Source: Saprospiraceae bacterium (GTDB taxonomy: Bacteria > Bacteroidota > Bacteroidia > Chitinophagales > Saprospiraceae). From it: DNA of 64,000 nucleotides. Both the position numbers and the translations under genes were made by a program. Where the stretch lies: positions 62,001 to 126,000 of the forward strand of contig JALHQW010000010.1 in assembly GCA_022841745.1 (NCBI GenBank), written 5' to 3'. This document shows, piece by piece, positions 1 through 64,000 of this stretch. Below the pieces are notes generated by a model. It had not been told where the DNA came from. It did not search any database and was given only the letters and a program-made list of their open reading frames with translations. The stretch's first letter is position 1, and each line of letters starts with the position of its first letter.

Positions 1-218
1 CGTTGCGATAGGTGAGCTCTTTCAAGTTTTACTTTAAGGTTTTCCCTTTTAAAATTAGCTTCTTTATACGCTTTCAGGGCTTCTTCGGTAATTCCAGTAA
101 CTCGCCAACTATTCAGATAATTTTTGAATAGTAAAGTCATAATAGCAGCTCTTGACTTAATCGGAGCTTTCATTTTGCATATAAGCAAATAGTCATGATA
201 GATTTCTTCTTTGGTCAT
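1..218 (-). CDS. Partial hypothetical protein (N-terminal 72 residues)
   Basis: An open frame starts at the ATG at 218-216 and runs off the left edge of the window without a stop, so the C-terminus is missing. The visible part begins MTKEEIYHDYLLICKMKAP and is mainly charged and helical (many K, E and A), with no signal peptide or membrane segment. I do not recognise the family. It lies next to decayed antitoxin-like remnants and repeats, so it may belong to the same accessory region. The reading frame was translated by eye from the reverse strand and has no internal stop over 218 bases, which is the main support for coding. Confidence 0.55.
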   Translation of the reverse strand, partial: MTKEEIYHDYLLICKMKAPIKSRAAIMTLLFKNYLNSWRVTGITEEALKAYKEANFKRENLKVKLERAHLSQ

Positions 219-398
219 AATATTCTATATTATTCAGGTCTTATGTTAAATTTAATAAACCAGTTGCCGCAAGTCTTAACCATTAGAACAACTGTCGCAC
301 AAAGCTACAAACCCTCCAGTTAAATTACCAACTCTTGCTGGAACTACAGTATTCTTGACGACACTTAGAATTGTGTTTGAATTGATTGCATCTGCCCC

Positions 399-512
399 TC
401 ACCCCATCGAAACCATCTCCAACTGCGCCCCCTGCCTCCTTGCCCGCTCGGCGTTCTTTTCCAATTCAATGGAAACGCCGTTGACCATCCAATCTTCCCC
501 GCATTGGGTGCA
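399..512 (-). pseudogene. C-terminal remnant of a YgiT-type zinc-finger protein (antitoxin-like), copy 1
   Basis: Read on the minus strand, this stretch encodes CTQCGEDWMVNGVSIELEK followed by a segment rich in R and A (AERARRQGAQLEM) and a TGA stop at 401-399. The C-x2-C-G-E...LE...A-x-RARxxGA pattern is that of the end of YgiT/MqsA-type zinc-finger proteins, which often are antitoxins. The N-terminal half, with the first CxxC, is absent: upstream there is a 31-bp palindrome. A more decayed second copy lies at 873-985. Family assignment rests on the motif only. Confidence 0.5.
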
Positions 513-514
513 AA

Positions 515-545
515 GATTTGACAAATTTTATAAATTTGTCAAATC
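515..545. repeat. Perfect 14-bp inverted repeat with 3-nt spacer
   Basis: GATTTGACAAATTT and its exact complement are separated by TAT. It sits directly before the antitoxin-like remnant when read on the minus strand. A diverged half of the same sequence occurs near 850-868, before the second remnant. It could be an old operator of the lost gene or part of a small repeat element. Confidence 0.7.
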
Positions 546-636
546 TGACCATAAACACCATCAAAACCTCCTCCAAATCCTATTCTGCACATTCCGACTG
601 CCTTTCCAACTGTTCAAAAAACAATTCTGCTGATTC

Positions 637-783
637 GGAACGCCATTCTGACTACTTGGAATGGCGTTCTGCACGTGCAGAGTGTCATTCCAAGCGTTCA
701 GAATGGCGTTCTGCAAATGCAGAACGCCATTCCAAATGGTTAGAATGGTGTTCTGCACGTGCAGAATGTCGCTGGAGCGGTAA
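637..783. repeat. 21-bp periodic array A (about 7 units, with 2 more degenerate units before)
   Basis: Seven consecutive 21-bp units start at 637, 658, 679, 700, 721, 742 and 763. Each begins with an 11-bp core that is either GAATGGCGTTC-like or its reverse complement GAACGCCATTC, followed by about 10 variable bases such as TGCACGTGCA. Two weaker units precede (from about 595). The period equals 7 codons, so open frames exist on both strands (plus-strand heptads like ARAECHS, minus-strand heptads like LHVQNAI), but the mixed core orientation argues for a DNA-level or RNA-level repeat. It is not a CRISPR: there is no separation into constant repeats and unique spacers. Confidence 0.8.
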
Positions 784-872
784 AAACAGGAATTTTTTGT
801 TCCGTAACCGAGCCGTTGACCTGTTGGCGCAATTTTGAGGAATAATTTATAGAATTTGTTAAATCTGACTCT

Positions 873-985
873 TCACATCATCGAATTCATCTCCAATTGC
901 CCCCCCTGCTTCCTTGCCCGCTCGGCATTTTTTCCAGTTCAATAGAAACGGGGTTGTCAATCCAGTCTTCGCATTATTGAGTGCA
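873..985 (-). pseudogene. C-terminal remnant of a YgiT-type zinc-finger protein, copy 2 (frameshifted)
   Basis: This is a diverged direct repeat of 399-512. The minus strand reads CTQ, then an in-frame TAA, then CEDWIDNPVSIELEK. A one-base deletion then shifts the frame, after which ERARKQGGQLEMNSMM and a stop follow. The stop and the deletion make it a clear pseudogene. Array A lies between the two remnants. Confidence 0.5.
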
Positions 986-1005
986 GACAAAGGCAGCTAA
1001 AATTT

Positions 1006-1416
1006 TCATCCTACCCCCGCAAACTTCGTCACATCCATATAAAACACCTCCCAGGTATGCCCGTCAAAATCCTCCAAGGTGCGCTGTTGCATAAAACCAT
1101 AGTCCCGCATTTCGTTGGGTTCGGTGCCGCCTGCTGCAAGGCCGTTGGCTAGGATGCGGTTTACCTCGTCCACGCTGTCCACCGAGAGGGAGAAAAGGCC
1201 TGCGATGTTCGTTTTGGTATCCGCAATGGGCTTGGCGGTGAAGCTGGCGAATTTTTCGTGGGTCATAATCATCAAGAAGATGTTCTCGCACCAGACCATG
1301 CATTTTCCGTTTTCGTCCGAAAACTGCGGGTTGTTGGTGAAACCCATCGCCGAGTAGAGGTCCATTGATTTTTGCAGGTCTTTTACGGCTAGGTTGATGA
1401 AGATTTGTTTTGACAT
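1006..1416 (-). CDS. VOC (glyoxalase/bleomycin-resistance fold) family protein
   Basis: A 136-residue protein of the usual length for a single-subunit vicinal oxygen chelate protein. The start MSKQIFINLAVKDLQKSMDL is typical: a beta strand of the first beta-alpha-beta-beta-beta module followed by the 'DLxKSxxFY' helix. The C-terminal module contains RTLEDFDGHTWEVFYMD, where the DGHxWE segment is the conserved last strand carrying the metal-ligand glutamate in catalytic members. Such Bacteroidota proteins are annotated as lactoylglutathione lyase-like, but the substrate cannot be told from sequence. It stands alone, between repeat-rich stretches, with a 35-bp palindrome about 75 bp upstream of its start. 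Confidence 0.85.
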   Translation of the reverse strand: MSKQIFINLAVKDLQKSMDLYSAMGFTNNPQFSDENGKCMVWCENIFLMIMTHEKFASFTAKPIADTKTNIAGLFSLSVDSVDEVNRILANGLAAGGTEPNEMRDYGFMQQRTLEDFDGHTWEVFYMDVTKFAGVG

Positions 1417-1490
1417 GATGTTGAAATTTGTTGTTGGTGGCTAAGGTCGGGGCGTTGCCTTACCAAGCAAAGCTAAAGAAATTGCGGGAA

Positions 1491-1525
1491 TAGTGACGGC
1501 GTGACTTCGAGTCACGCCGTCACTA
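1491..1525. repeat. Perfect 16-bp inverted repeat, 3-nt loop
   Basis: TAGTGACGGCGTGACT and its exact complement enclose TCG. It lies upstream of the VOC gene and just before array B. No T-tract follows on either strand, so it is not an obvious terminator. It may be an isolated REP-like palindrome. Confidence 0.7.
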
Positions 1526-1564
1526 AAGGCGAGAACTCATCTTGTACAAAGCATGATGAATCCC

Positions 1565-1815
1565 TGCGCCGATTGGGTTAACATTATTGCCGATAAGATT
1601 AGTCCAATCGCCGCCAAGGTTCATTCCATCGGCGAAGAGATGAACTCCTTCGCCAATTAGGCCCACCACATCGCCGACAAGATGCATCCAATCGTCCCAA
1701 GGGCTTACCAATTCCCGATTGGGTGCATCTTATCGGTGATTGGTTGAATCAAATCGGCGCAAAGATTAGCCTTATCGGCGCAAAGATTAATCTTATCGCC
1801 GACAAGATTCACTAG
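1565..1815. repeat. 21-bp periodic array B (12 units)
   Basis: Twelve units of 21 bp can be aligned end to end; one (starting about 1691) has lost one base. The consensus is ATCGSCGA, then AAGATT, then a variable tail of about 6 bases. The last three units are nearly identical (for example ATCGGCGCAAAGATTA twice). Read on the minus strand the units give heptads such as GDWTNLI, ADGMNLG and GEGVHLF, but the one-base loss changes frame near 1700, so a single intact protein is not encoded. The sequence is unrelated to array A although the period is the same. Confidence 0.8.
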
Positions 1816-2080
1816 GTTTTACACAAGATAAACCTGATTTTAGAAGAAGCCACAACGACGGCGAGGTACGCAACCTTGCCGTCGTTTTCGCCATTTGCTT
1901 TTTGAAGCTTTTAAAATCTTGTGATTTTAGCGAGTGAACATTTCAAACCTCCCACCCGTTACCCAAACAACACCTGAATTTATTGGACAACCGATTGCCA
2001 AACCTAACTTGCTGGAACAACGTCATGCAAGGGTTTCAGTCCATTGTATGCCGTCAACTATAAACCTAAAAATTGATTCT

Positions 2081-2989
2081 ATGAAAAAGCTATCATTAGC
2101 CTTGGTGGCGGTGACCGTCCTGCTTTCTTCCTGCGTTGTTGGCAAGAAGAAATACTTGGAACTGGAGTCGAACCGCAACGCATTACTGACGCAGTACAAT
2201 GAACTGCAAACGGATTTCAACAACTGCGAACTGACGGTGGACTCGTTGAAGAGTGAAGTCGTGGTTCGGGGCAGTGTACTGGAGGAGCAGCGCCAACAAT
2301 ACACAGGCTTGCAGCAGAAACTGCAGGACTTTCAAAAGACAAACACGAACCTGTTGGTGCGCCTGTCGGAGTTCTCCATCGTGGATGAAAAGGCCGCCGA
2401 GAGCATCAAAAAATCGCTCGATGTCATCAACCAACAGAACGCCTATATAGCCGATATGTCGGTAAGCATGAAGCGCAAGGACAGCCTGAACAATATGCTC
2501 ATGCTGAAATTGAAGCGCTCGCTGATAAATGTTGATGACAAGGATGTTTCCGTAAAAGTGGAAAAAGGCGTGGTCTATATTTCGCTTTCCGACAAGATGC
2601 TGTACCGCTCCGGCAGTTCCAGAATTAACGCTGGCGCCGACACCATACTCGCAAAAATTGCCAAGGTTATCAATGACCACAAGGATTTTGACATATTGGT
2701 GGAGGGACATACCGACAACGTGCCCATTAAAAACATCAATTGCATCGAGGACAATTGGGACTTGAGCGCCAGCCGTGCCATTGCTGTGGTGCGGGTGCTC
2801 CAAAACCGCTACAATGTGCCTCCTGAAAGGATGACTGCTGGTGGCCGTTCCTTTTATGACGGGAAAAACGGCAACGCTACACAGGAAGAGCGCAGCGTGA
2901 ACCGCCGGACGGAGATTGTGATGCTGCCAAAGCTCGACCAGTTTTTCGAACTGATGGAGCCCACAACCATGACCAGCGAGGCCAAGTAA
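2081..2989 (+). CDS. OmpA family lipoprotein with coiled coil
   Basis: From the ATG at 2081 the protein has 302 residues and begins with a lipoprotein signal peptide, MKKLSLALVAVTVLLSSC, with the lipobox cysteine at residue 18. An upstream GTG in the same frame would bury this signal, so 2081 is the better start. Residues about 22-130 are heptad-rich coiled coil. The C-terminal 110 residues are an OmpA-like peptidoglycan-binding domain, shown by VEGHTDNVPI, the SASRAIAVVRVL helix and RMTAGGRSFYDG. It should sit in the outer membrane and tether it to the cell wall. It is monocistronic with a terminator just downstream. Confidence 0.9.
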   Translation: MKKLSLALVAVTVLLSSCVVGKKKYLELESNRNALLTQYNELQTDFNNCELTVDSLKSEVVVRGSVLEEQRQQYTGLQQKLQDFQKTNTNLLVRLSEFSIVDEKAAESIKKSLDVINQQNAYIADMSVSMKRKDSLNNMLMLKLKRSLINVDDKDVSVKVEKGVVYISLSDKMLYRSGSSRINAGADTILAKIAKVINDHKDFDILVEGHTDNVPIKNINCIEDNWDLSASRAIAVVRVLQNRYNVPPERMTAGGRSFYDGKNGNATQEERSVNRRTEIVMLPKLDQFFELMEPTTMTSEAK

Positions 2990-3015
2990 AGCTCATTTTA
3001 TACCTGATTGTGGGA

Positions 3016-3050
3016 GGGTTTGGTGCTATATGCTACCAAGCCCCTTTTTT
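3016..3050 (+). terminator. Intrinsic terminator of the OmpA-family gene
   Basis: A 9-bp stem (GGGTTTGGT with ACCAAGCCC, one G-U pair) is followed by CTTTTTT, 27 bp after the stop codon. Confidence 0.7.
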
Positions 3051-3068
3051 ATCACTGTGCAAACAAGA

Positions 3069-3129
3069 GTTGAGCGAAGCGGCTACGACGATGCAATAAC
3101 AGATGGCCGCAAGAGCCGCTTCGCTCAAC
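3069..3129. repeat. 16-bp perfect inverted repeat, 29-nt spacer
   Basis: GTTGAGCGAAGCGGCT at 3069-3084 is repeated in exact inverse complement at 3114-3129. It lies in the gap between the OmpA gene and the metalloprotease gene. Function is not evident. The rest of 3130-3646 holds the double-hairpin repeat at 3269 and a promoter-like motif, and I see no gene in it. Confidence 0.65.
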
Positions 3130-3268
3130 CTTTGCTTGGTCTTCAGCATTTTCGAGAAGTTTGACTCGAAGGTGGGTGGATAAAGAAGATTCTGTTGGAA
3201 ATGGATGTGAATACCATGACGTCAGTGGAGTGTTTGATGCCGTTGAAGGTGTTGAAGCGTTTGGCGGT

Positions 3269-3357
3269 GTAACACGGACTGCTAGTCCGTGCTTTTACAA
3301 GAATGGATTTATAGTAGCCTTGGAAGCGGGAAAGCACGGTCTGGCAGACCGTGTTAC
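3269..3357. repeat. Double-hairpin dispersed repeat, copy 1 (89 bp)
   Basis: The left end (GTAACACGGACTG then CTAGTCCGTGCTTT) and the right end (AAAGCACGGTCTG then GCAGACCGTGTTAC) are inverted complements of each other with a few mismatches. Each end is itself a small palindrome centred on the CACGG...CCGTG motif. The result is a REP/BIME-like element able to form two hairpins or one long stem. A second copy in the same orientation lies at 7083-7168, so the protease-MBL pair is bracketed. Confidence 0.75.
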
Positions 3358-3528
3358 TTTCAAGAACAAGATGCCGTCGCTAGAGTACCATATGCGGTTA
3401 AACTAGTTGAAAACATTGTCGGAAGAGGGGTGAAATATTCAATCGCATTCATACGTTGCTTTCATTTCTTCTGAGGGATTTATTTTGAATGGAGACAGCT
3501 AACCCTAGGTTATTTGAAAAGCAGGTAT

Positions 3529-3536
3529 TAGTTTTG
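3529..3536 (+). promoter_or_regulatory. Candidate -7 element for the metalloprotease operon
   Basis: TAGTTTTG matches TAnnTTTG. It is 110 bp before the start codon. A well spaced -33 TTTG is not seen, so this is tentative. Confidence 0.35.
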
Positions 3537-3646
3537 CCTTTAATCCGAAACTGTTTGCAATGATTGTCCATAATTGGCATCGAGAGACTTAAAATTCTGA
3601 CTTAAGTGTTTAGCGTTACCAAGCATCATTCATCAATATCAAACTT

Positions 3647-5617
3647 ATGAAAACACCTACCTATCGCAAACTCCGGGGTTATGCTTTTGACCCTTCCTTC
3701 GCCTCTACCATTAGCCGCAGACAAAGCAACGAAGTGATATATAAGATTCGATGGGAGGAAACAAAACCCGGCCCAAGCGGCGAATATGTAGATATCATTG
3801 ACTATGACCCCACTAAAGAATGCTTCTATGAGCCGGTAAACCTTGAAAACAATTTTGTGCTTGCCGACTATGGACTAACACCTTCTGAAGGTGACCCCAG
3901 ATTTCATCAGCAACAGGTTTATGCCGTTGTAATGAATGTCATTGCACAATTTGAAAAAGCATTGGGCAGAAAAATAATTTGGTCAAGGAAGGTTGAAAAA
4001 GAGAACGGTATTTTCACCAATGAATTTATTGAGAAACTGCGCATTTATCCGCATGCGATGCGGCAGCAAAACGCATTTTATTCACCCCAAAAACTAGCGC
4101 TTCTTTTTGGATACTTCCAGGCTTCTGATAACTGGTCGGGCAACAACGTTCCTGGTACTACCATATTCACCTGCCTTTCCCCGGATATCGTGGCGCATGA
4201 GCTTACACATGCGATACTTGACAGTCTGCATCCGTATTTGAGGAAAGATACAAATCCGGATATGTTGGCTTTTCACGAGGGCTTTTCCGATATTATTGCC
4301 CTGCTGCAACGTTTTACTTTTATTCCGGTGGTAGAAGAACAGATACGAAATTCCAGGGGAGACCTGTTGTCACCGCAAAATTTGCTGGGGGACTTGGCAA
4401 TACAGTTTGGGCAGGCGGTTTCCAGCAATCGCCGAGCCTTGAGGAGTTTTCTGGTAGCACCGGACGAAAAGGGTAACATTGCCATGATTGACCCGGATCC
4501 TAGTAAATATCATGCTACGGTGGATCCACATGTCCGGGGGGGTATCTTGGTGGCTGCGGTTTTTAATGCCTTTTCAAGGCTGTACCGTTACCGGGTAGCC
4601 GACCTGATCAGGTTGGCTACCAATGGGTCTGGCATACTTGCACAAGGAGATATACACCCCGACCTGGTTAAAAGATTATCGCATGAAGCCTGCGAAATTG
4701 CGAATCAACTTACGCTTGTATGCATACGTGCACTTGATTATTGCCCACCAGTGGACCTTACTTTCGGCGATTACCTTCGGGCACTAATAACAGCCGATGT
4801 AGAATACAACCCCGAGGATGAAGGCGGGTTAAGATTTGCGCTGATGGAATCATTCAGGAGTTGGGGAATTATACCTAAGGAAATCAATACCTATTCTGTT
4901 GAGTCGCTGATGTGGAAACCCCTCGATGAATTCTTCGATAATGAAAGCCAGGTATTGGCTTTAGAATCGGCCATTCAATATGTTTTTAATCCAAACGTAG
5001 AGCATAAATATAAATCATCGGTTAAAACTAATAAAAATATTAGTAACGTCATAAAAAGCATGGATAAGATTCTTCGGGAAAATGATCGGGAATCTATTTT
5101 TGACGAATCAAGAAAGCTTTCGGCAGAAGTTCATAATATTTTCGATGCCAAGTTAGATTATTTTAAAGAAAATATAGAGCAACTGCTTGGCATGAATTTC
5201 AAGGAGATTAGATATTCTTTCTTTGACGAACGTTTTAAACAGCCAGCGGAGTTCGTAGCACCCGCAAGAAAAGTTTTTCAGGTGTATAAATGTAGGCCAC
5301 TCATCCGGCATAACAGCCTTACAGGGAATGCATCAAAACTCATGATCATTGCCTTTCTGCAAAAAGTATATGTGGATTTAAAAGGCACTTCTTATCAGGG
5401 GTACTTCCTGGAAGATCGCTATGAAATTCGGGGCGGAGCTACACTCATTATTGACCTGGCTACCTACGAAATAAAATATTCCATTATCAAGAATATAGCC
5501 AGTTCCGAGCGTCTGAGAGAACAACTGGACTATGCCATGGAAAACTTATATGACGCTGAAAATGCAGCCTTGTTGATGCAGGGCACAGAACCTTTTGCCG
5601 CATTACATTTACATTAA
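3647..5617 (+). CDS. Gluzincin (M4-like) zinc metalloprotease-like protein
   Basis: A 656-residue protein without signal peptide or membrane segments, so probably cytoplasmic. The HELTH motif at residues 184-188 gives two zinc ligands and the catalytic glutamate. HEGFSD at 210-215 supplies the third ligand (E211) and matches the NExxSD helix of thermolysin-type peptidases. The N-terminal region (LRGYAFDPSF, YDPTKECFYEPVNL, HQQQVYAVVMNVIAQFEKAL) precedes the catalytic domain in place of a secretion propeptide. The last 170 residues form a separate, unrecognised domain. The next gene starts 16 bp downstream and encodes an MBL-fold hydrolase, so the two are almost certainly co-transcribed. Substrate and role are unknown. 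An intracellular M4-like enzyme is unusual, since characterised M4 peptidases are secreted. Confidence 0.8.
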   Translation: MKTPTYRKLRGYAFDPSFASTISRRQSNEVIYKIRWEETKPGPSGEYVDIIDYDPTKECFYEPVNLENNFVLADYGLTPSEGDPRFHQQQVYAVVMNVIAQFEKALGRKIIWSRKVEKENGIFTNEFIEKLRIYPHAMRQQNAFYSPQKLALLFGYFQASDNWSGNNVPGTTIFTCLSPDIVAHELTHAILDSLHPYLRKDTNPDMLAFHEGFSDIIALLQRFTFIPVVEEQIRNSRGDLLSPQNLLGDLAIQFGQAVSSNRRALRSFLVAPDEKGNIAMIDPDPSKYHATVDPHVRGGILVAAVFNAFSRLYRYRVADLIRLATNGSGILAQGDIHPDLVKRLSHEACEIANQLTLVCIRALDYCPPVDLTFGDYLRALITADVEYNPEDEGGLRFALMESFRSWGIIPKEINTYSVESLMWKPLDEFFDNESQVLALESAIQYVFNPNVEHKYKSSVKTNKNISNVIKSMDKILRENDRESIFDESRKLSAEVHNIFDAKLDYFKENIEQLLGMNFKEIRYSFFDERFKQPAEFVAPARKVFQVYKCRPLIRHNSLTGNASKLMIIAFLQKVYVDLKGTSYQGYFLEDRYEIRGGATLIIDLATYEIKYSIIKNIASSERLREQLDYAMENLYDAENAALLMQGTEPFAALHLH

Positions 5618-5633
5618 TAAAACATCACTTATT

Positions 5634-7061
5634 ATGGCAGCATCACTTACTGTAAGAATGTATAATCAACTGAATCTCGGCGATTGTTTTTTGCTGAAAT
5701 TTAAGGAGGGGGCTAAGACTTCTTTTATGTTGATAGATTTTGGCTCCTACGAATCCGGCAACGAAGAGAGGGAAATTGAAATAGCGGAGAGTATATTGGA
5801 AACCGTAAAGAAAAACCCACTTACGGTGGTACTCACCCATCAGCATAAGGACCACCTTTCTGGTTTTATATCAGCCAAGAATGTGTTTGACAAGCTCAAT
5901 ATCCAGGAAGTCTGGTTCTCCTATCTGGACGACCCAAAAGGTAGTGAAGGCATCGCTATGCGGAATGCGACAGAAAAATTCTGGAAGAAGAATACAGAGA
6001 ACAAGGAAAAGGCAAAGAAAAAATTCCAGGGTGTCGAGGAAGTAGAAAACATGTTAAAGGCTAAAGACAGTTTTGATATTTTTGGAGAAAGCCAAACGGG
6101 TGGTGAGGCTATTAGTAATTTGTTGGCGTGGAGTAAAAACAACTGCAAGTTTTGGGTGCCCGGCAAAAACTTCGACATGCCGGGATTGCCCCCAAATTCC
6201 ATAAAAGTATTTGTTTTGGGGCCTCCAACAGATCCGAGCCTTTTAAAGAAATTAAATCCGAGTAAGGAGGAGGCGGTCCACAGCTTGAATACGATGATGC
6301 ATTTAAGCAACTTGGACATTGCCTCCACGCTGGTAGGGGATGCCTTGGATGCAATTACATTACAGAATCCATCAACGGCAAAGGGGATTAATTTTCCTTT
6401 CAATAAAAAATTTGAACGCCCATCGAAAGTTGATAATTCAGCTAATGATAATAACTCAATAACCCCGTTGCAAGATAAATATAATGATGCCCATGCTAAG
6501 TGGCGTCGTATTGACTATGACTGGTTAAGTGAAATGGGGAGGATGTCGCTACACATGGATAGCCTGACCAACAACAGTAGCCTTGTGCTGGCTTTTGAAT
6601 TAGTAGATTCCAAAAAGGTGGCCTTATTCGTTGGAGATGCCCAGATAGGCAACTGGAAAAGTTGGTTAGACCTTTCTTTCGAAAATTCTACTACGGAGGC
6701 TAGGGATCTTTTATCAAGAACGGTTCTTTATAAATCAGGTCACCACAGCAGCCATAATGCAACCTTGCAGGAAGGACTTGACCTTATGGATGAAAATGAA
6801 CTAGTGATTATGATACCTGTTAATCAAGCCGTTAGTGAAAACAGGCGTTTTGCAATGCTGAAACCTGGCATGTTAGCAGGCTACAACCGTAAAAGCAAAG
6901 GCCGTGTACTCCGCTCTGATACAGTTTTTCATGACCCAGGATCCAGTAATTCTTTTAAATTCAAATTTGCAAGCAAGAACACAGATTTTAAACCAAAAAT
7001 AAAACAAGTAAAAGATAAAAAAGAGGCTTCACATCTTTATATTGAATACGTTGTAAAGTGA
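5634..7061 (+). CDS. ComEC-like MBL-fold metallo-hydrolase
   Basis: From the ATG at 5634 the protein has 475 residues; an upstream in-frame start at 5595 would overlap the protease gene. The metallo-beta-lactamase HxHxDH motif is THQHKDH at residues 68-74. A GD ligand motif follows (FVGDAQIG, D335) and a late histidine motif, KSGHHSSHN (H370/H371), which resembles the HHGS of the ComEC/Rec2 hydrolase branch. There is no signal peptide and no membrane segment, unlike ComEC itself. An insertion of about 200 residues rich in K and E separates the first metal motif from the later ones. Members of this fold act on nucleic acids, nucleotides or other esters; the substrate here is unknown. Tight coupling to a protease gene suggests a two-component effector module. 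Confidence 0.8.
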   Translation: MAASLTVRMYNQLNLGDCFLLKFKEGAKTSFMLIDFGSYESGNEEREIEIAESILETVKKNPLTVVLTHQHKDHLSGFISAKNVFDKLNIQEVWFSYLDDPKGSEGIAMRNATEKFWKKNTENKEKAKKKFQGVEEVENMLKAKDSFDIFGESQTGGEAISNLLAWSKNNCKFWVPGKNFDMPGLPPNSIKVFVLGPPTDPSLLKKLNPSKEEAVHSLNTMMHLSNLDIASTLVGDALDAITLQNPSTAKGINFPFNKKFERPSKVDNSANDNNSITPLQDKYNDAHAKWRRIDYDWLSEMGRMSLHMDSLTNNSSLVLAFELVDSKKVALFVGDAQIGNWKSWLDLSFENSTTEARDLLSRTVLYKSGHHSSHNATLQEGLDLMDENELVIMIPVNQAVSENRRFAMLKPGMLAGYNRKSKGRVLRSDTVFHDPGSSNSFKFKFASKNTDFKPKIKQVKDKKEASHLYIEYVVK

Positions 7062-7082
7062 TTTTAATCCATTGGCCAGGGT

Positions 7083-7168
7083 GTAACACGGACTGCCAGT
7101 CCGTGCTTTCGCAAGAAGGTATTGGCTGCAACTTAGGAAACGGGAAAGCATGGTCTGGCAAATCGTAT
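7083..7168. repeat. Double-hairpin dispersed repeat, copy 2 (diverged right end)
   Basis: The left end GTAACACGGACTG, CCAGTCCGTGCTTTC matches copy 1 closely and forms a perfect small hairpin. The right end (GAAAGCATGGTCTGGCA) has several substitutions. It begins 22 bp after the MBL gene, where its first hairpin could also end transcription, although no T-tract follows it. Confidence 0.7.
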
Positions 7169-7198
7169 TTTGATTAAAGGCAAGAAGTAACCTGCTTT

Positions 7199-7729
7199 TC
7201 AACCGGGATTTTTCTTCCTTTTTTTGTCACCATTGGCCTTTCCTACCTCTTTGGAGATAACGCTAATCTGACCGTCTCCTTCCAAATAGCAGGTTTTTAC
7301 CATATCTATAGATTCAACGCCTTGTTCACGGATTTGCGAAAGTAGCTCCTCTTTCGTAATCATTTCTTTACGGAGGTTGCTATGTTTGAGCTGGCCATCT
7401 TTGATGAGCAATAGCGGAGGTGGTTCAACCAAACGTTTCAAAGAAGGAAATCGGTAGGGCAGCCAATCCAATATAAAATTCCAGCCGAGAATAGTTCCCA
7501 CCAACACGGCACCTTCGGTGACTGATTCGTATTTACTGCCCATTGCGTTTTGGGCCGCATCTGCGATAATAACGATAACCAATAAATCAGCAATTCCAAT
7601 ATTACCTGAGTTTCGCCGAAAAATTCGTAAGAATATGAACAGCACTAAGTAAACTAACGTGCCTCTTATTACTATTTCAATCAAACTTAGTTTCGGGATG
7701 AAAATAGCGGCCCAATCAATGTTATCCAT
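7199..7729 (-). CDS. DUF421 (YetF-like) membrane protein
   Basis: A 176-residue protein starting MDNIDWAAIFIPKLSLIEI; the frame is open further upstream to 7771, but the ATG at 7729 gives the standard YetF start. Residues about 15-85 hold three hydrophobic segments, including VYLVLFIFLRIF and the conserved IADLLVIVIIADAAQNA. The C-terminal half is the soluble DUF421 domain: PPPLLLIKDGQL, NLRKEMITKEELLSQIREQG, and DGQISVISK near the end. Bacillus relatives are membrane proteins linked to the spore or stress response; the biochemical role is unknown. It is probably co-transcribed with the small hydrophilic gene upstream (7790-8053), 60 bp away. Confidence 0.85.
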   Translation of the reverse strand: MDNIDWAAIFIPKLSLIEIVIRGTLVYLVLFIFLRIFRRNSGNIGIADLLVIVIIADAAQNAMGSKYESVTEGAVLVGTILGWNFILDWLPYRFPSLKRLVEPPPLLLIKDGQLKHSNLRKEMITKEELLSQIREQGVESIDMVKTCYLEGDGQISVISKEVGKANGDKKRKKNPG

Positions 7730-7789
7730 GATTAATGTGGTTAAGCATGTTCTAAACTGATTAAAGAACACCCTTGATAATTACCTGAG

Positions 7790-8053
7790 TCACTTCTTTT
7801 TTTCAGGGTTGCTTTTGCTGCCGCTCCTATTTCCTGCTTGACTACCCGATTTTGGCTTATCTGTGTTGCCAACGTTTCCGCTTTTTGCTGGGCTTTTCTG
7901 GGTATCAGCCCGATCATTCCGATTGCCGGTAGGACCTACGTTTGAAATGCCTTGGTTCACAAATGCTTTGTTTCCCTTATTGTCTGTATTAACGTTGGGA
8001 TTGTTTGACTGTTGAGCAACAGACTTGTCTGTTTTTTTTGAATCAATTGCCAT
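7790..8053 (-). CDS. Small disordered hydrophilic protein (87 aa)
   Basis: The protein begins MAIDSKKTDKSVAQQ and is made almost wholly of N, G, S, K, D and P, with no hydrophobic core, cysteine or signal peptide, so it is predicted to be intrinsically disordered. Similar short N/G/K-rich proteins in Bacteroidota are of unknown or stress-related function. Its position upstream of and in line with the DUF421 gene suggests a two-gene operon. The ATG at 8053 is the only sensible start. The family is not recognised. Confidence 0.6.
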   Translation of the reverse strand: MAIDSKKTDKSVAQQSNNPNVNTDNKGNKAFVNQGISNVGPTGNRNDRADTQKSPAKSGNVGNTDKPKSGSQAGNRSGSKSNPEKKK

Positions 8054-8345
8054 GATGTTGTTTTTTGAACTTTTTAATTAACTGCCAGGGAGAAAATAAT
8101 TAAAATTTTCCCCGACCAGCCTTTTGTCTAAAGGGATAACGAGGCGCATTTACATCATGTTCAATCGTATTCAGGGATTTTAAAGAAATAACTGTTAATG
8201 CACAGCTCGAATAACTTAATTAAAGAACATCGTAATTCCTTAGCTAATGATTTAAAACTGGTCAAATTTCACTTGTAGTTTCTTTAGTTTCGGTTACTTA
8301 TTGTTTATTTTCAAAACAACAAACTGGTCAAACGGAACGAGGGCT
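8054..8345. other. Intergenic stretch without gene
   Basis: No convincing coding frame is seen. The 11-bp sequence AACTGGTCAAA occurs twice (near 8256 and 8330) and could be a binding site. The stretch must also hold the promoter for the small hydrophilic gene on the minus strand, but no clear TAnnTTTG is present, so a different sigma factor is possible. Confidence 0.35.
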
Positions 8346-8758
8346 TCAAACTAGATAGCTCAACTCCATGTACCCATCCTGGGTTTTTGGGTCAAATCGC
8401 AGGTCGCAGAAACCCCAAGGAAACTCCCTTTTTGTTCCAATTTCCCTGTCAAGCCATTTCCGGTAATAGACATGGAATACTTCTTTGTCCTGAATTAAGT
8501 TGGTGCGAGGCAAAGGCTCCACATGCAGGTGCATGCTAACGAGTTTCCTATACTTGAAAAAAAAGTGAGAAAGTATTGTTCTTCTCCAATTATGATAGGC
8601 GAGGCAAGGAAATGCTCTTCAAACCCAGAATTTTCCCATCGAAATTGGAATGATCCCTTGCCGATGGCAGCTTCAAAATCGGGTGGGGTAGTGGAGGGGG
8701 TAATTACCAACCTCCCTGGCAATTCAAAATGGCCGTTGGCGAGATTGATGAGGCCCAT
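8346..8758 (-). pseudogene. Hypothetical protein interrupted by a frameshift at an 8-base homopolymer
   Basis: The reading frame from the ATG at 8758 (MGLINLANGHFELPGRLVI) continues to a run of eight T on the minus strand (plus-strand A at 8557-8564). Adding one T there joins it to the second frame: EEQYFLTFF, then FKYRKLVSMHLHVEPLPR, ending DGYMELSYLV. The fused product would be about 138 residues, has sensible composition throughout and needs no second start codon. The break could be a sequencing error, a recent inactivation or slippage-based switching. I do not recognise the family. No conserved motif is obvious and there is no signal peptide. Confidence 0.55.
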
Positions 8759-8771
8759 TTGATGCTGTTTG

Positions 8772-8806
8772 AAAACAGAAAGGATTGCAACCCGCAATCC
8801 TTTCTG
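8772..8806 (-). terminator. Intrinsic terminator of ffh
   Basis: A perfect 13-bp stem (CAGAAAGGATTGC with its complement, loop of 5) is followed on the minus strand by TTTT, 12 bp beyond the ffh stop codon. Confidence 0.8.
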
Positions 8807-8818
8807 AAAAGAAATGAA

Positions 8819-10165
8819 TTATCTTCTATAACCTGCTTTGGGGGCAGTTGGCATTTTACCAGAGGCAAACCCTGGCATTTTAGTCATTTGGTGCATCATT
8901 TTTTTCATCTGATCAAACTGCTTGATGAACAGGTTGATTTGGTTCAAGTCCTGACCGCAGCCTTTAGAGATACGCTTTTTGCGGCTCATATTGAGCAGTT
9001 CGGGGTTGCCACGCTCTTGTGGTGTCATGGAGAAAATGATGGCTTCGACTTTCCCCAAGGCCTTGTCATCAATGTCCACGTCTTTCAGCGCCTTGCTGAC
9101 GCCAGGTATCATATTGATGAGCGACTTCATATCGCCCATCCGCTTTATTTGCTTGATTTGGCTGAGAAAATCATTGAAGTCGAACTTGTTCTTCATGATT
9201 TTCTTTTCCAAGCGCTTGGCTTCCACCTCATCGAACTGCTCCTGCGCTTTTTCCACCAAGCTCACGATGTCACCCATGCCGAGTATGCGTTGGGCCATCC
9301 GTTCGGGGTAGAAAACGTCAAGGGTCTCCATCTTCTCGCCCATGCTCACAAACTTGATGGGCTTGCCGACGGTGTATTTGATGGAAAGGGCTGCACCACC
9401 ACGGGTGTCACCGTCCATTTTGGTGAGCACCACGCCATCGAAATTGAGGCGGTCGTTGAAGGTCTTGGCAGTGTTGACGGCATCCTGGCCTGTCATGGAG
9501 TCCACCACAAACAAGGTCTCGTTGGGCGAAATCGCCTCCTTCACCTTGGTGATTTCCTGCATCATCTCCTCGTCCACGGCAAGGCGGCCAGCGGTATCCA
9601 CGATGACCACGTCGAAGCCGTGCGCTTGGGCGTGTGCAATGGATTTCAAGGAGATTTCAACCGGATTCTTGTTATCTATTTCCTTGTAAACGGGCACCCC
9701 AATCTGCTCGCCAATTACCATCAACTGGTCAATGGCCGCTGGGCGGTAAACGTCGCAGGCAACGAGCAGGGGTTTCTTCTGGCGCTTGGTCTTCAGGAAA
9801 TGCGCCAATTTGCCACTAAAAGTGGTCTTACCAGAACCTTGCAATCCCGAAATCAAGATAACAGTAGGCGAGCCTTTCAGGTTGATGCCAGCCGCTTGAC
9901 CGCCCATCAGTTCCGTCAGCTCATCGCTCACGATTTTGACCATCAACTGGCCGGGGTTCACGGATTTTAGCACGTTCTCCGTGCCAAGTGCTTTTTCACG
10001 AACTTTTTCCGTGAATTCCTTGGCGATGGAATAGTTGACGTCCGCAGCGACGAGCGCCCGGCGTACTTCCTTGATGCTCTCGGCAACGTTGAGTTCGGTC
10101 AGTTTGCGCGCTCCAGTGAGCGATTTGAAGGCGAGGTCAAGTTTCTCGGATAGATTATCGAACAT
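8819..10165 (-). CDS. ffh: Signal recognition particle protein Ffh (SRP54)
   Basis: 448 residues, the normal length for bacterial Ffh. The N domain (about 1-85) contains the conserved RRALVAADVNY segment. The G domain follows, with the P-loop GLQGSGKTT at 107-115, the DTAGR switch and the TKMDGD guanine-specificity motif. The methionine-rich M domain (about 330-448) has MGDMKSLINMIPG and GCGQDLNQIN, and ends with a basic tail. The GTPase binds 4.5S RNA and signal sequences and delivers ribosomes to FtsY and the membrane. The RNA partner gene is not in this window. It is monocistronic, with a near-perfect promoter about 110 bp upstream and a strong terminator downstream. Confidence 0.98.
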   Translation of the reverse strand: MFDNLSEKLDLAFKSLTGARKLTELNVAESIKEVRRALVAADVNYSIAKEFTEKVREKALGTENVLKSVNPGQLMVKIVSDELTELMGGQAAGINLKGSPTVILISGLQGSGKTTFSGKLAHFLKTKRQKKPLLVACDVYRPAAIDQLMVIGEQIGVPVYKEIDNKNPVEISLKSIAHAQAHGFDVVIVDTAGRLAVDEEMMQEITKVKEAISPNETLFVVDSMTGQDAVNTAKTFNDRLNFDGVVLTKMDGDTRGGAALSIKYTVGKPIKFVSMGEKMETLDVFYPERMAQRILGMGDIVSLVEKAQEQFDEVEAKRLEKKIMKNKFDFNDFLSQIKQIKRMGDMKSLINMIPGVSKALKDVDIDDKALGKVEAIIFSMTPQERGNPELLNMSRKKRISKGCGQDLNQINLFIKQFDQMKKMMHQMTKMPGFASGKMPTAPKAGYRR

Positions 10166-10172
10166 GAGCTGA

Positions 10173-10255
10173 TGATTGGTGACTTGTGATTGGTGTACCG
10201 TGATTGGTGTACCGTGATTCGCAGGTCGAATTACGAATCACTAATCACCAATCAC
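10173..10255. repeat. Three 14-bp tandem repeats plus an inverted copy in the ffh leader
   Basis: TGATTGGTG begins three consecutive 14-bp units at 10173, 10187 and 10201. The inverse complement CACCAATCAC lies at 10246-10255, so any of the three can pair with it to form a hairpin in the ffh 5' untranslated region. A translational or stability role is possible; nothing more can be said. Confidence 0.6.
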
Positions 10256-10272
10256 GCAACCGCTTTGGCGGG

Positions 10273-10302
10273 CAAAGATAGTTTTTTGCGCCAAAAAGCA
10301 AA
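10273..10302 (-). promoter_or_regulatory. Promoter of ffh
   Basis: On the minus strand TTTG (10302-10299) is followed after 18 bp by TATCTTTG (10280-10273), an ideal match to the Bacteroidota housekeeping consensus. Confidence 0.75.
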
Positions 10303-10328
10303 CGGGCGATGATTGGATTCACCGCCCG
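10303..10328 (-). terminator. Terminator-like hairpin after the HYR-type secreted protein gene
   Basis: CGGGCG...CGCCCG stems, extended by TGA/TCA pairing, lie about 33 bp beyond the stop codon at 10361. The following TTTGCTTTTTGG on the minus strand is T-rich but interrupted, and it also contains the -33 element of ffh. Confidence 0.5.
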
Positions 10329-10360
10329 CTGTAAATACGCAAGTTAAATAATCGTTTTGG

Positions 10361-13300
10361 TCAGTCGTCTTCTACTTGGTGTGGCCTGGAATTTTTGGAA
10401 GGTGTTTCATTCGTCAGCAAACTGGGGTCGGCGCTGCCGTTCACATCACCAATTTTGATAGCGATGAAGTCACATAATTCACTTATGATTGGGAACGTTG
10501 AGTTATAGCTTTCTGGAAAAGGAGTTTGAAAGGGATTGTTTGGATTTGGAAAAAACCAATACTTAGGGACGAAACGCCAGGAAGTGTTATTGGGGAAAAC
10601 ATCAATCTCATTGATGATTAATTTGGTCAAAACAACCAGGTCGAACGTGCTTACCGAATTGGAGCGGTTGGCATCAGCTGCGATAATTTTATAAGGACTA
10701 TCAAATCTTTCAATATCCAAAACATGTTTTCGAATCAGAACCATGTCAAATGTGGTTACCCCGTTTTTATGATTTTCATTTTTAGAAGGTGTCAGGACTA
10801 AGCCAGAACCATCATAAGTTACGCCAACGAAAAAACGACCTGTACTATCGGTGGTTGTAGCGCCAAAAGCAGAATGAAGATTGACATTTTTTACACCTTC
10901 GCCACTTTCAGTTTTTATTTTACCAGCAACGTAAATGCTGCAATCAGCCTCACTGCTAATTTGAATTGGAACTTGACAGAAACTTTGGTTGCCATTGTTA
11001 TCAATCGCAAAGATGTCCAAAAAGTCAAGTTCGATGTCATTGCAAGATAACTGTCTAATATCTTCACCTGGGCTTTGGGTAAAGGAAAGCGATACATATC
11101 CGCCACAGTTATCTTGGGCACTGATTACATAATCTTGTGCATAAACATCAACAACTCCAGAGTGAGGCGAATAAATAGTTTGGAGGTCTTGAAGGCATTG
11201 GATGATTGGTGGGGTATTTTCTTTGACTTTAAGGGTTGTCCAACAATAGGTTTGGCTGTGGCAATAGTCAGTTGCTGTGTAACTGACTTGGTAAGTACCT
11301 GTTGGGATATTTGGCAATGAGCCTGGAACCGTATGCCATCCATTATTGATTAGTATCTGTGTTGACAAGACCCAATTGGTGCATTCGGCGACTTCGGGAA
11401 TTGGAATTTCCAACTCAGTGAAACATGCTCCGCCTTCGATAATTACATCTGGTATTGAACATCCATTCACAAACACTGGGGGAGTATTATCCTGCACTTT
11501 TATCACTTGCTGGAAGCTGATATACCCATCGACCCCCGCTTTGACTGTCCTGTTACTACATGAACCATCTCCATTCAAGTCGCAGTCCGGAAAGCCGAGC
11601 TGTGTTTCGATGAGGTCAGGTGCTGTATCACTGCCAGTTGAAATACAGGTGTTCTGGACGACCCAAGTTCGTACGATTTTATAACAAGCATCGGCCACTA
11701 CATTGAAAATTTCCTCAGTGTAGGTAGTTTCGATCTGCTCGCAGTTTACCCCAAATAGCACTGGGCTGTCATTTGGTATGGTGGAATTTTGTTCACAAAT
11801 GACCGTGACATCTGCCGGAAATTCCACGATGAAATCAGAGATGGGCGTTATGGTGATGGTCTGGATGCATTGGTCGGGAAGTTCTTCAGCACCAAGCGTC
11901 CGGGTAATTGTTCCGCTCTTACAGTCGTTGATGTCCAAAGCGACTGATAGGGTAGGGGTGACAAGGCAATTGGCGTAAAACTGCATTTCACCGAATTGCT
12001 CCAAGGCGCTGTAATTCTGCGCATTTAAAGCTGCCTCTAGGGTTTCGATGAAAAAATCGCAGTCAATGGTCGTGTTAGGAGGACAAGATACCAATGTGCC
12101 ATCCTGGACTTGAATCACAATAGGATGCTCGGCAATATTTCCACAAGCATCGGTTGCCAGGTATTTGCCTGGATAACTGCCCGCCGGTACGGCTGCCACC
12201 GTCAATCCGCCATTTCCATCTATGGTGTCCCATGACGTTACCACCTGCACCAGAAAACTGGAACATTCTTCAGTCACCAATGCTTCGGGCAGAATGGCAT
12301 CAAAGCCGCATGATGGGTTTGTGCTGATGAAAATGGTGTCGGCAAGTTGTATTTCGGGGCCTTTCGTGTCCAATACCTTGATGATTTGCAATTGCTGAAC
12401 CACTTCGGTATCGCACCAGTCCACTACAGTCCAGGTTCTTACGATTTTCAAGCTGCCTTCGCAAGTGGAGGTTATCACATCGTCATAATCAAAACTGAAA
12501 TCACAGGTTGCGTTGATAGGAACCCCATTGATGGCCGGAAGCCCAGCATGTGTTGGATCGGTTAATAGCGGATTTAAATTGACAGCGCTGCATGAAAAAA
12601 CAGTATCAATCGGAAGACTTATTTGAGAGAGTGTGTTTCGCCGGACTTGGATGTTTTGGGTGCAAATACGTTCGTTGGAATACTGGTCAGTCACTTTCCA
12701 AAAGCGGGCAATTGCACTGACAAGGTTATCGCCACAATTGAAGTCGGTATAGCTGTCGAGGTAGGTCAAGGTGACCTCATCCGCTGGGAGGCAGGACAAA
12801 TACGAAGCCTCTCCGCAGTTGGATGGAAGCGCTTCCATGTTGCAATCAATTACAGTATCTGGCGGGCAAGTGATGCTCATTGGAAGCCCATAGGCCACCA
12901 CCTCCACACCTCCCCAACAGGATTGGCCATTTACCGTATTCATGACCCTAATAGTAACCGTTTCACCAACATCGCCCTCATCCATAATCGCTGGCGATTG
13001 AATACCGCCCATGGGCGTGATACGGGCAATGGTATAGTTGCTGGGGCAACCATAAATACTTTCCATCATCATATCCAAGGTGATGGTTTTTGTGCAATTT
13101 GATTCAAGAAACACGGGCACATCATCATCGCAGGCCATCGGCGAATTGTTGTTTCCCTGAACGGTGACTGTGAATGCACAGGTCACGATTCCGCCGCCCA
13201 CTTCAACCCCAGTCAGTGAGACGGGGGTAAGTCCCAGCGGGAAGACATGCCCTGGCCCTGGGTTAAAAAGTGTATCTGTTAGTGGCACGGTGCTGCTCCA

Positions 13301-13471
13301 TACAAGGCTGCTGAAATCAAGTGTGGCCTCACAGGATTGGGGAGGGGCCGTAATGGTTTGGTTGGGAGGGCAAATCAAGGTGGCAGATGCCGTGAAACAA
13401 TAAACCAGCCATAGCATCAAAATAAGCGGCATGCGCCTGAAATCGGCACAAAGGACGTAAAAGGTGTTCAT
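10361..13471 (-). CDS. Large secreted protein with HYR-like repeats and C-terminal dockerin-like region
   Basis: About 1036 residues from the ATG at 13471; a second candidate start at 13432 (MPLILMLWLVYCFTASA) places the hydrophobic signal segment right at the N-terminus and may be the true one. The body is a series of Cys-rich beta-sandwich repeats of the HYR-like kind found in Saprospiria surface proteins (recurring motifs such as CPPNQTI, TATDYCHSQTYC, VQDNTPPVF, ATDACGNIA). A carboxypeptidase-regulatory-like segment (GKIKTESGEGVKNVNL) follows around residue 880. The end resembles a type I dockerin: two duplicated TFDMVLIRKHVLDI and TFDLVVLTKLIIN helices with calcium-binding-type D/N loops, then IKIGDVNGSADPS. 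No typical type IX sorting domain is seen at the extreme C-terminus. Adhesion or matrix formation is inferred. Confidence 0.8.
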   Translation of the reverse strand: MNTFYVLCADFRRMPLILMLWLVYCFTASATLICPPNQTITAPPQSCEATLDFSSLVWSSTVPLTDTLFNPGPGHVFPLGLTPVSLTGVEVGGGIVTCAFTVTVQGNNNSPMACDDDVPVFLESNCTKTITLDMMMESIYGCPSNYTIARITPMGGIQSPAIMDEGDVGETVTIRVMNTVNGQSCWGGVEVVAYGLPMSITCPPDTVIDCNMEALPSNCGEASYLSCLPADEVTLTYLDSYTDFNCGDNLVSAIARFWKVTDQYSNERICTQNIQVRRNTLSQISLPIDTVFSCSAVNLNPLLTDPTHAGLPAINGVPINATCDFSFDYDDVITSTCEGSLKIVRTWTVVDWCDTEVVQQLQIIKVLDTKGPEIQLADTIFISTNPSCGFDAILPEALVTEECSSFLVQVVTSWDTIDGNGGLTVAAVPAGSYPGKYLATDACGNIAEHPIVIQVQDGTLVSCPPNTTIDCDFFIETLEAALNAQNYSALEQFGEMQFYANCLVTPTLSVALDINDCKSGTITRTLGAEELPDQCIQTITITPISDFIVEFPADVTVICEQNSTIPNDSPVLFGVNCEQIETTYTEEIFNVVADACYKIVRTWVVQNTCISTGSDTAPDLIETQLGFPDCDLNGDGSCSNRTVKAGVDGYISFQQVIKVQDNTPPVFVNGCSIPDVIIEGGACFTELEIPIPEVAECTNWVLSTQILINNGWHTVPGSLPNIPTGTYQVSYTATDYCHSQTYCWTTLKVKENTPPIIQCLQDLQTIYSPHSGVVDVYAQDYVISAQDNCGGYVSLSFTQSPGEDIRQLSCNDIELDFLDIFAIDNNGNQSFCQVPIQISSEADCSIYVAGKIKTESGEGVKNVNLHSAFGATTTDSTGRFFVGVTYDGSGLVLTPSKNENHKNGVTTFDMVLIRKHVLDIERFDSPYKIIAADANRSNSVSTFDLVVLTKLIINEIDVFPNNTSWRFVPKYWFFPNPNNPFQTPFPESYNSTFPIISELCDFIAIKIGDVNGSADPSLLTNETPSKNSRPHQVEDD

Positions 13472-13750
13472 GGAAATAGGTTTTGGACACAGCCCAATAT
13501 CAAAGTTACCTTCAACTTGGCAAGCGGTTCTTGCGTATTGCGAAAGCAACAAAGGCATTGCGGAAGCGCCTTGGTGTTAGAGAAAAAATCCAGCCTTGAA
13601 ATCGCACAATTTAGATTGTCCTTTAAACGTCGAACATCAGGTAAGTGTATCGGAACGCTTTTCCGACAGGTGTGTATTGAAATCTTGGGCTAAAGATACC
13701 AACGATTTTTAGAAATAAAACAATGGTGAATATATTTTTTGCGAAATGGT

Positions 13751-15295
13751 TTATTCACAGTTTTTGCCAATCAATTTTAGCAATGATTTGTCAAACTGCA
13801 AGGCAGCGGCCTTGTTCGTGCCGCCAGGGAATATTTCCCAGACAGTTTGAGTATCTGGGTTGTACTGTATCCACATTACCGTACTGGATAAGTCCATTTG
13901 ATTGGCGCTGAGCCTATACAGCCAAACTGAATCTTTTCCGATGCCAAGGTCTTCCATCCCAAAAGGGTTTTTGGCTGCATACAAGGATAGCGCTTGACCG
14001 TCCTGCCTTGCTTGTTTTTGCAGTTCCTGCAATTTAGGATTGCTCGAAACGATGCCCACTATAGCCTCATTGCAAGTGCGCATTTTGGCCAATTCAGACT
14101 TGGGGTCAAATCGCAAGGCATACACCGTGTCCATCAAAAAGCCTTTTTTCCGTACTTCAAGGTTGGGAGCGTAAATGTCCCTCACAAACCGAAGCCCTTT
14201 CACGTCCAAGTATTTCAGGCTGTCAATCCAACCTAGCGATTTAAAATAGCAGCCTTCCAGGTTCACATCCACCAACGAGGCGTTCTGCATTTTTACCCCT
14301 TCAAGGTTGGTTCCTGAAAAATCTCCTTCGAGGTAGATTTCCCGGAGGTCGGCATTGCCCAAGTCGCCGTCTTTCAAGGTGATTTGCTCCATCCGGCTTT
14401 CCCGAAGGTTGGCATGGGAAAGGTTGATGCCGTTCATGGCCGTGTTGCGGAAGGTGGCATGCTCTAGCCAGGCATTAGATAGGTCAGCCCCTTGCAGGTC
14501 GGCATAGTTGAAATTGGCGTTGGAAAACGAGGAGTGCGCTAGCTTCGCCCCCCGCAGGTAAGCCTCAGAGAAATTGGCCTCGCGTAAGTCAGCATAATTG
14601 AAATTGGCCCTTGCATAGATTTTGTCGTAAGTGGCCTTGTCCAGGTTGCTGTTCACCAACGAAAAAAGCAACTGCCCCCGCTCTGGACTGAGCTGACGGG
14701 GCGTGAGCGAATCGTTTTCGAGGTAACGATAGGGCCTCATGCTTTGGCTCAGGGAAACAATCCGACCGATTAGGGCATCGCTCAGCGTTCGGTCTTTGTT
14801 GCTCCGCAATTCGATGTCCAATTTGTCCATGATATTGCTCATGAAAAAAATGAGGGAGCTGCGGCGGTTGCCCTCTTCTAAGTTGATTTGTTGGTCTAAG
14901 CGTTGATTTTGGCGCCCCAATAGGCCATTTTGCGTGTCAAGTTTGTCGTTTTGGCGACCCAGCATCCAGGTTTGCACCGCCATTATCATTAAAGGTGCAA
15001 GGGCAGCAATAATGGCAAACGTACCGATTCTTGTCAGTCGCCAAACAACCTGAGCCATGATTTCAGAAAGGGTGTCCTTTGAAACCTTGCCACCCGGCAA
15101 TTCGTCCAATAGTTGCTTAAAGCTGTTTTTCAGGCCCTTGCCCGCCAACAAACGGGTTGAAGAGGTTGCCACAATTTTACGAACTGCCGCAGAGGTGGAG
15201 TTTGCCATCTTGTTGGCTTCCAATTCAGCCTTCAGCCGGAGGTTTTCCAGTTCAAGCTGCTTGAGACGGTCCTTTATTTCATCAGGCACGTTCAT
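13751..15295 (-). CDS. Pentapeptide-repeat protein with N-terminal coiled coil and membrane segment
   Basis: 514 residues. The first 35 residues form a coiled coil (IKDRLKQLELENLRLKAELE). A single transmembrane segment lies at about 97-115 (GTFAIIAALAPLMIMAV), followed by a short Q/N/L-rich coiled segment. Residues about 210-350 contain the right-handed pentapeptide helix with the A(D/N)LXX pattern: ANFNYADLREANF, FNYADLQGADLSNAWLEHA, GDLGNADLREIYL. The C-terminal 160 residues are an unrecognised globular domain. Many pentapeptide proteins bind DNA-mimic targets or act as scaffolds; with a membrane anchor it may be a signalling scaffold, but this is inference. It is transcribed away from the isc operon, 169 bp apart. 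Confidence 0.8.
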   Translation of the reverse strand: MNVPDEIKDRLKQLELENLRLKAELEANKMANSTSAAVRKIVATSSTRLLAGKGLKNSFKQLLDELPGGKVSKDTLSEIMAQVVWRLTRIGTFAIIAALAPLMIMAVQTWMLGRQNDKLDTQNGLLGRQNQRLDQQINLEEGNRRSSLIFFMSNIMDKLDIELRSNKDRTLSDALIGRIVSLSQSMRPYRYLENDSLTPRQLSPERGQLLFSLVNSNLDKATYDKIYARANFNYADLREANFSEAYLRGAKLAHSSFSNANFNYADLQGADLSNAWLEHATFRNTAMNGINLSHANLRESRMEQITLKDGDLGNADLREIYLEGDFSGTNLEGVKMQNASLVDVNLEGCYFKSLGWIDSLKYLDVKGLRFVRDIYAPNLEVRKKGFLMDTVYALRFDPKSELAKMRTCNEAIVGIVSSNPKLQELQKQARQDGQALSLYAAKNPFGMEDLGIGKDSVWLYRLSANQMDLSSTVMWIQYNPDTQTVWEIFPGGTNKAAALQFDKSLLKLIGKNCE

Positions 15296-15419
15296 TTTGA
15301 ATTGTACGGTGGCTTATGACAGTGGATTATTTTAAGGTGTAAACATAGCACCAACCTGCCAAAAATTATTTTCCAATTAAAAAATCCGTTTGCACAAAAC
15401 CTAATCTTTGAGAATCTGT

Positions 15420-15427
15420 TATCTTTG
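15420..15427 (+). promoter_or_regulatory. -7 element of the isc operon
   Basis: TATCTTTG, an exact TAnnTTTG match, 37 bp before the iscS start codon. The -33 region is less clear. Confidence 0.6.
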
Positions 15428-15464
15428 CGATTAGAATAAATCTAAATAAAAATAGCAACCCTGT

Positions 15465-16682
15465 ATGGCAGGCAGAAAAATCTATCTTGACAACAACGCC
15501 ACCACCCCTTGTGACCCAAGGGTTGTTGAGGCAATGGTGCCCTATTTCTTCGAACACCACGGCAATGCGGCAAGCCGAAACCACCCATTCGGTTGGGAGG
15601 CGGAGGAGGCCGTTGACTACGCCCGTGAGCAAATCGCCAAGCTCCTCGATGCCGATGAAAAGGAAATCATATTCACTTCAGGAGCCACGGAGAGCGACAA
15701 CCTCGCCATCAAAGGCGTCTATGAAATGTATTCCCGGAAAGGGAACCATATCATCACAGTCAAAACTGAGCACAAAGCCGTCCTTGACACCTGCAACAAA
15801 CTCGAAAAGCACGGTGCAGAGGTTACGTATTTGGATGTAAAGTACGACGGCATGATTGATCTTGCCGAATTGGAGGCCGCCATTAAGCCCAACACCATTA
15901 TGGTGGCGGTGATGTGGGCCAACAATGAGACGGGCGTCATTCAACCGATGAAGGAAATTGGGGCAATCTGCGAGAAGCATGGCGTGCTTTTCTTCAGTGA
16001 TGCAACCCAAGCCGTCGGCAAGATTAAAACCCATCCACGTGAGGTAGGCGTGCATTTGATGGCATTTACTGGCCATAAAATGTACGGACCCAAAGGTGTT
16101 GGTGCACTTTACGTGAGCCGCAAAAACCCACGGGTCAAGGTTACCGCCCAAATGGATGGCGGAGGGCACGAGCGTGGCATGCGCTCTGGCACCTTGAACG
16201 TGCCTGGCATTGTAGGTTTCGGCAAAGCCGCTGAAATAGCCATGAACGAGATGGAACAAGATGCAGCCCGTCTCAGCAAATTGCGGGACAAACTCGAAAA
16301 AGGCTTTCAAGAATTGGAGGAAATCTATATCAACGGCAATGTAAATTCACGTATGCCACACGTCACCAATATCTCCTTCAAACATGTTGAGGGTGAAGGC
16401 TTGATGATGACTTTCAACCAAGAAATCGCACTTTCTTCGGGTTCAGCCTGCACCTCGGCTTCCTTGGAGCCGTCGTACGTACTGGTTGCACTCGGCTTGG
16501 GCGACGATTTGGCACATAGTTCCCTTCGTTTCAGCCTTGGCCGTTTCACTTCCGAGGATGATGTGAACTACGCCATTGAGGCTGTGAAGAAAGGTGTCAA
16601 CCACATGCGTGACCTCAGCCCAATCTGGGAAATGTACAAAGAAGGTGTTGACCTCTCCAAGATTGAGTGGGCAGCACATTAA
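15465..16682 (+). CDS. iscS: Cysteine desulfurase IscS
   Basis: 405 residues, as in E. coli IscS. It is a class V aminotransferase-fold PLP enzyme that removes sulfur from cysteine and passes it to Isc[10 protein letters not shown] opens the protein. [14 protein letters not shown] is part of the PLP phosphate site, and the Schiff-base lysine is K205 in [10 protein letters not shown]. The sulfur-accepting cysteine is C329 in the mobile loop [14 protein letters not shown], the long-loop form that marks the IscS rather than the SufS group. RSGTLNVP is also conserved. It heads an operon with iscU (101 bp downstream) and iscA. No iscR is present, so regulation differs from the E. coli scheme. Confidence 0.97.
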
Positions 16683-16783
16683 AACGACTGACGACTTACG
16701 GTTGACGGCTGACGGAAGCGTGTTTCTAAGATCAACGCCAACAATTCAACAATTTAACAATCTAACAATCAAACTAACCTGAT

Positions 16784-17194
16784 ATGGCTTATTCAAATAA
16801 AGTTATCGACCATTTCCACAATCCTCGCAACGTTGGAACGCTTGACAAAGCGAAGAAGAACGTAGGTACTGGCCTTGTGGGTGCTCCTGAGTGTGGGGAC
16901 GTGATGCGGCTTCAAATCGAAGTTGACGAGGCCACTGGCGTAATCCAGGATGCCAAGTTCAAGACCTTCGGCTGTGGCTCTGCAATCGCCTCATCGTCGT
17001 TGGCAACGGAATGGCTGAAAGGCAAATCTGTGGACGATGCCCTGAAAATTGACAACATGGACATCGTGGAAGAATTGGCTTTGCCGCCTGTAAAGATTCA
17101 CTGTTCCGTGTTGGCAGAAGATGCTATTAAAGCTGCTATTGCCGACTACAAAATGAAGAACGGTGTAGCGGTGGAAGCAACTGCTACTGCTTAA
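16784..17194 (+). CDS. iscU: Iron-sulfur cluster scaffold IscU
   Basis: 136 residues. The three cluster-ligand cysteines are C37 (ECGD, with D39), C64 (FGCGSAIASSS) and C107 (KIHCSVLAEDAI). LPPVKIHCS contains the LPPVK motif recognised by the HscA chaperone. The order of ligands and the start MAYSNKVIDHFHNPRNVG are typical of the Isc scaffold rather than SufU. It receives sulfur from the IscS encoded just upstream and hands clusters on, with the A-type carrier encoded 29 bp downstream. Confidence 0.97.
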   Translation: MAYSNKVIDHFHNPRNVGTLDKAKKNVGTGLVGAPECGDVMRLQIEVDEATGVIQDAKFKTFGCGSAIASSSLATEWLKGKSVDDALKIDNMDIVEELALPPVKIHCSVLAEDAIKAAIADYKMKNGVAVEATATA

Positions 17195-17223
17195 ATCACC
17201 AGCAAAACCATAAACCATTTGTT

Positions 17224-17550
17224 ATGCTTTTTGTGGCAGACAGCGCCAAAGAGCGCATACAGCAAATCAAACAGAAGCAAGGCTTCGGCGAAGATTATTT
17301 TGTAAGGGTCAGCGTAACCAGTGGAGGCTGTTCTGGCCTAAGCTATAACATGGACTTCGACAACGAGAGCCAGCCGAACGACCAGGTTTTTGAAGATAAT
17401 GGTACAAGGGTCGTCACCGACCTAAAAAGCTTCCTGTACCTGTTCAACTCCACACTCGAATTTTCGGGTGGCTTGGAAGGAAAGGGCTTTTACTTTAACA
17501 ACCCGAACGCCGCCCGCACCTGTGGCTGTGGCGAGAGTTTTGCGGTTTAG
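17224..17550 (+). CDS. iscA: A-type iron-sulfur carrier (IscA/HesB family)
   Basis: 108 residues with the three conserved cysteines of the family: C36 in SGGCSGLSY, and C100/C102 in TCGCGESFAV. It is the third gene of the isc operon and should bind iron or carry [2Fe-2S]/[4Fe-4S] clusters to target enzymes. IscA, ErpA and SufA cannot be separated by these motifs; the operon position favours IscA. A MITE-like element starts 12 bp after the stop codon. Confidence 0.92.
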   Translation: MLFVADSAKERIQQIKQKQGFGEDYFVRVSVTSGGCSGLSYNMDFDNESQPNDQVFEDNGTRVVTDLKSFLYLFNSTLEFSGGLEGKGFYFNNPNAARTCGCGESFAV

Positions 17551-17561
17551 AGGAAAAGAGC

Positions 17562-17721
17562 AATGGTTCGTGAAGTTTTAAGGTTGTATAGTTTTCGGGG
17601 TTTGGGGCAAAACCTAACTGTAAATCATTGTTGACAAGGTTGGAAAAGCAACCTATCTTTTCAAAACGGCTACTGTGCCGTAACCTTAGAACCCGAAAAC
17701 CCGAAAACTTCACGAACCATT
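17562..17721. mobile_element. MITE-like element family M160, copy 1
   Basis: 160 bp bounded by AATGGTTCGTGAAGTTTT and its exact inverse complement. The inner ends repeat GTTTTCGGG-type sequence so the inverted repeats extend imperfectly further inward. AAAAGAG occurs on both flanks (17554-17560 and 17722-17728), consistent with a target-site duplication. Copies 2 and 3 are at 30750-30909 and 51595-51740. It has no coding capacity, so a transposase would have to act in trans. Confidence 0.75.
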
Positions 17722-17745
17722 AAAAGAGGGTATCGGCCCAAAAAC

Positions 17746-17778
17746 AAAGCCTCGGTGGTGTGAACCAACCGAGGCTTT
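17746..17778. terminator. Intrinsic terminator between iscA and rpsP (probably bidirectional)
   Basis: An 11-bp stem, AAAGCCTCGGT with ACCGAGGCTTT, lies between the convergent iscA and rpsP genes. On the minus strand it is followed by a T-rich stretch (GTTTTTGGG), so it mainly ends rpsP; the T-rich arm also helps on the plus strand. Confidence 0.7.
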
Positions 17779-17807
17779 TATGTAGTAGAAGTGATTCTTG
17801 TATAAGA

Positions 17808-18311
17808 TTATTCTTCTTCCTGCTTTGCGGCTTCTTCCACCACTACTGGGGCTGGAGGAGCTACTTCAACTTTAGGAATTTCCTTTTTAGGAGCAACGGT
17901 GACATGCAAACCAGCAACCTTCGCACGGAAAGCCGCTTTTTCTGCCACCTTCTTCTCTGCACGACCAGCGGTCTTAGCATCCTTAGCTGCCACGTAATCA
18001 GTGTATTTTTGCATTGCAGCATCTTCGGTGAAGGCACCTTTAGCAACACCACGCATTACATGCTTGCGATAGAAAACACCTTTGAAACGAAGCATTGCCC
18101 GAACAGTCTCGGTAGGCTGCGCACCTTTTTGAAGCCAGTCATAGGCTTTGTCAGCGTCCAATTCAATGGTTGCTGGTTGTGTCAGCGGGTTGTAGGTGCC
18201 GATTTTCTCGATGAAACGACCGTCACGTGGCGCACGGGCATCAGCAATGACGATGTGGTAGAAAGGCTTTTTCTTTTTGCCCTTTCTTTGCAATCTGATT
18301 TTAACTGCCAT
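17808..18311 (-). CDS. rpsP: 30S ribosomal protein S16 with extended C-terminus
   Basis: From the ATG at 18311 ([20 protein letters not shown]) the protein has 167 residues. The first 80 are the canonical S16 core ([20 protein letters not shown]). The rest is an Ala/Lys/Glu-rich tail ending in [12 protein letters not shown], a length seen in other Bacteroidota but about twice that of E. coli S16. The reading frame is open upstream to 18404, but the S16 start is unmistakable. It is not next to rimM or trmD, its usual partners in many bacteria. Confidence 0.96.
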
Positions 18312-18440
18312 TTTAAATGTTTGATAATGAGGTTGTTGGAAAAAAATGAAGTGAACTTTATCACCCCAATCAATTTGGCAATACCTCGATTTCACCATCC
18401 CCACTTACCCTGACAAGCAGGCTGTGGGATTAAGCGGGCG

Positions 18441-18448
18441 CAAAAGTA
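18441..18448 (-). promoter_or_regulatory. -7 element of rpsP
   Basis: TACTTTTG on the minus strand, about 130 bp before the start codon. It leaves a long leader that could carry autoregulation by S16; no leader structure was worked out. Confidence 0.5.
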
Positions 18449-18575
18449 TGTTCTTTTTAACTATAATTGCGCTTATGATCCTTGTTTTTTTAGGGATAGC
18501 TTGATTATATGAAAAAAAACCTTGAAAATTGCAAACACTTTAGAGAATCCCCCAGCGAAACAAACCACTTTACTA

Positions 18576-21500
18576 ATGAACACTATCACCCAGACAGTCA
18601 TACTTTCATTCTTTCCGTTTTTACTCTTCTCACAAGTTCAAATTGCTGGAATCATCAACGACTACGCTAAGGTGTCCTCCATTGACCCCTGTGAAGCTAG
18701 GTTGACTGTTTCTAATCCGACCCTTTTTATACAAGGTACCAAAGTATTGTTGATTCAAATGAAAGGGGCTACCATCCACACCTCCAATTCTGGCAGCTTC
18801 GGCAATATTGACGAAATTAATGCTGCTGGGCACTACGAATTGGGCGAGGTCAAGTCAATAAACGGCAACAACGTTTACCTCAGGCATGAATTTTTAAATA
18901 ACTACGATGTAACGGGGAGTTTGCAATTGATAACGGTTCCTAATTATGACAATGCCTTGATTGTCAACACTTTGACAGCTAAGCCTTGGGATGGTGAAAC
19001 CGGAGGTGTTTTGATTTTTGAGGCTGAAAACCTTGAGTTTTCGGCGTCAATAGATGTTTCGGGGTTAGGTTTCCGAGGGGCAGAGAAAAAGCTTGTGACC
19101 AGCGATTGCTCATTTTTTACTAATGCAGATGATTATCACTACGGCACATCAAATTGGCGGGGCTCCTTGAAAGGGGAGGGGATAGCCGACTTGGAGAGTG
19201 GAAAGGAGCATGGCCGTGGGGCACAAGCCAACGGCGGCGGCGGGGGCAATGACCACAACAGTGGGGGTGGCGGTGGTGGTAATACTTCGAATGGAGGAAT
19301 TGGGGGCAAACAAAGCGCCCCTGGTTTCGGCTGCGATGGCGACTACCCAGGTAGGGGGGGCAAGGCTTGTCCTACCGAGGAGTCAAGGATTTACCTCGGC
19401 GGTGGAGGCGGTGCCGGCCATTTTGACGATGACGGTGCGGGTAGTTCCGGTGGTAACGGTGGCGGCATTGCAGTGGTTATAGTCAACTCCATAACGGCCA
19501 ACGGCTATTCCATCATTTCAAACGGGGTGCAACCCCCAGTGGCGGGCGGTGATGGTGCTGGCGGCGGGGGGGCAGGCGGAACCATTATTTTGACCACGAA
19601 TAGCATTCAGGGCCAACTGAAAATTGAGGCAAAAGGCGGCGTTGGCGGAGATGCCAGCAATATTTCAGAAAGGTGCAACGGCGTGGGCGGTGGCGGCAGT
19701 GGCGGCAGGCTTTTGTCTAAATCATTTCAGGGGCTTTTAGTCAACTTGGATGGTGGACAACCCGGCGTCAATTTGGTATCATCTGGGCAATGCAATGGGC
19801 AGTCCAATGGGGGCGAGGAAGGAGAAATAGGTGTAGAAGCCATTCTTCAAACATTGCCGCAATCAGACAATGAGATGATTGAAACCAATGTATTGCAACA
19901 ACCATCCGACCCAATGGGATGCGTGGGTGTGGCATTGGAATTGAGTTTTTTGGTGGAAGGTAACTATTTGGCTTACCAATGGCAACAGGACTATGGAAGC
20001 GGCTGGCAAGACCTTCAAAACAACGCTAACTACGCTGGTGCCAATACTCCAATTTTGGAAATTTCAAGCCCAGCACCTGCCATGGACGGCACCAAGTATC
20101 GCTGCATTGTATCAAACACCTGCAACGCCGTTTTGTCCTCAGATGATGTGATATTGGAATTGGTGGGAGCTACTGAATCCAATTTCACGGTCAACTCGCT
20201 CGGAAATGGCAATTACCAGTTTCAGAGTGCCACATTGAATGCGACCAGCTTCCTGTGGGAGTTTGGCGATGGAACTACGAGCAACGAGGAGAGTCCATTG
20301 CATACCTATGCTGATTTCGGAAACTTCAATGTAACATTGACCGCAACAGGCCCTTGCGGGGACGACGTTTTCAGTTCAAACATCATAGTCGCAGTGCTTC
20401 CAACTGCTGGTTTTTCCTTCACAAATACAGGAAACTGTGCGCCTCAAGCCGTTCAATTCCAAAACGAGTCCTCTGCCAACGCCATCAGTTACCAATGGTA
20501 TTTTCCCGGCGGGCTGCCTGAGTATTCCACTGCTGCTGCTCCCTTGGTTGTTTATCCCATACAAGGTATTTATGATGTCATCTTGATTGCCACAAACTCA
20601 GTAGGAAGTGATACCTTAACCATGACCCAGGCTATTGAAGTTGGTGGTGTGCCAGTTGTTGATTTTGAGTACGATGTGAACAATCTTACGGTCAGTTTTT
20701 TCAACCAAAGCTTGAATGCGTCAAATGGTTATTTATGGGATTTTGGCGATGGAACTACCTCAACGGATCCGCAACCCATCCATCAATATGCAACACAGGG
20801 TATTTATCTTGTGACTTTGACAGCATTCAACGAATGTGGTGAGTCAACCCTTAGCTTGGATGTGCCAACAGGCGCTTTGCCATTGGCCGCCTTTACAGCC
20901 AATAGTGTTTCTGGCTGTAGTCCCATGCAGGTTCAATTTGAAAATCAGTCATCAGGTGGCAATAATTTACTGTACCAATGGGAGTTCCCCGGCGGGCAGC
21001 CTGCCACTTCCAATGAGCCTAATCCAACTGTTGCCTATGCCAATGCAGGCATTTACCCTGTAAAATTGACCGTATCCAATGCACTAGGAAGCCATTCAAC
21101 TGAGCAAGTAAATTATATACAGGTTTACCAAACCCCAGTTGCCGATTTCACCTATCAAATAGATGGCTATACGGCGACCTTTACTAATACAACCAATGGA
21201 GGCACCCAATACACTTGGGATTTTGGGGATGGCTCCACTAGCCAAGCATTGAACCCCTCTTATACTTATGCTGGACCTGGGAATTATGATGTAATGTTGA
21301 CCGCTTCCAGTTCAAATTGCGGCAGTGCCATTGCTTATTCCATTTTCTTGCAGCCATTGGGCACTATGGAAAACGGCTTGGAGGAACAAGTTTCCATATT
21401 TCCGAATCCTACAAGTGATTGGTTAACTATTGGTTTTGGCGATTTTATGGGAAAAATCCAGGAATTGAACTTGAGAAATGTGGCTGGCAGTCTTATACGT

Positions 21501-21626
21501 TCCATCCCGGCCCAAGGTGCCGATAGTTACAGGTTGAACATCGAAACACTTCCTGCAGGGCTTTATTTTTTACAGGTTGAAGTTGAAAATGGTCTTGTGT
21601 TGTCAAAACTGGTTATTAAGCAGTGA
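18576..21626 (+). CDS. Secreted PKD-domain protein with type IX secretion signal
   Basis: About 1016 residues from the ATG at 18576 (MNTITQTVILSFFPFLLFSQ, a signal peptide). Residues about 60-210 form a beta-rich domain. A glycine-rich low-complexity stretch of about 120 residues follows (GGGGGNDHNSGGGGGGNTSN and GGGGGAGHFDDDGAGSSGG), similar to glycine-rich surface proteins. An Ig-like segment then leads to five PKD domains, alternating the WEFGDGTTS and WYFPGG types. The C-terminus (VSIFPNPTSDWLTIGF to GLYFLQVEVENGLVLSKLVIK) is a type A T9SS sorting domain. It is exported across the outer membrane and probably anchored on the cell surface; adhesion or polymer binding is inferred. It is transcribed alone, convergent with the CHAT gene. 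Confidence 0.88.
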   Translation: MNTITQTVILSFFPFLLFSQVQIAGIINDYAKVSSIDPCEARLTVSNPTLFIQGTKVLLIQMKGATIHTSNSGSFGNIDEINAAGHYELGEVKSINGNNVYLRHEFLNNYDVTGSLQLITVPNYDNALIVNTLTAKPWDGETGGVLIFEAENLEFSASIDVSGLGFRGAEKKLVTSDCSFFTNADDYHYGTSNWRGSLKGEGIADLESGKEHGRGAQANGGGGGNDHNSGGGGGGNTSNGGIGGKQSAPGFGCDGDYPGRGGKACPTEESRIYLGGGGGAGHFDDDGAGSSGGNGGGIAVVIVNSITANGYSIISNGVQPPVAGGDGAGGGGAGGTIILTTNSIQGQLKIEAKGGVGGDASNISERCNGVGGGGSGGRLLSKSFQGLLVNLDGGQPGVNLVSSGQCNGQSNGGEEGEIGVEAILQTLPQSDNEMIETNVLQQPSDPMGCVGVALELSFLVEGNYLAYQWQQDYGSGWQDLQNNANYAGANTPILEISSPAPAMDGTKYRCIVSNTCNAVLSSDDVILELVGATESNFTVNSLGNGNYQFQSATLNATSFLWEFGDGTTSNEESPLHTYADFGNFNVTLTATGPCGDDVFSSNIIVAVLPTAGFSFTNTGNCAPQAVQFQNESSANAISYQWYFPGGLPEYSTAAAPLVVYPIQGIYDVILIATNSVGSDTLTMTQAIEVGGVPVVDFEYDVNNLTVSFFNQSLNASNGYLWDFGDGTTSTDPQPIHQYATQGIYLVTLTAFNECGESTLSLDVPTGALPLAAFTANSVSGCSPMQVQFENQSSGGNNLLYQWEFPGGQPATSNEPNPTVAYANAGIYPVKLTVSNALGSHSTEQVNYIQVYQTPVADFTYQIDGYTATFTNTTNGGTQYTWDFGDGSTSQALNPSYTYAGPGNYDVMLTASSSNCGSAIAYSIFLQPLGTMENGLEEQVSIFPNPTSDWLTIGFGDFMGKIQELNLRNVAGSLIRSIPAQGADSYRLNIETLPAGLYFLQVEVENGLVLSKLVIKQ

Positions 21627-21725
21627 TGCAACAGAATTACATAAATGCCTAAGCTTCACTATTGAACTCGGCTCCTTTATCGGTTTTTAAAAAATGGTTT
21701 GGAGATATTCAGGAGAAATTTGCAT

Positions 21726-24700
21726 TTAATCGTTGGGGAGCTTATGCTTTCTCTTTTTGTAAAATATAATTCCTGCAAAGGTGAGGACCAAACTTACTGC
21801 CCCCCATGCCCAAATGGGCCAACCCAGCCCGTTCAAGGAGGACATATCGCCCACGGGGATAAAAGCCGCCCAGTACAAGGGGTGGGAGGCGTTGGTGCCT
21901 TGCCTGTTTTTCAAGAAATTGAGTTTGGCATTCCGCAGTGCTTCGTCTTTTTCTTGGCCTTTTTTCAAGTTTTGGTAAAAAAAGCGCATGATTTCTGAAG
22001 AAGCAAAATCGTCAATACTCCAAAGGGTAGTGACGATGCTGGCAGCCCCCGCATAAGAAAATCCCCTTGCAAGACTTACGATGCCTTCGCCCCTTTGAAG
22101 CTCACCTATCCCTGTTTCGCAGGCAGATAGCACGACCAATGCGGCCTTGATGCGCATGGAATACAAATCCTTGACAAACACCAATTCATTTTCAATGGAA
22201 TCGAGGGTTTGATAAAATGCCAAGTAAGAATACTCGCCATGCTCGTCGTTGGATTTGGCGTGTACGGCAAGGTGCAATATGCCCGCATCGGGAGCTGCCT
22301 TCGTAAAGTTTAGTTCAGTTGCAGCCGTATCCAGAAATACCTGTCCCCCCATGATGTCCTGAATGGACTTCACTTCGGATTGGTTGAACTTTAAATTGCC
22401 TAAAACAGCCCTCCAGGGGTCGTCACGGCGCATATTCAAGGAGTCACCACCATAGCTTGGTGCGAAGGCAACAAAACCACCTCGCCCCCAATTTGAATTT
22501 CGACCCAGCATTTCCTTGTGCAGGGTAGCCGAATAGCTGTAGCTGAATTGGAAGTGTTTGATGAGGTAATCGTGGGTGCCATAAGCACCAAAATCATCGG
22601 GCGGACTGGCCAACAGGGCATCGAATGGCAAATAACCAATGACGCCACCGGGCAGCACAACTACCTGATTGCCAGTGAGTTTTGACTGGACAGGCTCAAA
22701 TAGCAACTGATAAAGCTCGTAGCCAAGGTTGGTGTATTTTTGGCTCAAGAATTCTACCTCTTCACCGGCCGGGTTGAATCGGTAGATGCTGTTCCTGAAC
22801 TCTTGCACCCAAGCCTCCAATGGGAACTCGTTTGGGATTTTCACTACTTCAAAACTGGACTCCCCAATCACAAAAGCGAAAATGCTTTCTTCACCCACGA
22901 AATAACCCAGCATGTTCTGCGCTGGCCTCAATAGCTTGCTTTGTATTTCGGGTACCTTCACCAGTTCTGGCGCATATTTCAAGGTGAAATAATTAGGGTA
23001 GTCTTTTCTGAATCTTGCCATTAGGTTGGCAGTTTGCTGCTGAAGCGAAAACAGTAGGTTGTTCCATTTGGCCAACTTCTTGGGGTCGGTGGCATCAGTG
23101 TTCATTTTCTCCTCAAAAATCAACCGTTCCAAGTACGCCATGTCAATTTTAAGTCTTCGCTCGGTTTCCAAAAGGCTGTCTGGAATCTCAGCAAACCTGC
23201 CGGCCTGGACTGATTGGAGGGCTTCGAGCAGTAGCGTGGCATTGCTCCGTTCCGAAACCTCGAAGGCCTGGTGCCAGAAGCTGTAGTCGTTTGTCAGTTC
23301 TTTGAGGGCGAACTTGACGGCTATGGCATTTTCATAAATACGGAAATATTTTTCCAATAATGCTTGGCGGGAGCCAGGTTCTTCCAACGTAAGTTTCACA
23401 AAATCAATGAGCTGGATGGCAATAGAATAATTTTTGTCCGCTTCAAGCAACCATTTTTTTGTTTTCGATTTATCATGAAAACCTTGAAGCAACTCTCCTT
23501 TATTCCTAAAAACATCCAACAGTACGATAGGGGAGGACACCTTTTCAAACGACACCGGCTTCAAGCCCGAATAGCTGATGGCTGCCATTGCGGAATCACA
23601 TAATGCCATGGATAGCGCCTCATTGTTGCTATTGACAAGTGCTAGGTTGCTGTAGATTTGGGCTACGTCAGGGTGCCATCTTCCCAGTAATTGCAAGTTG
23701 ATTTGAAGCGCTTGTTCAAATTGTTGCTTGGCAAGCTCAAGTTTATTTTTTGAAAGGTAAAGGTTGCCGATTCGGTACAAGGAGTTGGCTATATATAGGT
23801 CTTGCTTGTTGGGTTGCTTCCTTACTACGCTCAGGGCAGCTTTGTAAAATTTTAGTGCCTCTGATTGGTTGCCCAATTTTTCATAATAATACCCAATGTC
23901 GTTGTTGTACTCTACTATATCGGTGGGGTCGCCGGTGGGCTGGCTATTGTAAATTTGGATAGCTTCCGTGTACCATTTGATAGCGTTGTCAAAATCGTTG
24001 CTTTGCAGGTAGCAGTCGCCCAAGTAGTTGCTCGTACGGGCCACGAGATGGTTGTTCTTCCCAAAAAAACGGATCCGGATATCGTATGCCTTGTTGAAGA
24101 AGGCAAGTGCTTTTTTTATGTCGCCACGATTCAACAACAACATGCCAGCGTTCGAATAAATATTGGCCACATCGGGGTGGTTTTCGCCGAGGTTTATCTG
24201 GTTGTTTTTCAAGGCAAGGTCGAAGAACGCCAATGCCGATTGATAGTCGCCCTTGAAGTTGGCTACAGCCCCCATATTATTGTAGAGCGCTGCAAACTCT
24301 GGATGGTTCTTGGGCAAGACCTTATTATAAATGGTGAGCGTTGTGTCAAAATAGCGCATTGATTCGCCCAACTTGTCAAGTTTTGAACAAGCCGTGCCAA
24401 GGTTCATATAGGTATTGGCTGTGGAAAGGTGATTTAGCCCATATTTTTTTTGATTTACCCGAAGCGCTAGCTTGTAGTGCTCGAAAGCCTTTTCGTAGTC
24501 GCCTAGGTTCTCGTAAGCGATACCGAGGTTGTTTAGGTTATCGGAAACATCTGGCGAATTGTTTTTTTCATTGATGGCAAGGCTCAAGTGAAGAAGTTTG
24601 ATAGCCTCCTTGTTTTTGCCCGTAGTAAAAAGGAAAATACCATAGCTGTTATATGCTTTTGCCCGTTCGAAATGAGTGGCAGAAAGGTGCTTTTCCGCAA

Positions 24701-24992
24701 TTTCAACCGAACGCTTAAGGTTGAACTCTGCATCCGTAAATTTACCCTCCCTTCGGTAACAAATACCAATGCTCCTAAACTCGGCGGCCAACCTATCAAA
24801 AGGTACAGGACGGCTGTTCTGGTAGATATTTAGTGCTTTTTTACGGATGAGGATGGCTTGCCTGTTGTCTGGAATCCTACTCAAGCTATCGGCAATAAGG
24901 TCGTACCGCTTGGCAAGGGCAAGCTCTGCGTTTTGGCTCCGCACAACAGTGGCCAATAACAGCAATCCAAGCAAGTAAAACGTTTTCTTCAT
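21726..24992 (-). CDS. TPR-CHAT protein with signal peptide and C-terminal membrane anchor
   Basis: 1088 residues. MKKTFYLLGLLLLATVVRSQ is a signal peptide. Residues about 60-470 hold nine or more TPR units (LNNLGIAYENLGDYEKAFEHY, IYSNAGMLLLNRGDIKKAL). Residues about 740-1060 are a CHAT domain, a caspase-like cysteine protease fold: the histidine lies in ILHLAVHAKS and the nucleophile in LSACETGIGELQRGEG, followed by the conserved ARGFSYAGAASIVTTLWSIDD and HPLYWAAFIPVGD. A transmembrane helix (WAWGAVSLVLTFAGIIFY) and a KKRKH tail close the protein, so the CHAT domain should face the periplasm. It is probably co-transcribed with the choice-of-anchor-B gene, which ends 25 bp upstream. Its proteolytic target is unknown. 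Confidence 0.9.
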   Translation of the reverse strand: MKKTFYLLGLLLLATVVRSQNAELALAKRYDLIADSLSRIPDNRQAILIRKKALNIYQNSRPVPFDRLAAEFRSIGICYRREGKFTDAEFNLKRSVEIAEKHLSATHFERAKAYNSYGIFLFTTGKNKEAIKLLHLSLAINEKNNSPDVSDNLNNLGIAYENLGDYEKAFEHYKLALRVNQKKYGLNHLSTANTYMNLGTACSKLDKLGESMRYFDTTLTIYNKVLPKNHPEFAALYNNMGAVANFKGDYQSALAFFDLALKNNQINLGENHPDVANIYSNAGMLLLNRGDIKKALAFFNKAYDIRIRFFGKNNHLVARTSNYLGDCYLQSNDFDNAIKWYTEAIQIYNSQPTGDPTDIVEYNNDIGYYYEKLGNQSEALKFYKAALSVVRKQPNKQDLYIANSLYRIGNLYLSKNKLELAKQQFEQALQINLQLLGRWHPDVAQIYSNLALVNSNNEALSMALCDSAMAAISYSGLKPVSFEKVSSPIVLLDVFRNKGELLQGFHDKSKTKKWLLEADKNYSIAIQLIDFVKLTLEEPGSRQALLEKYFRIYENAIAVKFALKELTNDYSFWHQAFEVSERSNATLLLEALQSVQAGRFAEIPDSLLETERRLKIDMAYLERLIFEEKMNTDATDPKKLAKWNNLLFSLQQQTANLMARFRKDYPNYFTLKYAPELVKVPEIQSKLLRPAQNMLGYFVGEESIFAFVIGESSFEVVKIPNEFPLEAWVQEFRNSIYRFNPAGEEVEFLSQKYTNLGYELYQLLFEPVQSKLTGNQVVVLPGGVIGYLPFDALLASPPDDFGAYGTHDYLIKHFQFSYSYSATLHKEMLGRNSNWGRGGFVAFAPSYGGDSLNMRRDDPWRAVLGNLKFNQSEVKSIQDIMGGQVFLDTAATELNFTKAAPDAGILHLAVHAKSNDEHGEYSYLAFYQTLDSIENELVFVKDLYSMRIKAALVVLSACETGIGELQRGEGIVSLARGFSYAGAASIVTTLWSIDDFASSEIMRFFYQNLKKGQEKDEALRNAKLNFLKNRQGTNASHPLYWAAFIPVGDMSSLNGLGWPIWAWGAVSLVLTFAGIIFYKKRKHKLPND

Positions 24993-25017
24993 GTTTGTTA
25001 TCTGGTAATCACCGAGG

Positions 25018-26598
25018 TTAAAAAGCTGCTAATCTGGCAGTTGCAATCAACGTGCCCTCGCCGTCAAAAATTGCAAGCAGCAGGATGCCAGACGAGTTAG
25101 CTGGCAGTTCCACATGAAATTTGCCGCTATCTGGAACCGAATTCGAGGACACAACCCTTCCCGTTCCATCTATTAGCTCGTATGAACGCCCATTGCCAAT
25201 GTTTTCTAAGTCCACATTGAAACCTTGTGCGGATGGGTTAGGGGACACTACTGGGCTGATAATATTTTTTGGGTTATGAGCCGTGGGAGAAAACCCTATT
25301 GGTACCAAAGGGAATTCAAAAAATAGGCTATCTCCTTGGGTTACTTCGAAATTCATGGATTTTGGGGAATAACCATCCTTTTTTACAATCAGCTGGTACT
25401 GGCCCTCCAACATTCCTTTTTTGAAATAACCTGTCAGGCCCGTGTACAAGGTATCGCCCACCAACGGTAGTTCAACTTGTGCATTTTGAATCAGCTCGTT
25501 AGTGAGGCTGTCTTTCACAATTCCATAGATTCGAGCTGCCTTGGTTCCATTGAATTCCCATACATAGAGGCCATCGGTGCGGTCTCCTCCAATGATTTTT
25601 CCAGAAGGAAAATAAGGGCAAGCAGACCAAAGTCCATTGAACCCACCGCTAGCGCCTGGCCAGGTATCGTAAAATCCAACTTCCACAGGAACGGTTGGGT
25701 CTGCTATGTCCAATACTCGAAATCCCTCTGTGTTGTGGGACAGGAAGCAAAAATCACCATAGACGTAAGGATTGTGAACAAGACTGGCTTCGTTGGCCGA
25801 ATATCTGGCAACTTCGAACGGGTTGAATAGGTCCTCAATATTGAAGATTCGGGCAGGGTAACCGTCTTGTTCATCAGCGATTATCAAGAATCGTCCATCG
25901 GAAGTGGACGAAGCGCTATGTGAGTTCTTTCCGTCGTAAGAAATTATGCTGATGAGCTGCGGGCTGGTTTTGTCTGATATATCAACAATATCAAATTTAG
26001 TTTCATTGAATGCAGCGGCAAATAGCAAGTCGCCTCTGATATGGGCATCGTGGATATAGTAGCCAGGTGCATAAAGCCCCACTTCTTTGGGGTCAGCTGG
26101 ATTCGTTACGTCCATGATATGCACCCCTTTCGTGGCAGTGGTACCTATCACATAGACGTAAGGTTCATCATTGTCAATTGCTTTTTGAATGATATGCCCT
26201 TTCGTAAAAGTAGCCGTATAATTAGTGACCAAGTGGAGGCTGTCTGGCAGATAGCTAAGATCAATTACCTGCATTCCATGTCCAGTTCCGCTCACATCGG
26301 TGGTTACATAGGCATGGTGGCCAATTACCGTGATTTCCCGCCAATTGGTCTCAGGGCCCGGCACAAACCCATTTTCCTCAAGGATGCAACTATCTGCAAT
26401 GCAATAGGCTGCTGTACCTGTTTTTGCGCCAAGAAGGGCGTATTCTTTCCCATCTTGTGCGATGTAGGCCCATGACCCGGAATAGCGGGTGTCACCACGG
26501 TTGTACTGACCCACCAATTCAATATTCAGGGAGGGCTGTCCTATCAAATTGGAAAAAAGCAATGAAAACAAGCTGGCAAATGCCATGGAACGGAACAT
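25018..26598 (-). CDS. Choice-of-anchor B family secreted protein with T9SS sorting domain
   Basis: 526 residues. The signal peptide is MFRSMAFASLFSLLFSNLIG (a start at the second Met is also possible). Residues about 25-345 contain LVIVD-like beta-propeller repeats (HIMDVTNPADPKEVGLY, FRVLDIADPTVPVEVGFYD, FDIVDISDKTSPQLI), the hallmark of choice-of-anchor B proteins. A carboxypeptidase-regulatory-like domain follows (IYGIVKDSLTNELIQNAQV). The end (VSPNPSAQGFNVDLENIG to GEGTLIATARLAAF) resembles a type A T9SS domain. It lies upstream of the TPR-CHAT gene in the same operon, which suggests a joint role at the cell surface or periplasm; the role itself is unknown. Confidence 0.85.
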   Translation of the reverse strand: MFRSMAFASLFSLLFSNLIGQPSLNIELVGQYNRGDTRYSGSWAYIAQDGKEYALLGAKTGTAAYCIADSCILEENGFVPGPETNWREITVIGHHAYVTTDVSGTGHGMQVIDLSYLPDSLHLVTNYTATFTKGHIIQKAIDNDEPYVYVIGTTATKGVHIMDVTNPADPKEVGLYAPGYYIHDAHIRGDLLFAAAFNETKFDIVDISDKTSPQLISIISYDGKNSHSASSTSDGRFLIIADEQDGYPARIFNIEDLFNPFEVARYSANEASLVHNPYVYGDFCFLSHNTEGFRVLDIADPTVPVEVGFYDTWPGASGGFNGLWSACPYFPSGKIIGGDRTDGLYVWEFNGTKAARIYGIVKDSLTNELIQNAQVELPLVGDTLYTGLTGYFKKGMLEGQYQLIVKKDGYSPKSMNFEVTQGDSLFFEFPLVPIGFSPTAHNPKNIISPVVSPNPSAQGFNVDLENIGNGRSYELIDGTGRVVSSNSVPDSGKFHVELPANSSGILLLAIFDGEGTLIATARLAAF

Positions 26599-26756
26599 AC
26601 TTGGTGTAGTTTACGACGGTAAATGAGCAGCGAATTTAGCGAAAACCCCAACAAATCAAGGGAATAGCCAAATGAGGATGTATTTTTAGTAGTTATGAAA
26701 CAAATTATCCAGCAAATTTGCACCTCCATTTTCAAAAAACTTAAACCATTCAACAA

Positions 26757-27692
26757 TTGAAAGTCTTAGTAACCTGCCCACCTATGCTCCGGCTGATTGA
26801 TGAGTTTCGGCCAGTATTTTCTTCAAAAGGCATTGAATTGATAACTCCTGAAGTGGTTCAGACCCTAACGGAAGAGCAGTTGATTGCCATCTTGCCAACA
26901 GTTGATGGATGGATCATCGGGGATGACCCTGCCACGGAGCGAGTATTTGAAGCAGGAAAGAACGGCAAATTGAGAGCTGCCGTGAAATGGGGCGTCGGCG
27001 TGGACAATGTCAATTTCGATGCTTGCAAAAGACTTGGCATTCCGGTAGCCAATACACCGCTCATGTTTGGAGAGGAAGTGGGTAGCCTTGCCGCTCACTA
27101 TGTCATTGGTCTTGCCCGACAGACCTTCTTGATTGACCGAGGCGTGAGGGCAGGGGAGTGGCCGAAGCCTGCTGGCATTTCCCTGCTGGACAAAACTGCT
27201 GCCCTGATTGGGTTTGGGGACATAGGAAAGTCAACTGCTCGCATGTTGAATGCTTTTGGCATCAATATTAATATATATGACCCTTTTGCAAGCCGCACCG
27301 ACGAAGATGAAATGCGTTTCCGCTTTTATGGGTTTCCAGACAGGTTGGAGGAAGCCGATTTTGTGGTCGTTACCTGCTCGTTGACAAAGGAAACCAAGCA
27401 CTTGATCAATGCATCTGCTATTGAAAGAATGAAGGAAGGTGTTCGAATCGTCAATGTGTCGAGAGGGCCGGTCATTGATGAGGCGGCGCTGATCAGCGGA
27501 TTACAATCCGGTAAGGTACATTCAGCAGCATTGGATGTTTTCGAAACGGAGCCATTGCCTTTGGACTCGCCCCTGCGTAACTTTGAGCGCTGTGTTTTTG
27601 GTACGCACAATGGCTCTAATACGGTGGATGCCGTTCGGAGGGCAAGCAATCAAGCAATGAAAATTTTGTTCAAATTTTTGGATATTGACTAA
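26757..27692 (+). CDS. D-isomer-specific 2-hydroxyacid dehydrogenase (phosphoglycerate dehydrogenase-like)
   Basis: 311 residues from a TTG start (MKVLVTCPPMLRLIDEF); the next ATG, at 26784, would cut into the first beta strand. The NAD-binding Rossmann motif is ALIGFGDIGKSTARML, and the signature VNVSRGPVIDEAALISGLQSG carries a catalytic Arg region. Asp/Glu and His partners follow in ALDVFETEPLP and GTHNGSNT; the last position has Asn/Gly where many family members have PHxG, so H in GTHNGS is the likely catalytic histidine. The gene overlaps the next one by one base (TAATG). With the SDR and DUF115 genes downstream it forms an operon probably concerned with an acid or sugar of the cell surface. 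Confidence 0.88.
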   Translation: MKVLVTCPPMLRLIDEFRPVFSSKGIELITPEVVQTLTEEQLIAILPTVDGWIIGDDPATERVFEAGKNGKLRAAVKWGVGVDNVNFDACKRLGIPVANTPLMFGEEVGSLAAHYVIGLARQTFLIDRGVRAGEWPKPAGISLLDKTAALIGFGDIGKSTARMLNAFGININIYDPFASRTDEDEMRFRFYGFPDRLEEADFVVVTCSLTKETKHLINASAIERMKEGVRIVNVSRGPVIDEAALISGLQSGKVHSAALDVFETEPLPLDSPLRNFERCVFGTHNGSNTVDAVRRASNQAMKILFKFLDID

Positions 27693-28432
27693 TGGAATAC
27701 CGTGAAAAAAGCGTGTTCATAACGGGCGTGTTGGGCGGCATTGGCTCGGCACTTGCCCGAGGTTTTCGTGAGAACGGCTATTATGTTTATGGCGTAGATA
27801 TGCGGGAAGACTTTAACGGTCATTGTGACCGCTTCCTGCGATTCGACCTCAACCAGTTTGTCAAAGATGCAGCCTATCGCATAAGGTTCACCCAGATTTT
27901 TGATGAAATAATGCCCCATTTAGATGTGCTCATCAACAATGCTGCCGTTCAAAAACTTGACTCACTGGAAAATATCAAGTTGGATGACTGGCAAGAAACC
28001 CTAAATGTGAACCTAACCGGGCCTATGCTTTTGAGCAAGATTTTTTTGGCTCGCTTGGAAAAAAACAATGGTTGCGTCATCAATATTGCCAGTATTCACC
28101 AACAATTGACCAAACCTGGATTTGTCAGCTATGCTACTTCAAAAAGCGCTTTGGTGGGGTTGACAAAAGCAATGGCAGTTGACTTGGCTGGCCGTGTTCG
28201 TGTGAATTCTATTAGCCCTGCTGCGATTGAAACTGCCATGCTGCGAGCAGGTTTCAACGACGATGAAACGGCCCTGGATGAACTTCGCAAAATTCATCCG
28301 GTTCAAAGGATTGGCTATCCTGCCGATGTGGCCAAGTTGGCCCTTTTCCTTGCTTCGCAAAATACGGGGTTTGTGCATGGCGCAAATTTCTTGCTGGATG
28401 GCGGTATGAGCTCCGTCTTGAAGGATTTATAA
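27692..28432 (+). CDS. Short-chain dehydrogenase/reductase (SDR)
   Basis: 246 residues. The cofactor motif is ITGVLGGIGSALARGF (TGxxGGIG type), NNAAV is the structural motif, and the catalytic triad is S in INIASIH and Y/K in SYATSKSAL. The C-terminal VHGANFLLDGGMS is typical of classical SDRs. VDMREDF after the second strand has an acidic residue at the cofactor-choice position, which favours NAD(H). The start codon overlaps the stop of the upstream dehydrogenase gene. The substrate is not deducible, but the neighbours suggest a surface-glycan precursor. Confidence 0.9.
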   Translation: MEYREKSVFITGVLGGIGSALARGFRENGYYVYGVDMREDFNGHCDRFLRFDLNQFVKDAAYRIRFTQIFDEIMPHLDVLINNAAVQKLDSLENIKLDDWQETLNVNLTGPMLLSKIFLARLEKNNGCVINIASIHQQLTKPGFVSYATSKSALVGLTKAMAVDLAGRVRVNSISPAAIETAMLRAGFNDDETALDELRKIHPVQRIGYPADVAKLALFLASQNTGFVHGANFLLDGGMSSVLKDL

Positions 28433-28456
28433 AAGGTTGAAAATCAACGATTTATC

Positions 28457-29257
28457 ATGGCAAGACCACAAGGGACATTGTTTGGATTAAACCTGCTTGA
28501 AAAAAAAGGTGCCGGTAAAAAGCTGGCAGAAGCATGGGATTATTTTCAATGGCGTAGAAATTTCGCCCAACGTTTGACCCAATACAAGGATAAGCACAAG
28601 GGGCAGGATTGCTTTATCATCGGAAACGGCCCGTCTCTCAAGCACATGGACCTCGCTCCACTGCGCGAACGCTATACTTTCGGGCAGAACAAAATCTTCC
28701 TTTTGTTTGACAAGGTTGACCTTGACCTAAGCTACCTCGTGTCAGTCAATAAATTGGTGATTGAACAGAGTGCAAGAGAGTTTGAGGCCATGAAATGCCC
28801 TGTTTTCCTTTCCTATACAGCTGCAAAAGGGGTCGTTGCCGAACAACCAAATATCGAGCGTTTGCACACGTTGAACCTTTGGAGTTTTTACGAGGATATT
28901 TCGCAGCCAATCTGTGAAGGCAATACCGTGACCTATGTTTCGCTTCAAATTGCCTACTACATGGGCTTCAAAAGGGTGTTTTTGATTGGTGTTGACCACA
29001 GTTTCAAACAGTCAGGCCAGTCGCACGAAACCCAAGTTTATAAAGGTGACGACGAGAACCATTTTCACCCCGACTATTTCAAGGGTCAGCAATGGCAGTT
29101 GGCCGATGTCTATGGCTCAGAAGTTTCCTACCACCTCGCCTATTATTTTTACCAAAAAGATGATCGCCAGATTTTCGATGCCACGCCAAACGGCAAACTA
29201 GAAGTATTCCCAAAGCTAAGTTTTGAAGAAGCGCTCAAAATGTCGAGCAGGAAGTGA
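28457..29257 (+). CDS. DUF115 / MptE-like protein (Maf-type glycosylation factor relative)
   Basis: 266 residues. The family motif is CFIIGNGPSLKHMDL, which is the nucleotide-binding NGPSL loop. GNTVTYVSLQIAYYMGFKRVFLIGVDH is the other conserved block (shown here only as a reference to residues about 155-180). DUF115 proteins include archaeal 6-hydroxymethylpterin diphosphokinase MptE and bacterial Maf/surface-polysaccharide factors that transfer nonulosonic acids or act on CMP- or UDP-sugars. The long dehydrogenase-SDR-DUF115 operon favours the glycan role. It starts 24 bp after the SDR stop codon; no terminator was identified after it. Confidence 0.8.
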   Translation: MARPQGTLFGLNLLEKKGAGKKLAEAWDYFQWRRNFAQRLTQYKDKHKGQDCFIIGNGPSLKHMDLAPLRERYTFGQNKIFLLFDKVDLDLSYLVSVNKLVIEQSAREFEAMKCPVFLSYTAAKGVVAEQPNIERLHTLNLWSFYEDISQPICEGNTVTYVSLQIAYYMGFKRVFLIGVDHSFKQSGQSHETQVYKGDDENHFHPDYFKGQQWQLADVYGSEVSYHLAYYFYQKDDRQIFDATPNGKLEVFPKLSFEEALKMSSRK

Positions 29258-29416
29258 TGTGTTTATTTTATTTTTATTTATCGAATTTGAATTATTTTTT
29301 TCCGTAAAATACTCGAATTCCCTATCCTTGAAAAGTCGTTTTTTTACCAAGCGTAAAACCAAGCAGTTTCAGTCAATTTTATAGTGATTTTAGGATATAT
29401 TTTAACGAAGGCTATG

Positions 29417-29424
29417 TATTTTTG
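29417..29424 (+). promoter_or_regulatory. -7 element of the LytTR response-regulator gene
   Basis: TATTTTTG, 14 bp before the start codon, so the transcript would have a very short leader. No TTTG is found at the expected -33 distance. Confidence 0.5.
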
Positions 29425-29438
29425 TCGCTGAAACAAAC

Positions 29439-30242
29439 ATGACTTCTGTGCAAGCAATTGAAATTAACAAATCTATTCCCGTGATAAAAGCGCTGATCGT
29501 CGAAGACGAAATCAAGAGCATGAACAACCTCAAGAACCTTCTGGCAACGCATTGTCCGGAAGTTCAGGTGATAGGCGATGCGCTAAGTGTGGAAGAAGCA
29601 ATTGATTTGTTTGAAGAGGCTGAGTTCAAGCCAGATGTGGCTTTTTTGGACATCAACTTGCCAGATGGGTTGATTTTTCAGTTGCTCGACGAGCTTAAAC
29701 CTATAGATTTCGAGGTCATTTTCATCACCGCCTTTAACGAGCACGCAATTCGTGCCTGTCAATACTCTTCCATTGGCTATATCATGAAGCCAATCAACCC
29801 CGATGAACTGGTTCAAGCCGTGAGCCGTATTAGGGTTCAGAGCGGTGAAAAAATCGAGGAGCGCATCGAATTGTTCAACAAGTCGTTGTCCAATCCCAAC
29901 TCCTTCGAGAAGATGAGCATTTCGGCAATTGATGGCATCTATTTCGTTTCAATCAAAGACATTGTCCGGTTCGAGGCAGAAGACAATTACACGCATATTT
30001 ACTTGATCAATGGTGAGCGGATAACCGCATCGAGGACTATTAAGGCTTACGAAGACATGCTCCAGATGCTGAATTTTTACAGGGTACACAAACGCCATGT
30101 CATCAACCTCAACTACATGCGCAAGTTCATCAAAGGCGACGGAGGCTATTTGGTGATGGACGACGGCAAGAAGATTGAGGTGTCGAGGCGACGGCGGCCA
30201 GCTTTCATGGAGCAAATGAGGAGGCTTGAGGAAGCACTTTAA
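29439..30242 (+). CDS. LytTR-family response regulator
   Basis: 267 residues. The receiver domain (about 15-135) has the acidic pair E22/D23 in ALIVEDEIKSM, the phosphate acceptor D71 in VAFLDINLPDG, T/A in IFITAFN and K in YIMKPINPDE. The LytTR DNA-binding domain spans about 165-262 (GIYFVSIKDIVRFEAEDNYT, RVHKRHVINLNYMRKF). LytTR proteins bind pairs of short direct repeats spaced by two helical turns. It is encoded 245 bp before a GG-leader peptide gene and 724 bp before a TPR histidine kinase gene on the same strand, the natural partner. CCGTT direct repeats lie in front of two small RNA genes downstream of the kinase. Confidence 0.93.
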   Translation: MTSVQAIEINKSIPVIKALIVEDEIKSMNNLKNLLATHCPEVQVIGDALSVEEAIDLFEEAEFKPDVAFLDINLPDGLIFQLLDELKPIDFEVIFITAFNEHAIRACQYSSIGYIMKPINPDELVQAVSRIRVQSGEKIEERIELFNKSLSNPNSFEKMSISAIDGIYFVSIKDIVRFEAEDNYTHIYLINGERITASRTIKAYEDMLQMLNFYRVHKRHVINLNYMRKFIKGDGGYLVMDDGKKIEVSRRRRPAFMEQMRRLEEAL

Positions 30243-30370
30243 ATTGGAAACTTACACATTATATAACAGACAGTATCAAGGGTTAGCGGGAGGAGCTTAG
30301 GGGAAAACGATGGGATTTGAGTAAAGCTACACAGCGAAATGCCCAATTTTGTATTAAATTTTGCAGGAAG

Positions 30371-30401
30371 TTTTGTGGAAACTCAAAAGTGGCTATCTTT
30401 G
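30371..30401 (+). promoter_or_regulatory. Promoter of the GG-leader peptide gene
   Basis: TTTTG (30371-30375), an 18-bp spacer and TATCTTTG (30394-30401) match the Bacteroidota consensus fully. The transcript would start near 30408, about 80 bases before the likely start codon. Confidence 0.75.
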
Positions 30402-30486
30402 GAACCTGAGAACGCACACACTTTTTACTGTTAGCAAAAAGCGAGACACTATGGCCTTTGGATTTTTCACTCAAAACCTAGATACT

Positions 30487-30660
30487 ATGGGTAAGACTAA
30501 AAAGAAAAACTTGCTTGAACTTGACGACCTTACGCAAATCAAGAAGGTCGAAATGGGCGAGTTTATTGGAGGCAACGACAAAATCACCGAAAACAAAAAA
30601 AGGGGCTTCTTCGCCGGCTTTTTTGGCCCTGGCCCATGTTTGGGTGATATGCCACAATAA
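30487..30660 (+). CDS. Double-glycine leader peptide (RiPP/bacteriocin- or signal-precursor-like, 57 aa)
   Basis: From the ATG at 30487 the product has 57 residues; an ATG at 30451 in the same frame would add 12. The first 29 residues are a leader: MGKTKKKNLLELDDLTQIKK, followed by VEMGEFIGG. This matches the Bacteroidota GG-type natural-product precursor leaders (K-rich start, LLxLxxLxQI, then ExxxxxGG). The remaining 28 residues would be the core peptide, NDKITENKKRGFFAGFF and then GPGPCLGDMPQ, with one cysteine and an aromatic, glycine-rich middle. The gene has its own ideal promoter and its own terminator and lies between the response regulator and histidine kinase genes. No processing enzyme or ABC exporter is in the window. 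Being a signal for the adjacent kinase is an inference. Confidence 0.7.
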   Translation: MGKTKKKNLLELDDLTQIKKVEMGEFIGGNDKITENKKRGFFAGFFGPGPCLGDMPQ

Positions 30661-30693
30661 GAATCGAAAGACATTATTTTTTAAGAGGGAACA

Positions 30694-30732
30694 ACAAAAG
30701 AGGCTGCACCGCAGATGTGATGCCTCTTTTGT
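30694..30732 (+). terminator. Intrinsic terminator of the peptide gene
   Basis: An 11-bp perfect stem, ACAAAAGAGGC with GCCTCTTTTGT, 34 bp beyond the stop codon. The T-rich part lies inside the distal arm. Confidence 0.65.
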
Positions 30733-30749
30733 CGTGTATATACCCCATC

Positions 30750-30909
30750 AATGGTTCGTGAAGTTTTAAGGTTCTATGGTTTTCGGGATTTTGGGCAAAA
30801 TCTAACTGTAAATCATTTTTGACAAGGTTGGAAAAGCAACCTATCTTTTCAAGAACAGCTACTGTGCCGCAACCTTAGAACCCTAAACCCGAAAACTTCA
30901 CGAACCATT
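30750..30909. mobile_element. MITE-like element family M160, copy 2
   Basis: 160 bp with the same AATGGTTCGTGAAGTTTT ends as copy 1 and nearly the same interior (including CAAGGTTGGAAAAGCAACCT and CTACTGTGCCG). CCCAT occurs on both flanks, a possible target-site duplication. It separates the peptide gene from the histidine kinase gene. Confidence 0.75.
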
Positions 30910-30965
30910 GCCCATGTAAACCATCTTTTTTGCTATCGAAACACTCACTGGAAACACTATAAAAA

Positions 30966-32879
30966 ATGGTTAGCACTTTTCCCGACACCAACGAGGAACT
31001 GTTAAAATTGGAATCCACTCTACAACTCATTGACGAACGCCTTCAACGGCTTGCAACCCTTGACAAGTTGGCCTCTCAGCTTGTGTTTACGGATATTTCC
31101 AAGGCGCAGAAATACCTGGCTGAGATATTCCAGATTCTAACAGATTATGACCAACCAGATTTCGTGTTGAACTACAACCTCAACATGGCTCTCGTGGAAA
31201 ACCAGTTGTACAACTACAACCTCTCAGAAATCCATTTTCGCATTGCCCTCGAAATACTTGGGGAAAGGGGCGACGTCAACCAACTTACCGAAACCTATAT
31301 AGATTACGCTGGAACTCTCCTCAATCTTGACCAGCCTGACCGGGCTAGGTTTTACCTCAACCAGGCCACCAAGTACTTAGAGACTTTCCCCGACAACCGG
31401 CTCAATATTCGATTGATATGCAGGGAAGGTTTTTTTCACTTAAAATTCTCGAACTACCCCAAGGCGCTACAATCCTTCCTTGATTGTGTTCTGGCCATTG
31501 AAACAATGACCGAGATTCCCAGCCTCAAGGATTACCATTTTTTCACATTGGTTCAAAGTGGGTTAGGCTCCATTTATGCAGTCCTGAACGAACCAGAAAG
31601 GAGCATTGAGTCCTATTTGAACGTAGTTGAGCTTTGCGAGAAGAAAGGAATGCGTTCTAGGCTTTCCTGGCATTACCTCAATGTTGGCAATGGCTATATG
31701 GCCATGCAGGACTATGAGAATGCAAGTCAATATTTTAAAAAAGCCATCAAAGTTGTTGATGATTTGAACCAGCAAACCAGGGCCTTGGCTTATGCCAATC
31801 TTGGGTTCTGCTACCTCAATAAAAGGCAGTACAAAGAGGCCCTTGAACTGTTTACTACTGCCTACCCACTGTTCAAGGACAGACGTGAAAAGAACCTTGC
31901 CAATATTGAGTGGTGGCGAGGAAAGATCTATGAAGAAGTAAAAGCTAAGAAAGCACTAAAGCATTATTTCAAGGCATTGGAATTTGCCAAAAAGGGGCAA
32001 GAGTACCGCCAAGCAACTGGGATAATGAAATCCATCGCTGACCTCTATGCGAAAGAACTTGAGTATAAAAACGCCTACGATTACCAGGTGCTTTACAACC
32101 AAGCAGTTGAGCGAATCATGTCCGATGAATTGAACAGCCAAATCAGGGAACTGGAAATCCGCTATTCTGCCGAAAGCAAAGAAAAAGAGGCTGAGATGTT
32201 CAAATTGCAGGCAGCGGGACTTCAGTTGAAAGCACTCAGGGCACAGATGAACCCGCATTTTGTTTTCAATGCACTGAATTCAGTTCAGAACTATATCACC
32301 TCCAACGAAACCACTCAAGCAGCAAAATACTTGGCAGAGTTTGCCCACTTGATGCGCAAAAGTTTAGAGTATTCCGAGTTGGAAGTCATTTCACTTGAAA
32401 AAGAAGTTGATTTCCTTCGCAACTACTTGGATATCAACATGAACTTGCGATTTGAGAACCAGCTCCGCTACGATATAACGATTGACGAAGAAATAGAGGA
32501 GGACATTTATGGTGTTCCAACCATGATAGTCCAGCCATATGTTGAAAATGCCATCGAACATGGAATCCGCTCAAAACGGAATGGGCTTATCAAGATTGAT
32601 TTTAGCCTGATTGATGAGAATACCATCCTTTGCACAGTAGAGGATGATGGAATTGGAAGACAAAAGGCAAGGGAATTGCAGCTAAAAAACCCCAGCTTCA
32701 AAGACCACAAGTCCATGGGTACCCGAATCACACAAGACAGGCTTGAAATCTTGCTTCGCACTCGCAACATGGCTGAGAGTGCCGTTGAAATTCATGATTT
32801 GGTGGACGATGCGACAGGGAGGGCGACAGGAACCCGTGTTGAAATCAGGATCCCCGTAATGGAAATTCCAATGAGGTAA
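30966..32879 (+). CDS. TPR-containing LytS-type sensor histidine kinase without membrane segments
   Basis: 637 residues. Residues about 60-380 are TPR-like helical repeats (YLNVGNGYMAMQDYENASQY, AYANLGFCYLNKRQYKEAL). A coiled coil spans about 390-425. The kinase core is of the His_kinase (LytS/AgrC-like, PF06580) type: the phosphoacceptor is H431 in QMNPHFVFNALNSVQN, the N box is IVQPYVENAIEHGI, and the G box is VEDDGIGRQKA. There is no signal peptide and no hydrophobic span, so it should sense an intracellular ligand or partner protein. The likely partner is the LytTR regulator 0.7 kb upstream. A hairpin follows the stop codon. Confidence 0.92.
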   Translation: MVSTFPDTNEELLKLESTLQLIDERLQRLATLDKLASQLVFTDISKAQKYLAEIFQILTDYDQPDFVLNYNLNMALVENQLYNYNLSEIHFRIALEILGERGDVNQLTETYIDYAGTLLNLDQPDRARFYLNQATKYLETFPDNRLNIRLICREGFFHLKFSNYPKALQSFLDCVLAIETMTEIPSLKDYHFFTLVQSGLGSIYAVLNEPERSIESYLNVVELCEKKGMRSRLSWHYLNVGNGYMAMQDYENASQYFKKAIKVVDDLNQQTRALAYANLGFCYLNKRQYKEALELFTTAYPLFKDRREKNLANIEWWRGKIYEEVKAKKALKHYFKALEFAKKGQEYRQATGIMKSIADLYAKELEYKNAYDYQVLYNQAVERIMSDELNSQIRELEIRYSAESKEKEAEMFKLQAAGLQLKALRAQMNPHFVFNALNSVQNYITSNETTQAAKYLAEFAHLMRKSLEYSELEVISLEKEVDFLRNYLDINMNLRFENQLRYDITIDEEIEEDIYGVPTMIVQPYVENAIEHGIRSKRNGLIKIDFSLIDENTILCTVEDDGIGRQKARELQLKNPSFKDHKSMGTRITQDRLEILLRTRNMAESAVEIHDLVDDATGRATGTRVEIRIPVMEIPMR

Positions 32880-32894
32880 CTCAAAAGTTCGATT

Positions 32895-32930
32895 CCGGTT
32901 TCTGTTGCCTTACCTACCAACAGAAACCGG
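32895..32930 (+). terminator. Strong hairpin after the histidine kinase gene
   Basis: A perfect 13-bp stem, CCGGTTTCTGTTG with its complement, lies 15 bp past the stop. It lacks a T-tract on the plus strand, so it may stabilise the 3' end rather than terminate by itself. Confidence 0.5.
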
Positions 32931-32992
32931 AAAAACTTGAAAAGAGAAGAGAAAATCTTGGGCAAATCTTCGATATTAGAAAAAATGAAGAT

Positions 32993-33000
32993 ATATTTGC
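32993..33000 (+). promoter_or_regulatory. -7 element of small RNA 1
   Basis: TATATTTG, an exact TAnnTTTG match, ending 4 bp before the conserved 20-nt segment of sRNA 1. No CCGTT repeats lie at the distances found before sRNA 2 and sRNA 3. Confidence 0.6.
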
Positions 33001-33004
33001 CATA

Positions 33005-33076
33005 GTTTTCTCATAGTATGTTTGTTTAATCTTCCTGCACCTTATGTCCCTCCTGGGGTGCGGGAATTTTTTTTTG
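33005..33076 (+). ncRNA. Small RNA 1 of a three-member homologous family
   Basis: It starts with AGTTTTCTCATAGTATGTTT, identical in all three members. After 8 more bases comes a terminator: stem TTCCTGCACC with GGGTGCGGGAA and nine T. The expected length is about 72 nt. A start codon inside the conserved segment would encode only MFV here, while the other copies give unrelated short frames, so a peptide function is unlikely. No gene follows on this strand for more than 4 kb, which rules out an attenuator. Confidence 0.7.
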
Positions 33077-33184
33077 TGCCAATTTCAAGCACTGTGTTGT
33101 GTGTAGTCTCTCCAAATGTTTAGTGCGCTTCAGCCTTAACATTCGATTCTTGCGGCAAAAATAGAATAATAAAGAATATTTTTT

Positions 33185-33295
33185 CCGTTAATTGAAAAAA
33201 AACTACCGTTCCCTCAAAATTTCCTACCGTTCCCTCATGAAACCTACCAGTGCGTAAATGTAGCTTTTTCTGTCAATTTGTAGGAGGTACTTTTG
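33185..33295 (+). promoter_or_regulatory. Promoter of sRNA 2 with phased CCGTT direct repeats (LytTR-like sites)
   Basis: CCGTT occurs at 33185, 33206 and 33227, exactly 21 bp apart, and a degenerate CCAGT follows at 33247. The two inner sites share CTACCGTTCCCTCA. The -7 element is TACTTTTG (33288-33295); no good -33 TTTG exists, as expected for an activated promoter. The sites at 33206, 33227 and 33247 lie 89, 68 and 48 nt from the end of the -7 element. Confidence 0.65.
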
Positions 33296-33300
33296 TTGTA

Positions 33301-33368
33301 AGTTTTCTCATAGTATGTTTAATTCTCCTACACCTTTTTTTCCCTTCTGGGGTGTAGGAATTTTTTTT
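33301..33368 (+). ncRNA. Small RNA 2 of the family
   Basis: It has the same 20-nt 5' segment as sRNA 1, then TCCTACACC paired with GGTGTAGGA and eight T. The expected length is about 68 nt. The loop is pyrimidine-rich. The 5' single-stranded segment, not the terminator loop, is what the family conserves, so it is the likely target-pairing part. Confidence 0.7.
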
Positions 33369-33460
33369 CTCCAACTTCTACATTTTCAGCTAGGCTTTCC
33401 TTAGAAAGCAAACTGCCCAACCCACCAGAACTGTTTTCAATTATGAGTATGTGTGCGCTA

Positions 33461-33632
33461 ATAGAATGTATCCATTTAGCGTATGTCGCTGTATCGCCGT
33501 TAGGCGGCTCTCCTAAAAAAAATCCCTTCGACCGCCGATGAGATTTTTTTAGGGGAAATGAAAATTTTGCTTAGCATAATTAACGATCCCCCTTACTTGG
33601 AAGGACGGTCCGCTAAATAGATGCGATAGAAT
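33461..33632. mobile_element. Second MITE-like element, between sRNA 2 and sRNA 3
   Basis: ATAGAAT flanks the stretch on both sides (33461-33467 and 33626-33632), consistent with a 7-bp target-site duplication. Inside, the ends GTATCCATTTAGCG and CGCTAAATAGATGCG are imperfect inverted repeats. An inner hairpin CCTAAAAAAAATC/GATTTTTTTAGG is also present. There is no coding frame. It is not related to family M160. Confidence 0.5.
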
Positions 33633-33805
33633 TATTGGTCTGAACAGTTGAGTGAGGTGATTTTCATTTTTGGCAGATTTCCATCCAAAGGTGATGATTT
33701 ACAAGTTATAGTAATTTATATCTCTATATGATTGAAAATGAAGTGACATTGAAGTTGGCTTAGCCAAAACAACCCATTTTACCTTTTAACGCCCAAGCAG
33801 GAATA

Positions 33806-33895
33806 CCATTTTCTAAATCAAACCTACCGTTCCCTTTCAAAACCTGCCGTTCCCTAAACAGCGCTTGTCAGATAATTTTAAAACCTGCTCCTTTG
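33806..33895 (+). promoter_or_regulatory. Promoter of sRNA 3 with phased CCGTT direct repeats (LytTR-like sites)
   Basis: CCGTT lies at 33827 and 33847 (shared context CCTRCCGTTCCCT), with a degenerate CCATT at 33806. Their distances to the end of the -7 element (33895) are 68, 48 and 89 nt, the same three numbers as before sRNA 2. The -7 itself is CTCCTTTG, a weak match. Confidence 0.65.
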
Positions 33896-33903
33896 CACTG
33901 TGT

Positions 33904-33974
33904 AGTTTTCTCATAGTATGTTTAGTGCTCCTACATCAGCCTTAAGCCTCCCTTGATGTAGGAGTTTTTTTTTT
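33904..33974 (+). ncRNA. Small RNA 3 of the family
   Basis: It has the identical 20-nt 5' segment, then an 11-bp terminator stem, CTCCTACATCA with TGATGTAGGAG, and ten T. The expected length is about 71 nt. The stem differs from that of copies 1 and 2 by compensating changes (ACC/GGT versus TCA/TGA), which supports selection for the hairpin. Confidence 0.7.
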
Positions 33975-33976
33975 GC

Positions 33977-36391
33977 CTAATTCTTGGCAGTCACTTCAAA
34001 TCCCATTTCTAGCCTGTTTCCTTTCCCATCCACCAATACCAAAGTATGATTGCCAGCAGGTGGGTTCAGTTCAATTTCATGGAAGGTCTTGGTTTGCCCA
34101 ACATAGCTATTGTCCAAATGCCAGTAAACCGCTGTTTCTGGTAATCGGTGGGCCATTTTAAACACCGTTCGCCCTGGAGTGCCGTCCAAGTCAACAGGGA
34201 CGTAGATTTTGGCATTTTTCCTTGGGTAAATCATTTGCATGGGAGGGGAATTTTTGTCTTCCAATACTTGGCAATCCTGCCGAAAAGGTGGCAGGGAAGC
34301 ATAGCCGGGATTCTTCATCTTGTAGTAGTATTCTTCGACCGGGGGCAAAACAAACCATGCTTGGTTGACCATATTGAGCGGTGCTTCGCAATTGCTGTTG
34401 ACCTGCCATTGTTTCGATTTGTCCAAGTGGATAATCTGGTGAAAAGGGCAGGGTGGGGCATTGACACCTTTTGCATTTGAATAAATAGTGTCCTTTTCGC
34501 AGTAGTCCAATGCAGGGTAGCCGCTCTTCTCACAAACCACCAATTTTTTCATGGCATCGTAGGGTGGGTCAAACCAACGGCTTGCTGGCAGCATATTGAA
34601 AACATCGAACAAGATGGGCGCAGCGGCATAGACCCCGACAAGCCCTGGCCTTCCTTCGCCATCTGCGTTGCCAGCCCATACGCCTACCACATATTTCGGA
34701 GAAACGCCAATCGCCCAAGCATCCCTGAATCCAAAACTAGTGCCTGTCTTCCATGCTATTGGGCGGCTGGACTCAAACCGTTCCCAATCACCTTGGGCTG
34801 TAGGTCGCTCCAGTTCTTCCATTGCCTCGAAAGCATACCAAATAGCATCCGCAGAGAGGAGGGGAGGCTCCCGCAACAAGGGTCTCATCTTTTCTTCCTT
34901 TGGATTGAGCGAAAGCAGATAATTCGCTTTTCGGAAATCATACTTGTCATATTGGCCATTGTTGCCATAAAAATTCCCCAATGTCCGGGCCATGCCAGCG
35001 TACATTCCCACCAAGTCCCAGAGCGACCCCTCGGCACCTCCCAGCGCAAGGGTTAGGCCATAATGCCGTGGTGGCTGGTTCAGTGTGGTCATCCCAAGTT
35101 TTTTCAAATTGAAATGAAATTTTTCAACGGAATAATCCTGCAGCAATCGGATAAAAGGCACGTTCAACGACCGAGAAAGGGCGAGATCAATTGGGATGAC
35201 CCCATCATAGGTTTCAAGGTTGTTTTCAGGTTTGTAACTGCTTATTTGGGTTGGAATGTCGGTGACAAGGCTTTTGGGCAACAGTTTTCCTTCATTCAGC
35301 ATCATGGCGTATAGGAAGGGTTTCAAGATGCTGCCAGTACTCCTTGCAGCTTTAATAATGTCCACGTCTTCCCCATTTTCAGGGCCAGTGTTGGGTGCGT
35401 TGCCGATATATGCCACTACGTTGCCTGTTGTTACTTCTTGCACCAGAATCGCCAAGTTGTGAATTTGGTTGCTTTTCAGGTTCTGGCTTTTTCTGAGCGC
35501 CAGTTCATTGAGTCGGGCTTGCAGGACTGGGTCAATGGTCGTGACCAATTTGGAGTAACTTTGGTCGTCATTTTTATAGTTTTCGGTGAAAGCCCTAGCC
35601 AATAAATGTGGGGCAAGCCTCGGCAGGGGATGTGGCTTTTCTGGCAACACTTCGTCAAGGGAAAGTTCGTAAGTGGTTTGGTCAAAGGCGCCAGCCTCCA
35701 AAAGTCGCTTTAAGAGCCTGTTACGCTTTTGCAACAAGCTGTTGCGGTTCCTACCAGGATGGATCAGGCTTGGGCTGTTGGGAAGCACCGCCAAGGTAGC
35801 GGCCTCCCCCCATGACAAAGTCGCAGGTTTTTTGCCAAAATAGCGCCAAGCTGCTGCCTCCAATCCCACCACATTGCCACCGAATGGTGCATTAGAGGAA
35901 TAAAATGCCAATATTTCTTGCTTGGTGTATTTGATTTCGAGCCGAGTAGCAAGGATGACCTCCATCAATTTTTCAAAAACTGTCCTTGATTTGCCTTTTC
36001 GGGCGAGCCGGATAACCTGCATCGAGAGCGTACTGCCGCCACTTACGACGCTTCGGTTCTTGATGTTCTGTTGCATTGCCCGGCCGAACGCAAGCGGGTC
36101 GAAGCCAGGGTGATAGAAAAAACGCCTATCCTCAAACTCGACGATTGCTTTGTGAAACTTATCAGGGACTTGGCTGGAATGCGGAAACCGCCATTGGCCA
36201 TCGGCTGCGATGCGGGCACCCAACAAGGAACCATCTCGTGCCTCAAGCACCATACAGGTAGGATCATTAAACAATGGGTTAGGCAGGCAAAACCAGTAAA
36301 AAAGCAGCGTGGCAGCCAATGCTATCCAAATTTTTTTCCGATGTTTTCTGTAATTCGAAACAAGGCGCCCTTTGATGGAATTTAGCTTCAT
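33977..36391 (-). CDS. pbpC: Penicillin-binding protein 1C (bifunctional transglycosylase/transpeptidase)
   Basis: 804 residues. A transmembrane anchor lies at about 22-40 (WIALAATLLFYWFCLP). The GT51 transglycosylase domain has EDRRFFYHPGFDP and GGSTLSMQVIRLAR. The transpeptidase domain follows: the active serine is in RSTGSILKPFLY (SxxK), SxN is SRSLNVPF, and the KTG motif is WKTGTSFGFRDAW. The C-terminal BiPBP_C domain (about 715-804: PRKNAKIYVPVDLDG, YWHLDNSYVGQT) identifies PbpC rather than Mrc types. It polymerises and crosslinks peptidoglycan on the periplasmic side. Its usual alpha-2-macroglobulin partner gene (yfhM) is not adjacent here. Confidence 0.96.
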   Translation of the reverse strand: MKLNSIKGRLVSNYRKHRKKIWIALAATLLFYWFCLPNPLFNDPTCMVLEARDGSLLGARIAADGQWRFPHSSQVPDKFHKAIVEFEDRRFFYHPGFDPLAFGRAMQQNIKNRSVVSGGSTLSMQVIRLARKGKSRTVFEKLMEVILATRLEIKYTKQEILAFYSSNAPFGGNVVGLEAAAWRYFGKKPATLSWGEAATLAVLPNSPSLIHPGRNRNSLLQKRNRLLKRLLEAGAFDQTTYELSLDEVLPEKPHPLPRLAPHLLARAFTENYKNDDQSYSKLVTTIDPVLQARLNELALRKSQNLKSNQIHNLAILVQEVTTGNVVAYIGNAPNTGPENGEDVDIIKAARSTGSILKPFLYAMMLNEGKLLPKSLVTDIPTQISSYKPENNLETYDGVIPIDLALSRSLNVPFIRLLQDYSVEKFHFNLKKLGMTTLNQPPRHYGLTLALGGAEGSLWDLVGMYAGMARTLGNFYGNNGQYDKYDFRKANYLLSLNPKEEKMRPLLREPPLLSADAIWYAFEAMEELERPTAQGDWERFESSRPIAWKTGTSFGFRDAWAIGVSPKYVVGVWAGNADGEGRPGLVGVYAAAPILFDVFNMLPASRWFDPPYDAMKKLVVCEKSGYPALDYCEKDTIYSNAKGVNAPPCPFHQIIHLDKSKQWQVNSNCEAPLNMVNQAWFVLPPVEEYYYKMKNPGYASLPPFRQDCQVLEDKNSPPMQMIYPRKNAKIYVPVDLDGTPGRTVFKMAHRLPETAVYWHLDNSYVGQTKTFHEIELNPPAGNHTLVLVDGKGNRLEMGFEVTAKN

Positions 36392-36426
36392 GGGCCGTGG
36401 ATTTTGCTCATTTACAATGAATAGAC

Positions 36427-37521
36427 CTAATCACCAAATGAGATGCCGATAGTCCTTGCTGTGCGAACTAAGTAGTGGTCTCTAGAGAGGAAATTGTAGG
36501 CACTAACCGCTTCCGCCAAGGTTACACTGGATATTTCGTTATTTTTATAGGTGACCATTTTCCCATATTCCTCATTTGCAATCATCTCAAATGCCTTTAC
36601 GCCCATAGCGGTAGCAAGTATCCTGTCAAATGCAACTGGCGTACCGCCTCGCTGTACATGCCCAAGTATAGTCGTTCTAACCTGAGCTGTGCACCCGCTT
36701 TCTTCTATCTGGTGCTTTAGGTAATTGGCAATGCCACCCAGTTTGATATGTTCTTCGCCGACATCTTTAGATTTTTGCCCCACAATACTCCCATTTTTAG
36801 GCTTTGCACCTTCTGAAATGACAATGTTAACGAATCCTTCGCCTTTTTTGTAGCGTTTGTTGATGGTATTGACTACTCGGTTGATATCATAGGGAACTTC
36901 TGGGATTAAGCAGATTTCTGCCCCGCCAGCAATTGCTGTGTGCAGTGCTATCCAACCTGCATCACGTCCCATCACCTCCATTATCATCACCCTGTCATGG
37001 CTTGCTGCGGTCGTAACCAATTTGTCGAAACTGTCCGTTGCAATCTGCACTGCGGTTGTAAAACCAAAAGTCAGGTCCGTGGCCGAAAGATCGTTGTCAA
37101 TTGTTTTGGGGACACCTATTATTTTAAGGCCACGCTCAAAAAGGGCTTGCGATATCTTCTGGCTCCCGTCTCCGCCAATATTGACAACTGCATCAAAACC
37201 GAGGTCTTGAATGCGTTTTGTCAATTTGGCAGTGATATCCTCTGTCTTCCAAGTCCCATCTGGTTGCTGGACAGGGTAGGATAGAGGGTTGCCCTTGTTG
37301 GTTGTTTTGATGATGGTGCCACCAAGTACATGGATGCCAGCCACCTTTTTACGTGATAGTTTTACGATGTCGGTAGGTTCTTCGAGTACGCCGTTAAAGG
37401 CTTCTATGCTACCATAAACCTCATACCCACCATGTGTTTTTGCAGCTTTGACGATTGAACGTATGACTGCATTCAAACCGGGGCAATCCCCACCTCCAGT
37501 AGCCAAGAGTATTTTTTTCAT
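36427..37521 (-). CDS. pfkA: 6-phosphofructokinase with mixed donor-specificity signature
   Basis: 364 residues, single-domain length. LLATGGGDCPGLNAVIRSIV is the phospho-donor loop, GGDGSQ follows, PKTIDNDLSATDLTFGF contains the catalytic aspartate, and MEVMGRDAGWIAL is the fructose-6-phosphate site. The donor-selecting pair is mixed. GGDGS (Gly) is of ATP type, but PKTIDND has Lys where ATP enzymes have Gly (PGTIDND) and PPi enzymes have Lys. Such mixed group III enzymes have been reported with either donor, so ATP or PPi use is open. It commits fructose-6-phosphate to glycolysis. It ends close to pbpC but shares no clear functional link. Confidence 0.93.
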   Translation of the reverse strand: MKKILLATGGGDCPGLNAVIRSIVKAAKTHGGYEVYGSIEAFNGVLEEPTDIVKLSRKKVAGIHVLGGTIIKTTNKGNPLSYPVQQPDGTWKTEDITAKLTKRIQDLGFDAVVNIGGDGSQKISQALFERGLKIIGVPKTIDNDLSATDLTFGFTTAVQIATDSFDKLVTTAASHDRVMIMEVMGRDAGWIALHTAIAGGAEICLIPEVPYDINRVVNTINKRYKKGEGFVNIVISEGAKPKNGSIVGQKSKDVGEEHIKLGGIANYLKHQIEESGCTAQVRTTILGHVQRGGTPVAFDRILATAMGVKAFEMIANEEYGKMVTYKNNEISSVTLAEAVSAYNFLSRDHYLVRTARTIGISFGD

Positions 37522-37671
37522 AAAATTATAGTAGGTTCAAATTTGGCTGCCAAGCTATGAAAACTTTGCTTTGCTGGACATGTGATAGGGCTTTGGCTTG
37601 GGTGAATATTCCTTGAAGTAACTATGTTTGTGCCCTCATTGCACCCAAAAGCTGCCAAAAATACTTCTCAC

Positions 37672-38130
37672 ATGAAAATTGCAGTCTTTCCAGGGTCATT
37701 CGATCCAATCACGGTAGGCCACGTAAGTTTGGTCAAACGGGCATTACCCCTTTTCGACAAAATCATTGTGGCAGTCGGAATCAATTCCCAAAAGCAATAT
37801 CTCTTTACGTTGGAGCAACGCCTCGAATGGCTGAAAGCTGTTTTCGAAGGCGATTCCAAGGTTGAGATTGATTACTTCGAAGGATTGACGGCCCATTACT
37901 GTAATAAAATCGGGGCGAACTACCTCCTTCGTGGATTAAGAAATGCCTCTGATTTTGATTACGAAAAAACCATCTCGCAGCTAAACCATATTGTCGGTCA
38001 TGAACTGGAAACAGTATTCCTGATAAGCCTTCCTGAATTTTCGCACATCAGTTCCACCATCGTCAGGGAGTTGATAAAAGGCCAAGGAAACGTCAAGCCG
38101 TTTGTTCCCAAACAAGTGAAAATCAAATAA
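37672..38130 (+). CDS. coaD: Phosphopantetheine adenylyltransferase
   Basis: 152 residues from the ATG at 37672; a start further upstream at 37624 would add 16 residues that the family does not have. The nucleotidyltransferase motif FPGSFDPITVGHVSL opens the protein (the T/HxGH type), the pantetheine-binding part is YLLRGLRNASDFDYE, and ISSTIVRELI is the closing motif. It transfers AMP to 4'-phosphopantetheine in coenzyme A synthesis. The next gene begins 3 bp later, so the two are translationally coupled. Confidence 0.97.
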   Translation: MKIAVFPGSFDPITVGHVSLVKRALPLFDKIIVAVGINSQKQYLFTLEQRLEWLKAVFEGDSKVEIDYFEGLTAHYCNKIGANYLLRGLRNASDFDYEKTISQLNHIVGHELETVFLISLPEFSHISSTIVRELIKGQGNVKPFVPKQVKIK

Positions 38131-38132
38131 TT

Positions 38133-38819
38133 ATGCGCTACCCTTGGATTCTTTTCGATGCCGATGATACCCTATTCGACTTCAAGCAAAGTGCTCGCCA
38201 TGCGCTTGGTCAAGCATTGGTGGATTATAAAATCATACCTACCGAAAAACATTTTCAGGTCTATGAGGGCATCAACCATGAAGCGTGGATGGCATTTGAA
38301 AGACAGGAAATAACGGCAACTGACTTGCGCAGGATTCGTTTCGAACGTTTTCTGGATGCTATTGGGGAATACAGGGATCCCGTTGAAATGAACGCCCATT
38401 ACCTTTACCTGCTTTCACGAACCCGTTTCATGCTCGATGGGGCTGTGGAGCTTGTGGCCACTTTGCGAAGCAAAAAATACCGCATGGGGTTGATTACCAA
38501 TGGGTTGCAAGAAGTTCAGCGGCCTCGTATCAGTTTTGCGGAGATGGACAAATACTTTGATGTAATTGTTGTTTCCGATGAAATCGGGGTGTCCAAACCG
38601 CATAAAGGTTTTTTTGAGTACAGTTTTGAGCAAATGGGCAAACCAGATAAATCTGAAGTGATCGTCGTGGGGGACAGCTTGAATTCTGATATTCAAGGGG
38701 GCATCAATTACGGCGTGGATACCTGCTGGTTCAACCCTAAAGGCACGGCCAACTTGACGCAGCATCAGCCCACTTTTCAAATCAATCGTTTAGAAGAGCT
38801 TTATCAAATCGTCGCATAG
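38133..38819 (+). CDS. YjjG-family noncanonical pyrimidine nucleotidase (HAD superfamily)
   Basis: 228 residues. HAD motif I is FDADDTLFDF (D9 nucleophile, D11), motif II is LITNGLQ, motif III lysine is in VSKPHKGFF, and motif IV is IVVGDSLNSDIQGG. The helical cap (about 15-90) with YEGINHEAWMAFERQEIT is of the C1 type found in YjjG, which dephosphorylates 5'-nucleotides including damaged pyrimidines. It is directly coupled to coaD. Confidence 0.9.
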   Translation: MRYPWILFDADDTLFDFKQSARHALGQALVDYKIIPTEKHFQVYEGINHEAWMAFERQEITATDLRRIRFERFLDAIGEYRDPVEMNAHYLYLLSRTRFMLDGAVELVATLRSKKYRMGLITNGLQEVQRPRISFAEMDKYFDVIVVSDEIGVSKPHKGFFEYSFEQMGKPDKSEVIVVGDSLNSDIQGGINYGVDTCWFNPKGTANLTQHQPTFQINRLEELYQIVA

Positions 38820-38988
38820 CGAAGTTTTTCCCGACAAAATTCGCTCAGTTTCTTTCCCTACCGACATTTTGACACGCCATATTGAGCCAAATTTTCGTAA
38901 AAAATGACAGTCCGTCACAAATTTTCCGATGGCACGAAAGGTGATAGGTGCGGTTGACAGCAGGAAACGCTGTTTCGTGTCTGCCATT

Positions 38989-39020
38989 TTGTGAAAGCAG
39001 TTGCTCCAACTGCTTCACAA
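38989..39020. promoter_or_regulatory. Inverted repeat upstream of groES (candidate heat-shock operator)
   Basis: TTGTGAAAGCAGTTG and CAACTGCTTCACAA form a 14-bp palindrome with one bulged A and a 3-nt centre. It lies about 57 bp before groES. The sequence is not a CIRCE element, and no TAnnTTTG is found nearby, so control may differ from the HrcA scheme. Confidence 0.45.
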
Positions 39021-39076
39021 GACAACCCCAAAGAAGCATGCAATCAATAAATTCAACCATCAAAAAGTAGATTACT

Positions 39077-39352
39077 ATGAAGTTTAAGCCTATCAATGAC
39101 AGGGTGGTGGTAAAGCCAGCGCCTGCAGAAGAAAAGACTAAAGGGGGCATCATCATCCCTGACACAGCCAAGGAAAAGCCACAACGTGGCGAGGTCGTGG
39201 CCACGGGGCCCGGCAAGGACGACAAAAAAATGACCGTGAAAAAAGGTGACATCGTGCTTTATGGCAAATATGCTGGCCAAGAAATGAACTACGATGGTGT
39301 TGACTACCTCATCATGCGGGAGGACGACATCCTAGTAATTTTAGACAAGTAA
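39077..39352 (+). CDS. groES: Co-chaperonin GroES
   Basis: 91 residues. [20 protein letters not shown] and [20 protein letters not shown] contain the mobile loop that caps GroEL (GGIIIPD). [26 protein letters not shown] and ILVILD are the standard Cpn10 end. It forms the heptameric lid and is followed 129 bp downstream by groEL, as in nearly all bacteria. Confidence 0.98.
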
Positions 39353-39418
39353 AAAGAGAAAAAGAGAAAGTAAAAAGTAGGGAGCCTGCTTTTTCATCCT
39401 TTTTGTTTTAACTCCTGA

Positions 39419-41116
<1,698 letters not shown>

Positions 41117-41219
41117 TTGAGTTGGCAGTTTGACAGTTGGCAGTGGGCAGTCGAAGCAAAGCAGCTTCAACAAGTACTGCAAAACTGATTATGCTTACTA
41201 GATAAGTTTTAGAAAAAAG

Positions 41220-41250
41220 GCCCCTCTTGGCATTCCAGGAGGGGCTTTTT
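41220..41250 (+). terminator. Intrinsic terminator of groESL
   Basis: GCCCCTC and GAGGGGC, extended by TTGG/CCA pairing toward the loop, are followed by five T. Confidence 0.8.
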
Positions 41251-41279
41251 CTTCCATCATGTTCGCTAAATAATGCGCA

Positions 41280-41537
41280 ATGCAAAGTTTGCAAGAACGG
41301 GTTGACCTTTTGAAAGAGGATTTTGTCACTGGTGAAACGGATGAGGTGGTTTTCCAGCAAGCCTATTCCAATACCCTGAAGTTCGTCCAGTTGGTGTACT
41401 CCGAAGAGTCTTCACAGTTTATTGGAATCAGGGACGCCATCAGCCTTTATAGTTCAGGAATGAACAAAGCCGAGGCAAGGGAGGCCCTCAAGGACAATTG
41501 TTATGGGGTGCTGAACATTCTGACTTTCACGAAATAG
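41280..41537 (+). CDS. Small hypothetical protein (85 aa)
   Basis: It begins MQSLQERVDLLKEDFVTGET and has a predominantly helical, acidic sequence without cysteine pairs, signal peptide or membrane segment. EREALKDN-type charged helices continue to the end (LKDNCYGVLNILTFTK). It lies between the groESL terminator and another intrinsic terminator, so it is a separate transcription unit, which supports a real gene. I do not recognise the family. Confidence 0.6.
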   Translation: MQSLQERVDLLKEDFVTGETDEVVFQQAYSNTLKFVQLVYSEESSQFIGIRDAISLYSSGMNKAEAREALKDNCYGVLNILTFTK

Positions 41538-41556
41538 CTATTGCTTCACTTACATA

Positions 41557-41594
41557 AAATGCCCTGGCACGTAAACTGTGTACAGGGCATTTTT
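41557..41594 (+). terminator. Intrinsic terminator of the 85-residue gene
   Basis: AAATGCCCTG pairs with CAGGGCATTT, followed by TTGATTTTTT. Confidence 0.75.
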
Positions 41595-41623
41595 GATTTT
41601 TTGAAAAACCCTTTTTCCCTTTC

Positions 41624-41653
41624 TTTGTTAACTCACCTTATTGGCTAACTTTG
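41624..41653 (+). promoter_or_regulatory. Promoter of the HMG-CoA synthase operon
   Basis: TTTG (41624-41627), an 18-bp spacer and TAACTTTG (41646-41653), a full consensus match, 113 bp before the start codon. Confidence 0.75.
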
Positions 41654-41766
41654 CGCCCTTGCCTGATTGAAAGAACCGCAAAACAGTCGGTTTTTAAACC
41701 AAATTAGTTTTCCCTTGTAGTAGCATTGCCTGATTTTTTTCACTAATCAATCTTCATTTTTCAAAA

Positions 41767-43104
41767 ATGGCAAAACGACACTTGCCCGTCGGCATTGACG
41801 ACATGGCGGCTTACGTTCCTTCCCTTTACCTCGACATTCGTGACTTGGCTACGGCCCGAGGTATTCAATATGAAAAATTGGCGAATGGCCTTGGCTTGCT
41901 CAAAATGGCATTCCCCGACGTACACGAGGACGCTGCTACGATGGCCGCAGAGGCAATCAGTGAATTGATGGAGAAAAACAGGCTTCGGCCTGAGCAAATC
42001 GGACGGGTGTATCTCGGCACGGAAAGCGCTTTGGATGGGGCAAAACCGACGGCAACCTATGCCGTGGAAATGGTGCAGCAGCGCCTCGGTGGCAGTTTCC
42101 GTCACTGCGATGTGGTGGATATGACCTTCGCTTGCATCGCCGCAACGGATGCCCTGCAAAACTGCCTTGACTGGGTGGCAGGCAACCGGGAGCGCATCGC
42201 CATCGTAGTAGCTTCCGACTTTGCGAAGTACGAAAGTGACTCAACGGGCGAGTACACGCAGGGGGCAGGTGCGGTGGCGGTTTTGGTAAAATGGAACCCA
42301 AGGCTGATGGTCATCCCCCGGAATTTTGGCGTAGCGATGGACAGCGTTCACGATTTTTATAAGCCCCGTAGAAAGGAGTTCACTGAAACCCCGATATTCG
42401 ATGGGCCATTTTCCAATCAATGTTACCAAGATAGGATGACCGAAGCGTTGGCACATTTCCGGGAGGTGTCTGGGGCGAATGAAAATGCCCTCAGCGACCG
42501 ATGGGTACGAATGGCTTTTCACCTTCCGTACTCCTACCATGCCAAGCGGATTTATGTGGAGGAATTTGCAAGGGAAATGGCGGCCAAGGGAGAATGGGCT
42601 GTTGCACCCGATGCAAAAACCATATCGCAATCCGTTGAATATAAGTCATTTGTGAAGCAAAAACTCGAAAAAGCGCAACGTGCGAGCAGCCTCATTGGCA
42701 ACCTCTATACGGGGTCGGTCTTTATGGCTTTGATGAGCACTTTTGATGCCGACGCCAGGGAAAATAGCAGGTTGGCCGGCAAGCGAATCGGGATGGTGGC
42801 TTATGGCAGCGGTTCTAAATCCAAGGTATTCGAGGGGATTGTTCAAAAAAATTGGAAGGAAGTTGCCAGCCGATTTCAATTGATGGAAAAATTGGAGAAT
42901 CGCAAGGCTATTGATTATGCAACCTATGAGCAACTTCACCATCATCAAAGGCTGCACTCGGTTTTCCCACAAGAAGGGCGGTTTGCGCTGCAATCAATAG
43001 GAACGGAAGGAACTGTGCTTGGCGCAAGGTACTATGGCAGTTTTCACCTGAATGGCAAAGCGGTTGTAAAACGGCCTGCCGAAAAACTCCTAGCCGTATC
43101 GTAA
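41767..43104 (+). CDS. Hydroxymethylglutaryl-CoA synthase
   Basis: 445 residues of the thiolase-fold HMGCS family. The nucleophilic cysteine is C123 in DMTFACIAATDAL, preceded by the catalytic glutamate region (AMAAEAISELME). The histidine region is MAFHLPYSYHAKRIYVEE, where the F-H-x-P-Y motif is diagnostic, and VAYGSGSKSKVFEG is the closing GSG motif. It condenses acetyl-CoA with acetoacetyl-CoA in the mevalonate route to isoprenoids, which replaces the MEP route in some Bacteroidota. The WbqC gene follows after 3 bp. An HMG-CoA lyase-like gene is at the right end of the window, far away. The symbol is left blank because naming (hmgS/mvaS) varies. Confidence 0.93.
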   Translation: MAKRHLPVGIDDMAAYVPSLYLDIRDLATARGIQYEKLANGLGLLKMAFPDVHEDAATMAAEAISELMEKNRLRPEQIGRVYLGTESALDGAKPTATYAVEMVQQRLGGSFRHCDVVDMTFACIAATDALQNCLDWVAGNRERIAIVVASDFAKYESDSTGEYTQGAGAVAVLVKWNPRLMVIPRNFGVAMDSVHDFYKPRRKEFTETPIFDGPFSNQCYQDRMTEALAHFREVSGANENALSDRWVRMAFHLPYSYHAKRIYVEEFAREMAAKGEWAVAPDAKTISQSVEYKSFVKQKLEKAQRASSLIGNLYTGSVFMALMSTFDADARENSRLAGKRIGMVAYGSGSKSKVFEGIVQKNWKEVASRFQLMEKLENRKAIDYATYEQLHHHQRLHSVFPQEGRFALQSIGTEGTVLGARYYGSFHLNGKAVVKRPAEKLLAVS

Positions 43105-43107
43105 GCA

Positions 43108-43731
43108 GTGGAAAGTCCTTCAATACCTACCAAACCCGTCCTGCTTTCATTGGGCTATTTGCCACCAGTGGACTGGTTCTTGGCTTTTGCAAAGCATGAA
43201 GTTTTGATTGAGCAGCACGAGCATTATTCGAAAGGGAGTTATAGGAACCGATGCCATATCATTGCAGTCAATGGGTTTCAGCGGTTGACGATTCCGCTGA
43301 GGAAAGGAAAAAATGAGCAGCAACCCATCAAAGAGGTCAGGATTGCCTACGATGAGCCTTGGCAAATTCGGCATTGGAAGTCTATTACTACTGCTTATGG
43401 CAACTCTCCATTTTTTGAGCATTTCGCAGATAAGTTTCGACCATTTTACATGGAGAAGCGATACGACCACCTTTGGGATTGGAACATGGAGCTATTGGTG
43501 TTGACCTTGAAATTGTTGAAACTGGAAAAGCCTTTGTCTCTAACCCTAAGCTTTGAAAACATTCCATTGAACGCCATTGACTTACGGGAATTGCTTGATG
43601 ATAAAAAGGCAAAAGAGCAAGAAAAGCAGCTGTTGAAGTACCCACAAGTTTTTGAGGACAGGCTTGGCTTCCTTCCAAACCCCAGTATCCTAGATTTGCT
43701 TTTCTGTGCCGGTACACTACGTCTTCATTGA
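43108..43731 (+). CDS. WbqC-like family protein
   Basis: 207 residues from a GTG start 3 bp after the HMG-CoA synthase stop. The family start LLSLGYLPPVDWFLAFAKHE is clear, with YSKGSYRNRCHIIAVNGFQR (NRC/NRxxI block) and LTIPLRKGK following, and WRIRHWKSITTAYGNSPFF-like sequence around residue 90. WbqC proteins are found in surface polysaccharide loci and lipoprotein/signal-peptidase neighbourhoods of Bacteroidota; the biochemical activity is unknown. Co-translation with HMG-CoA synthase is likely. Confidence 0.85.
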   Translation: MESPSIPTKPVLLSLGYLPPVDWFLAFAKHEVLIEQHEHYSKGSYRNRCHIIAVNGFQRLTIPLRKGKNEQQPIKEVRIAYDEPWQIRHWKSITTAYGNSPFFEHFADKFRPFYMEKRYDHLWDWNMELLVLTLKLLKLEKPLSLTLSFENIPLNAIDLRELLDDKKAKEQEKQLLKYPQVFEDRLGFLPNPSILDLLFCAGTLRLH

Positions 43732-43742
43732 ACCAGACTTGG

Positions 43743-44999
43743 TTACCGAAATTTGTACGACATTGAAAAGAAGGGGATAGGTGTATAAGATTTAGTAGGG
43801 CAGTCACCTGAAATACAGTTCTGGGACTCAAAAGGGCCAATGCCAGCAAGTCCGGTTTCAAATCTAAACCGTTCATTGAACCATCCGTAGCCAAGTGTTA
43901 AAGGATTCAGATAGCCAGTTTTCCAATACAAGTCAAAATAGATGTCATCATCCATTTCGTGTGGGGCTGTCATCATATGTAGTTCTGAGAAAATTCTTCC
44001 TCTCCTTCCTACCTTAATGGACGAACCGATATTAAAACTTTCAAAATCACTATAAGTGTAAGAGTTTTCATTTTCAAAATTGAGGTGATATCCTATGTTC
44101 AAGAAATAATTTGGAGTTCCGATTGAAATTGCGCTATGTGCACCTATTGCAAATGGCAGTACCCCATAGGCTCCTATGCTTGCATGTAAGAATTTGCCGA
44201 AACTTTTTGAAAACTTAATGTCCCCATAAGGTACAAATGCTATCAAACCTGTAGAAACTGAGATATTTTCTGTAAGCCCAAAAGCTACGACGTTGAGTCC
44301 AACCATTATATTCCTAAACTCTCTCTCAAGTGGTTTCATCCCAAAACCTGTTTGGGCAAACATCAAGGAACGGCCGTGACCTGAGTAGGAAATTCGTTGT
44401 GGCATTAACCTATATTTTCCTTCTTTGAGAATATCAATTTTTCGGTCCTCACCATTTTCCATGCGGTGGAAAATTTTGCCATCTTTATATTGCATCAACT
44501 GACCCTCAATATTTTTACGAACGGCTTTTAACCTGTACTCGTTTTTGAAATTGCCTTCAATTAGCACCGTTACGTTTTCGGGTCGAATATATTCCACTTC
44601 ATTAGGCTTAAACCGTTTTCTACCCACTTTTGCAGCTTGGAACTTGATTCTCCTATTCGTGATTTCGATGGGATAGCCATAGTAGAAGTCGCCTTCCTTG
44701 GTTTTTAATTCAAGGATTTGAGTGGTCAGTGAACGCTGAAAGGCATTTTGGCCTCCTATCAATGCATCAATTTCCGAGGTAGGAAATGAGACCCTTGCAT
44801 CATTTTTAAAAATGAGCGTTAGTGAGTCTTTTGTCCAAGACGCTATCCAACCTTCAAATACGTCACCCCGCTTTGTGGTCAGTTGGTGAATTTGGGAGGG
44901 GTCATCAATGGAGATTTTGCCGAAGGCATAGATTTGGGAATGCCCAATACTCAGATTCAAAAAAGCAATGCAGATTATGAGCGTAATACGAGTTAGCAT
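43743..44999 (-). CDS. Secreted hypothetical envelope protein, paralog A
   Basis: 418 residues with signal peptide MLTRITLIICIAFLNLSIGH. The first 170 residues are a beta-rich domain repeating the pattern 'TKRGDVFEGWIASWTKDSL', which resembles small SH3-like barrels that read 'L.TxDG..F.G.I'. The remaining part has alternating hydrophobic strands with aromatic ends (NYFLNIGYHLNFENENSYTY), compatible with an outer-membrane beta barrel, and ends in MSYKFR, a typical barrel terminus. It is a tandem paralog of the gene at 45076-46329 (same length and layout, diverged sequence). It ends 11 bp from the convergent WbqC gene. Function unknown. Confidence 0.7.
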   Translation of the reverse strand: MLTRITLIICIAFLNLSIGHSQIYAFGKISIDDPSQIHQLTTKRGDVFEGWIASWTKDSLTLIFKNDARVSFPTSEIDALIGGQNAFQRSLTTQILELKTKEGDFYYGYPIEITNRRIKFQAAKVGRKRFKPNEVEYIRPENVTVLIEGNFKNEYRLKAVRKNIEGQLMQYKDGKIFHRMENGEDRKIDILKEGKYRLMPQRISYSGHGRSLMFAQTGFGMKPLEREFRNIMVGLNVVAFGLTENISVSTGLIAFVPYGDIKFSKSFGKFLHASIGAYGVLPFAIGAHSAISIGTPNYFLNIGYHLNFENENSYTYSDFESFNIGSSIKVGRRGRIFSELHMMTAPHEMDDDIYFDLYWKTGYLNPLTLGYGWFNERFRFETGLAGIGPFESQNCISGDCPTKSYTPIPFFSMSYKFR

Positions 45000-45075
45000 A
45001 GGAAAGGAGTTTAGTTGGCTTTGTAAGGCAAATTAAGTGAATCTTTCTCCGGGAAGCATTGATTTTTAAAGGTTT

Positions 45076-46329
45076 TCAACTCCCAAACTTATACCCAAAT
45101 GCTACAAAAAAGATAGGAACATGGACAGGCTCGCAAGGCAAGGGAAAGCAATTCGCAAAAGGGCCTGTATGCATCAGACTCAAATCCCAGCGGATTTTGT
45201 TGCGATACCTCGTCAATCCCCATGAGAAACCATTGGCATAGCCATAGGTGCCGAAAACATCATAGCCGAAGGGATTAGGCGGGGAGGTCAGAATATTGTA
45301 CTCAGCAAAAAACCTGGCTTTTGGCCCTACACGGAATGAGCCGCCGAAACTCCATAAATCGAAGTTCAGGTCAGAATCCACACTTTGGATTTCCTTGCTT
45401 TTTACATAAGAAAAATTGAGAAAATAGTCGGGAGTGCCAAAGGAAAGTGAGGCATGGTAGCCGTAAGAAAACAGAGCGAACATATAACCTCCAGCGGAAA
45501 GGTGGATGTACTCACCAAGGTCGTGGTTAAGCTTGGCATCAAAATAAGGCAAGAAAGACAAGGTGCCTGCACCAATTGAAAGGTAATCATTTACGCCGTA
45601 TGAAATTGAGCTGATTCCAAACATAAAATTCCGAAAATCAATTTCGCCTTTCGACATGCCAAACCCCGTTGGGCTTATCAAAAGGGCCCTACCATGCCCA
45701 GTAATTTCTTGATATGGGTAATTTAGTTTGTAGCTTCTCAGTTTATTGAGGGCCACGTGTTGTTCCCTTCCCGATTCGTCTCTGTGAAGGATCACACCAT
45801 CATGATATCCCAAGAATTCCCCTCTTTTCGATGGTTGTTTTTTATAAAAGCTGGCGCTGTAATCATTCGGGGAGGTTGAGTTGTCGTAAACAGCGGCATA
45901 CTCTCTTGTTATCCTGTCTATTCTACCTATGCGTTTTGTGAAGCTGCCCCTTATTTTGGTATTGAAAATCACCCTATTGTGCCTGATATCAATTGGGTAG
46001 CCATAGAACACTTTCCCTCGTTTCAATCGAAGTGCGAAGACATCTCCTCCTTTAACTGGATTATCATTGGTAGCCAAAGCTTCAATGCTCTTGACCATGT
46101 TATTGGCGAAGCCAAGCCTAAGTCCTCCTTGGGTTTTGAAAACCACGGAATCGGGCGTCATGGCCATTACTCGCCCAATGAAGGCATCGTCTCGGTGTGT
46201 CTTGAGCAGCATTGCCTGGCTGCTGTCACCTAGCTGGAAAGGGCCGATGATGGTAATTTGTGCAGGGAGCAGCTGAGCAGCAAAAAGCAAAAAAAAGACC
46301 GTTGGAAAGAGGGAATAAAGGAGTCGCAT
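45076..46329 (-). CDS. Secreted hypothetical envelope protein, paralog B
   Basis: 417 residues with signal peptide MRLLYSLFPTVFFLLFAAQL. The N-terminal half repeats the pattern seen in paralog A (LKTHRDDAFIGRVMAMTPDS, LRLKRGKVFYGYPIDIRHNR), and the C-terminal half again looks like an outer-membrane barrel (SASFGTPDYFLNFSY-like strands), ending VAFGYKFGS. 'GHGRALLISPTGFGM' corresponds to 'GHGRSLMFAQTGFGM' in paralog A, which ties the two together. They lie head to tail 76 bp apart and likely form one operon. Role unknown. Confidence 0.7.
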   Translation of the reverse strand: MRLLYSLFPTVFFLLFAAQLLPAQITIIGPFQLGDSSQAMLLKTHRDDAFIGRVMAMTPDSVVFKTQGGLRLGFANNMVKSIEALATNDNPVKGGDVFALRLKRGKVFYGYPIDIRHNRVIFNTKIRGSFTKRIGRIDRITREYAAVYDNSTSPNDYSASFYKKQPSKRGEFLGYHDGVILHRDESGREQHVALNKLRSYKLNYPYQEITGHGRALLISPTGFGMSKGEIDFRNFMFGISSISYGVNDYLSIGAGTLSFLPYFDAKLNHDLGEYIHLSAGGYMFALFSYGYHASLSFGTPDYFLNFSYVKSKEIQSVDSDLNFDLWSFGGSFRVGPKARFFAEYNILTSPPNPFGYDVFGTYGYANGFSWGLTRYRNKIRWDLSLMHTGPFANCFPLPCEPVHVPIFFVAFGYKFGS

Positions 46330-46441
46330 AGGTGTTACTTGGTTGAACTACCAAAATACGAGGATTCTCCTTAATAGATTGCAGGGTACGCTACCGTTAA
46401 CAGTGATTTATAGGCAAAAAAGGGCTCAAGAATGCTTCTGC

Positions 46442-47362
46442 TTAAAGCTGGGCATCAAAATTTACCAGATCAACAAACTTGGCGACCCGCTGCTTCACTT
46501 CAACGTTCGACAGCTCCGTAAGCCGTTCGATACCAAATTTTTCGACGCAAAATGATGCCATTGCCGAGCCAAAGATGACGGCCCGCTTCATGTTCTCAAA
46601 AGATAGGTCGCCGCTCTTGGCCAGATAGCCAATGAACCCGCCAGCGAAAGTGTCACCAGCACCTGTTGGGTCGAACACCTCGGCCAAGGGTAGGGCAGGG
46701 GCGAAGAAGATTTTACCTTCATAGAAAAGTAGGGCGCCATGCTCGCCTTTTTTGATAACGAGGTACTTGGGCCCCATTGCCAATATTTTTTCGGATGCTT
46801 TGACCAAGCTGCGCTCGCCGCTCAGTTGGCGTGCTTCTTCGTCGTTGATGATGAGGCAGTCAATCCTTTTCAGCACCTCCAGCAACCTCTCCATGGCAAT
46901 GTTCATCCAGAAATTCATGGTGTCCATTGCAATCAACTTGGGGCGCTTGGCCATTTGGTCTATCACCCTCATCTGGACATCTGGCGTCAGGTTACCCAAC
47001 ATCACAAATTCACTTGTTTGGTAGCTTTCAGGCAGCACTGGGTCGAAGTCGGCTAAAACGTTTAATTGGGTATCGAGGGTGTCCCGATTGTTGAGGTCGT
47101 CGTGGTATTTCCCAGCCCAAAAAAACGATTTTTCGCCATGCTTGACCTGCAAACCCTCCAAGTTTACCCCTTTAGATTCCAGCAAATCGAGCGTTTCCTT
47201 CGGAAAATCATCGCCAATAACGGACACTAGATTGATGCCATCCACGAAATAGGATGCTGCCAGTGAGATATAAGTGCATGCTCCACCTACAATCTTTTCG
47301 GCTTTGCCGAGCGGGGTTTCGATGTCGTCAAAAGCGACGGTTCCTACGGTGAGAAGGCTCAT
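46442..47362 (-). CDS. PfkB-family carbohydrate kinase
   Basis: 306 residues. The ribokinase fold is shown by LTVGTVAFDDIETPLGKAEK and VGGACTYISLAASYF at the N-terminus, and the signature DPTGAGDTFAGGFIGYL with the catalytic aspartate. GPKYLVIKKGEHGALLF is the second signature. Adenosine, ribose, fructose and tagatose kinases share this fold. Similar Bacteroidota genes are called 'sugar kinase' and the substrate is unknown. It is separated from the neighbours by more than 70 bp on each side. Confidence 0.88.
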   Translation of the reverse strand: MSLLTVGTVAFDDIETPLGKAEKIVGGACTYISLAASYFVDGINLVSVIGDDFPKETLDLLESKGVNLEGLQVKHGEKSFFWAGKYHDDLNNRDTLDTQLNVLADFDPVLPESYQTSEFVMLGNLTPDVQMRVIDQMAKRPKLIAMDTMNFWMNIAMERLLEVLKRIDCLIINDEEARQLSGERSLVKASEKILAMGPKYLVIKKGEHGALLFYEGKIFFAPALPLAEVFDPTGAGDTFAGGFIGYLAKSGDLSFENMKRAVIFGSAMASFCVEKFGIERLTELSNVEVKQRVAKFVDLVNFDAQL

Positions 47363-47439
47363 TTACTGGAAGTTTTGAAACTGTATCAGGATGTTTTGTT
47401 GGACGATTGGACGGAATATTCAATTCAAAATTCCAGTTG

Positions 47440-47520
47440 GCCCATTGCCATTGCCTGTTCGCTCCGTAGCGGCGGGTATCAAACCCGCCGCTACGGAGCG
47501 AACAGGCAATGGCAATGGGC
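47440..47520. repeat. Perfect 38-bp inverted repeat with 5-nt loop
   Basis: The arms (47440-47477 and 47483-47520) are exact complements and contain CCTGTTCGCTCCGTAGCGG. The loop is ATCAA. It lies between the PfkB-kinase start and the tRNA-Asn terminator. On transcription it would form a very stable hairpin. No T-tract follows, so it is not a simple terminator. Confidence 0.8.
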
Positions 47521-47553
47521 ACCAAAAGCGCCCAAATCAAGACACCAAAATAG

Positions 47554-47581
47554 AAAAGCCCCGCATTGCTGCGAGGCTTTT
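47554..47581 (-). terminator. Intrinsic terminator of tRNA-Asn
   Basis: AAAAGCC(T/C)CGC pairs with GCGGGGCTTTT across a 6-nt loop, followed on the minus strand by CTATTTTGG. Confidence 0.75.
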
Positions 47582-47582
47582 G

Positions 47583-47656
47583 CGCCCCCTCTTGGACTCG
47601 AACCAAGGACCTACGGATTAACAGTCCGGCGCTCTAACCGACTGAGCTAAGGAGGC
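47583..47656 (-). tRNA. tRNA-Asn (anticodon GTT)
   Basis: A complete cloverleaf of 74 nt is readable on the minus strand. The acceptor stem is GCCTCCT with AGGGGGC (one G-U pair), followed by discriminator G. The D arm is GCTC AGTCGGTTA GAGC, the anticodon arm CCGGA CTGTTAA TCCGT with GTT, and the T arm CTTGG TTCGAGT CCAAG. The outermost anticodon-stem pair is a C-U mismatch. CCA is not encoded. Confidence 0.95.
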
Positions 47657-47706
47657 ATTTTTGATTTGAATCTTTCTTCAAACCCGCCCTTTTTCAAAGG
47701 CGAGCG

Positions 47707-47714
47707 CAAAGGTA
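47707..47714 (-). promoter_or_regulatory. -7 element of tRNA-Asn
   Basis: TACCTTTG on the minus strand, about 50 bp before the mature 5' end of the tRNA. Confidence 0.55.
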
Positions 47715-48029
47715 ATTGGCTTTTTAAAAAACTAGCAAGCGATTGATGATTTTTTTTCAAACTTTTTGAAAAAATCGCATCCGTTTCAAATTCGATGTGG
47801 TACTTTAACGGGTTATTACATGTTTGTTTCAAGGTCGAGTGTATTTTTTCAAATGAAAAGCGTCGTCATCGAAAAAGAATCTTTCGCTTAAACCCAGCAT
47901 ATAAAAAACTTGTTCCTCAACCTGGATTTATTCTTCGTAGTCTTAAATATTGTGCAGAACACCATAATTAGCCAAGCCCCGAAAGTAGTCGAGACTAAAA
48001 ATGAAAAAGTCACGGTGTTCATAAATTGA
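47715..48029. other. Intergenic stretch without gene
   Basis: It is A+T-rich, between tRNA-Asn and the WG-repeat gene. No reading frame, repeat or hairpin of note was found. It must contain the end of the WG-gene transcript, but no clear terminator was recognised. Confidence 0.4.
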
Positions 48030-51000
48030 TTACTCCTGCAAGCCCCAAACCCATTTACCCTCCATGTCGAAATAGCCGACCTTATCGCCCTGTTCGACCC
48101 GGAAAAGGCCTTCGCCGGCGTAGCTGATGTATTCGTAGCTCGGTTGCACGATGAGTTCGCCCTGTAGGTTGGTCAATCCATTGAAACCCTTGATTCGAAC
48201 CTTGGCGAATCCGTCCTCGAACTGTTCGATTTTGTCGTACTTGGGAGGGATGATTTCTATGCCCTGTTGGTTGATGATGGCCCAGTTTCCGTCCACTTTC
48301 ACAACGGCAACGCCGTGCTTGTATTGGCCTGCCTTTTCGTAAAAACCGTTGTAAAAACGGGCCTGCTCAGTGATGTAGTAAAACTTGTAGTTGTCATCAC
48401 GCACGAGGCCCCGGCCATCGGCGAAGTCGAGCAATTTGTTGATGCCAGGTTCGATGATGAAATTGCCCTTGTCGTCAATCAAGCCAGCCCGTTGACTGCC
48501 TTTGAAGACGATGGCCTTGCCATCCTTGAAATCCATGCACTTGCTGAACTGAGGTTCCACGACGTATTTGCCAGTGCGGTCAATGAACCCACAATTTCCG
48601 TTAACCCATACTGCTGCTTTTCCCTCGGAAAAATCGCTGGCTTTGAAGAACCTTGCTTCAACGACCAATTTACCGGTAGTGTCAACAAAGCCCCAAGCAT
48701 CATGGTATTGTACCCGTGCCAACCCTTCAGAAAATGGTTCAATGCTCCTATAAGCTAAGCTTGTTAAGGTTTGTCCAGCCTTGTTGACCAAAGCGAATTT
48801 TGCGGGGCTACCGCCGATTTCAGCTACTGCGAGGCCGTGCTGGTTGAAATTGGACAACGAAACGAATTTGGGCTTCACAACAAAATTGCCAGTCAAATCT
48901 ATGAGACCCACTCGTAAGAACTGCCCTGCATTGTCCTCGACTTTTGCCAAGCCTTGCTCGAAGGGGTAGGCTCTGGGGAATTTAGGTTCAATCGCCCATT
49001 TCCCCGCCCTGTCTATATACCCGAAATGAGGGCCTTCCCGCTTAGCTGGAGCAAGTCCGTTTGAAAATTTACCAGCTTTTGAATACTGGAAATTCAACTC
49101 CACAACACCGTTTCGGTCAATATAGCCCCATTTGCTGCCAAGTCTGACGGCAGCCCACCCCTCGCTGAAAGGGCCGACTTCATCGAAACGGCAGTCAATA
49201 ATTTCCCTGCCATTGCTGTCAACAAATCCCCAGACGTTGTTTCGTTTTACGGCGAGTCGGTCCTCGCTGAACGACCCAATTTCCTCGTAATGCACGCCAA
49301 CGGTCAACTGACCAAGCGTGTCAATCAGGCCGTATTTCTCCTCTTTTTTGAATACCCTTAGTACTTTGTTGTTTGTGTTTTCAAGGAAGCCTAGTTCATC
49401 GTATTTGCAAGGCAATAGTTGTCGTCCTTTTCTGTCCACCATTCCCCATTTGGCATCGGATTCAACGATTCCTACTTCGTTGATGAAGTCCTTTGCAAAA
49501 GAAAATTGAGGTGTAACCGTAAGGGTTCCCGTTGTATCAATATATCCCCAGGTGCAGCCTTCGCAGGTTAGCATGCCCCTGTTGTCAATATTTAGGTCGT
49601 GTTGGGTATAGTCCGTTAAAGTAACTGGCGCAAGAATATTGGTTAAGAACCCTTGCAATGTTCCAAGATTATTGACAGCCTTATCGGTGGTTGCCGACAT
49701 TTTGCCTTTCTGACTTGCCCTTGCCACCCCATCCCTGAAATCGCCAATAAAGGCCATGTCCTTGGTCAGGATTTTGCCAATCCGGTTGACCAAACCGTGC
49801 TTGCCATTCGTGAACACACAACGGGCGACCGGTAGCCCCCTATCGAAATCGTTTAATCGAACATCCACTAAATTTACTTCGTGAACAAGCAGCCCAGTGT
49901 CATTTTGTACCAACCCATAAGCCATTTCGAACCTGTAATCGGTGCGGTCAAATTCATATTGCTGCATCATTTCAATCCCAACCAACGTGAGGCCAAGCTG
50001 TTTTTCTACTTTAACCTCATGGAAAGAAGGCTCGATCTGGACGGTTCCATTGTCCAGGCGACGCAGGCCCCATTTATCATGCCTTGGGGAGTAAAACCAT
50101 TCAAACTTCTCCAATTGATAAGGGCTGTCGTCGGCACTGGTAGGTCCTTGCCTTGGTGTTTGGCCCTTTGCAACCTTGATGGTGAAGTGCCCGCTGAAGT
50201 TTTGAGCATCGCTAACTTGCCCTACATCGTCAAAGTTGAACACACTCAATTCCCGTCCTTTGTAGGCCTTTATTTGGTCGTCTTCCAGTTCGATTCGTTC
50301 AAACTGGGGTTCCAGCAATACCACGCCAAGTTTATTGGCTACGCCGCATTTCTTGTCATTGATCACCACACAACGGTCTTTTTTCATCGGGGATATATAG
50401 TCGAAATTGAACTGAATGAGCGTTTGGTCGTCCAACGTGACGATTCCCCATTTACCTGCTAAATTGGCTCGGAAAATATCACCTTCATAGGCTTGAATTT
50501 CATCGTAGCGGGTATCCAAGACCAAATGACCGCAATGGTCTAAAAGCCCAAGTTTCCGCTGTTTTTTGCAAAGGACGAAATCATCGCTGAAGGGGTAATA
50601 GGCCTCATATTCGCCTTTGCTGATAAGGGTGTTTGATACAAGCGAGAAGAGAAAGGTTTTGTTATCGGAGATAAGTTTCAAGAAATTGGTGGAAAGCATG
50701 CCAAATTGCTCGTAAACATTTGAAAGTACCTGACCTCCGGCACTGTTGACCGCACCCCATTTTTGGTTTTTTTCAAAGAAAATCAAGTTTTCATTCCAAA
50801 CCCTGATCTCATCTGCCTGCGGTTTCAATGGTTCAAGGCCTGAAGGCAAGAGCAAGCCAAGGAACCCATCCAATTTGGTTTGAAAAAAAGTAATGGCAAC
50901 CCCTGCTGGCAGTTTTTTGAGCAAAATGATTTCATCGAACCTCGGGGTTGCAATCAGGTCACCAAACTCATTGACAATGCCCCATTTTTTGTCTTTCTTA

Positions 51001-51419
51001 AAGGAAAGAAAGGCAACAGGCAAAAATGGACTATTTTGATTTTGAGGTTTTAACACTTCTACCTGCTCATAACCAGGCGATAGAATGGTTTTCCCCTGCA
51101 AATTGATGACTTTCCAATCTCCTTTTTCCAAGACAGAAATAAGGGTGGTATCAAGCGCCTTGACATCGTCAAATGCAGGAGGCACTATTTCAATGCCATC
51201 GGCATTCAGAAGTCCCACTTTTCCTTTTCGCTGCATGGTAGCATAGCCGAACTGCTTGAATTCGCCAATGGCGTCATACACAGGCTGCTGAACGAGGCGG
51301 CCTTCTGCGTTCATCAAGCCCCATTTTTTATCTTTTTTGATAGGAAAAAGCGACTGCGCATCCATCAAGAGCGGCAGAAGAAGGGATAGCACAAGTAAAG
51401 GCAGTATCAGCAATCGCAT
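48030..51419 (-). CDS. WG-repeat protein (large, secreted)
   Basis: 1129 residues with signal peptide MRLLILPLLVLSLLLPLLMD. It consists almost wholly of WG beta-propeller-like repeats: about 20 or more units of the form KWGLMNAEGRLVQQPVYD, in which KWG(x)(I/V/M)(N/D)xxG and a following FxEGLAxV motif recur (for example GFIDRTGKYVVEPQF and FDEVGPFSEGWAAVR). Proteins of this kind act as surface or periplasmic scaffolds of unknown ligand. There is no sorting domain at the end, so it may stay in the periplasm. It is a separate transcription unit. Confidence 0.9.
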   Translation of the reverse strand: MRLLILPLLVLSLLLPLLMDAQSLFPIKKDKKWGLMNAEGRLVQQPVYDAIGEFKQFGYATMQRKGKVGLLNADGIEIVPPAFDDVKALDTTLISVLEKGDWKVINLQGKTILSPGYEQVEVLKPQNQNSPFLPVAFLSFKKDKKWGIVNEFGDLIATPRFDEIILLKKLPAGVAITFFQTKLDGFLGLLLPSGLEPLKPQADEIRVWNENLIFFEKNQKWGAVNSAGGQVLSNVYEQFGMLSTNFLKLISDNKTFLFSLVSNTLISKGEYEAYYPFSDDFVLCKKQRKLGLLDHCGHLVLDTRYDEIQAYEGDIFRANLAGKWGIVTLDDQTLIQFNFDYISPMKKDRCVVINDKKCGVANKLGVVLLEPQFERIELEDDQIKAYKGRELSVFNFDDVGQVSDAQNFSGHFTIKVAKGQTPRQGPTSADDSPYQLEKFEWFYSPRHDKWGLRRLDNGTVQIEPSFHEVKVEKQLGLTLVGIEMMQQYEFDRTDYRFEMAYGLVQNDTGLLVHEVNLVDVRLNDFDRGLPVARCVFTNGKHGLVNRIGKILTKDMAFIGDFRDGVARASQKGKMSATTDKAVNNLGTLQGFLTNILAPVTLTDYTQHDLNIDNRGMLTCEGCTWGYIDTTGTLTVTPQFSFAKDFINEVGIVESDAKWGMVDRKGRQLLPCKYDELGFLENTNNKVLRVFKKEEKYGLIDTLGQLTVGVHYEEIGSFSEDRLAVKRNNVWGFVDSNGREIIDCRFDEVGPFSEGWAAVRLGSKWGYIDRNGVVELNFQYSKAGKFSNGLAPAKREGPHFGYIDRAGKWAIEPKFPRAYPFEQGLAKVEDNAGQFLRVGLIDLTGNFVVKPKFVSLSNFNQHGLAVAEIGGSPAKFALVNKAGQTLTSLAYRSIEPFSEGLARVQYHDAWGFVDTTGKLVVEARFFKASDFSEGKAAVWVNGNCGFIDRTGKYVVEPQFSKCMDFKDGKAIVFKGSQRAGLIDDKGNFIIEPGINKLLDFADGRGLVRDDNYKFYYITEQARFYNGFYEKAGQYKHGVAVVKVDGNWAIINQQGIEIIPPKYDKIEQFEDGFAKVRIKGFNGLTNLQGELIVQPSYEYISYAGEGLFRVEQGDKVGYFDMEGKWVWGLQE

Positions 51420-51594
51420 AGGATAATCTATGGTCGGTGGTTGGCTACGTTAACGCAGCATAAGCTAAGAAAATTGAGCACTATGCAGCATTTTAACAGG
51501 ATTTAGGGCGGAATCTTTTACAAAGAAATGGAATTTCCGAAGAAAATAATGAGAAATAAACTGAAAAGTAACAGTCAAAATATCAGTGGTTCAT

Positions 51595-51740
51595 GAGGTT
51601 TACGGGTTTTAGGGTTCTAAGTGAGGCTCCGTTGCTGTTTTTGAAATATTTGTTTAGATTTTCAAACCTTTAAAAATGATTAGTTGTCAGGTTCTGTCCC
51701 AACCTTAAAACCCGAAAACCTGTAAACTTCACGAACCATT
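51595..51740. mobile_element. MITE-like element family M160, copy 3 (diverged)
   Basis: About 146 bp. The right end CGTAAACTTCACGAACCATT-like sequence matches copies 1 and 2; the left end AGTGGTTCATGAGGTTT has several changes. The interior is more diverged than between copies 1 and 2, so this is the older insertion. The flanks show no duplication. The 174 bp before it (51420-51594) hold nothing recognisable. Confidence 0.65.
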
Positions 51741-51766
51741 GAACAGGTTCTCAAATAGGAAAAAGC

Positions 51767-52624
51767 CTATGCCGAATAGGCAACTGCCTCCTGGCGTTGT
51801 GTGCCAAGGCCGTCAATCCCAAGTTCCATCACATCGCCAGAAACCAAATAACGCTGGGGATTCAACCCAAGGCCAACGCCAGCTGGCGTACCTGTCGAAA
51901 TCACGTCACCTGGCAAAAGCGTCATGAATTGGCTGATGTAACTGACCAAAAAAGGGATCTTGAATACGAGGTTTTTTGTGTTGCTGTTTTGCAGCAATTC
52001 ATCATTGAGCTTCAGCCAGATACTCAAGTTATATGGGTCAGGCACCTCATCTTTGGTGACAAGAAAAGGCCCAAGTGGGGCAAAGCTGTCTGCACTTTTG
52101 CCCTTTACCCATTGCCCTAACCGCTCCAATTGAAATGCTCGCTCACTGACATCATTATGGAGCAGGTATCCTGCAACAAAGTTGATGGCATCAGCCTCCT
52201 CCACGTAACTGGCCTTTTTCCCTATCACAACGGCAAGCTCTACCTCCCAGTCCGTTTTTTCGCTGTTCTTCGGGATGATTACTGAGTCGTTTGGTCCACA
52301 GACCGCAGTGGTTGACTTGAAAAATAAAATGGGTTCGGTGGGCAGTTCCATGTTGCTCTCCTTGGCATGGTCGGAGTAGTTCAGCCCCACACAAATGATT
52401 TTTGATGGACGGCCAATTGGTGTGCCAAGCCTCGTGGTTGGGCTGACAATCGGGCATTTCTGTTGGTTCGATTGCAACCACACGGATAGCCTGTGCAGAC
52501 CATCAGTTTCGAAGAATTTTTCATCGAAATCCTCTCCAAATCCGCTCACGTCGAGCCGTGTGCCGTTAGGGATTTGGATGCCAGGTTTTTCTTGGGTGGG
52601 TTTGCCGTGCCGTAGGAGTTTCAT
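51767..52624 (-). CDS. Fumarylacetoacetate hydrolase (FAH) family protein
   Basis: 285 residues. The metal-binding core is IICVGLNYSDHAKESNMELP and EPILFFKSTTAVCGPNDSV, with acidic ligands in TDWEVELAVVIGKKAS (E-x-E) and a further D in LLHNDVSERAFQ. TGTPAGVGLGLNP is the closing conserved block. Members cleave C-C bonds in acylpyruvates or act on 2-keto-3-deoxy sugar acids; the long N-terminal segment and KGKSADSFAPLGPFLV favour the 2,4-diketo-3-deoxy-fuconate hydrolase-like group, but the substrate is uncertain. It lies 15 bp downstream of the Uma2 gene and is probably in the same transcript. Confidence 0.88.
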   Translation of the reverse strand: MKLLRHGKPTQEKPGIQIPNGTRLDVSGFGEDFDEKFFETDGLHRLSVWLQSNQQKCPIVSPTTRLGTPIGRPSKIICVGLNYSDHAKESNMELPTEPILFFKSTTAVCGPNDSVIIPKNSEKTDWEVELAVVIGKKASYVEEADAINFVAGYLLHNDVSERAFQLERLGQWVKGKSADSFAPLGPFLVTKDEVPDPYNLSIWLKLNDELLQNSNTKNLVFKIPFLVSYISQFMTLLPGDVISTGTPAGVGLGLNPQRYLVSGDVMELGIDGLGTQRQEAVAYSA

Positions 52625-52639
52625 AATGATTTTAAAAAG

Positions 52640-53254
52640 TCAATCTTTCTTGAAAATGGCAGATACGGGTATTTTAAAGTTTGGCAAAGCTGGGGCGGCA
52701 GAACAAGTATCGTTCCCTGAATAAGTCACCATTTCATTCAGTTTTTTCCCATTATAAACATCTACTTGGCGGTGCTTTGGAAAAATATGCCAAACGACTT
52801 GGACGCCTGCATCACGATAGTTCAACATTTTTTCTCGAACTTTTTCTATTTGATCGCCACTCGAAATAACCTCAATAACAAAGGCTGGAACTTCATACGC
52901 ATTTGGTTCGGCCAAATTGTAAATTTGGGGCTTTGTCAGCCACGCTATATCAGGTCTGCGGTGGTTTTTCAAAAAAAACAAATCAGGTTCGGCAATCAAT
53001 TCACCTTCCACTTTTGAATCAGCCAAAAATTGCCTGAACAAAGTTTGTAAATTGTATTGGATGTAAAGCTGCGTCTTGTCCATACTTCGTTTTGTTTTCT
53101 CTACAGTTCCATTAACCCATTCGTATTTATAGAGGTCTTCTCTCGAAAGGTATTTCCTTTGAAATGCCTCCCACGCTATGAACTTCGGTTGCGTAGGTTT
53201 GATAGGCGGACTTGTTTTTTTTGTTGTTTGGCCTTGAACTGAGGACGTTCGCAT
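52640..53254 (-). CDS. Uma2-family putative endonuclease (DUF820)
   Basis: 204 residues from the ATG at 53254 (MRTSSVQGQTTKKT); a longer frame reaches 53308 but adds a Phe-rich segment unlike the family. The PD-(D/E)xK-like core has YEWVNGTVEKTKRS, GELIAEPDLFFLKNHRRPDI (acidic residues before RxPDI), VPAFVIEVISSGD (E-V-x-S motif) and KMLNYRDAGVQVVWHI. Uma2 proteins are very common in cyanobacteria and Bacteroidota and their activity is not settled. It lies between transketolase and FAH in one direction. Confidence 0.88.
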   Translation of the reverse strand: MRTSSVQGQTTKKTSPPIKPTQPKFIAWEAFQRKYLSREDLYKYEWVNGTVEKTKRSMDKTQLYIQYNLQTLFRQFLADSKVEGELIAEPDLFFLKNHRRPDIAWLTKPQIYNLAEPNAYEVPAFVIEVISSGDQIEKVREKMLNYRDAGVQVVWHIFPKHRQVDVYNGKKLNEMVTYSGNDTCSAAPALPNFKIPVSAIFKKD

Positions 53255-53310
53255 TTTCTTTACTTTTTTACAAAAATACAAATCAAAGGTGATAAAGCAA
53301 AATAACAAGA

Positions 53311-55332
53311 TTACCCCTTGATTTTCAACAACTTACACACTTGCGCTGCAACATTTGCCCCGGTAAACCCAAACTTCTCGTCCAAGACCTTAAACGGAGC
53401 GGAATAGCCGAAATGGTCAAGCCCCCAAACCAAACCCCGATCGCCAACAAGCCCTCGCAGGGTACTTGGCAAGCCAGCAGTTAGGCCAAAAGTTGGCACA
53501 TTGCCGGGCAGTACTTCCTTTTGGTACTTCTTGGATTGGTTGCGGAACAAGCCCTCTGATGGTGCGGAAACTACCCGGACTTTAAGCCCTTTTTCGCTTC
53601 GCAAAATGGCAGAACCTGCAATCAAGGTAGCAACCTCAGAGCCATTGGCGACAAGCACTACATCTGGTTTGCCATCACAGTTTTCGACGATATAAGCACC
53701 CTTTGTCGTGTCTGCTTGGTTCGTGGTGGGAAGGTCATTCACCCCTTGTCGGCTAAAAATCAGGCCAGTGGGCGAATGGCGATTTTCAAGGGCAAACCGC
53801 CATGCAGCCACTGTTTCGGCACCATCGCCAGGGCGCAGGGCAACGAGGGCATTGCGGCCAGAATGGTTCTTCAATTGCTCCAATAAACGCAGCTGCGCTT
53901 CCTGCTCTACGGGCTGATGGGTTGGCCCATCTTCACCAACCCGGAAGGCATCGTGCGTCCAAAGGAACACTACAGGGGTTTCCATCAAAGCGGCTACCCG
54001 CATGGCTGGCTTCATATAATCACTGAAGGCAAAGAAAGTGGCACATGCTGGAATAACACCACCGTGTAGCGACATGCCAATGGACAAAGCAGCCATCGTA
54101 AGTTCACTCACACCCGCCTGTAAAAAGGCACCGTTGAAATCGTTGCGTTTGAAAGCCGAGGTTTTCTTCAGGAAATTCTCCGTTTTGTCGCTGTTGGCAA
54201 GGTCGGCAGATGAAACAATCATGTTTTCCACTTTCCCGGCCAAATAGCCCAACACCGCACCAGAGGCATTGCGGGTAGCATCATTTGGCTTGCATTGGAT
54301 TTCAGACCAATTGATTTGTGGAAGTTTACCAGTCTGGAAAAAAGCAAACTTGTTGGCAAATACTGGATTGTCCTTTGCCCAAGCTTTAAAGTCTGCCTTG
54401 CGCTTTTTGGCCTCTTTCTTTTTTTGTTCCAAAATAGTGGCATAGCGTTCGGCCACATCCTGGAAGATGCGGAATGGGTTCGCCGGATCGCCACCAAGCC
54501 CTTCCACTGTTTTTTCGAAAGAGCCTCCAGCGCCCGTAAGCGGCTGCCCGTGCAGTTCCACTTCTCCTTCGAACATGCTACCATCTGCTTTCCTCGTACC
54601 AAAACCCATCAATGTTTTGCCTATGATGAGCGTAGGCCTGCCAGTTTCTGTGATACCAGCCTTGATGGCCGAACGGATGGCCTCGTGGTCGTTGCCGGGA
54701 ATGGTAAGCACATGCCAGCCCCAAGCTTCGTATTTCATGGCAGTGTCCTCGCTTGTTACATCATCCACTTCGGTGCTGAGTTGGATATCGTTGGCATCGT
54801 AGAACATGACGATATTGCCAAGTCCCAAGTGCCCTGCAATACGCCCAGCAGCTTGGGATATTTCTTCCTGAACACCACCATCTGATATATAAATGAAGGT
54901 CTTGTGTGCTACAGTTTCACCAAAGCGGGCGGCAAGAAATCGCTCTGCTATGGCTGCCCCAATTCCAAATGTATGGCCAAGTCCGAGCGGCCCGCTGGTA
55001 TTTTCTATTCCCCTTTGGACATCAATTTCGGGGTGGCCGGGCGTTGGGCTGCCCCATTGGCGGAAGTTTTGGATGTCATCCATGGTGTATTTGCCCAGCA
55101 AGGTTTGCTGTGCGTACAACATGGCGGACATGTGGCCGGCATCCAAAAAGAAGCGGTCACGCAATGGCCAAGCCATATCCGTTGGGTCAAAGTTTAGGAA
55201 CTCAGAATAGAGCACATGGATGAAATCAGCACCACCCATTGGGCCACCGGGATGACCTGATTTTGCTTTTTCGACCATGGAAGCGGCAAGGATGCGGATA
55301 TTGTCAGCGCAACGAAGGGAAAGGTTGGACAT
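53311..55332 (-). CDS. tkt: Transketolase
   Basis: 673 residues, full length. The thiamine-pyrophosphate site starts with the H in GPLGLGHTFGIGAAIAERF and GVQEEISQAAG, which corresponds to the GDG...N motif region (ISDGGVQEE then YDANDIQLS). The central pyrimidine-binding domain contains QAGVSELTMAALSIGMSLHG and FLWTHDAFRVGEDGPTHQPV, with the proton-relay residues in DGPTHQP. The C-terminal domain follows (ALRPGDGAETVAAW). It transfers two-carbon units in the pentose phosphate pathway. Genes 56 bp (Uma2) and further downstream on the same strand may be co-transcribed. Confidence 0.96.
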   Translation of the reverse strand: MSNLSLRCADNIRILAASMVEKAKSGHPGGPMGGADFIHVLYSEFLNFDPTDMAWPLRDRFFLDAGHMSAMLYAQQTLLGKYTMDDIQNFRQWGSPTPGHPEIDVQRGIENTSGPLGLGHTFGIGAAIAERFLAARFGETVAHKTFIYISDGGVQEEISQAAGRIAGHLGLGNIVMFYDANDIQLSTEVDDVTSEDTAMKYEAWGWHVLTIPGNDHEAIRSAIKAGITETGRPTLIIGKTLMGFGTRKADGSMFEGEVELHGQPLTGAGGSFEKTVEGLGGDPANPFRIFQDVAERYATILEQKKKEAKKRKADFKAWAKDNPVFANKFAFFQTGKLPQINWSEIQCKPNDATRNASGAVLGYLAGKVENMIVSSADLANSDKTENFLKKTSAFKRNDFNGAFLQAGVSELTMAALSIGMSLHGGVIPACATFFAFSDYMKPAMRVAALMETPVVFLWTHDAFRVGEDGPTHQPVEQEAQLRLLEQLKNHSGRNALVALRPGDGAETVAAWRFALENRHSPTGLIFSRQGVNDLPTTNQADTTKGAYIVENCDGKPDVVLVANGSEVATLIAGSAILRSEKGLKVRVVSAPSEGLFRNQSKKYQKEVLPGNVPTFGLTAGLPSTLRGLVGDRGLVWGLDHFGYSAPFKVLDEKFGFTGANVAAQVCKLLKIKG

Positions 55333-55516
55333 GTTTGAAATTAGAAAATTGGGAAATCAGGAATTGAGACTTGCTGCTAATTTATTGAAAATCAGCATGC
55401 TAGTTTCTCAATCGCATAATTCCATGAAATTTTAGTGCAAAGAAAGGGAATGCTATCAAGAGACAAGGGAAATTAAGCTGGGCTTTTTTCCACAAAAAAT
55501 TCTGGCTGTAATAATC

Positions 55517-56800
55517 TCATCTATCAATAGGCGCAACCAACTCTTCCCGCAAACCCAGCAATTGCTCTTCCAAGTCATCGTCCATGACAGAAGCTCTTTG
55601 ACAGTCTTTCCATCTAAGGTCAAGGTCACGGTAGAGTAGGGCGAAATAGCCTAACAACGGCATTAAAGCCACCAACACAATAAGCCAACCCTTTCCGATG
55701 ACCAAGGCCAAGGCCATGCAAATCAACCAGTACAAAATGTACAGCACCATGGAGACGAACAAGGCTACGGAGGCCCTGAACTCAATGTTTTTGGTTTTCT
55801 TGGTGGCGAACCAATTGCCAAGGTAAAGTGGAAGCCAGTTCAATCCATAACCAATAATAAAAGGTATCCAAAGTATGCCGAGCAAGGTGGCGCTGCCCAG
55901 GGAATAGGAGGTGTGATCCATCAAACCCCTGTCAGTAGTTCCAGCATTCTTGAGCAAGCCTAGGTATTTACTTACCTTATCCCTCAAGCTTTCTTTTTTT
56001 TCTAAGGGTAACTCATTGAGTTGATCAGCCAGCTTTTTTTCTTGAAAAAGCGGGTTTGGGTCGGTTGAAAAGGTCGGAAAAACCCTTGCCGAAGGCCCGG
56101 TCCGATGGATTTCGAGCAGTGGTTCCACCCATTCGTCGTCGGCTGGGTCGGCAATATGTACCACTCGCTCTAAAAGGTGCTTACCCAATTCATTCGTCAA
56201 GGCAGTTACGGCTTTGGCTTGGTTCTGCTGGTAAACGGGCATAAAATCCTGCACCCTGATTGGTTCTCCAAAATCAATCTTAACAACCGAGCGGAATTGG
56301 TCAGGATTGGTGTAATTGACACCAACGGGTACGATATGGACATCCAAGCCTTCGTATTTTTCCAAAGCCCCGAACACAATGCGGGCAGTCCCCTTCATCA
56401 TAGGGCGCAAACGTTTCTCGTGTTTGGTTCGGCCTTCGGCCAATATCATGACCATCCTGTTGTCGGCCAACGCCTCGTAGCATTTGCTGAAAGTATCGTA
56501 GTTGTTTTTCAGTCCACTGTATCCAGTGTCATCAATCCTGAAAATGGGAACGATGTGGAACCATTTGTACAGCTTTCGGATGAAGCCACTTTGTACATAG
56601 AGGTCGCCACGTGCAAGAAAATTTAAGGGTTCTTCAAGCCAGCAGGCAATGATGCATGGTTCGATAAATGCGGTAGGGTGGTTGGTTGCCAGGATGACGG
56701 GCTTGCCTTTTGGGATTCGTTCCCGGTGCGAGATGTGGATTTTACGGAAATAAACGGATAAGGCTATTTTTGCGCAAGGCTTTACCAGGCTGTATATCAT
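55517..56800 (-). CDS. Lysophospholipid acyltransferase (PlsC-like) with C-terminal membrane helices
   Basis: About 427 residues from the ATG at 56800 (MIYSLVKPCAKIALSVYFRK); the frame begins 24 bp earlier at 56824. The acyltransferase block I is LATNHPTAFIEPCI, with the NHP histidine and a later acidic residue as in the glycerol-3-phosphate acyltransferase-like group. Block III is MILAEGRTKHEKRLRPMMKG (the EGxxS/T motif) and block IV is VHIVPVGVNYT. The last 130 residues contain four hydrophobic helices (LLGILWIPFIIGYGLNWLPL, VALFVSMVLYILYWLICMAL). It should act in the inner membrane on phospholipid or ornithine-lipid precursors. It is divergent from miaA. Confidence 0.87.
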   Translation of the reverse strand: MIYSLVKPCAKIALSVYFRKIHISHRERIPKGKPVILATNHPTAFIEPCIIACWLEEPLNFLARGDLYVQSGFIRKLYKWFHIVPIFRIDDTGYSGLKNNYDTFSKCYEALADNRMVMILAEGRTKHEKRLRPMMKGTARIVFGALEKYEGLDVHIVPVGVNYTNPDQFRSVVKIDFGEPIRVQDFMPVYQQNQAKAVTALTNELGKHLLERVVHIADPADDEWVEPLLEIHRTGPSARVFPTFSTDPNPLFQEKKLADQLNELPLEKKESLRDKVSKYLGLLKNAGTTDRGLMDHTSYSLGSATLLGILWIPFIIGYGLNWLPLYLGNWFATKKTKNIEFRASVALFVSMVLYILYWLICMALALVIGKGWLIVLVALMPLLGYFALLYRDLDLRWKDCQRASVMDDDLEEQLLGLREELVAPIDR

Positions 56801-56815
56801 CTTGTTGGTGTTGTT

Positions 56816-56849
56816 GCTTCGCAATTTTTTGAGTCAATCATTGCGAAGC
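56816..56849. repeat. 10-bp perfect inverted repeat between the acyltransferase and miaA genes
   Basis: GCTTCGCAAT and ATTGCGAAGC are separated by 14 bp, in the divergent intergenic region. It could be an operator for one or both genes. Confidence 0.45.
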
Positions 56850-56885
56850 GGCAAAATTACAACCCGTGCCGCCATTTTCAGGAAA

Positions 56886-57794
56886 ATGCAGCATCAAAAA
56901 CATCTTATCGTCATTGGCGGTGCTACGGCAACCGGGAAAACAGCTATGGCCATTGAGGTTGCCAAGCATTTTGGGGCAGAAATCCTTTCTGCTGACAGCC
57001 GCCAGTTCTACCGTGAAATGAGCATTGGCACTGCAAAGCCGACTACTGACGAGTTGGCACAGGTTCCCCATCATTTTATCAATTCGCTTTCCATTACCGA
57101 CGAATACACCGTTGGCGACTATGAAACGCAGGCACTTCAACTGTTGGCCGAGCTGTTTCAAAAATCAAATACTGCCCTCCTTGTCGGTGGGTCTGGGCTA
57201 TTTATCAGGGCGCTTTGCGATGGTCTGGACGATTTTCCATCAGTGCCTGTTGAGATAGTGACCTCATTGGAGGAGAAACTAAAAATCCAGGGCGTCGAGG
57301 CACTTCAAGCTGAATTGAAGGAGCAAGACCCTGACTATTACAACCAAGTTGATTTGCAAAATCCTCATCGCCTGATAAGAGCTTTGTCAGTGTGTAGGGC
57401 CAGTGGCAAGGCATTTTCCAGTTTTCGAAAAAATGAAAAAAAGCAGCGCTTTTTTGAGCCTATTTATGTCCTGCTGGAGTTGGAAAGGCCAGTTTTATAC
57501 AATAGAATCAATCAAAGAGTGGACCTGATGATAGCAGCTGGGCTGGAAGAAGAAGCCCGTGCCCTGTTTCCTTTTCGGCACCTGAATGCTTTGCAAACCG
57601 TTGGTTATCAAGAGCTTTTCGAATATTTCGAGGGGAAAACCAGTTTTGAAGAAGCAGTGGAAAATATTAAAATGAACAGCCGTAGGTATGCCAAACGCCA
57701 ATCAACCTGGTTCAGAAAAGACGAAAATTGGAAGGCCTTCCATCCGACCGAACCCAAGGCCATTATTGATTTTATCCAACAAAACTTGGTGTGA
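56886..57794 (+). CDS. miaA: tRNA dimethylallyltransferase
   Basis: 302 residues from the ATG at 56886; upstream in-frame codons back to 56802 lie in the divergent promoter region. The P-loop is VIGGATATGKTAMAIEVA, the substrate-binding DSRQ motif is SADSRQFYREMSIGTAKP, VGGSGLFIRAL is the glycine-rich motif, and the C-terminal RRYAKRQSTWFRKDEN is the tRNA-binding segment. It adds the dimethylallyl group to A37 of tRNAs reading UNN codons. The donor is an isoprenoid, supplied through the mevalonate pathway suggested elsewhere in the window. Confidence 0.97.
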   Translation: MQHQKHLIVIGGATATGKTAMAIEVAKHFGAEILSADSRQFYREMSIGTAKPTTDELAQVPHHFINSLSITDEYTVGDYETQALQLLAELFQKSNTALLVGGSGLFIRALCDGLDDFPSVPVEIVTSLEEKLKIQGVEALQAELKEQDPDYYNQVDLQNPHRLIRALSVCRASGKAFSSFRKNEKKQRFFEPIYVLLELERPVLYNRINQRVDLMIAAGLEEEARALFPFRHLNALQTVGYQELFEYFEGKTSFEEAVENIKMNSRRYAKRQSTWFRKDENWKAFHPTEPKAIIDFIQQNLV

Positions 57795-57811
57795 TTATCA
57801 CCCCTCAGCCC

Positions 57812-58609
57812 TTAAAAAATAACTTCTTTCTTCACGAGTTCCCCAAGGTCTTTGTAGGAAATGGTGAAATCCGTTGGCCCAAAAGCGTATGCCGCTGCTT
57901 CGTAGGGATTGTACCAAAAATAGATACCATCTTTTTGAAGTTCAAAATTGGTGGGTAGTGTAAACTTGCTTTCCCAAAAATAGCCCTCTGCAATCAAGTC
58001 TGCGTCCAAAGGCAGTTCCCGTGCTTTTTTGAATTCCCGCTCTGCCAATTTCTCCAAGGCGCCTAAGTCGGTGATTAGTTCATTCCAACCCAAGGTTTTG
58101 CCCGTTTTGAGGTTGAAATTTTTTACAGAAACGAATGAATTTGGATGTGCCCCACCTGCGTAAGAGTAAGTGCCCAATGTGATGCTGACGACTTTGGGCG
58201 TGTGCAGCCCTACCTCACCTGTCACACTGACTTCCCAATTGTTGTTCTCTTGGTTGTCTGGCGATTCATTCCGAGCGGTTTGCCAATCGTTGAGGAACGA
58301 CTTGGCCGCATTGGACAGTGCAGCCTGCGTGTTTGGCTGAAGATGCTCCTCGAACACCAAGACTTTTATCAGGTAGTTATAGATGGAATCGTTGATGGCT
58401 TGCCTGACGGAAGCGACACCATCCGTCACAATTGGATAAACCATGTCTATTTGAGCACAAGCACCATCCTGTTTTTCACACTCACCCATCCTGTCCTCAA
58501 AATTCTTGATTTCAAAACGGACTTTTAAACCTTTTTCACTTGTCAATCGGCTCTTGCAACTTGCAAAAGCAAAAACAGTGGCAATCAAAATTAAGGTAAC
58601 TCTTAACAT
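57812..58609 (-). CDS. DUF3298/DUF4163-domain lipoprotein (RsiV-like)
   Basis: 265 residues. The lipoprotein signal is MLRVTLILIATVFAFASCKS, with the lipobox cysteine at 18. The N-terminal DUF4163 part (VRFEIKNFEDRMGECEKQDG to MVYPIVTDGVASV) precedes a DUF3298 part: LGTYSYAGGAHPNSFVSVKN with the diagnostic YxYxGGAHP motif, and NLKTGKTLGWNELITD. Relatives include the extracellular part of RsiV, which binds lysozyme; here it is a free lipoprotein of unknown ligand. FWYNPYEAAAYAFGPTDFTI closes the family domain. It stands alone, convergent with miaA. Confidence 0.88.
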   Translation of the reverse strand: MLRVTLILIATVFAFASCKSRLTSEKGLKVRFEIKNFEDRMGECEKQDGACAQIDMVYPIVTDGVASVRQAINDSIYNYLIKVLVFEEHLQPNTQAALSNAAKSFLNDWQTARNESPDNQENNNWEVSVTGEVGLHTPKVVSITLGTYSYAGGAHPNSFVSVKNFNLKTGKTLGWNELITDLGALEKLAEREFKKARELPLDADLIAEGYFWESKFTLPTNFELQKDGIYFWYNPYEAAAYAFGPTDFTISYKDLGELVKKEVIF

Positions 58610-58663
58610 AAAAATAGATAAACTACAATTTGTTAAATCTTCTCGAAATCAGCTCAAGGTGAC

Positions 58664-59392
58664 TTAAACTAAGTCGAATAAGCTCTGAACGCCGGGCGTA
58701 CGGGACGCTATGAATCCTTCTGCAAACTCCACTCCGATTGGTCGGCCAAATGCTCGGCCTTTTGCCTTCACGAACTCAAAGAAATCTTGACCAGAAATCG
58801 GTGTTGCTGGTTCGTTTTGGTACTCGGCTGCTCCTGGCAGGAAGAATTGTGAACGAAAAGTCTGGATTAGCTCCAGTTTTTTTTCCAGGTAGGGGGTGAT
58901 GTCCACCACGAAGCTGGGGACAAGGTCTTTGTCCTGTATATAATGATAAACCGCCTTTGGCCGCCAATGCTGCTGTGGCATCCCATCTAAGTTGGTTTCG
59001 ATTTTCAAAAGGCCGGAATAAAAACAGGCATCCGCTTCGAGTTTTGCCGAGCGCCCATGGTCGGGATGACGGTCGTCGGGGGCATTGCAGAGCACGACCT
59101 CAGGTTGGCACCACCTGATGATTTCAATGATTTTCAAAAGGTTTTCTTGGTTATATTGAAGGAACCCATCGGCCATGCCCAAATTTTTCCTGAAGCTGGC
59201 TCCCATTTTCAGTGCAGACTCTGCCGCTTCGGCATCCCGCAATGCTGCACTGCCTCTGCTCCCAAGTTCGCCACGGGTGAGGTCAAGCAGGCCGACCGTT
59301 TTGCCTTGGTCAATATGCTTCAACAAGCTGCCACAGCAGCTCAGTTCTACATCATCAGGATGGACGCCAACGGCAAGGATATCAACTTTCAT
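58664..59392 (-). CDS. bshB1: Bacillithiol biosynthesis deacetylase BshB1
   Basis: 242 residues of the PIG-L/LmbE zinc-deacetylase family. VGVHPDDVELSCCGSL is the AHPDDxE motif with the zinc ligands H and D. DLTRGELGSRG and CNAPDDRHPDHGRS, the latter with the third zinc ligand histidine, are also conserved. The PDDRHPDH stretch and the ending PIGVEFAEGFIASRTPGV identify the BshB1 subgroup, which removes acetyl from GlcNAc-malate to make bacillithiol, the low-molecular-weight thiol in many Bacteroidota. The other bsh genes are not in this window. Confidence 0.93.
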   Translation of the reverse strand: MKVDILAVGVHPDDVELSCCGSLLKHIDQGKTVGLLDLTRGELGSRGSAALRDAEAAESALKMGASFRKNLGMADGFLQYNQENLLKIIEIIRWCQPEVVLCNAPDDRHPDHGRSAKLEADACFYSGLLKIETNLDGMPQQHWRPKAVYHYIQDKDLVPSFVVDITPYLEKKLELIQTFRSQFFLPGAAEYQNEPATPISGQDFFEFVKAKGRAFGRPIGVEFAEGFIASRTPGVQSLFDLV

Positions 59393-59511
59393 AGGTTAAG
59401 AATAATTCAGGTCAATTTTATTTGCAAATGCCTGTTAATCAATATTTTGCAAATTAATTCCCGATAATCCGGGATGGGCTATTCAACATTCATCATTTAT
59501 CATTCACAAAG

Positions 59512-61587
59512 CTACTCTTCAGCCAAAATATAAGCGGAGAACGGGTTCACCATGGCATAGCCATAAGTGTTCATACCCATGCCATTCAGGTCAATTCGGC
59601 CATTGGTGCAAATCATTTTCCAATTGCCGGGTGGCACTTGTAGTTCCTTTCCCCTTGCGTTTCCGTTGTAAATGACAAGGATGCGCTTCCATGAATCCCC
59701 ATTGGCGTTACCTTCGATGGTAAACCCAACCACATTGTCGTAAGGATAGTCCAAGAACTTCAAGTGTTTTTGAATTTGTTCCTGGCTCGTCATCTTGAAT
59801 GCTGGGTGTTCTTTGCGTAGTTTGATGAGTTGTTTGTAGTATTCAAAAAGGTCGAGGTTCTTGGTTTTATTGTCCCAATCTATCTGGTTGATTTTATCGG
59901 GTGACTCAAAACTGTTTTCCACTAAGTTTTTGGTGCGAACGAACTCCTCTCCAGCATGGAGGAACGGCACACCTTGCGACGTGAAGACCATTGTCTGAGC
60001 GAGTTTATTCATTGCCAATCGCTCGGCATCCGTATTGTTGGGGCAAGAAAGCAGCAGCCTGTCCCAAAGGGTGTGGTTGTCGTGACAAGAGACGTATTTG
60101 ATGCATTGCAAAGGGCTTTTCGCCCATGGAGCCTTGGAGTAGTTCACTTTTGAATAATCAATTTGGGGATGGTTGACCCCTCCTACGATACCGAATTTCA
60201 CACTCTCCTCCAATTTCAACTCACCGTTGATAAAGCCTTTTGCATTGTGGGTAAAAACATGGCCTTTTGCGCCATCCCTGAACTCATCAGAAAATGCAGC
60301 AATGCCGTCTAATTTTGAAACGTTGGCCTTAACCGCTCTTTTCTCTTCTGACAAAGTGCTGGAATTAGCCGTCCAACCTTCGCCATAAATAAAAATAGTA
60401 GGGTCAATTTTGCGAAGCTCCGCCGCTATTTGGTTCATGGTTTCAATATCGTGGATGCCCATGAGGTCAACCCGGAAGCCGTCAATATGGTATTCCTTGG
60501 CCCAATAAAGCATGGATTCCAAGATGAATTTCCTGACCATTGGGCGCTCAGATGCCACTTCGTTGCCGCAGGCAGAAGCATTAGAGTAATTGCCTATTGC
60601 ATCACGACGATAGTAGTAGTCAGGTGCAAATTGGTTGAAGACCGACTCCTGCGTGGCGCCTGTATGGTTGTAAACCACATCCATGACTACCCTCAGCCCG
60701 TTTTCATGGAGTGTTTTTACCATGGCTTTGAACTCCGTTATCCGCTTTGAAGCATCGCCAGCAACAGTTGCATAAGTGCCTTCAAGTGCGTTGTAGTTCT
60801 GGGGGTCGTAGCCCCAGTTGTAGTTGAAGTTGTTCGGGATGGCTTCATCAATGGATTTGAAGTCAAAAAATGGCAGTATGTGCAAATGGGTAACGCCGAG
60901 TTCCTTGAGGTGATCCAGCCCAGTGGAAAGGCCGCTACTTGTTTTAGTACCGGTTTCGGCAAGGCCGAGGTACTTGCCCTTGTGCTTGATGCCAGAGGAA
61001 GGGTGAATGGAAATGTCACGGAGGTGTAGCTCATACAGTACGATGTCGGCAGGACTTGCCAAAGGGGGCTTTTTGTCGGATTCCCAACCTGCTGGGTTGG
61101 TTTTCGCAAGGTCAACTACTTGGCCAAGTTCCCCATTGGTGCCCACGGCCTTGGCGTAAGGGTCAACGGAGGGGGCCAACAAAAAAGAATCAACCATCGC
61201 TTGAAAATGGTAGTATTTCCCTTCGAGGTTGCCATTGACCTTCACGCTCCAGACGCCATTTTTTCCTTTTTTCATTTTGTGAAACGAGGAAAAAGGCAAG
61301 CCTTCCTTTTCATATAAATAGAGCGTCACCTCGGATGCGGGCGGCGACCAGACCTTGAAAGTGGATTTGGTAGGGGTGTAGGTCAGCCCAAGGTCGGTGC
61401 CTTTATAGGCCGGGAATTTGTCCAATTCGGCATTCGTAAATTTCCGTGGCCTTTTCATTTTTTGCTTCTTGATGTCTTTGGTAGTTGCGTCTTCTTTTGA
61501 AGGATTGGGTGAGGGATTAACCTGGGCGTTGACCTGCTGTAAACCAATAAGCAAACCAAGTAATGCCGCCGATAAGATAGATTTCAT
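59512..61587 (-). CDS. Type I pullulanase (GH13)
   Basis: 691 residues from the ATG at 61587 with signal peptide MKSILSAALLGLLIGLQQVN. Upstream codons in frame to 61779 run over the promoter region of the divergent SCO gene. A CBM48-like N-terminal domain (TYTPTKSTFKVWSPPASEV) precedes the GH13 barrel. The pullulanase-specific YNWGYDPQNYNALEG is followed by VVMDVVYNHTG (region I), DGFRVDLMG (catalytic Asp), IFIYGEGW (catalytic Glu) and VSCHDNHTLWDR (region IV). It hydrolyses alpha-1,6 bonds in pullulan or starch-like glycans outside the cytoplasm. It is divergent from the SCO gene, with -7 elements for both between them. Confidence 0.93.
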   Translation of the reverse strand: MKSILSAALLGLLIGLQQVNAQVNPSPNPSKEDATTKDIKKQKMKRPRKFTNAELDKFPAYKGTDLGLTYTPTKSTFKVWSPPASEVTLYLYEKEGLPFSSFHKMKKGKNGVWSVKVNGNLEGKYYHFQAMVDSFLLAPSVDPYAKAVGTNGELGQVVDLAKTNPAGWESDKKPPLASPADIVLYELHLRDISIHPSSGIKHKGKYLGLAETGTKTSSGLSTGLDHLKELGVTHLHILPFFDFKSIDEAIPNNFNYNWGYDPQNYNALEGTYATVAGDASKRITEFKAMVKTLHENGLRVVMDVVYNHTGATQESVFNQFAPDYYYRRDAIGNYSNASACGNEVASERPMVRKFILESMLYWAKEYHIDGFRVDLMGIHDIETMNQIAAELRKIDPTIFIYGEGWTANSSTLSEEKRAVKANVSKLDGIAAFSDEFRDGAKGHVFTHNAKGFINGELKLEESVKFGIVGGVNHPQIDYSKVNYSKAPWAKSPLQCIKYVSCHDNHTLWDRLLLSCPNNTDAERLAMNKLAQTMVFTSQGVPFLHAGEEFVRTKNLVENSFESPDKINQIDWDNKTKNLDLFEYYKQLIKLRKEHPAFKMTSQEQIQKHLKFLDYPYDNVVGFTIEGNANGDSWKRILVIYNGNARGKELQVPPGNWKMICTNGRIDLNGMGMNTYGYAMVNPFSAYILAEE

Positions 61588-61634
61588 AATTGAAGTATTG
61601 GATTTGTGGCTTTTTGATGCCTTTTTCGAAGCGG

Positions 61635-61642
61635 CAAAACTA
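61635..61642 (-). promoter_or_regulatory. -7 element of the pullulanase gene
   Basis: TAGTTTTG on the minus strand, 48 bp before the start codon at 61587. It also supports that start. Confidence 0.55.
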
Positions 61643-61683
61643 CGAATATCGAATGATGCACTTACCGCTAATGGCTGGTTTCC

Positions 61684-61691
61684 TATTTTTG
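61684..61691 (+). promoter_or_regulatory. -7 element of the SCO gene
   Basis: TATTTTTG ends 10 bp before the ATG at 61702 (16 bp before the in-frame ATG at 61708). Transcription would start close to or inside the start codon. Confidence 0.6.
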
Positions 61692-61701
61692 CGGAAAAAA
61701 A

Positions 61702-62322
61702 ATGAACATGAAAGGATTGGTTTATTCTGGCTTTTTGGTAATGCTCTTCTTTGCCTGCCAAACGAATTTTGAACCTCAAACACTACCCATCCTTGGCAAC
61801 AGGGACGTAGGCCCCAACGGTGATACCATTTACCATAAAATTCGGGATTTCAGTTTTATCAACCAAGATAGCCAAGTAGTGAACAATGCTAGTTTTGCTG
61901 GAAAAGCCTACGTGGCTGATTTCTTTTTCATTGCTTGCCCAACTATTTGCCCGAAAACCTCCAAGCAAATGCTGCGCATTCACGACCGTTTCAAAACCGA
62001 ACCTAATCTTCTTTTGTTAGCCCATTCGGTTGCACCAAAGTATGATACCGTGGCCGCTTTGAACCGCTATGCCCGCAACCTTGGTGTCGAATCGTCCAAA
62101 TGGCATTTCGTCACAGGAGAGCAAGCGAAAATCTATGACATTGCAGGAGACTACTTCAGCATTGCGCAGGAAGACCCCTCGGCTCCAGGCGGGTTTGACC
62201 ACTCTGGCAGGTTGATTTTGGTGGACAAAAACCGCCAAGTACGTTCGTTTTGCAATGGCACCGACCCAGCGGACGTTGACCGTTTTATGAAAGACATTGA
62301 AAAATTATTGAATGAAAAATAA
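61702..62322 (+). CDS. SCO1/SenC family copper-chaperone lipoprotein
   Basis: 206 residues with a lipoprotein signal, GLVYSGFLVMLFFACQTNF (cysteine 19). The thioredoxin-like fold carries the copper-binding CPTIC motif (C79, C83) and the later histidine in FDHSGRLILVDKN. It helps to build the CuA centre of cytochrome c oxidase or acts in thiol redox. The next gene, a cytochrome c, overlaps its last 11 bases, which indicates a linked respiratory function. Confidence 0.92.
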   Translation: MNMKGLVYSGFLVMLFFACQTNFEPQTLPILGNRDVGPNGDTIYHKIRDFSFINQDSQVVNNASFAGKAYVADFFFIACPTICPKTSKQMLRIHDRFKTEPNLLLLAHSVAPKYDTVAALNRYARNLGVESSKWHFVTGEQAKIYDIAGDYFSIAQEDPSAPGGFDHSGRLILVDKNRQVRSFCNGTDPADVDRFMKDIEKLLNEK

Positions 62323-62725
62323 AGCATTTTTTGGTTGTTTCGCCATTGCGCTGCTCTTTTGGGCTTGTGACCAATACCCTTACGAACAAGGAAAAATCCT
62401 CTACACCAATTTTTGTGAAAACTGCCACATGGCCGATGGTACTGGTTTGAAAGGGCTTATCCCCCCGCTGGCGGGTGCCGATTTTTTGAAGAACTCGCCA
62501 GAAGGAGTGCCTTGTATTATTCGGGGAGGATACAAAGGTGAAATGACCGTAAATGGAGTAGTTTATGACACTGAAATGGCAGGAATAGCAAAACTAAGCG
62601 ATTTTGAAATCACCAATATTATCAACTATGTCCACACCTCCTGGGGCAATGATTTTCCCATTGTCCATCTAAAGCAAGTACAGGAATGGTTGAAACCTTG
62701 CGAGAATGTCATTAAACCTTTTTGA
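62312..62725 (+). CDS. Class I c-type cytochrome, lipoprotein
   Basis: 137 residues with lipoprotein signal MKNKAFFGCFAIALLFWACD (cysteine 19). The haem-binding motif is CENCH (C35, C38, H39) and the axial methionine is likely in VVYDTEMAGIAK. LIPPLAGADFL and FEITNIINYVHTSWGN are the usual conserved parts of a small cytochrome c. It overlaps the SCO gene and is probably translated by coupling. Anchored in the periplasm by its lipid, it should be an electron carrier. Confidence 0.92.
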   Translation: MKNKAFFGCFAIALLFWACDQYPYEQGKILYTNFCENCHMADGTGLKGLIPPLAGADFLKNSPEGVPCIIRGGYKGEMTVNGVVYDTEMAGIAKLSDFEITNIINYVHTSWGNDFPIVHLKQVQEWLKPCENVIKPF

Positions 62726-62787
62726 AGCATCTCGGTTTGAAGTTCGAAAATTCAACCTGCTGTTAATCAGCACCATATTAAATAGAG

Positions 62788-63240
62788 ATGCATAGACTTA
62801 CCACCGTCCAATTTTTGCCCATTTCCCTTGAAAAAGCATGGGAATTCTTTTCGAACCCTTCCAACCTGAACAAGATTACGCCCAAGGAAATGAACTTGGT
62901 GCCCACTTCTACACTGCCAGAAAAATCCTATCCAGGCATGTTCATCACTTATAAAGTCAAGCCAGTGCTGGGCATTCCGATGCTTTGGGTCACGGAGATT
63001 ACGCACCTGCGGGAGAACGAGTTTTTCGTAGACGAGCAACGAATTGGCCCTTACCGAATTTGGCACCACCAGCACCACTTCAAAGCGGTGAAGGGTGGGG
63101 TAGAGATGACCGATATTGTGGATTATCGCATTCCGGGCGGCCCAATCGGGGTGTTGATGGAAAAGCTGTTTATCGGAAATAAAGTTCGTTCCATTTTTGA
63201 GTTCCGAACGAAACGATTGGTCGAATTGTTTGGGGCTTGA
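62788..63240 (+). CDS. SRPBCC-family protein
   Basis: 150 residues. RLTTVQFLPISLEKAWEFFSNPSNLNKITP is the beginning of the START/Bet v1-like fold (cited here as residues about 3-32). ITHLRENEFFVDEQRIGPYRIWHHQHHF and TDIVDYRIPGGPIGVLMEKLF are the conserved later blocks. Bacteroidota relatives are called 'cell division inhibitor' or 'SRPBCC protein', with no established role. It binds a hydrophobic ligand in the family's cavity. It lies 62 bp after the cytochrome gene. Confidence 0.85.
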   Translation: MHRLTTVQFLPISLEKAWEFFSNPSNLNKITPKEMNLVPTSTLPEKSYPGMFITYKVKPVLGIPMLWVTEITHLRENEFFVDEQRIGPYRIWHHQHHFKAVKGGVEMTDIVDYRIPGGPIGVLMEKLFIGNKVRSIFEFRTKRLVELFGA

Positions 63241-63255
63241 TTTGATCGCATTGCC

Positions 63256-63263
63256 TATTTTTG
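63256..63263 (+). promoter_or_regulatory. -7 element of the HMG-CoA lyase-like gene
   Basis: TATTTTTG ends 4 bp before the start codon, implying a leaderless or nearly leaderless transcript. Confidence 0.6.
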
Positions 63264-63267
63264 TGTC

Positions 63268-64000
63268 ATGTCCGACCTAATTGCCAACAAAGTAAAGCTC
63301 ATAGAGTGTCCAAGGGATGCCATGCAGGGCCTCAAGGATTTCATCCCTACGGAGGTCAAGGCAGCCTATATCAACCAACTCTTGAGCGTTGGGTTCGATA
63401 CCATTGACTTTGGCAGCTTTGTGTCCCCCAAGGCTATCCCACAAATGCGGGATACTACCGAAGTGCTCGGACAACTCAATTTGTCAACAACTAAGAGTAA
63501 ACTCTTGGCGATTGTTGCCAATCAACGTGGGGCAGAGGATGCTTCGCAATTTCCTGAAATTCAATACCTTGGCTATCCGTTTTCTATTTCCGAAACCTTT
63601 CAGGTTCGCAATACCAATGCTACTATCGAGGAGTCTTTGGAGCGAGTGGAGGAGATTCAGGCCATTTGTTTGCGCAGCAAAAAAGAATTGGTGGTTTATA
63701 TAAGCATGGGATTTGGCAACCCCTATGGCGACCCTTGGAACGTGGACACGGTAGTGCATTGGGTGGATAAACTCGCTGAAATGGGTATCCGAATCCTCCA
63801 GCTTTCCGACACGATTGGCGTCTCCAATCCTGCAAGCATAACCTATCTTTTTTCAAGCCTGATACCTTATTACCAACCCAAAGGCATAGAAATCGGAGCA
63901 CACCTTCATACCGAGCCACACAATTGGAAGGAAAAAGTAGAGGCCGCATGGAACAGCGGCTGCACCCGTTTCGATGGCGCAATCAAAGGATTTGGCGGCT
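63268..64000 (+). CDS. Hydroxymethylglutaryl-CoA lyase-like protein (truncated by window end)
   Basis: The ATG at 63268 opens a frame with no stop to the end of the window: 244 residues. KVKLIECPRDAMQGLKDFIP is the opening TIM-barrel strand with the catalytic R-D pair (ECPRDAMQG in place of EVGPRDGLQ). TVDFGSFVSP-like sequence and PQMRDTTEVL follow, then YISMGFGNPYGDPW, with the metal ligand D in LQLSDTIGVSNPASI. HLHTEP carries the two metal-ligand histidines, and GCTRFDGAIKGFGG is the conserved glycine-rich end, cut off at the window edge. It cleaves HMG-CoA to acetoacetate and acetyl-CoA in leucine breakdown. The start was chosen from the promoter and family alignment. Confidence 0.85.
   Translation, partial: MSDLIANKVKLIECPRDAMQGLKDFIPTEVKAAYINQLLSVGFDTIDFGSFVSPKAIPQMRDTTEVLGQLNLSTTKSKLLAIVANQRGAEDASQFPEIQYLGYPFSISETFQVRNTNATIEESLERVEEIQAICLRSKKELVVYISMGFGNPYGDPWNVDTVVHWVDKLAEMGIRILQLSDTIGVSNPASITYLFSSLIPYYQPKGIEIGAHLHTEPHNWKEKVEAAWNSGCTRFDGAIKGFGG

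Follow-up and report, generated by a model that had tools for sequence, protein, structure and literature searches.

The 64,000-nt window analysed, from a Saprospiraceae bacterium, contains on its forward strand, in this order, genes for a LytTR response regulator, a double-glycine (GG) leader peptide and a soluble TPR/LytS-type histidine kinase, followed by three RNA genes of ~70 nt. The regulator (267 aa, 29439-30242) consists of a receiver domain (Pfam Response_reg, 6e-15) and a LytTR domain (2e-18), and in relatives its ortholog also lies upstream of the peptide. The kinase (637 aa, 30966-32879) contains TPR repeats and a His_kinase domain (PF06580, 7e-22), so that a receiver-LytTR protein stands beside a His_kinase protein, as in LytTR two-component systems. 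Its His431, in the motif QMNPHF, is invariant in 31 aligned sequences and is the probable phospho-acceptor. No transmembrane stretch was found in the kinase (highest 19-residue Kyte-Doolittle mean 0.97), which carries TPRs in place of the multi-pass membrane sensor domain of the AgrC/ComD kinases. An earlier note, made from the DNA alone, had named a LytTR regulator and a cytoplasmic TPR kinase of LytS type here, and the domain searches agree with it on both.

Between the two proteins lies a 57-residue ORF (30487-30660, +), correctly recognised in that note as a GG leader peptide, with the GG at residues 28-29. The ORF itself has no family match of its own; among 37 aligned relatives, weak matches to GG-leader models were obtained with TIGR04149 (9/37, best 4e-5), TIGR01847 (6/37, 0.019) and streptococcal ComC (3/37, 0.006). 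The alignment comprises a leader with hydrophobic positions and a short core, in which the first G is invariant and the second conserved in >90 percent (GT in G002), and the C-terminus is Pro-Gln in 32 of the 37 peptides and Pro-His or Pro-Leu in 4 more. Of 29 loci, 28 encode a GG-type peptide between the regulator and kinase genes. A profile search of 62 genomes gave one match per genome, confined to genomes with a locus-type kinase (25/26 kinase genomes vs 0/36 others), and a single-sequence search for paralogs gave a second match only at E 1.6. The profile match in G028 lies on a different contig. The peptide was not found in G023, nor in the examined loci of G041, G046 and G053.

An in-frame ATG at 30451, 36 nt upstream of that at 30487, opens an extended ORF (30451-30660, +) whose conserved extension, of FFTQNLD type, occurs in this genus only, and in this genus the upstream ATG may be the true start. 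Before the peptide, at 30394-30401 (+), lies TATCTTTG, which we take to be a Bacteroidota-type -7 element that would start the peptide mRNA; a similar element is present upstream in same-genus relatives. In the loci examined, no exporter gene was found between regulator and kinase, and no modification, maturase or immunity gene was recognised there. The C39 exporter domain is present in 25/26 kinase genomes, 4/11 others of the family and 8/23 genomes of other families, and the genome under study has two C39-peptidase exporter matches, unlinked to the locus. No small GG peptide was detected beside the exporter at seven exporter loci examined with one crude pattern.

Three homologous sRNAs had been proposed downstream of the kinase, and three copies are indeed present on the forward strand (approximate positions: sRNA 1, 33005-33074; sRNA 2, 33302-33368; sRNA 3, 33905-33974), with AGTTTTCTCATAGTATGTTT in common and a near-invariant 5' 18-mer. 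Each has a 3' terminator hairpin followed by a T-run (folding z -4.2, -3.4 and -4.1 for copies 1-3). sRNAs 1 and 2 are preceded by the -7 elements TATATTTG (32992-32999, +) and TACTTTTG (33288-33295, +), and the -7 element of sRNA 3, TCCTTTG, is off consensus. Rfam models gave sub-threshold matches only to the sRNAs, and over threshold only a tRNA in the whole window. A fourth exact 18-mer in the same genome lies away from the locus, behind hemD; with three copies at the locus and one behind hemD, the genome contains several similar predicted sibling sRNAs, as is characteristic of csRNAs.

The same architecture recurs in related genomes. A terminator hairpin follows at 222 of 233 distinct exact 17-mer occurrences, and 200 of the 222 terminator-bearing ones have a -7-like element within the preceding 30 nt (a raw count, unshuffled); the promoter form before the motif is that of -7-like elements, not the sigma54 form. 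The sRNA stems vary compensatorily in three groups (40, 38 and 52 sequences), the 17-18-nt identity within the terminator and stem sets arising by selection, as exact 17-mers were taken as input. When up to two mismatches were allowed, the exact 18-mer was kept in 89 of 105 terminator-bearing elements, and it is present in 49 of 55 elements from loci chosen by their kinase.

Among 48 genera of the Saprospiraceae, a family of environmental bacteria, kinase and RNA are both present in 23 and both missing in 23, with one genus having only the kinase and one only the RNA (Fisher 4e-11, genera being treated as independent and phylogeny ignored), while neither was found in 39 genomes from other families of the order; a kinase was called absent after scoring no more than 12 candidates in each genome. 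The earlier note had asked whether the peptide and sRNAs are absent beside the orthologous kinase/regulator pair in close relatives; the parts instead co-occur across the family. The gene order that it expected in relatives holds for the peptide, between regulator and kinase, and in part for the RNAs, whose adjacency is not universal: in 37 kinase genomes, many of them broken assemblies, the RNAs lie just downstream on the kinase contig in 24 and only on other contigs in 11, and the motif is absent in 2. Parts of the locus are also present in two cultured strains, Phaeodactylibacter luteus KCTC 42180 (L202), with regulator, peptide, kinase and two sRNAs, and P. xiamenensis KD52 (L241), with peptide, kinase and two sRNAs in a locus sequence that stops short of the regulator.

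Direct repeats of the kind bound by LytTR proteins, previously noted in two of the sRNA promoters, are found upstream of copies 2 and 3. Three LytTR-like boxes precede sRNA 2 (33205, 33226 and 33246, spanning 33205-33258, +; the third is degenerate) and three precede sRNA 3 (33805, 33826 and 33846, spanning 33805-33858, +), with identical 21+20 spacing in both arrays, and none precedes sRNA 1 at this locus. As tandem direct repeats ~20-22 bp apart, they have the form of LytTR sites and are putative ones. Boxes are present in 99 of 222 sRNA upstream regions, at about -55/-76/-97 relative to the sRNAs, with 114 matches vs 2.9 in mononucleotide shuffles, the pattern having been derived from the same data and the shuffles preserving single-base composition only. 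Under a looser pattern the commonest spacings are 20 (23), 21 (20), 41 (16) and 42 (5). Coverage by type is partial (s1 8/50, s3 27/65, hemD type 0/10), the type labels being crude rules on flanking letters, and the sRNA 2 promoter accounts for 7 of the 9 perfect double boxes in 11 genomes. The putative regulator-RNA link put forward in the earlier note is favoured by box arrays at a fixed distance and weakened by the genome's having 26 LytS-type kinase domains, because of which another regulator could bind the boxes.

A wider, genome-wide double-box regulon was also considered and rejected, with 106 sites vs 54 in a backward control over 11 genomes and 10 vs 10 in the genome under study. The best-conserved extra double box was discarded, since it lies inside the coding sequence of a protein read as a glycosyltransferase. 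One further double box, ~110 nt ahead of the coding sequence for a 469-aa protein, is retained as no more than a lead.

The 5' end of the sRNAs (UUUUCUCAUAGUAUGUUU) is complementary to the start codon region of the peptide, with a predicted duplex of -17.3 kcal/mol over the ATG at 30487 (30481-30499, +; positions -6 to +12 from the A). Duplexes at 29 peptide starts average -16.4 kcal/mol, vs -7.2 kcal/mol at 288 other starts (taken as the first ATG in ORFs with 120 aa or more, some misplaced), and -13 kcal/mol or lower is reached at 27/29 peptide starts vs 2/288 others, each of the 27 strong duplexes having at least 12 pairs. None of 1000 dinucleotide-shuffled sRNAs equalled the observed mean. 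ACU or GCU stands before the AUG in 27/29 peptides vs 16/288 controls, and the pairing is present in 12 of 14 other genera. In a held-out set, from which matches above E 0.01, duplicate windows and 7 windows already used had been removed, 16 of 19 peptide windows reach -13 kcal/mol, the remaining three giving -12.3, -11.4 and -8.6 kcal/mol; some of these peptides are closely related to ones already used, and where a row offered several ATGs (4 of 26 rows), the best was taken. In G019, which has kinase and peptide without the sRNA motif, the complement is absent (-11.2 kcal/mol), and in G031 the sRNAs are present, yet the peptide start is unpaired (-7.9 kcal/mol). For the upstream ATG at 30451 the predicted pairing is weak (-7.9 kcal/mol), and if this ATG is the true start, the strong pairing site would lie inside the coding region. 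With this caveat on the start site, the sRNAs resemble csRNAs in their predicted complementarity to the region of an mRNA where translation of a GG-leader peptide begins.

Taken together, the locus is probably a peptide/two-component/sibling-sRNA feedback circuit of Saprospiraceae, a reading based on sequence comparison. In this circuit, the kinase would phosphorylate the regulator, which would activate sRNAs 2 and 3, and these would mask the start codon on the peptide mRNA and keep ribosomes from binding, so that activation would lower peptide synthesis as negative feedback. In its most speculative steps, the peptide, cut at the GG, would leave the cell through a C39-peptidase ABC transporter whose gene lies elsewhere, and the cytoplasmic TPR domain would sense the peptide or its precursor, making the peptide the signal of the kinase. 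Extended further, to a complete Bacteroidota peptide communication system, the exported peptide would return or be sampled inside the cell and bind the TPR kinase, and the LytTR regulator would make sibling sRNAs that both silence peptide translation and reprogram surface-protein mRNAs; this fuller picture is tentative, and the balance leans against it.

The peptide could alternatively be an sRNA-limited effector, bacteriocin-like or a modified natural product, with the sRNAs and the kinase/regulator pair forming a conserved stress switch whose kinase senses something else. TPR domains bind many ligands, the GG-leader models that match the family are mostly bacteriocin or RiPP models (TIGR04149 and TIGR01847 above), and the same sRNA seed occurs behind hemD without boxes, which makes other inputs likely. 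Arguing the other way are the single profile match per genome, found only alongside a locus-type kinase, the nearly constant Pro-Gln type end of the peptide, the lack of recognised modification or immunity genes between regulator and kinase, and the absence of any small GG peptide, by one crude pattern, next to the exporter at the seven loci examined. This explanation is a serious competitor that nevertheless falls short of being probable. A different proposal, that the regulator of the locus does not drive the sRNAs, with gene order reflecting inherited linkage and transcription being constitutive or due to another LytTR regulator, draws on the many LytS-type kinase domains, on the boxes missing from sRNA 1 here and from 10/10 hemD-type copies, and on the 11/37 genomes with sRNAs on contigs other than that of the kinase (e.g. 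G036, G044 and G053); it runs counter to the near one-to-one kinase/sRNA co-occurrence across 48 genera and is unlikely.

The sRNAs might also mainly control other mRNAs, with the peptide as a secondary target or with the leaders of those mRNAs acting as sponges that titrate the sRNAs. In the genome under study, two large ORFs (1268 aa and >1100 aa) for apparently secreted proteins are preceded, at a distance of ~460-560 nt, by perfect complements of 16 and 14 nt; both sites align in G000, G001, G004 and G012, although the second does not in G005. The retention of the exact 18-mer in most terminator-bearing elements also seems to exceed the needs of peptide pairing alone. Against this, the 30-nt site A is present in 8 of 100 genomes, all of one genus, and the peptide pairing extends to most of the other genera. 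A search of the genome with 3 mismatches gave 82 matches vs 43 in the control, and 4 of the 29 sites listed (among 30 loci) open an ORF >100 aa. A primary role on such targets is given a low probability.

The best reading remains that sibling sRNAs driven by the regulator repress the peptide encoded nearby, as predicted from the pairing, in the manner of streptococcal csRNAs and comC with unrelated parts. The earlier note had listed the Vibrio Qrr RNAs among its parallels; the CiaR-dependent csRNAs pairing with comC are a better one, because the RNAs here are complementary to the start codon of the peptide itself. In Streptococcus pneumoniae, the CiaRH-dependent csRNAs (Ccn) have predicted pairing around the comC translation start and were shown to suppress comC (PMC4507080). 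The present system likewise has several sibling sRNAs tied to a two-component system and paired, here by prediction, with a peptide start. It differs in the adjacency of regulator, peptide, kinase and often the sRNAs, in its soluble, TPR-bearing kinase and in its Bacteroidota host. ComC, too, has a GG leader; CiaR is not known to belong to the LytTR proteins, nor ciaRH to be the receptor pair of the pheromone, and the csRNA and comC genes are not known to share one locus.

Other known systems share single features with this locus. ComCDE and AgrBDCA combine a LytTR regulator, a related kinase class and a small peptide in one locus, as is the case here, but their kinases are membrane receptors, whereas the present kinase has no membrane segment and is not separated from the regulator by an exporter gene. 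The Qrr RNAs, a set of homologous sRNAs, act downstream of a phosphorelay; they require LuxO/sigma54 and Hfq, and their targets are luxR-type mRNAs; several homologous sRNAs accompany signalling proteins here as well, without an Rfam match over threshold. The RRNPP receptors (Rap, PlcR, ComR) offer a precedent for an intracellular TPR domain as a possible peptide sensor, although the TPRs here form part of a histidine kinase and peptide binding is only putative. The TIGR04149 GG-leader RiPPs of Bacteroidota share the GG leader, with the weak matches given above, and differ in the Pro-Gln type C-terminus and in that no maturase is recognised between regulator and kinase here. A search of open-licence titles gave no described Bacteroidota parallel of this circuit.

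The locus is a candidate for a compact peptide circuit that recurs across the family and includes feedback by RNA, and it adds two new families, one of sRNAs with a predicted target and one of peptides. If the proposed reading is right, the circuit would have reached the csRNA-comC design of pneumococci by convergence, with different components, which would point to sRNA repression of a system's own peptide as a recurrent solution.

The LytTR response regulator (29439-30242), the GG-leader peptide (30487-30660), the kinase (30966-32879) and RNA genes 1, 2 and 3 (about 33005-33074, 33302-33368 and 33905-33974) were all placed on the plus strand, as the earlier note had described them, within an 8.4 Mb draft genome of 178 contigs. 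Downstream, the PBP1C neighbour is shared with several other genera; upstream, the SDR and MptE-like genes are mostly limited to the genus, both occurring also in G042 (G numbers denote relatives' genomes, L numbers loci and C numbers contigs). Between sRNAs 2 and 3 lies a strongly folding stretch (33460-33640, -50.3 kcal/mol), absent from both aligned relatives (G011, G001) and without a match elsewhere in the DNA compared.

Kinase, sRNA and peptide co-occur. Among genera of the family, 23 contain a kinase ortholog and the sRNA, one the kinase only (G019), one the sRNA only (G040) and 23 neither, the kinase absences not being firm because at most 12 candidates were scored per genome; G035, with a single motif lacking a terminator, was scored negative. 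Neither kinase nor sRNA was found in 39 genomes of other families of the order at the thresholds used. The expectation that the parts recur in related genomes is borne out by this co-occurrence, but adjacency is looser: the sRNAs lie directly downstream of the kinase, on one contig, in 24 of 37 kinase genomes, and solely on other contigs in 11, the motif being missing in two (G013, whose contig stops inside the kinase, and G019). A small GG-type peptide stands between regulator and kinase in 28 of the 29 loci with both placed, G023 lacking it; G059 has two GG peptides, and in the G002 peptide GT replaces GG. A 37-peptide profile searched against 62 genomes matched 25 of them, once each; all 25 are kinase-bearing, and G023 was the only kinase-bearing genome in that search without a match. 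In G028, peptide and regulator are on a contig different from the kinase's. In the peptide alignment, the first leader glycine is invariant, and the second glycine and penultimate proline nearly so (C-termini, n = 37: 32 PQ, 3 PH, 1 PL, 1 NQ).

The RNAs have the appearance of genuine genes. When up to one mismatch is allowed, their initial 18 nt are present in 37 of 100 relatives (backward control, 1 of 100). In selected loci, a terminator hairpin is found at 105 of 120 motif places with at most two mismatches; 89 of these 105 elements carry the exact 18-mer, the last base differing in 9 of the other 16, and in loci picked by the kinase the 18-mer is exact in 49 of 55. Among exact 17-mer occurrences with sufficient flank (233 distinct), 222 are followed by a hairpin and T-run, and six of the remaining 11 are, judged by eye, sRNAs with longer or T-poor terminators. 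Within 30 nt before the motif, 200 of 222 places have a TAnnTT(T/G)-like element, which we take to be the Bacteroidota -7 element, 192 of these at -13 to -19 (raw count). The sRNAs split into three types, with stems kept by two-sided changes and a C-rich stretch kept in the loops (consensus CCCUCC, CCCUUC, GCCUCCC). A fourth type, located ~50-70 nt after hemD (134 nt in G028), was counted in G028, G041 and 13 genomes of the genus, that of G002 carrying a mismatch, among hemD loci chosen through motif presence. In the window's own genome this fourth seed copy (L004, C49) lies some 50 nt past hemD and ends in a GC-rich terminator of its own. In G007 a second, near-match motif opposes the hemD copy, with a terminator common to both, and G059 (L105, L087) has four sRNA copies on one contig. 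A 19-mer scan gave at least 118 stretches, and of the 80 with titles among the matches listed, 61 are Saprospiraceae, Saprospirales, Lewinella or Phaeodactylibacter, 17 bear broader Bacteroidota labels, one is a 'bacterium' and one a Thalassovita match without terminator; the family is called Saprospiraceae because of these record titles.

The main new result is the RNA-peptide link: the RNA end has the complement AAACAUACUAUGAGAAAA, with the AUG central, and the duplex predicted between 21 nt of this end and a 50-nt window has a mean of -16.4 kcal/mol at 29 peptide starts; for 1000 dinucleotide-shuffled RNAs at peptide starts the mean is -8.5 and the best -14.1. Of the peptide starts, 27 of 29 reach -13, with at least 12 pairs each; 288 other ORF starts have a mean of -7.2, and 2 reach -13. 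ACU or GCU immediately precedes the AUG in 27/29 peptides versus 16/288 other starts. The pairing is present in 12 of 14 genera outside the genus, and its rows are not independent because fourteen of the 28 loci come from one genus. Held-out windows, with peptides from named records that include close relatives of those used before, reach -13 in 16 of 19 cases (mean -15.6), and in five more genomes the best ATG pairs at -13.6 to -17.2, one of them identified via a weak peptide match (E 0.29) and another having an uncertain start. Pairing is weak at the peptide starts of G031 (-7.9) and G019 (-11.2), the latter genome having no sRNA motif, and further exceptions are L280, L179 and L252; the peptide was not found in the loci examined of G041, G046, G053 and G023.

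In the genus, a second in-frame ATG lies 36 nt upstream of the peptide start (CACTATG in 13 of 14 genus loci, not G002), and the stretch between the two ATGs looks coding; in the window, sRNA pairing at the upstream ATG is just -7.9. Should translation really begin at this ATG, the strong site would fall at codons 11-17 of a longer ORF, making an initiation block less certain. No such conserved upstream extension is seen in the other 14 loci.

The direct repeats proposed earlier before sRNAs 2 and 3 are present, with three boxes each, spaced 21 and then 20 nt apart; the last box begins 57 and 60 nt, respectively, before the RNA motif. LytTR sites are expected to take the form of such an array. 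Of 222 upstream regions, 99 contain a strict box, at about -55, -76 and -97 (114 matches observed versus 2.9 in shuffles), distributed as s2 33/43, s3 27/65, s1 8/50 and unclassed 31/54, with 0/10 for hemD-type sRNAs. The locus regulator would be the one that acts at the predicted boxes, though this is our inference: the genome encodes 26 LytS-type kinase domains and similar double boxes elsewhere are just twice background. A LytTR-like double box is also located some 110 nt upstream of a 469-aa protein in the same genome (L359, C43) and in a relative (L369, G004:C29), with fair sRNA pairing at the protein start (-12.4 and -12.0); the next gene at L359, lipoprotein-like, has the best non-peptide start of the control set (-15.3).

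Other targets are possible. The genus has two perfect complements of 14-16 nt, located some 460-560 nt upstream of two large ORFs, both with starts that resemble signal peptides by reading. In L353 (C32:16500-27500 of the same genome), sRNA complements at 2571 and 7071 each open a short ORF (MRKVRKPS... and MRKRPMNF), and site pairs about 4.4-4.5 kb apart occur in other genus genomes too, among the matches listed. The first site (A, 30 nt) stands downstream of a conserved TTGGCAC stretch that resembles half a sigma54 promoter; of 100 genomes just 8 have this site, all of them among the 14 of the genus. A sub-threshold Rfam scan of the two-site region gave nothing convincing, and the two sites may be leader targets or sponges. 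On C6 (182973-183726), ACACACTATGAGAACA-type sites occur in a run, about 90-180 nt apart, and those examined open just very short ORFs.

As described in PMC4507080, pneumococcal csRNAs act on comC around the initiation region, and this control needs more than one csRNA. With predicted pairing at the peptide start, the locus RNAs would work likewise, but the regulator class and kinase are unlike, and the likeness drawn is one of mode of action, not of membership in the csRNA system. For Bacteroidota, nothing close appeared in the open-licence literature searched, judged from listings, and the earlier note, too, knew of no such locus with all four parts.

The peptide carries a GG leader. A C39-peptidase domain is present in 25 of 26 kinase-bearing genomes, compared with 4 of the 11 other genomes of the family and 8 of 23 from other families. 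Several of seven C39 exporter loci (G000, G014, G033) have an HlyD-like partner, recognized by reading rather than by family search, and no small GG peptide was found near the seven with a crude pattern. The window's own genome contains two C39-peptidase ABC transporters (L388, C9; L389, C1); that on C1 adjoins an HlyD-like protein (by reading), with no small GG peptide beside it by the crude pattern. The C1 transporter is a candidate for exporting the orphan peptide. Because the kinase is soluble and has TPRs, the peptide, a hypothetical ligand, would have to act inside the cell if it is what the kinase binds. Most likely, the circuit works as follows: the activated kinase/regulator pair would raise sRNAs 2 and 3, whose 5' end, unpaired in predicted folds, would cover the start codon of the peptide mRNA and stop translation, and sRNA 1 and the hemD copy, being without boxes, would feed other inputs into the common seed.
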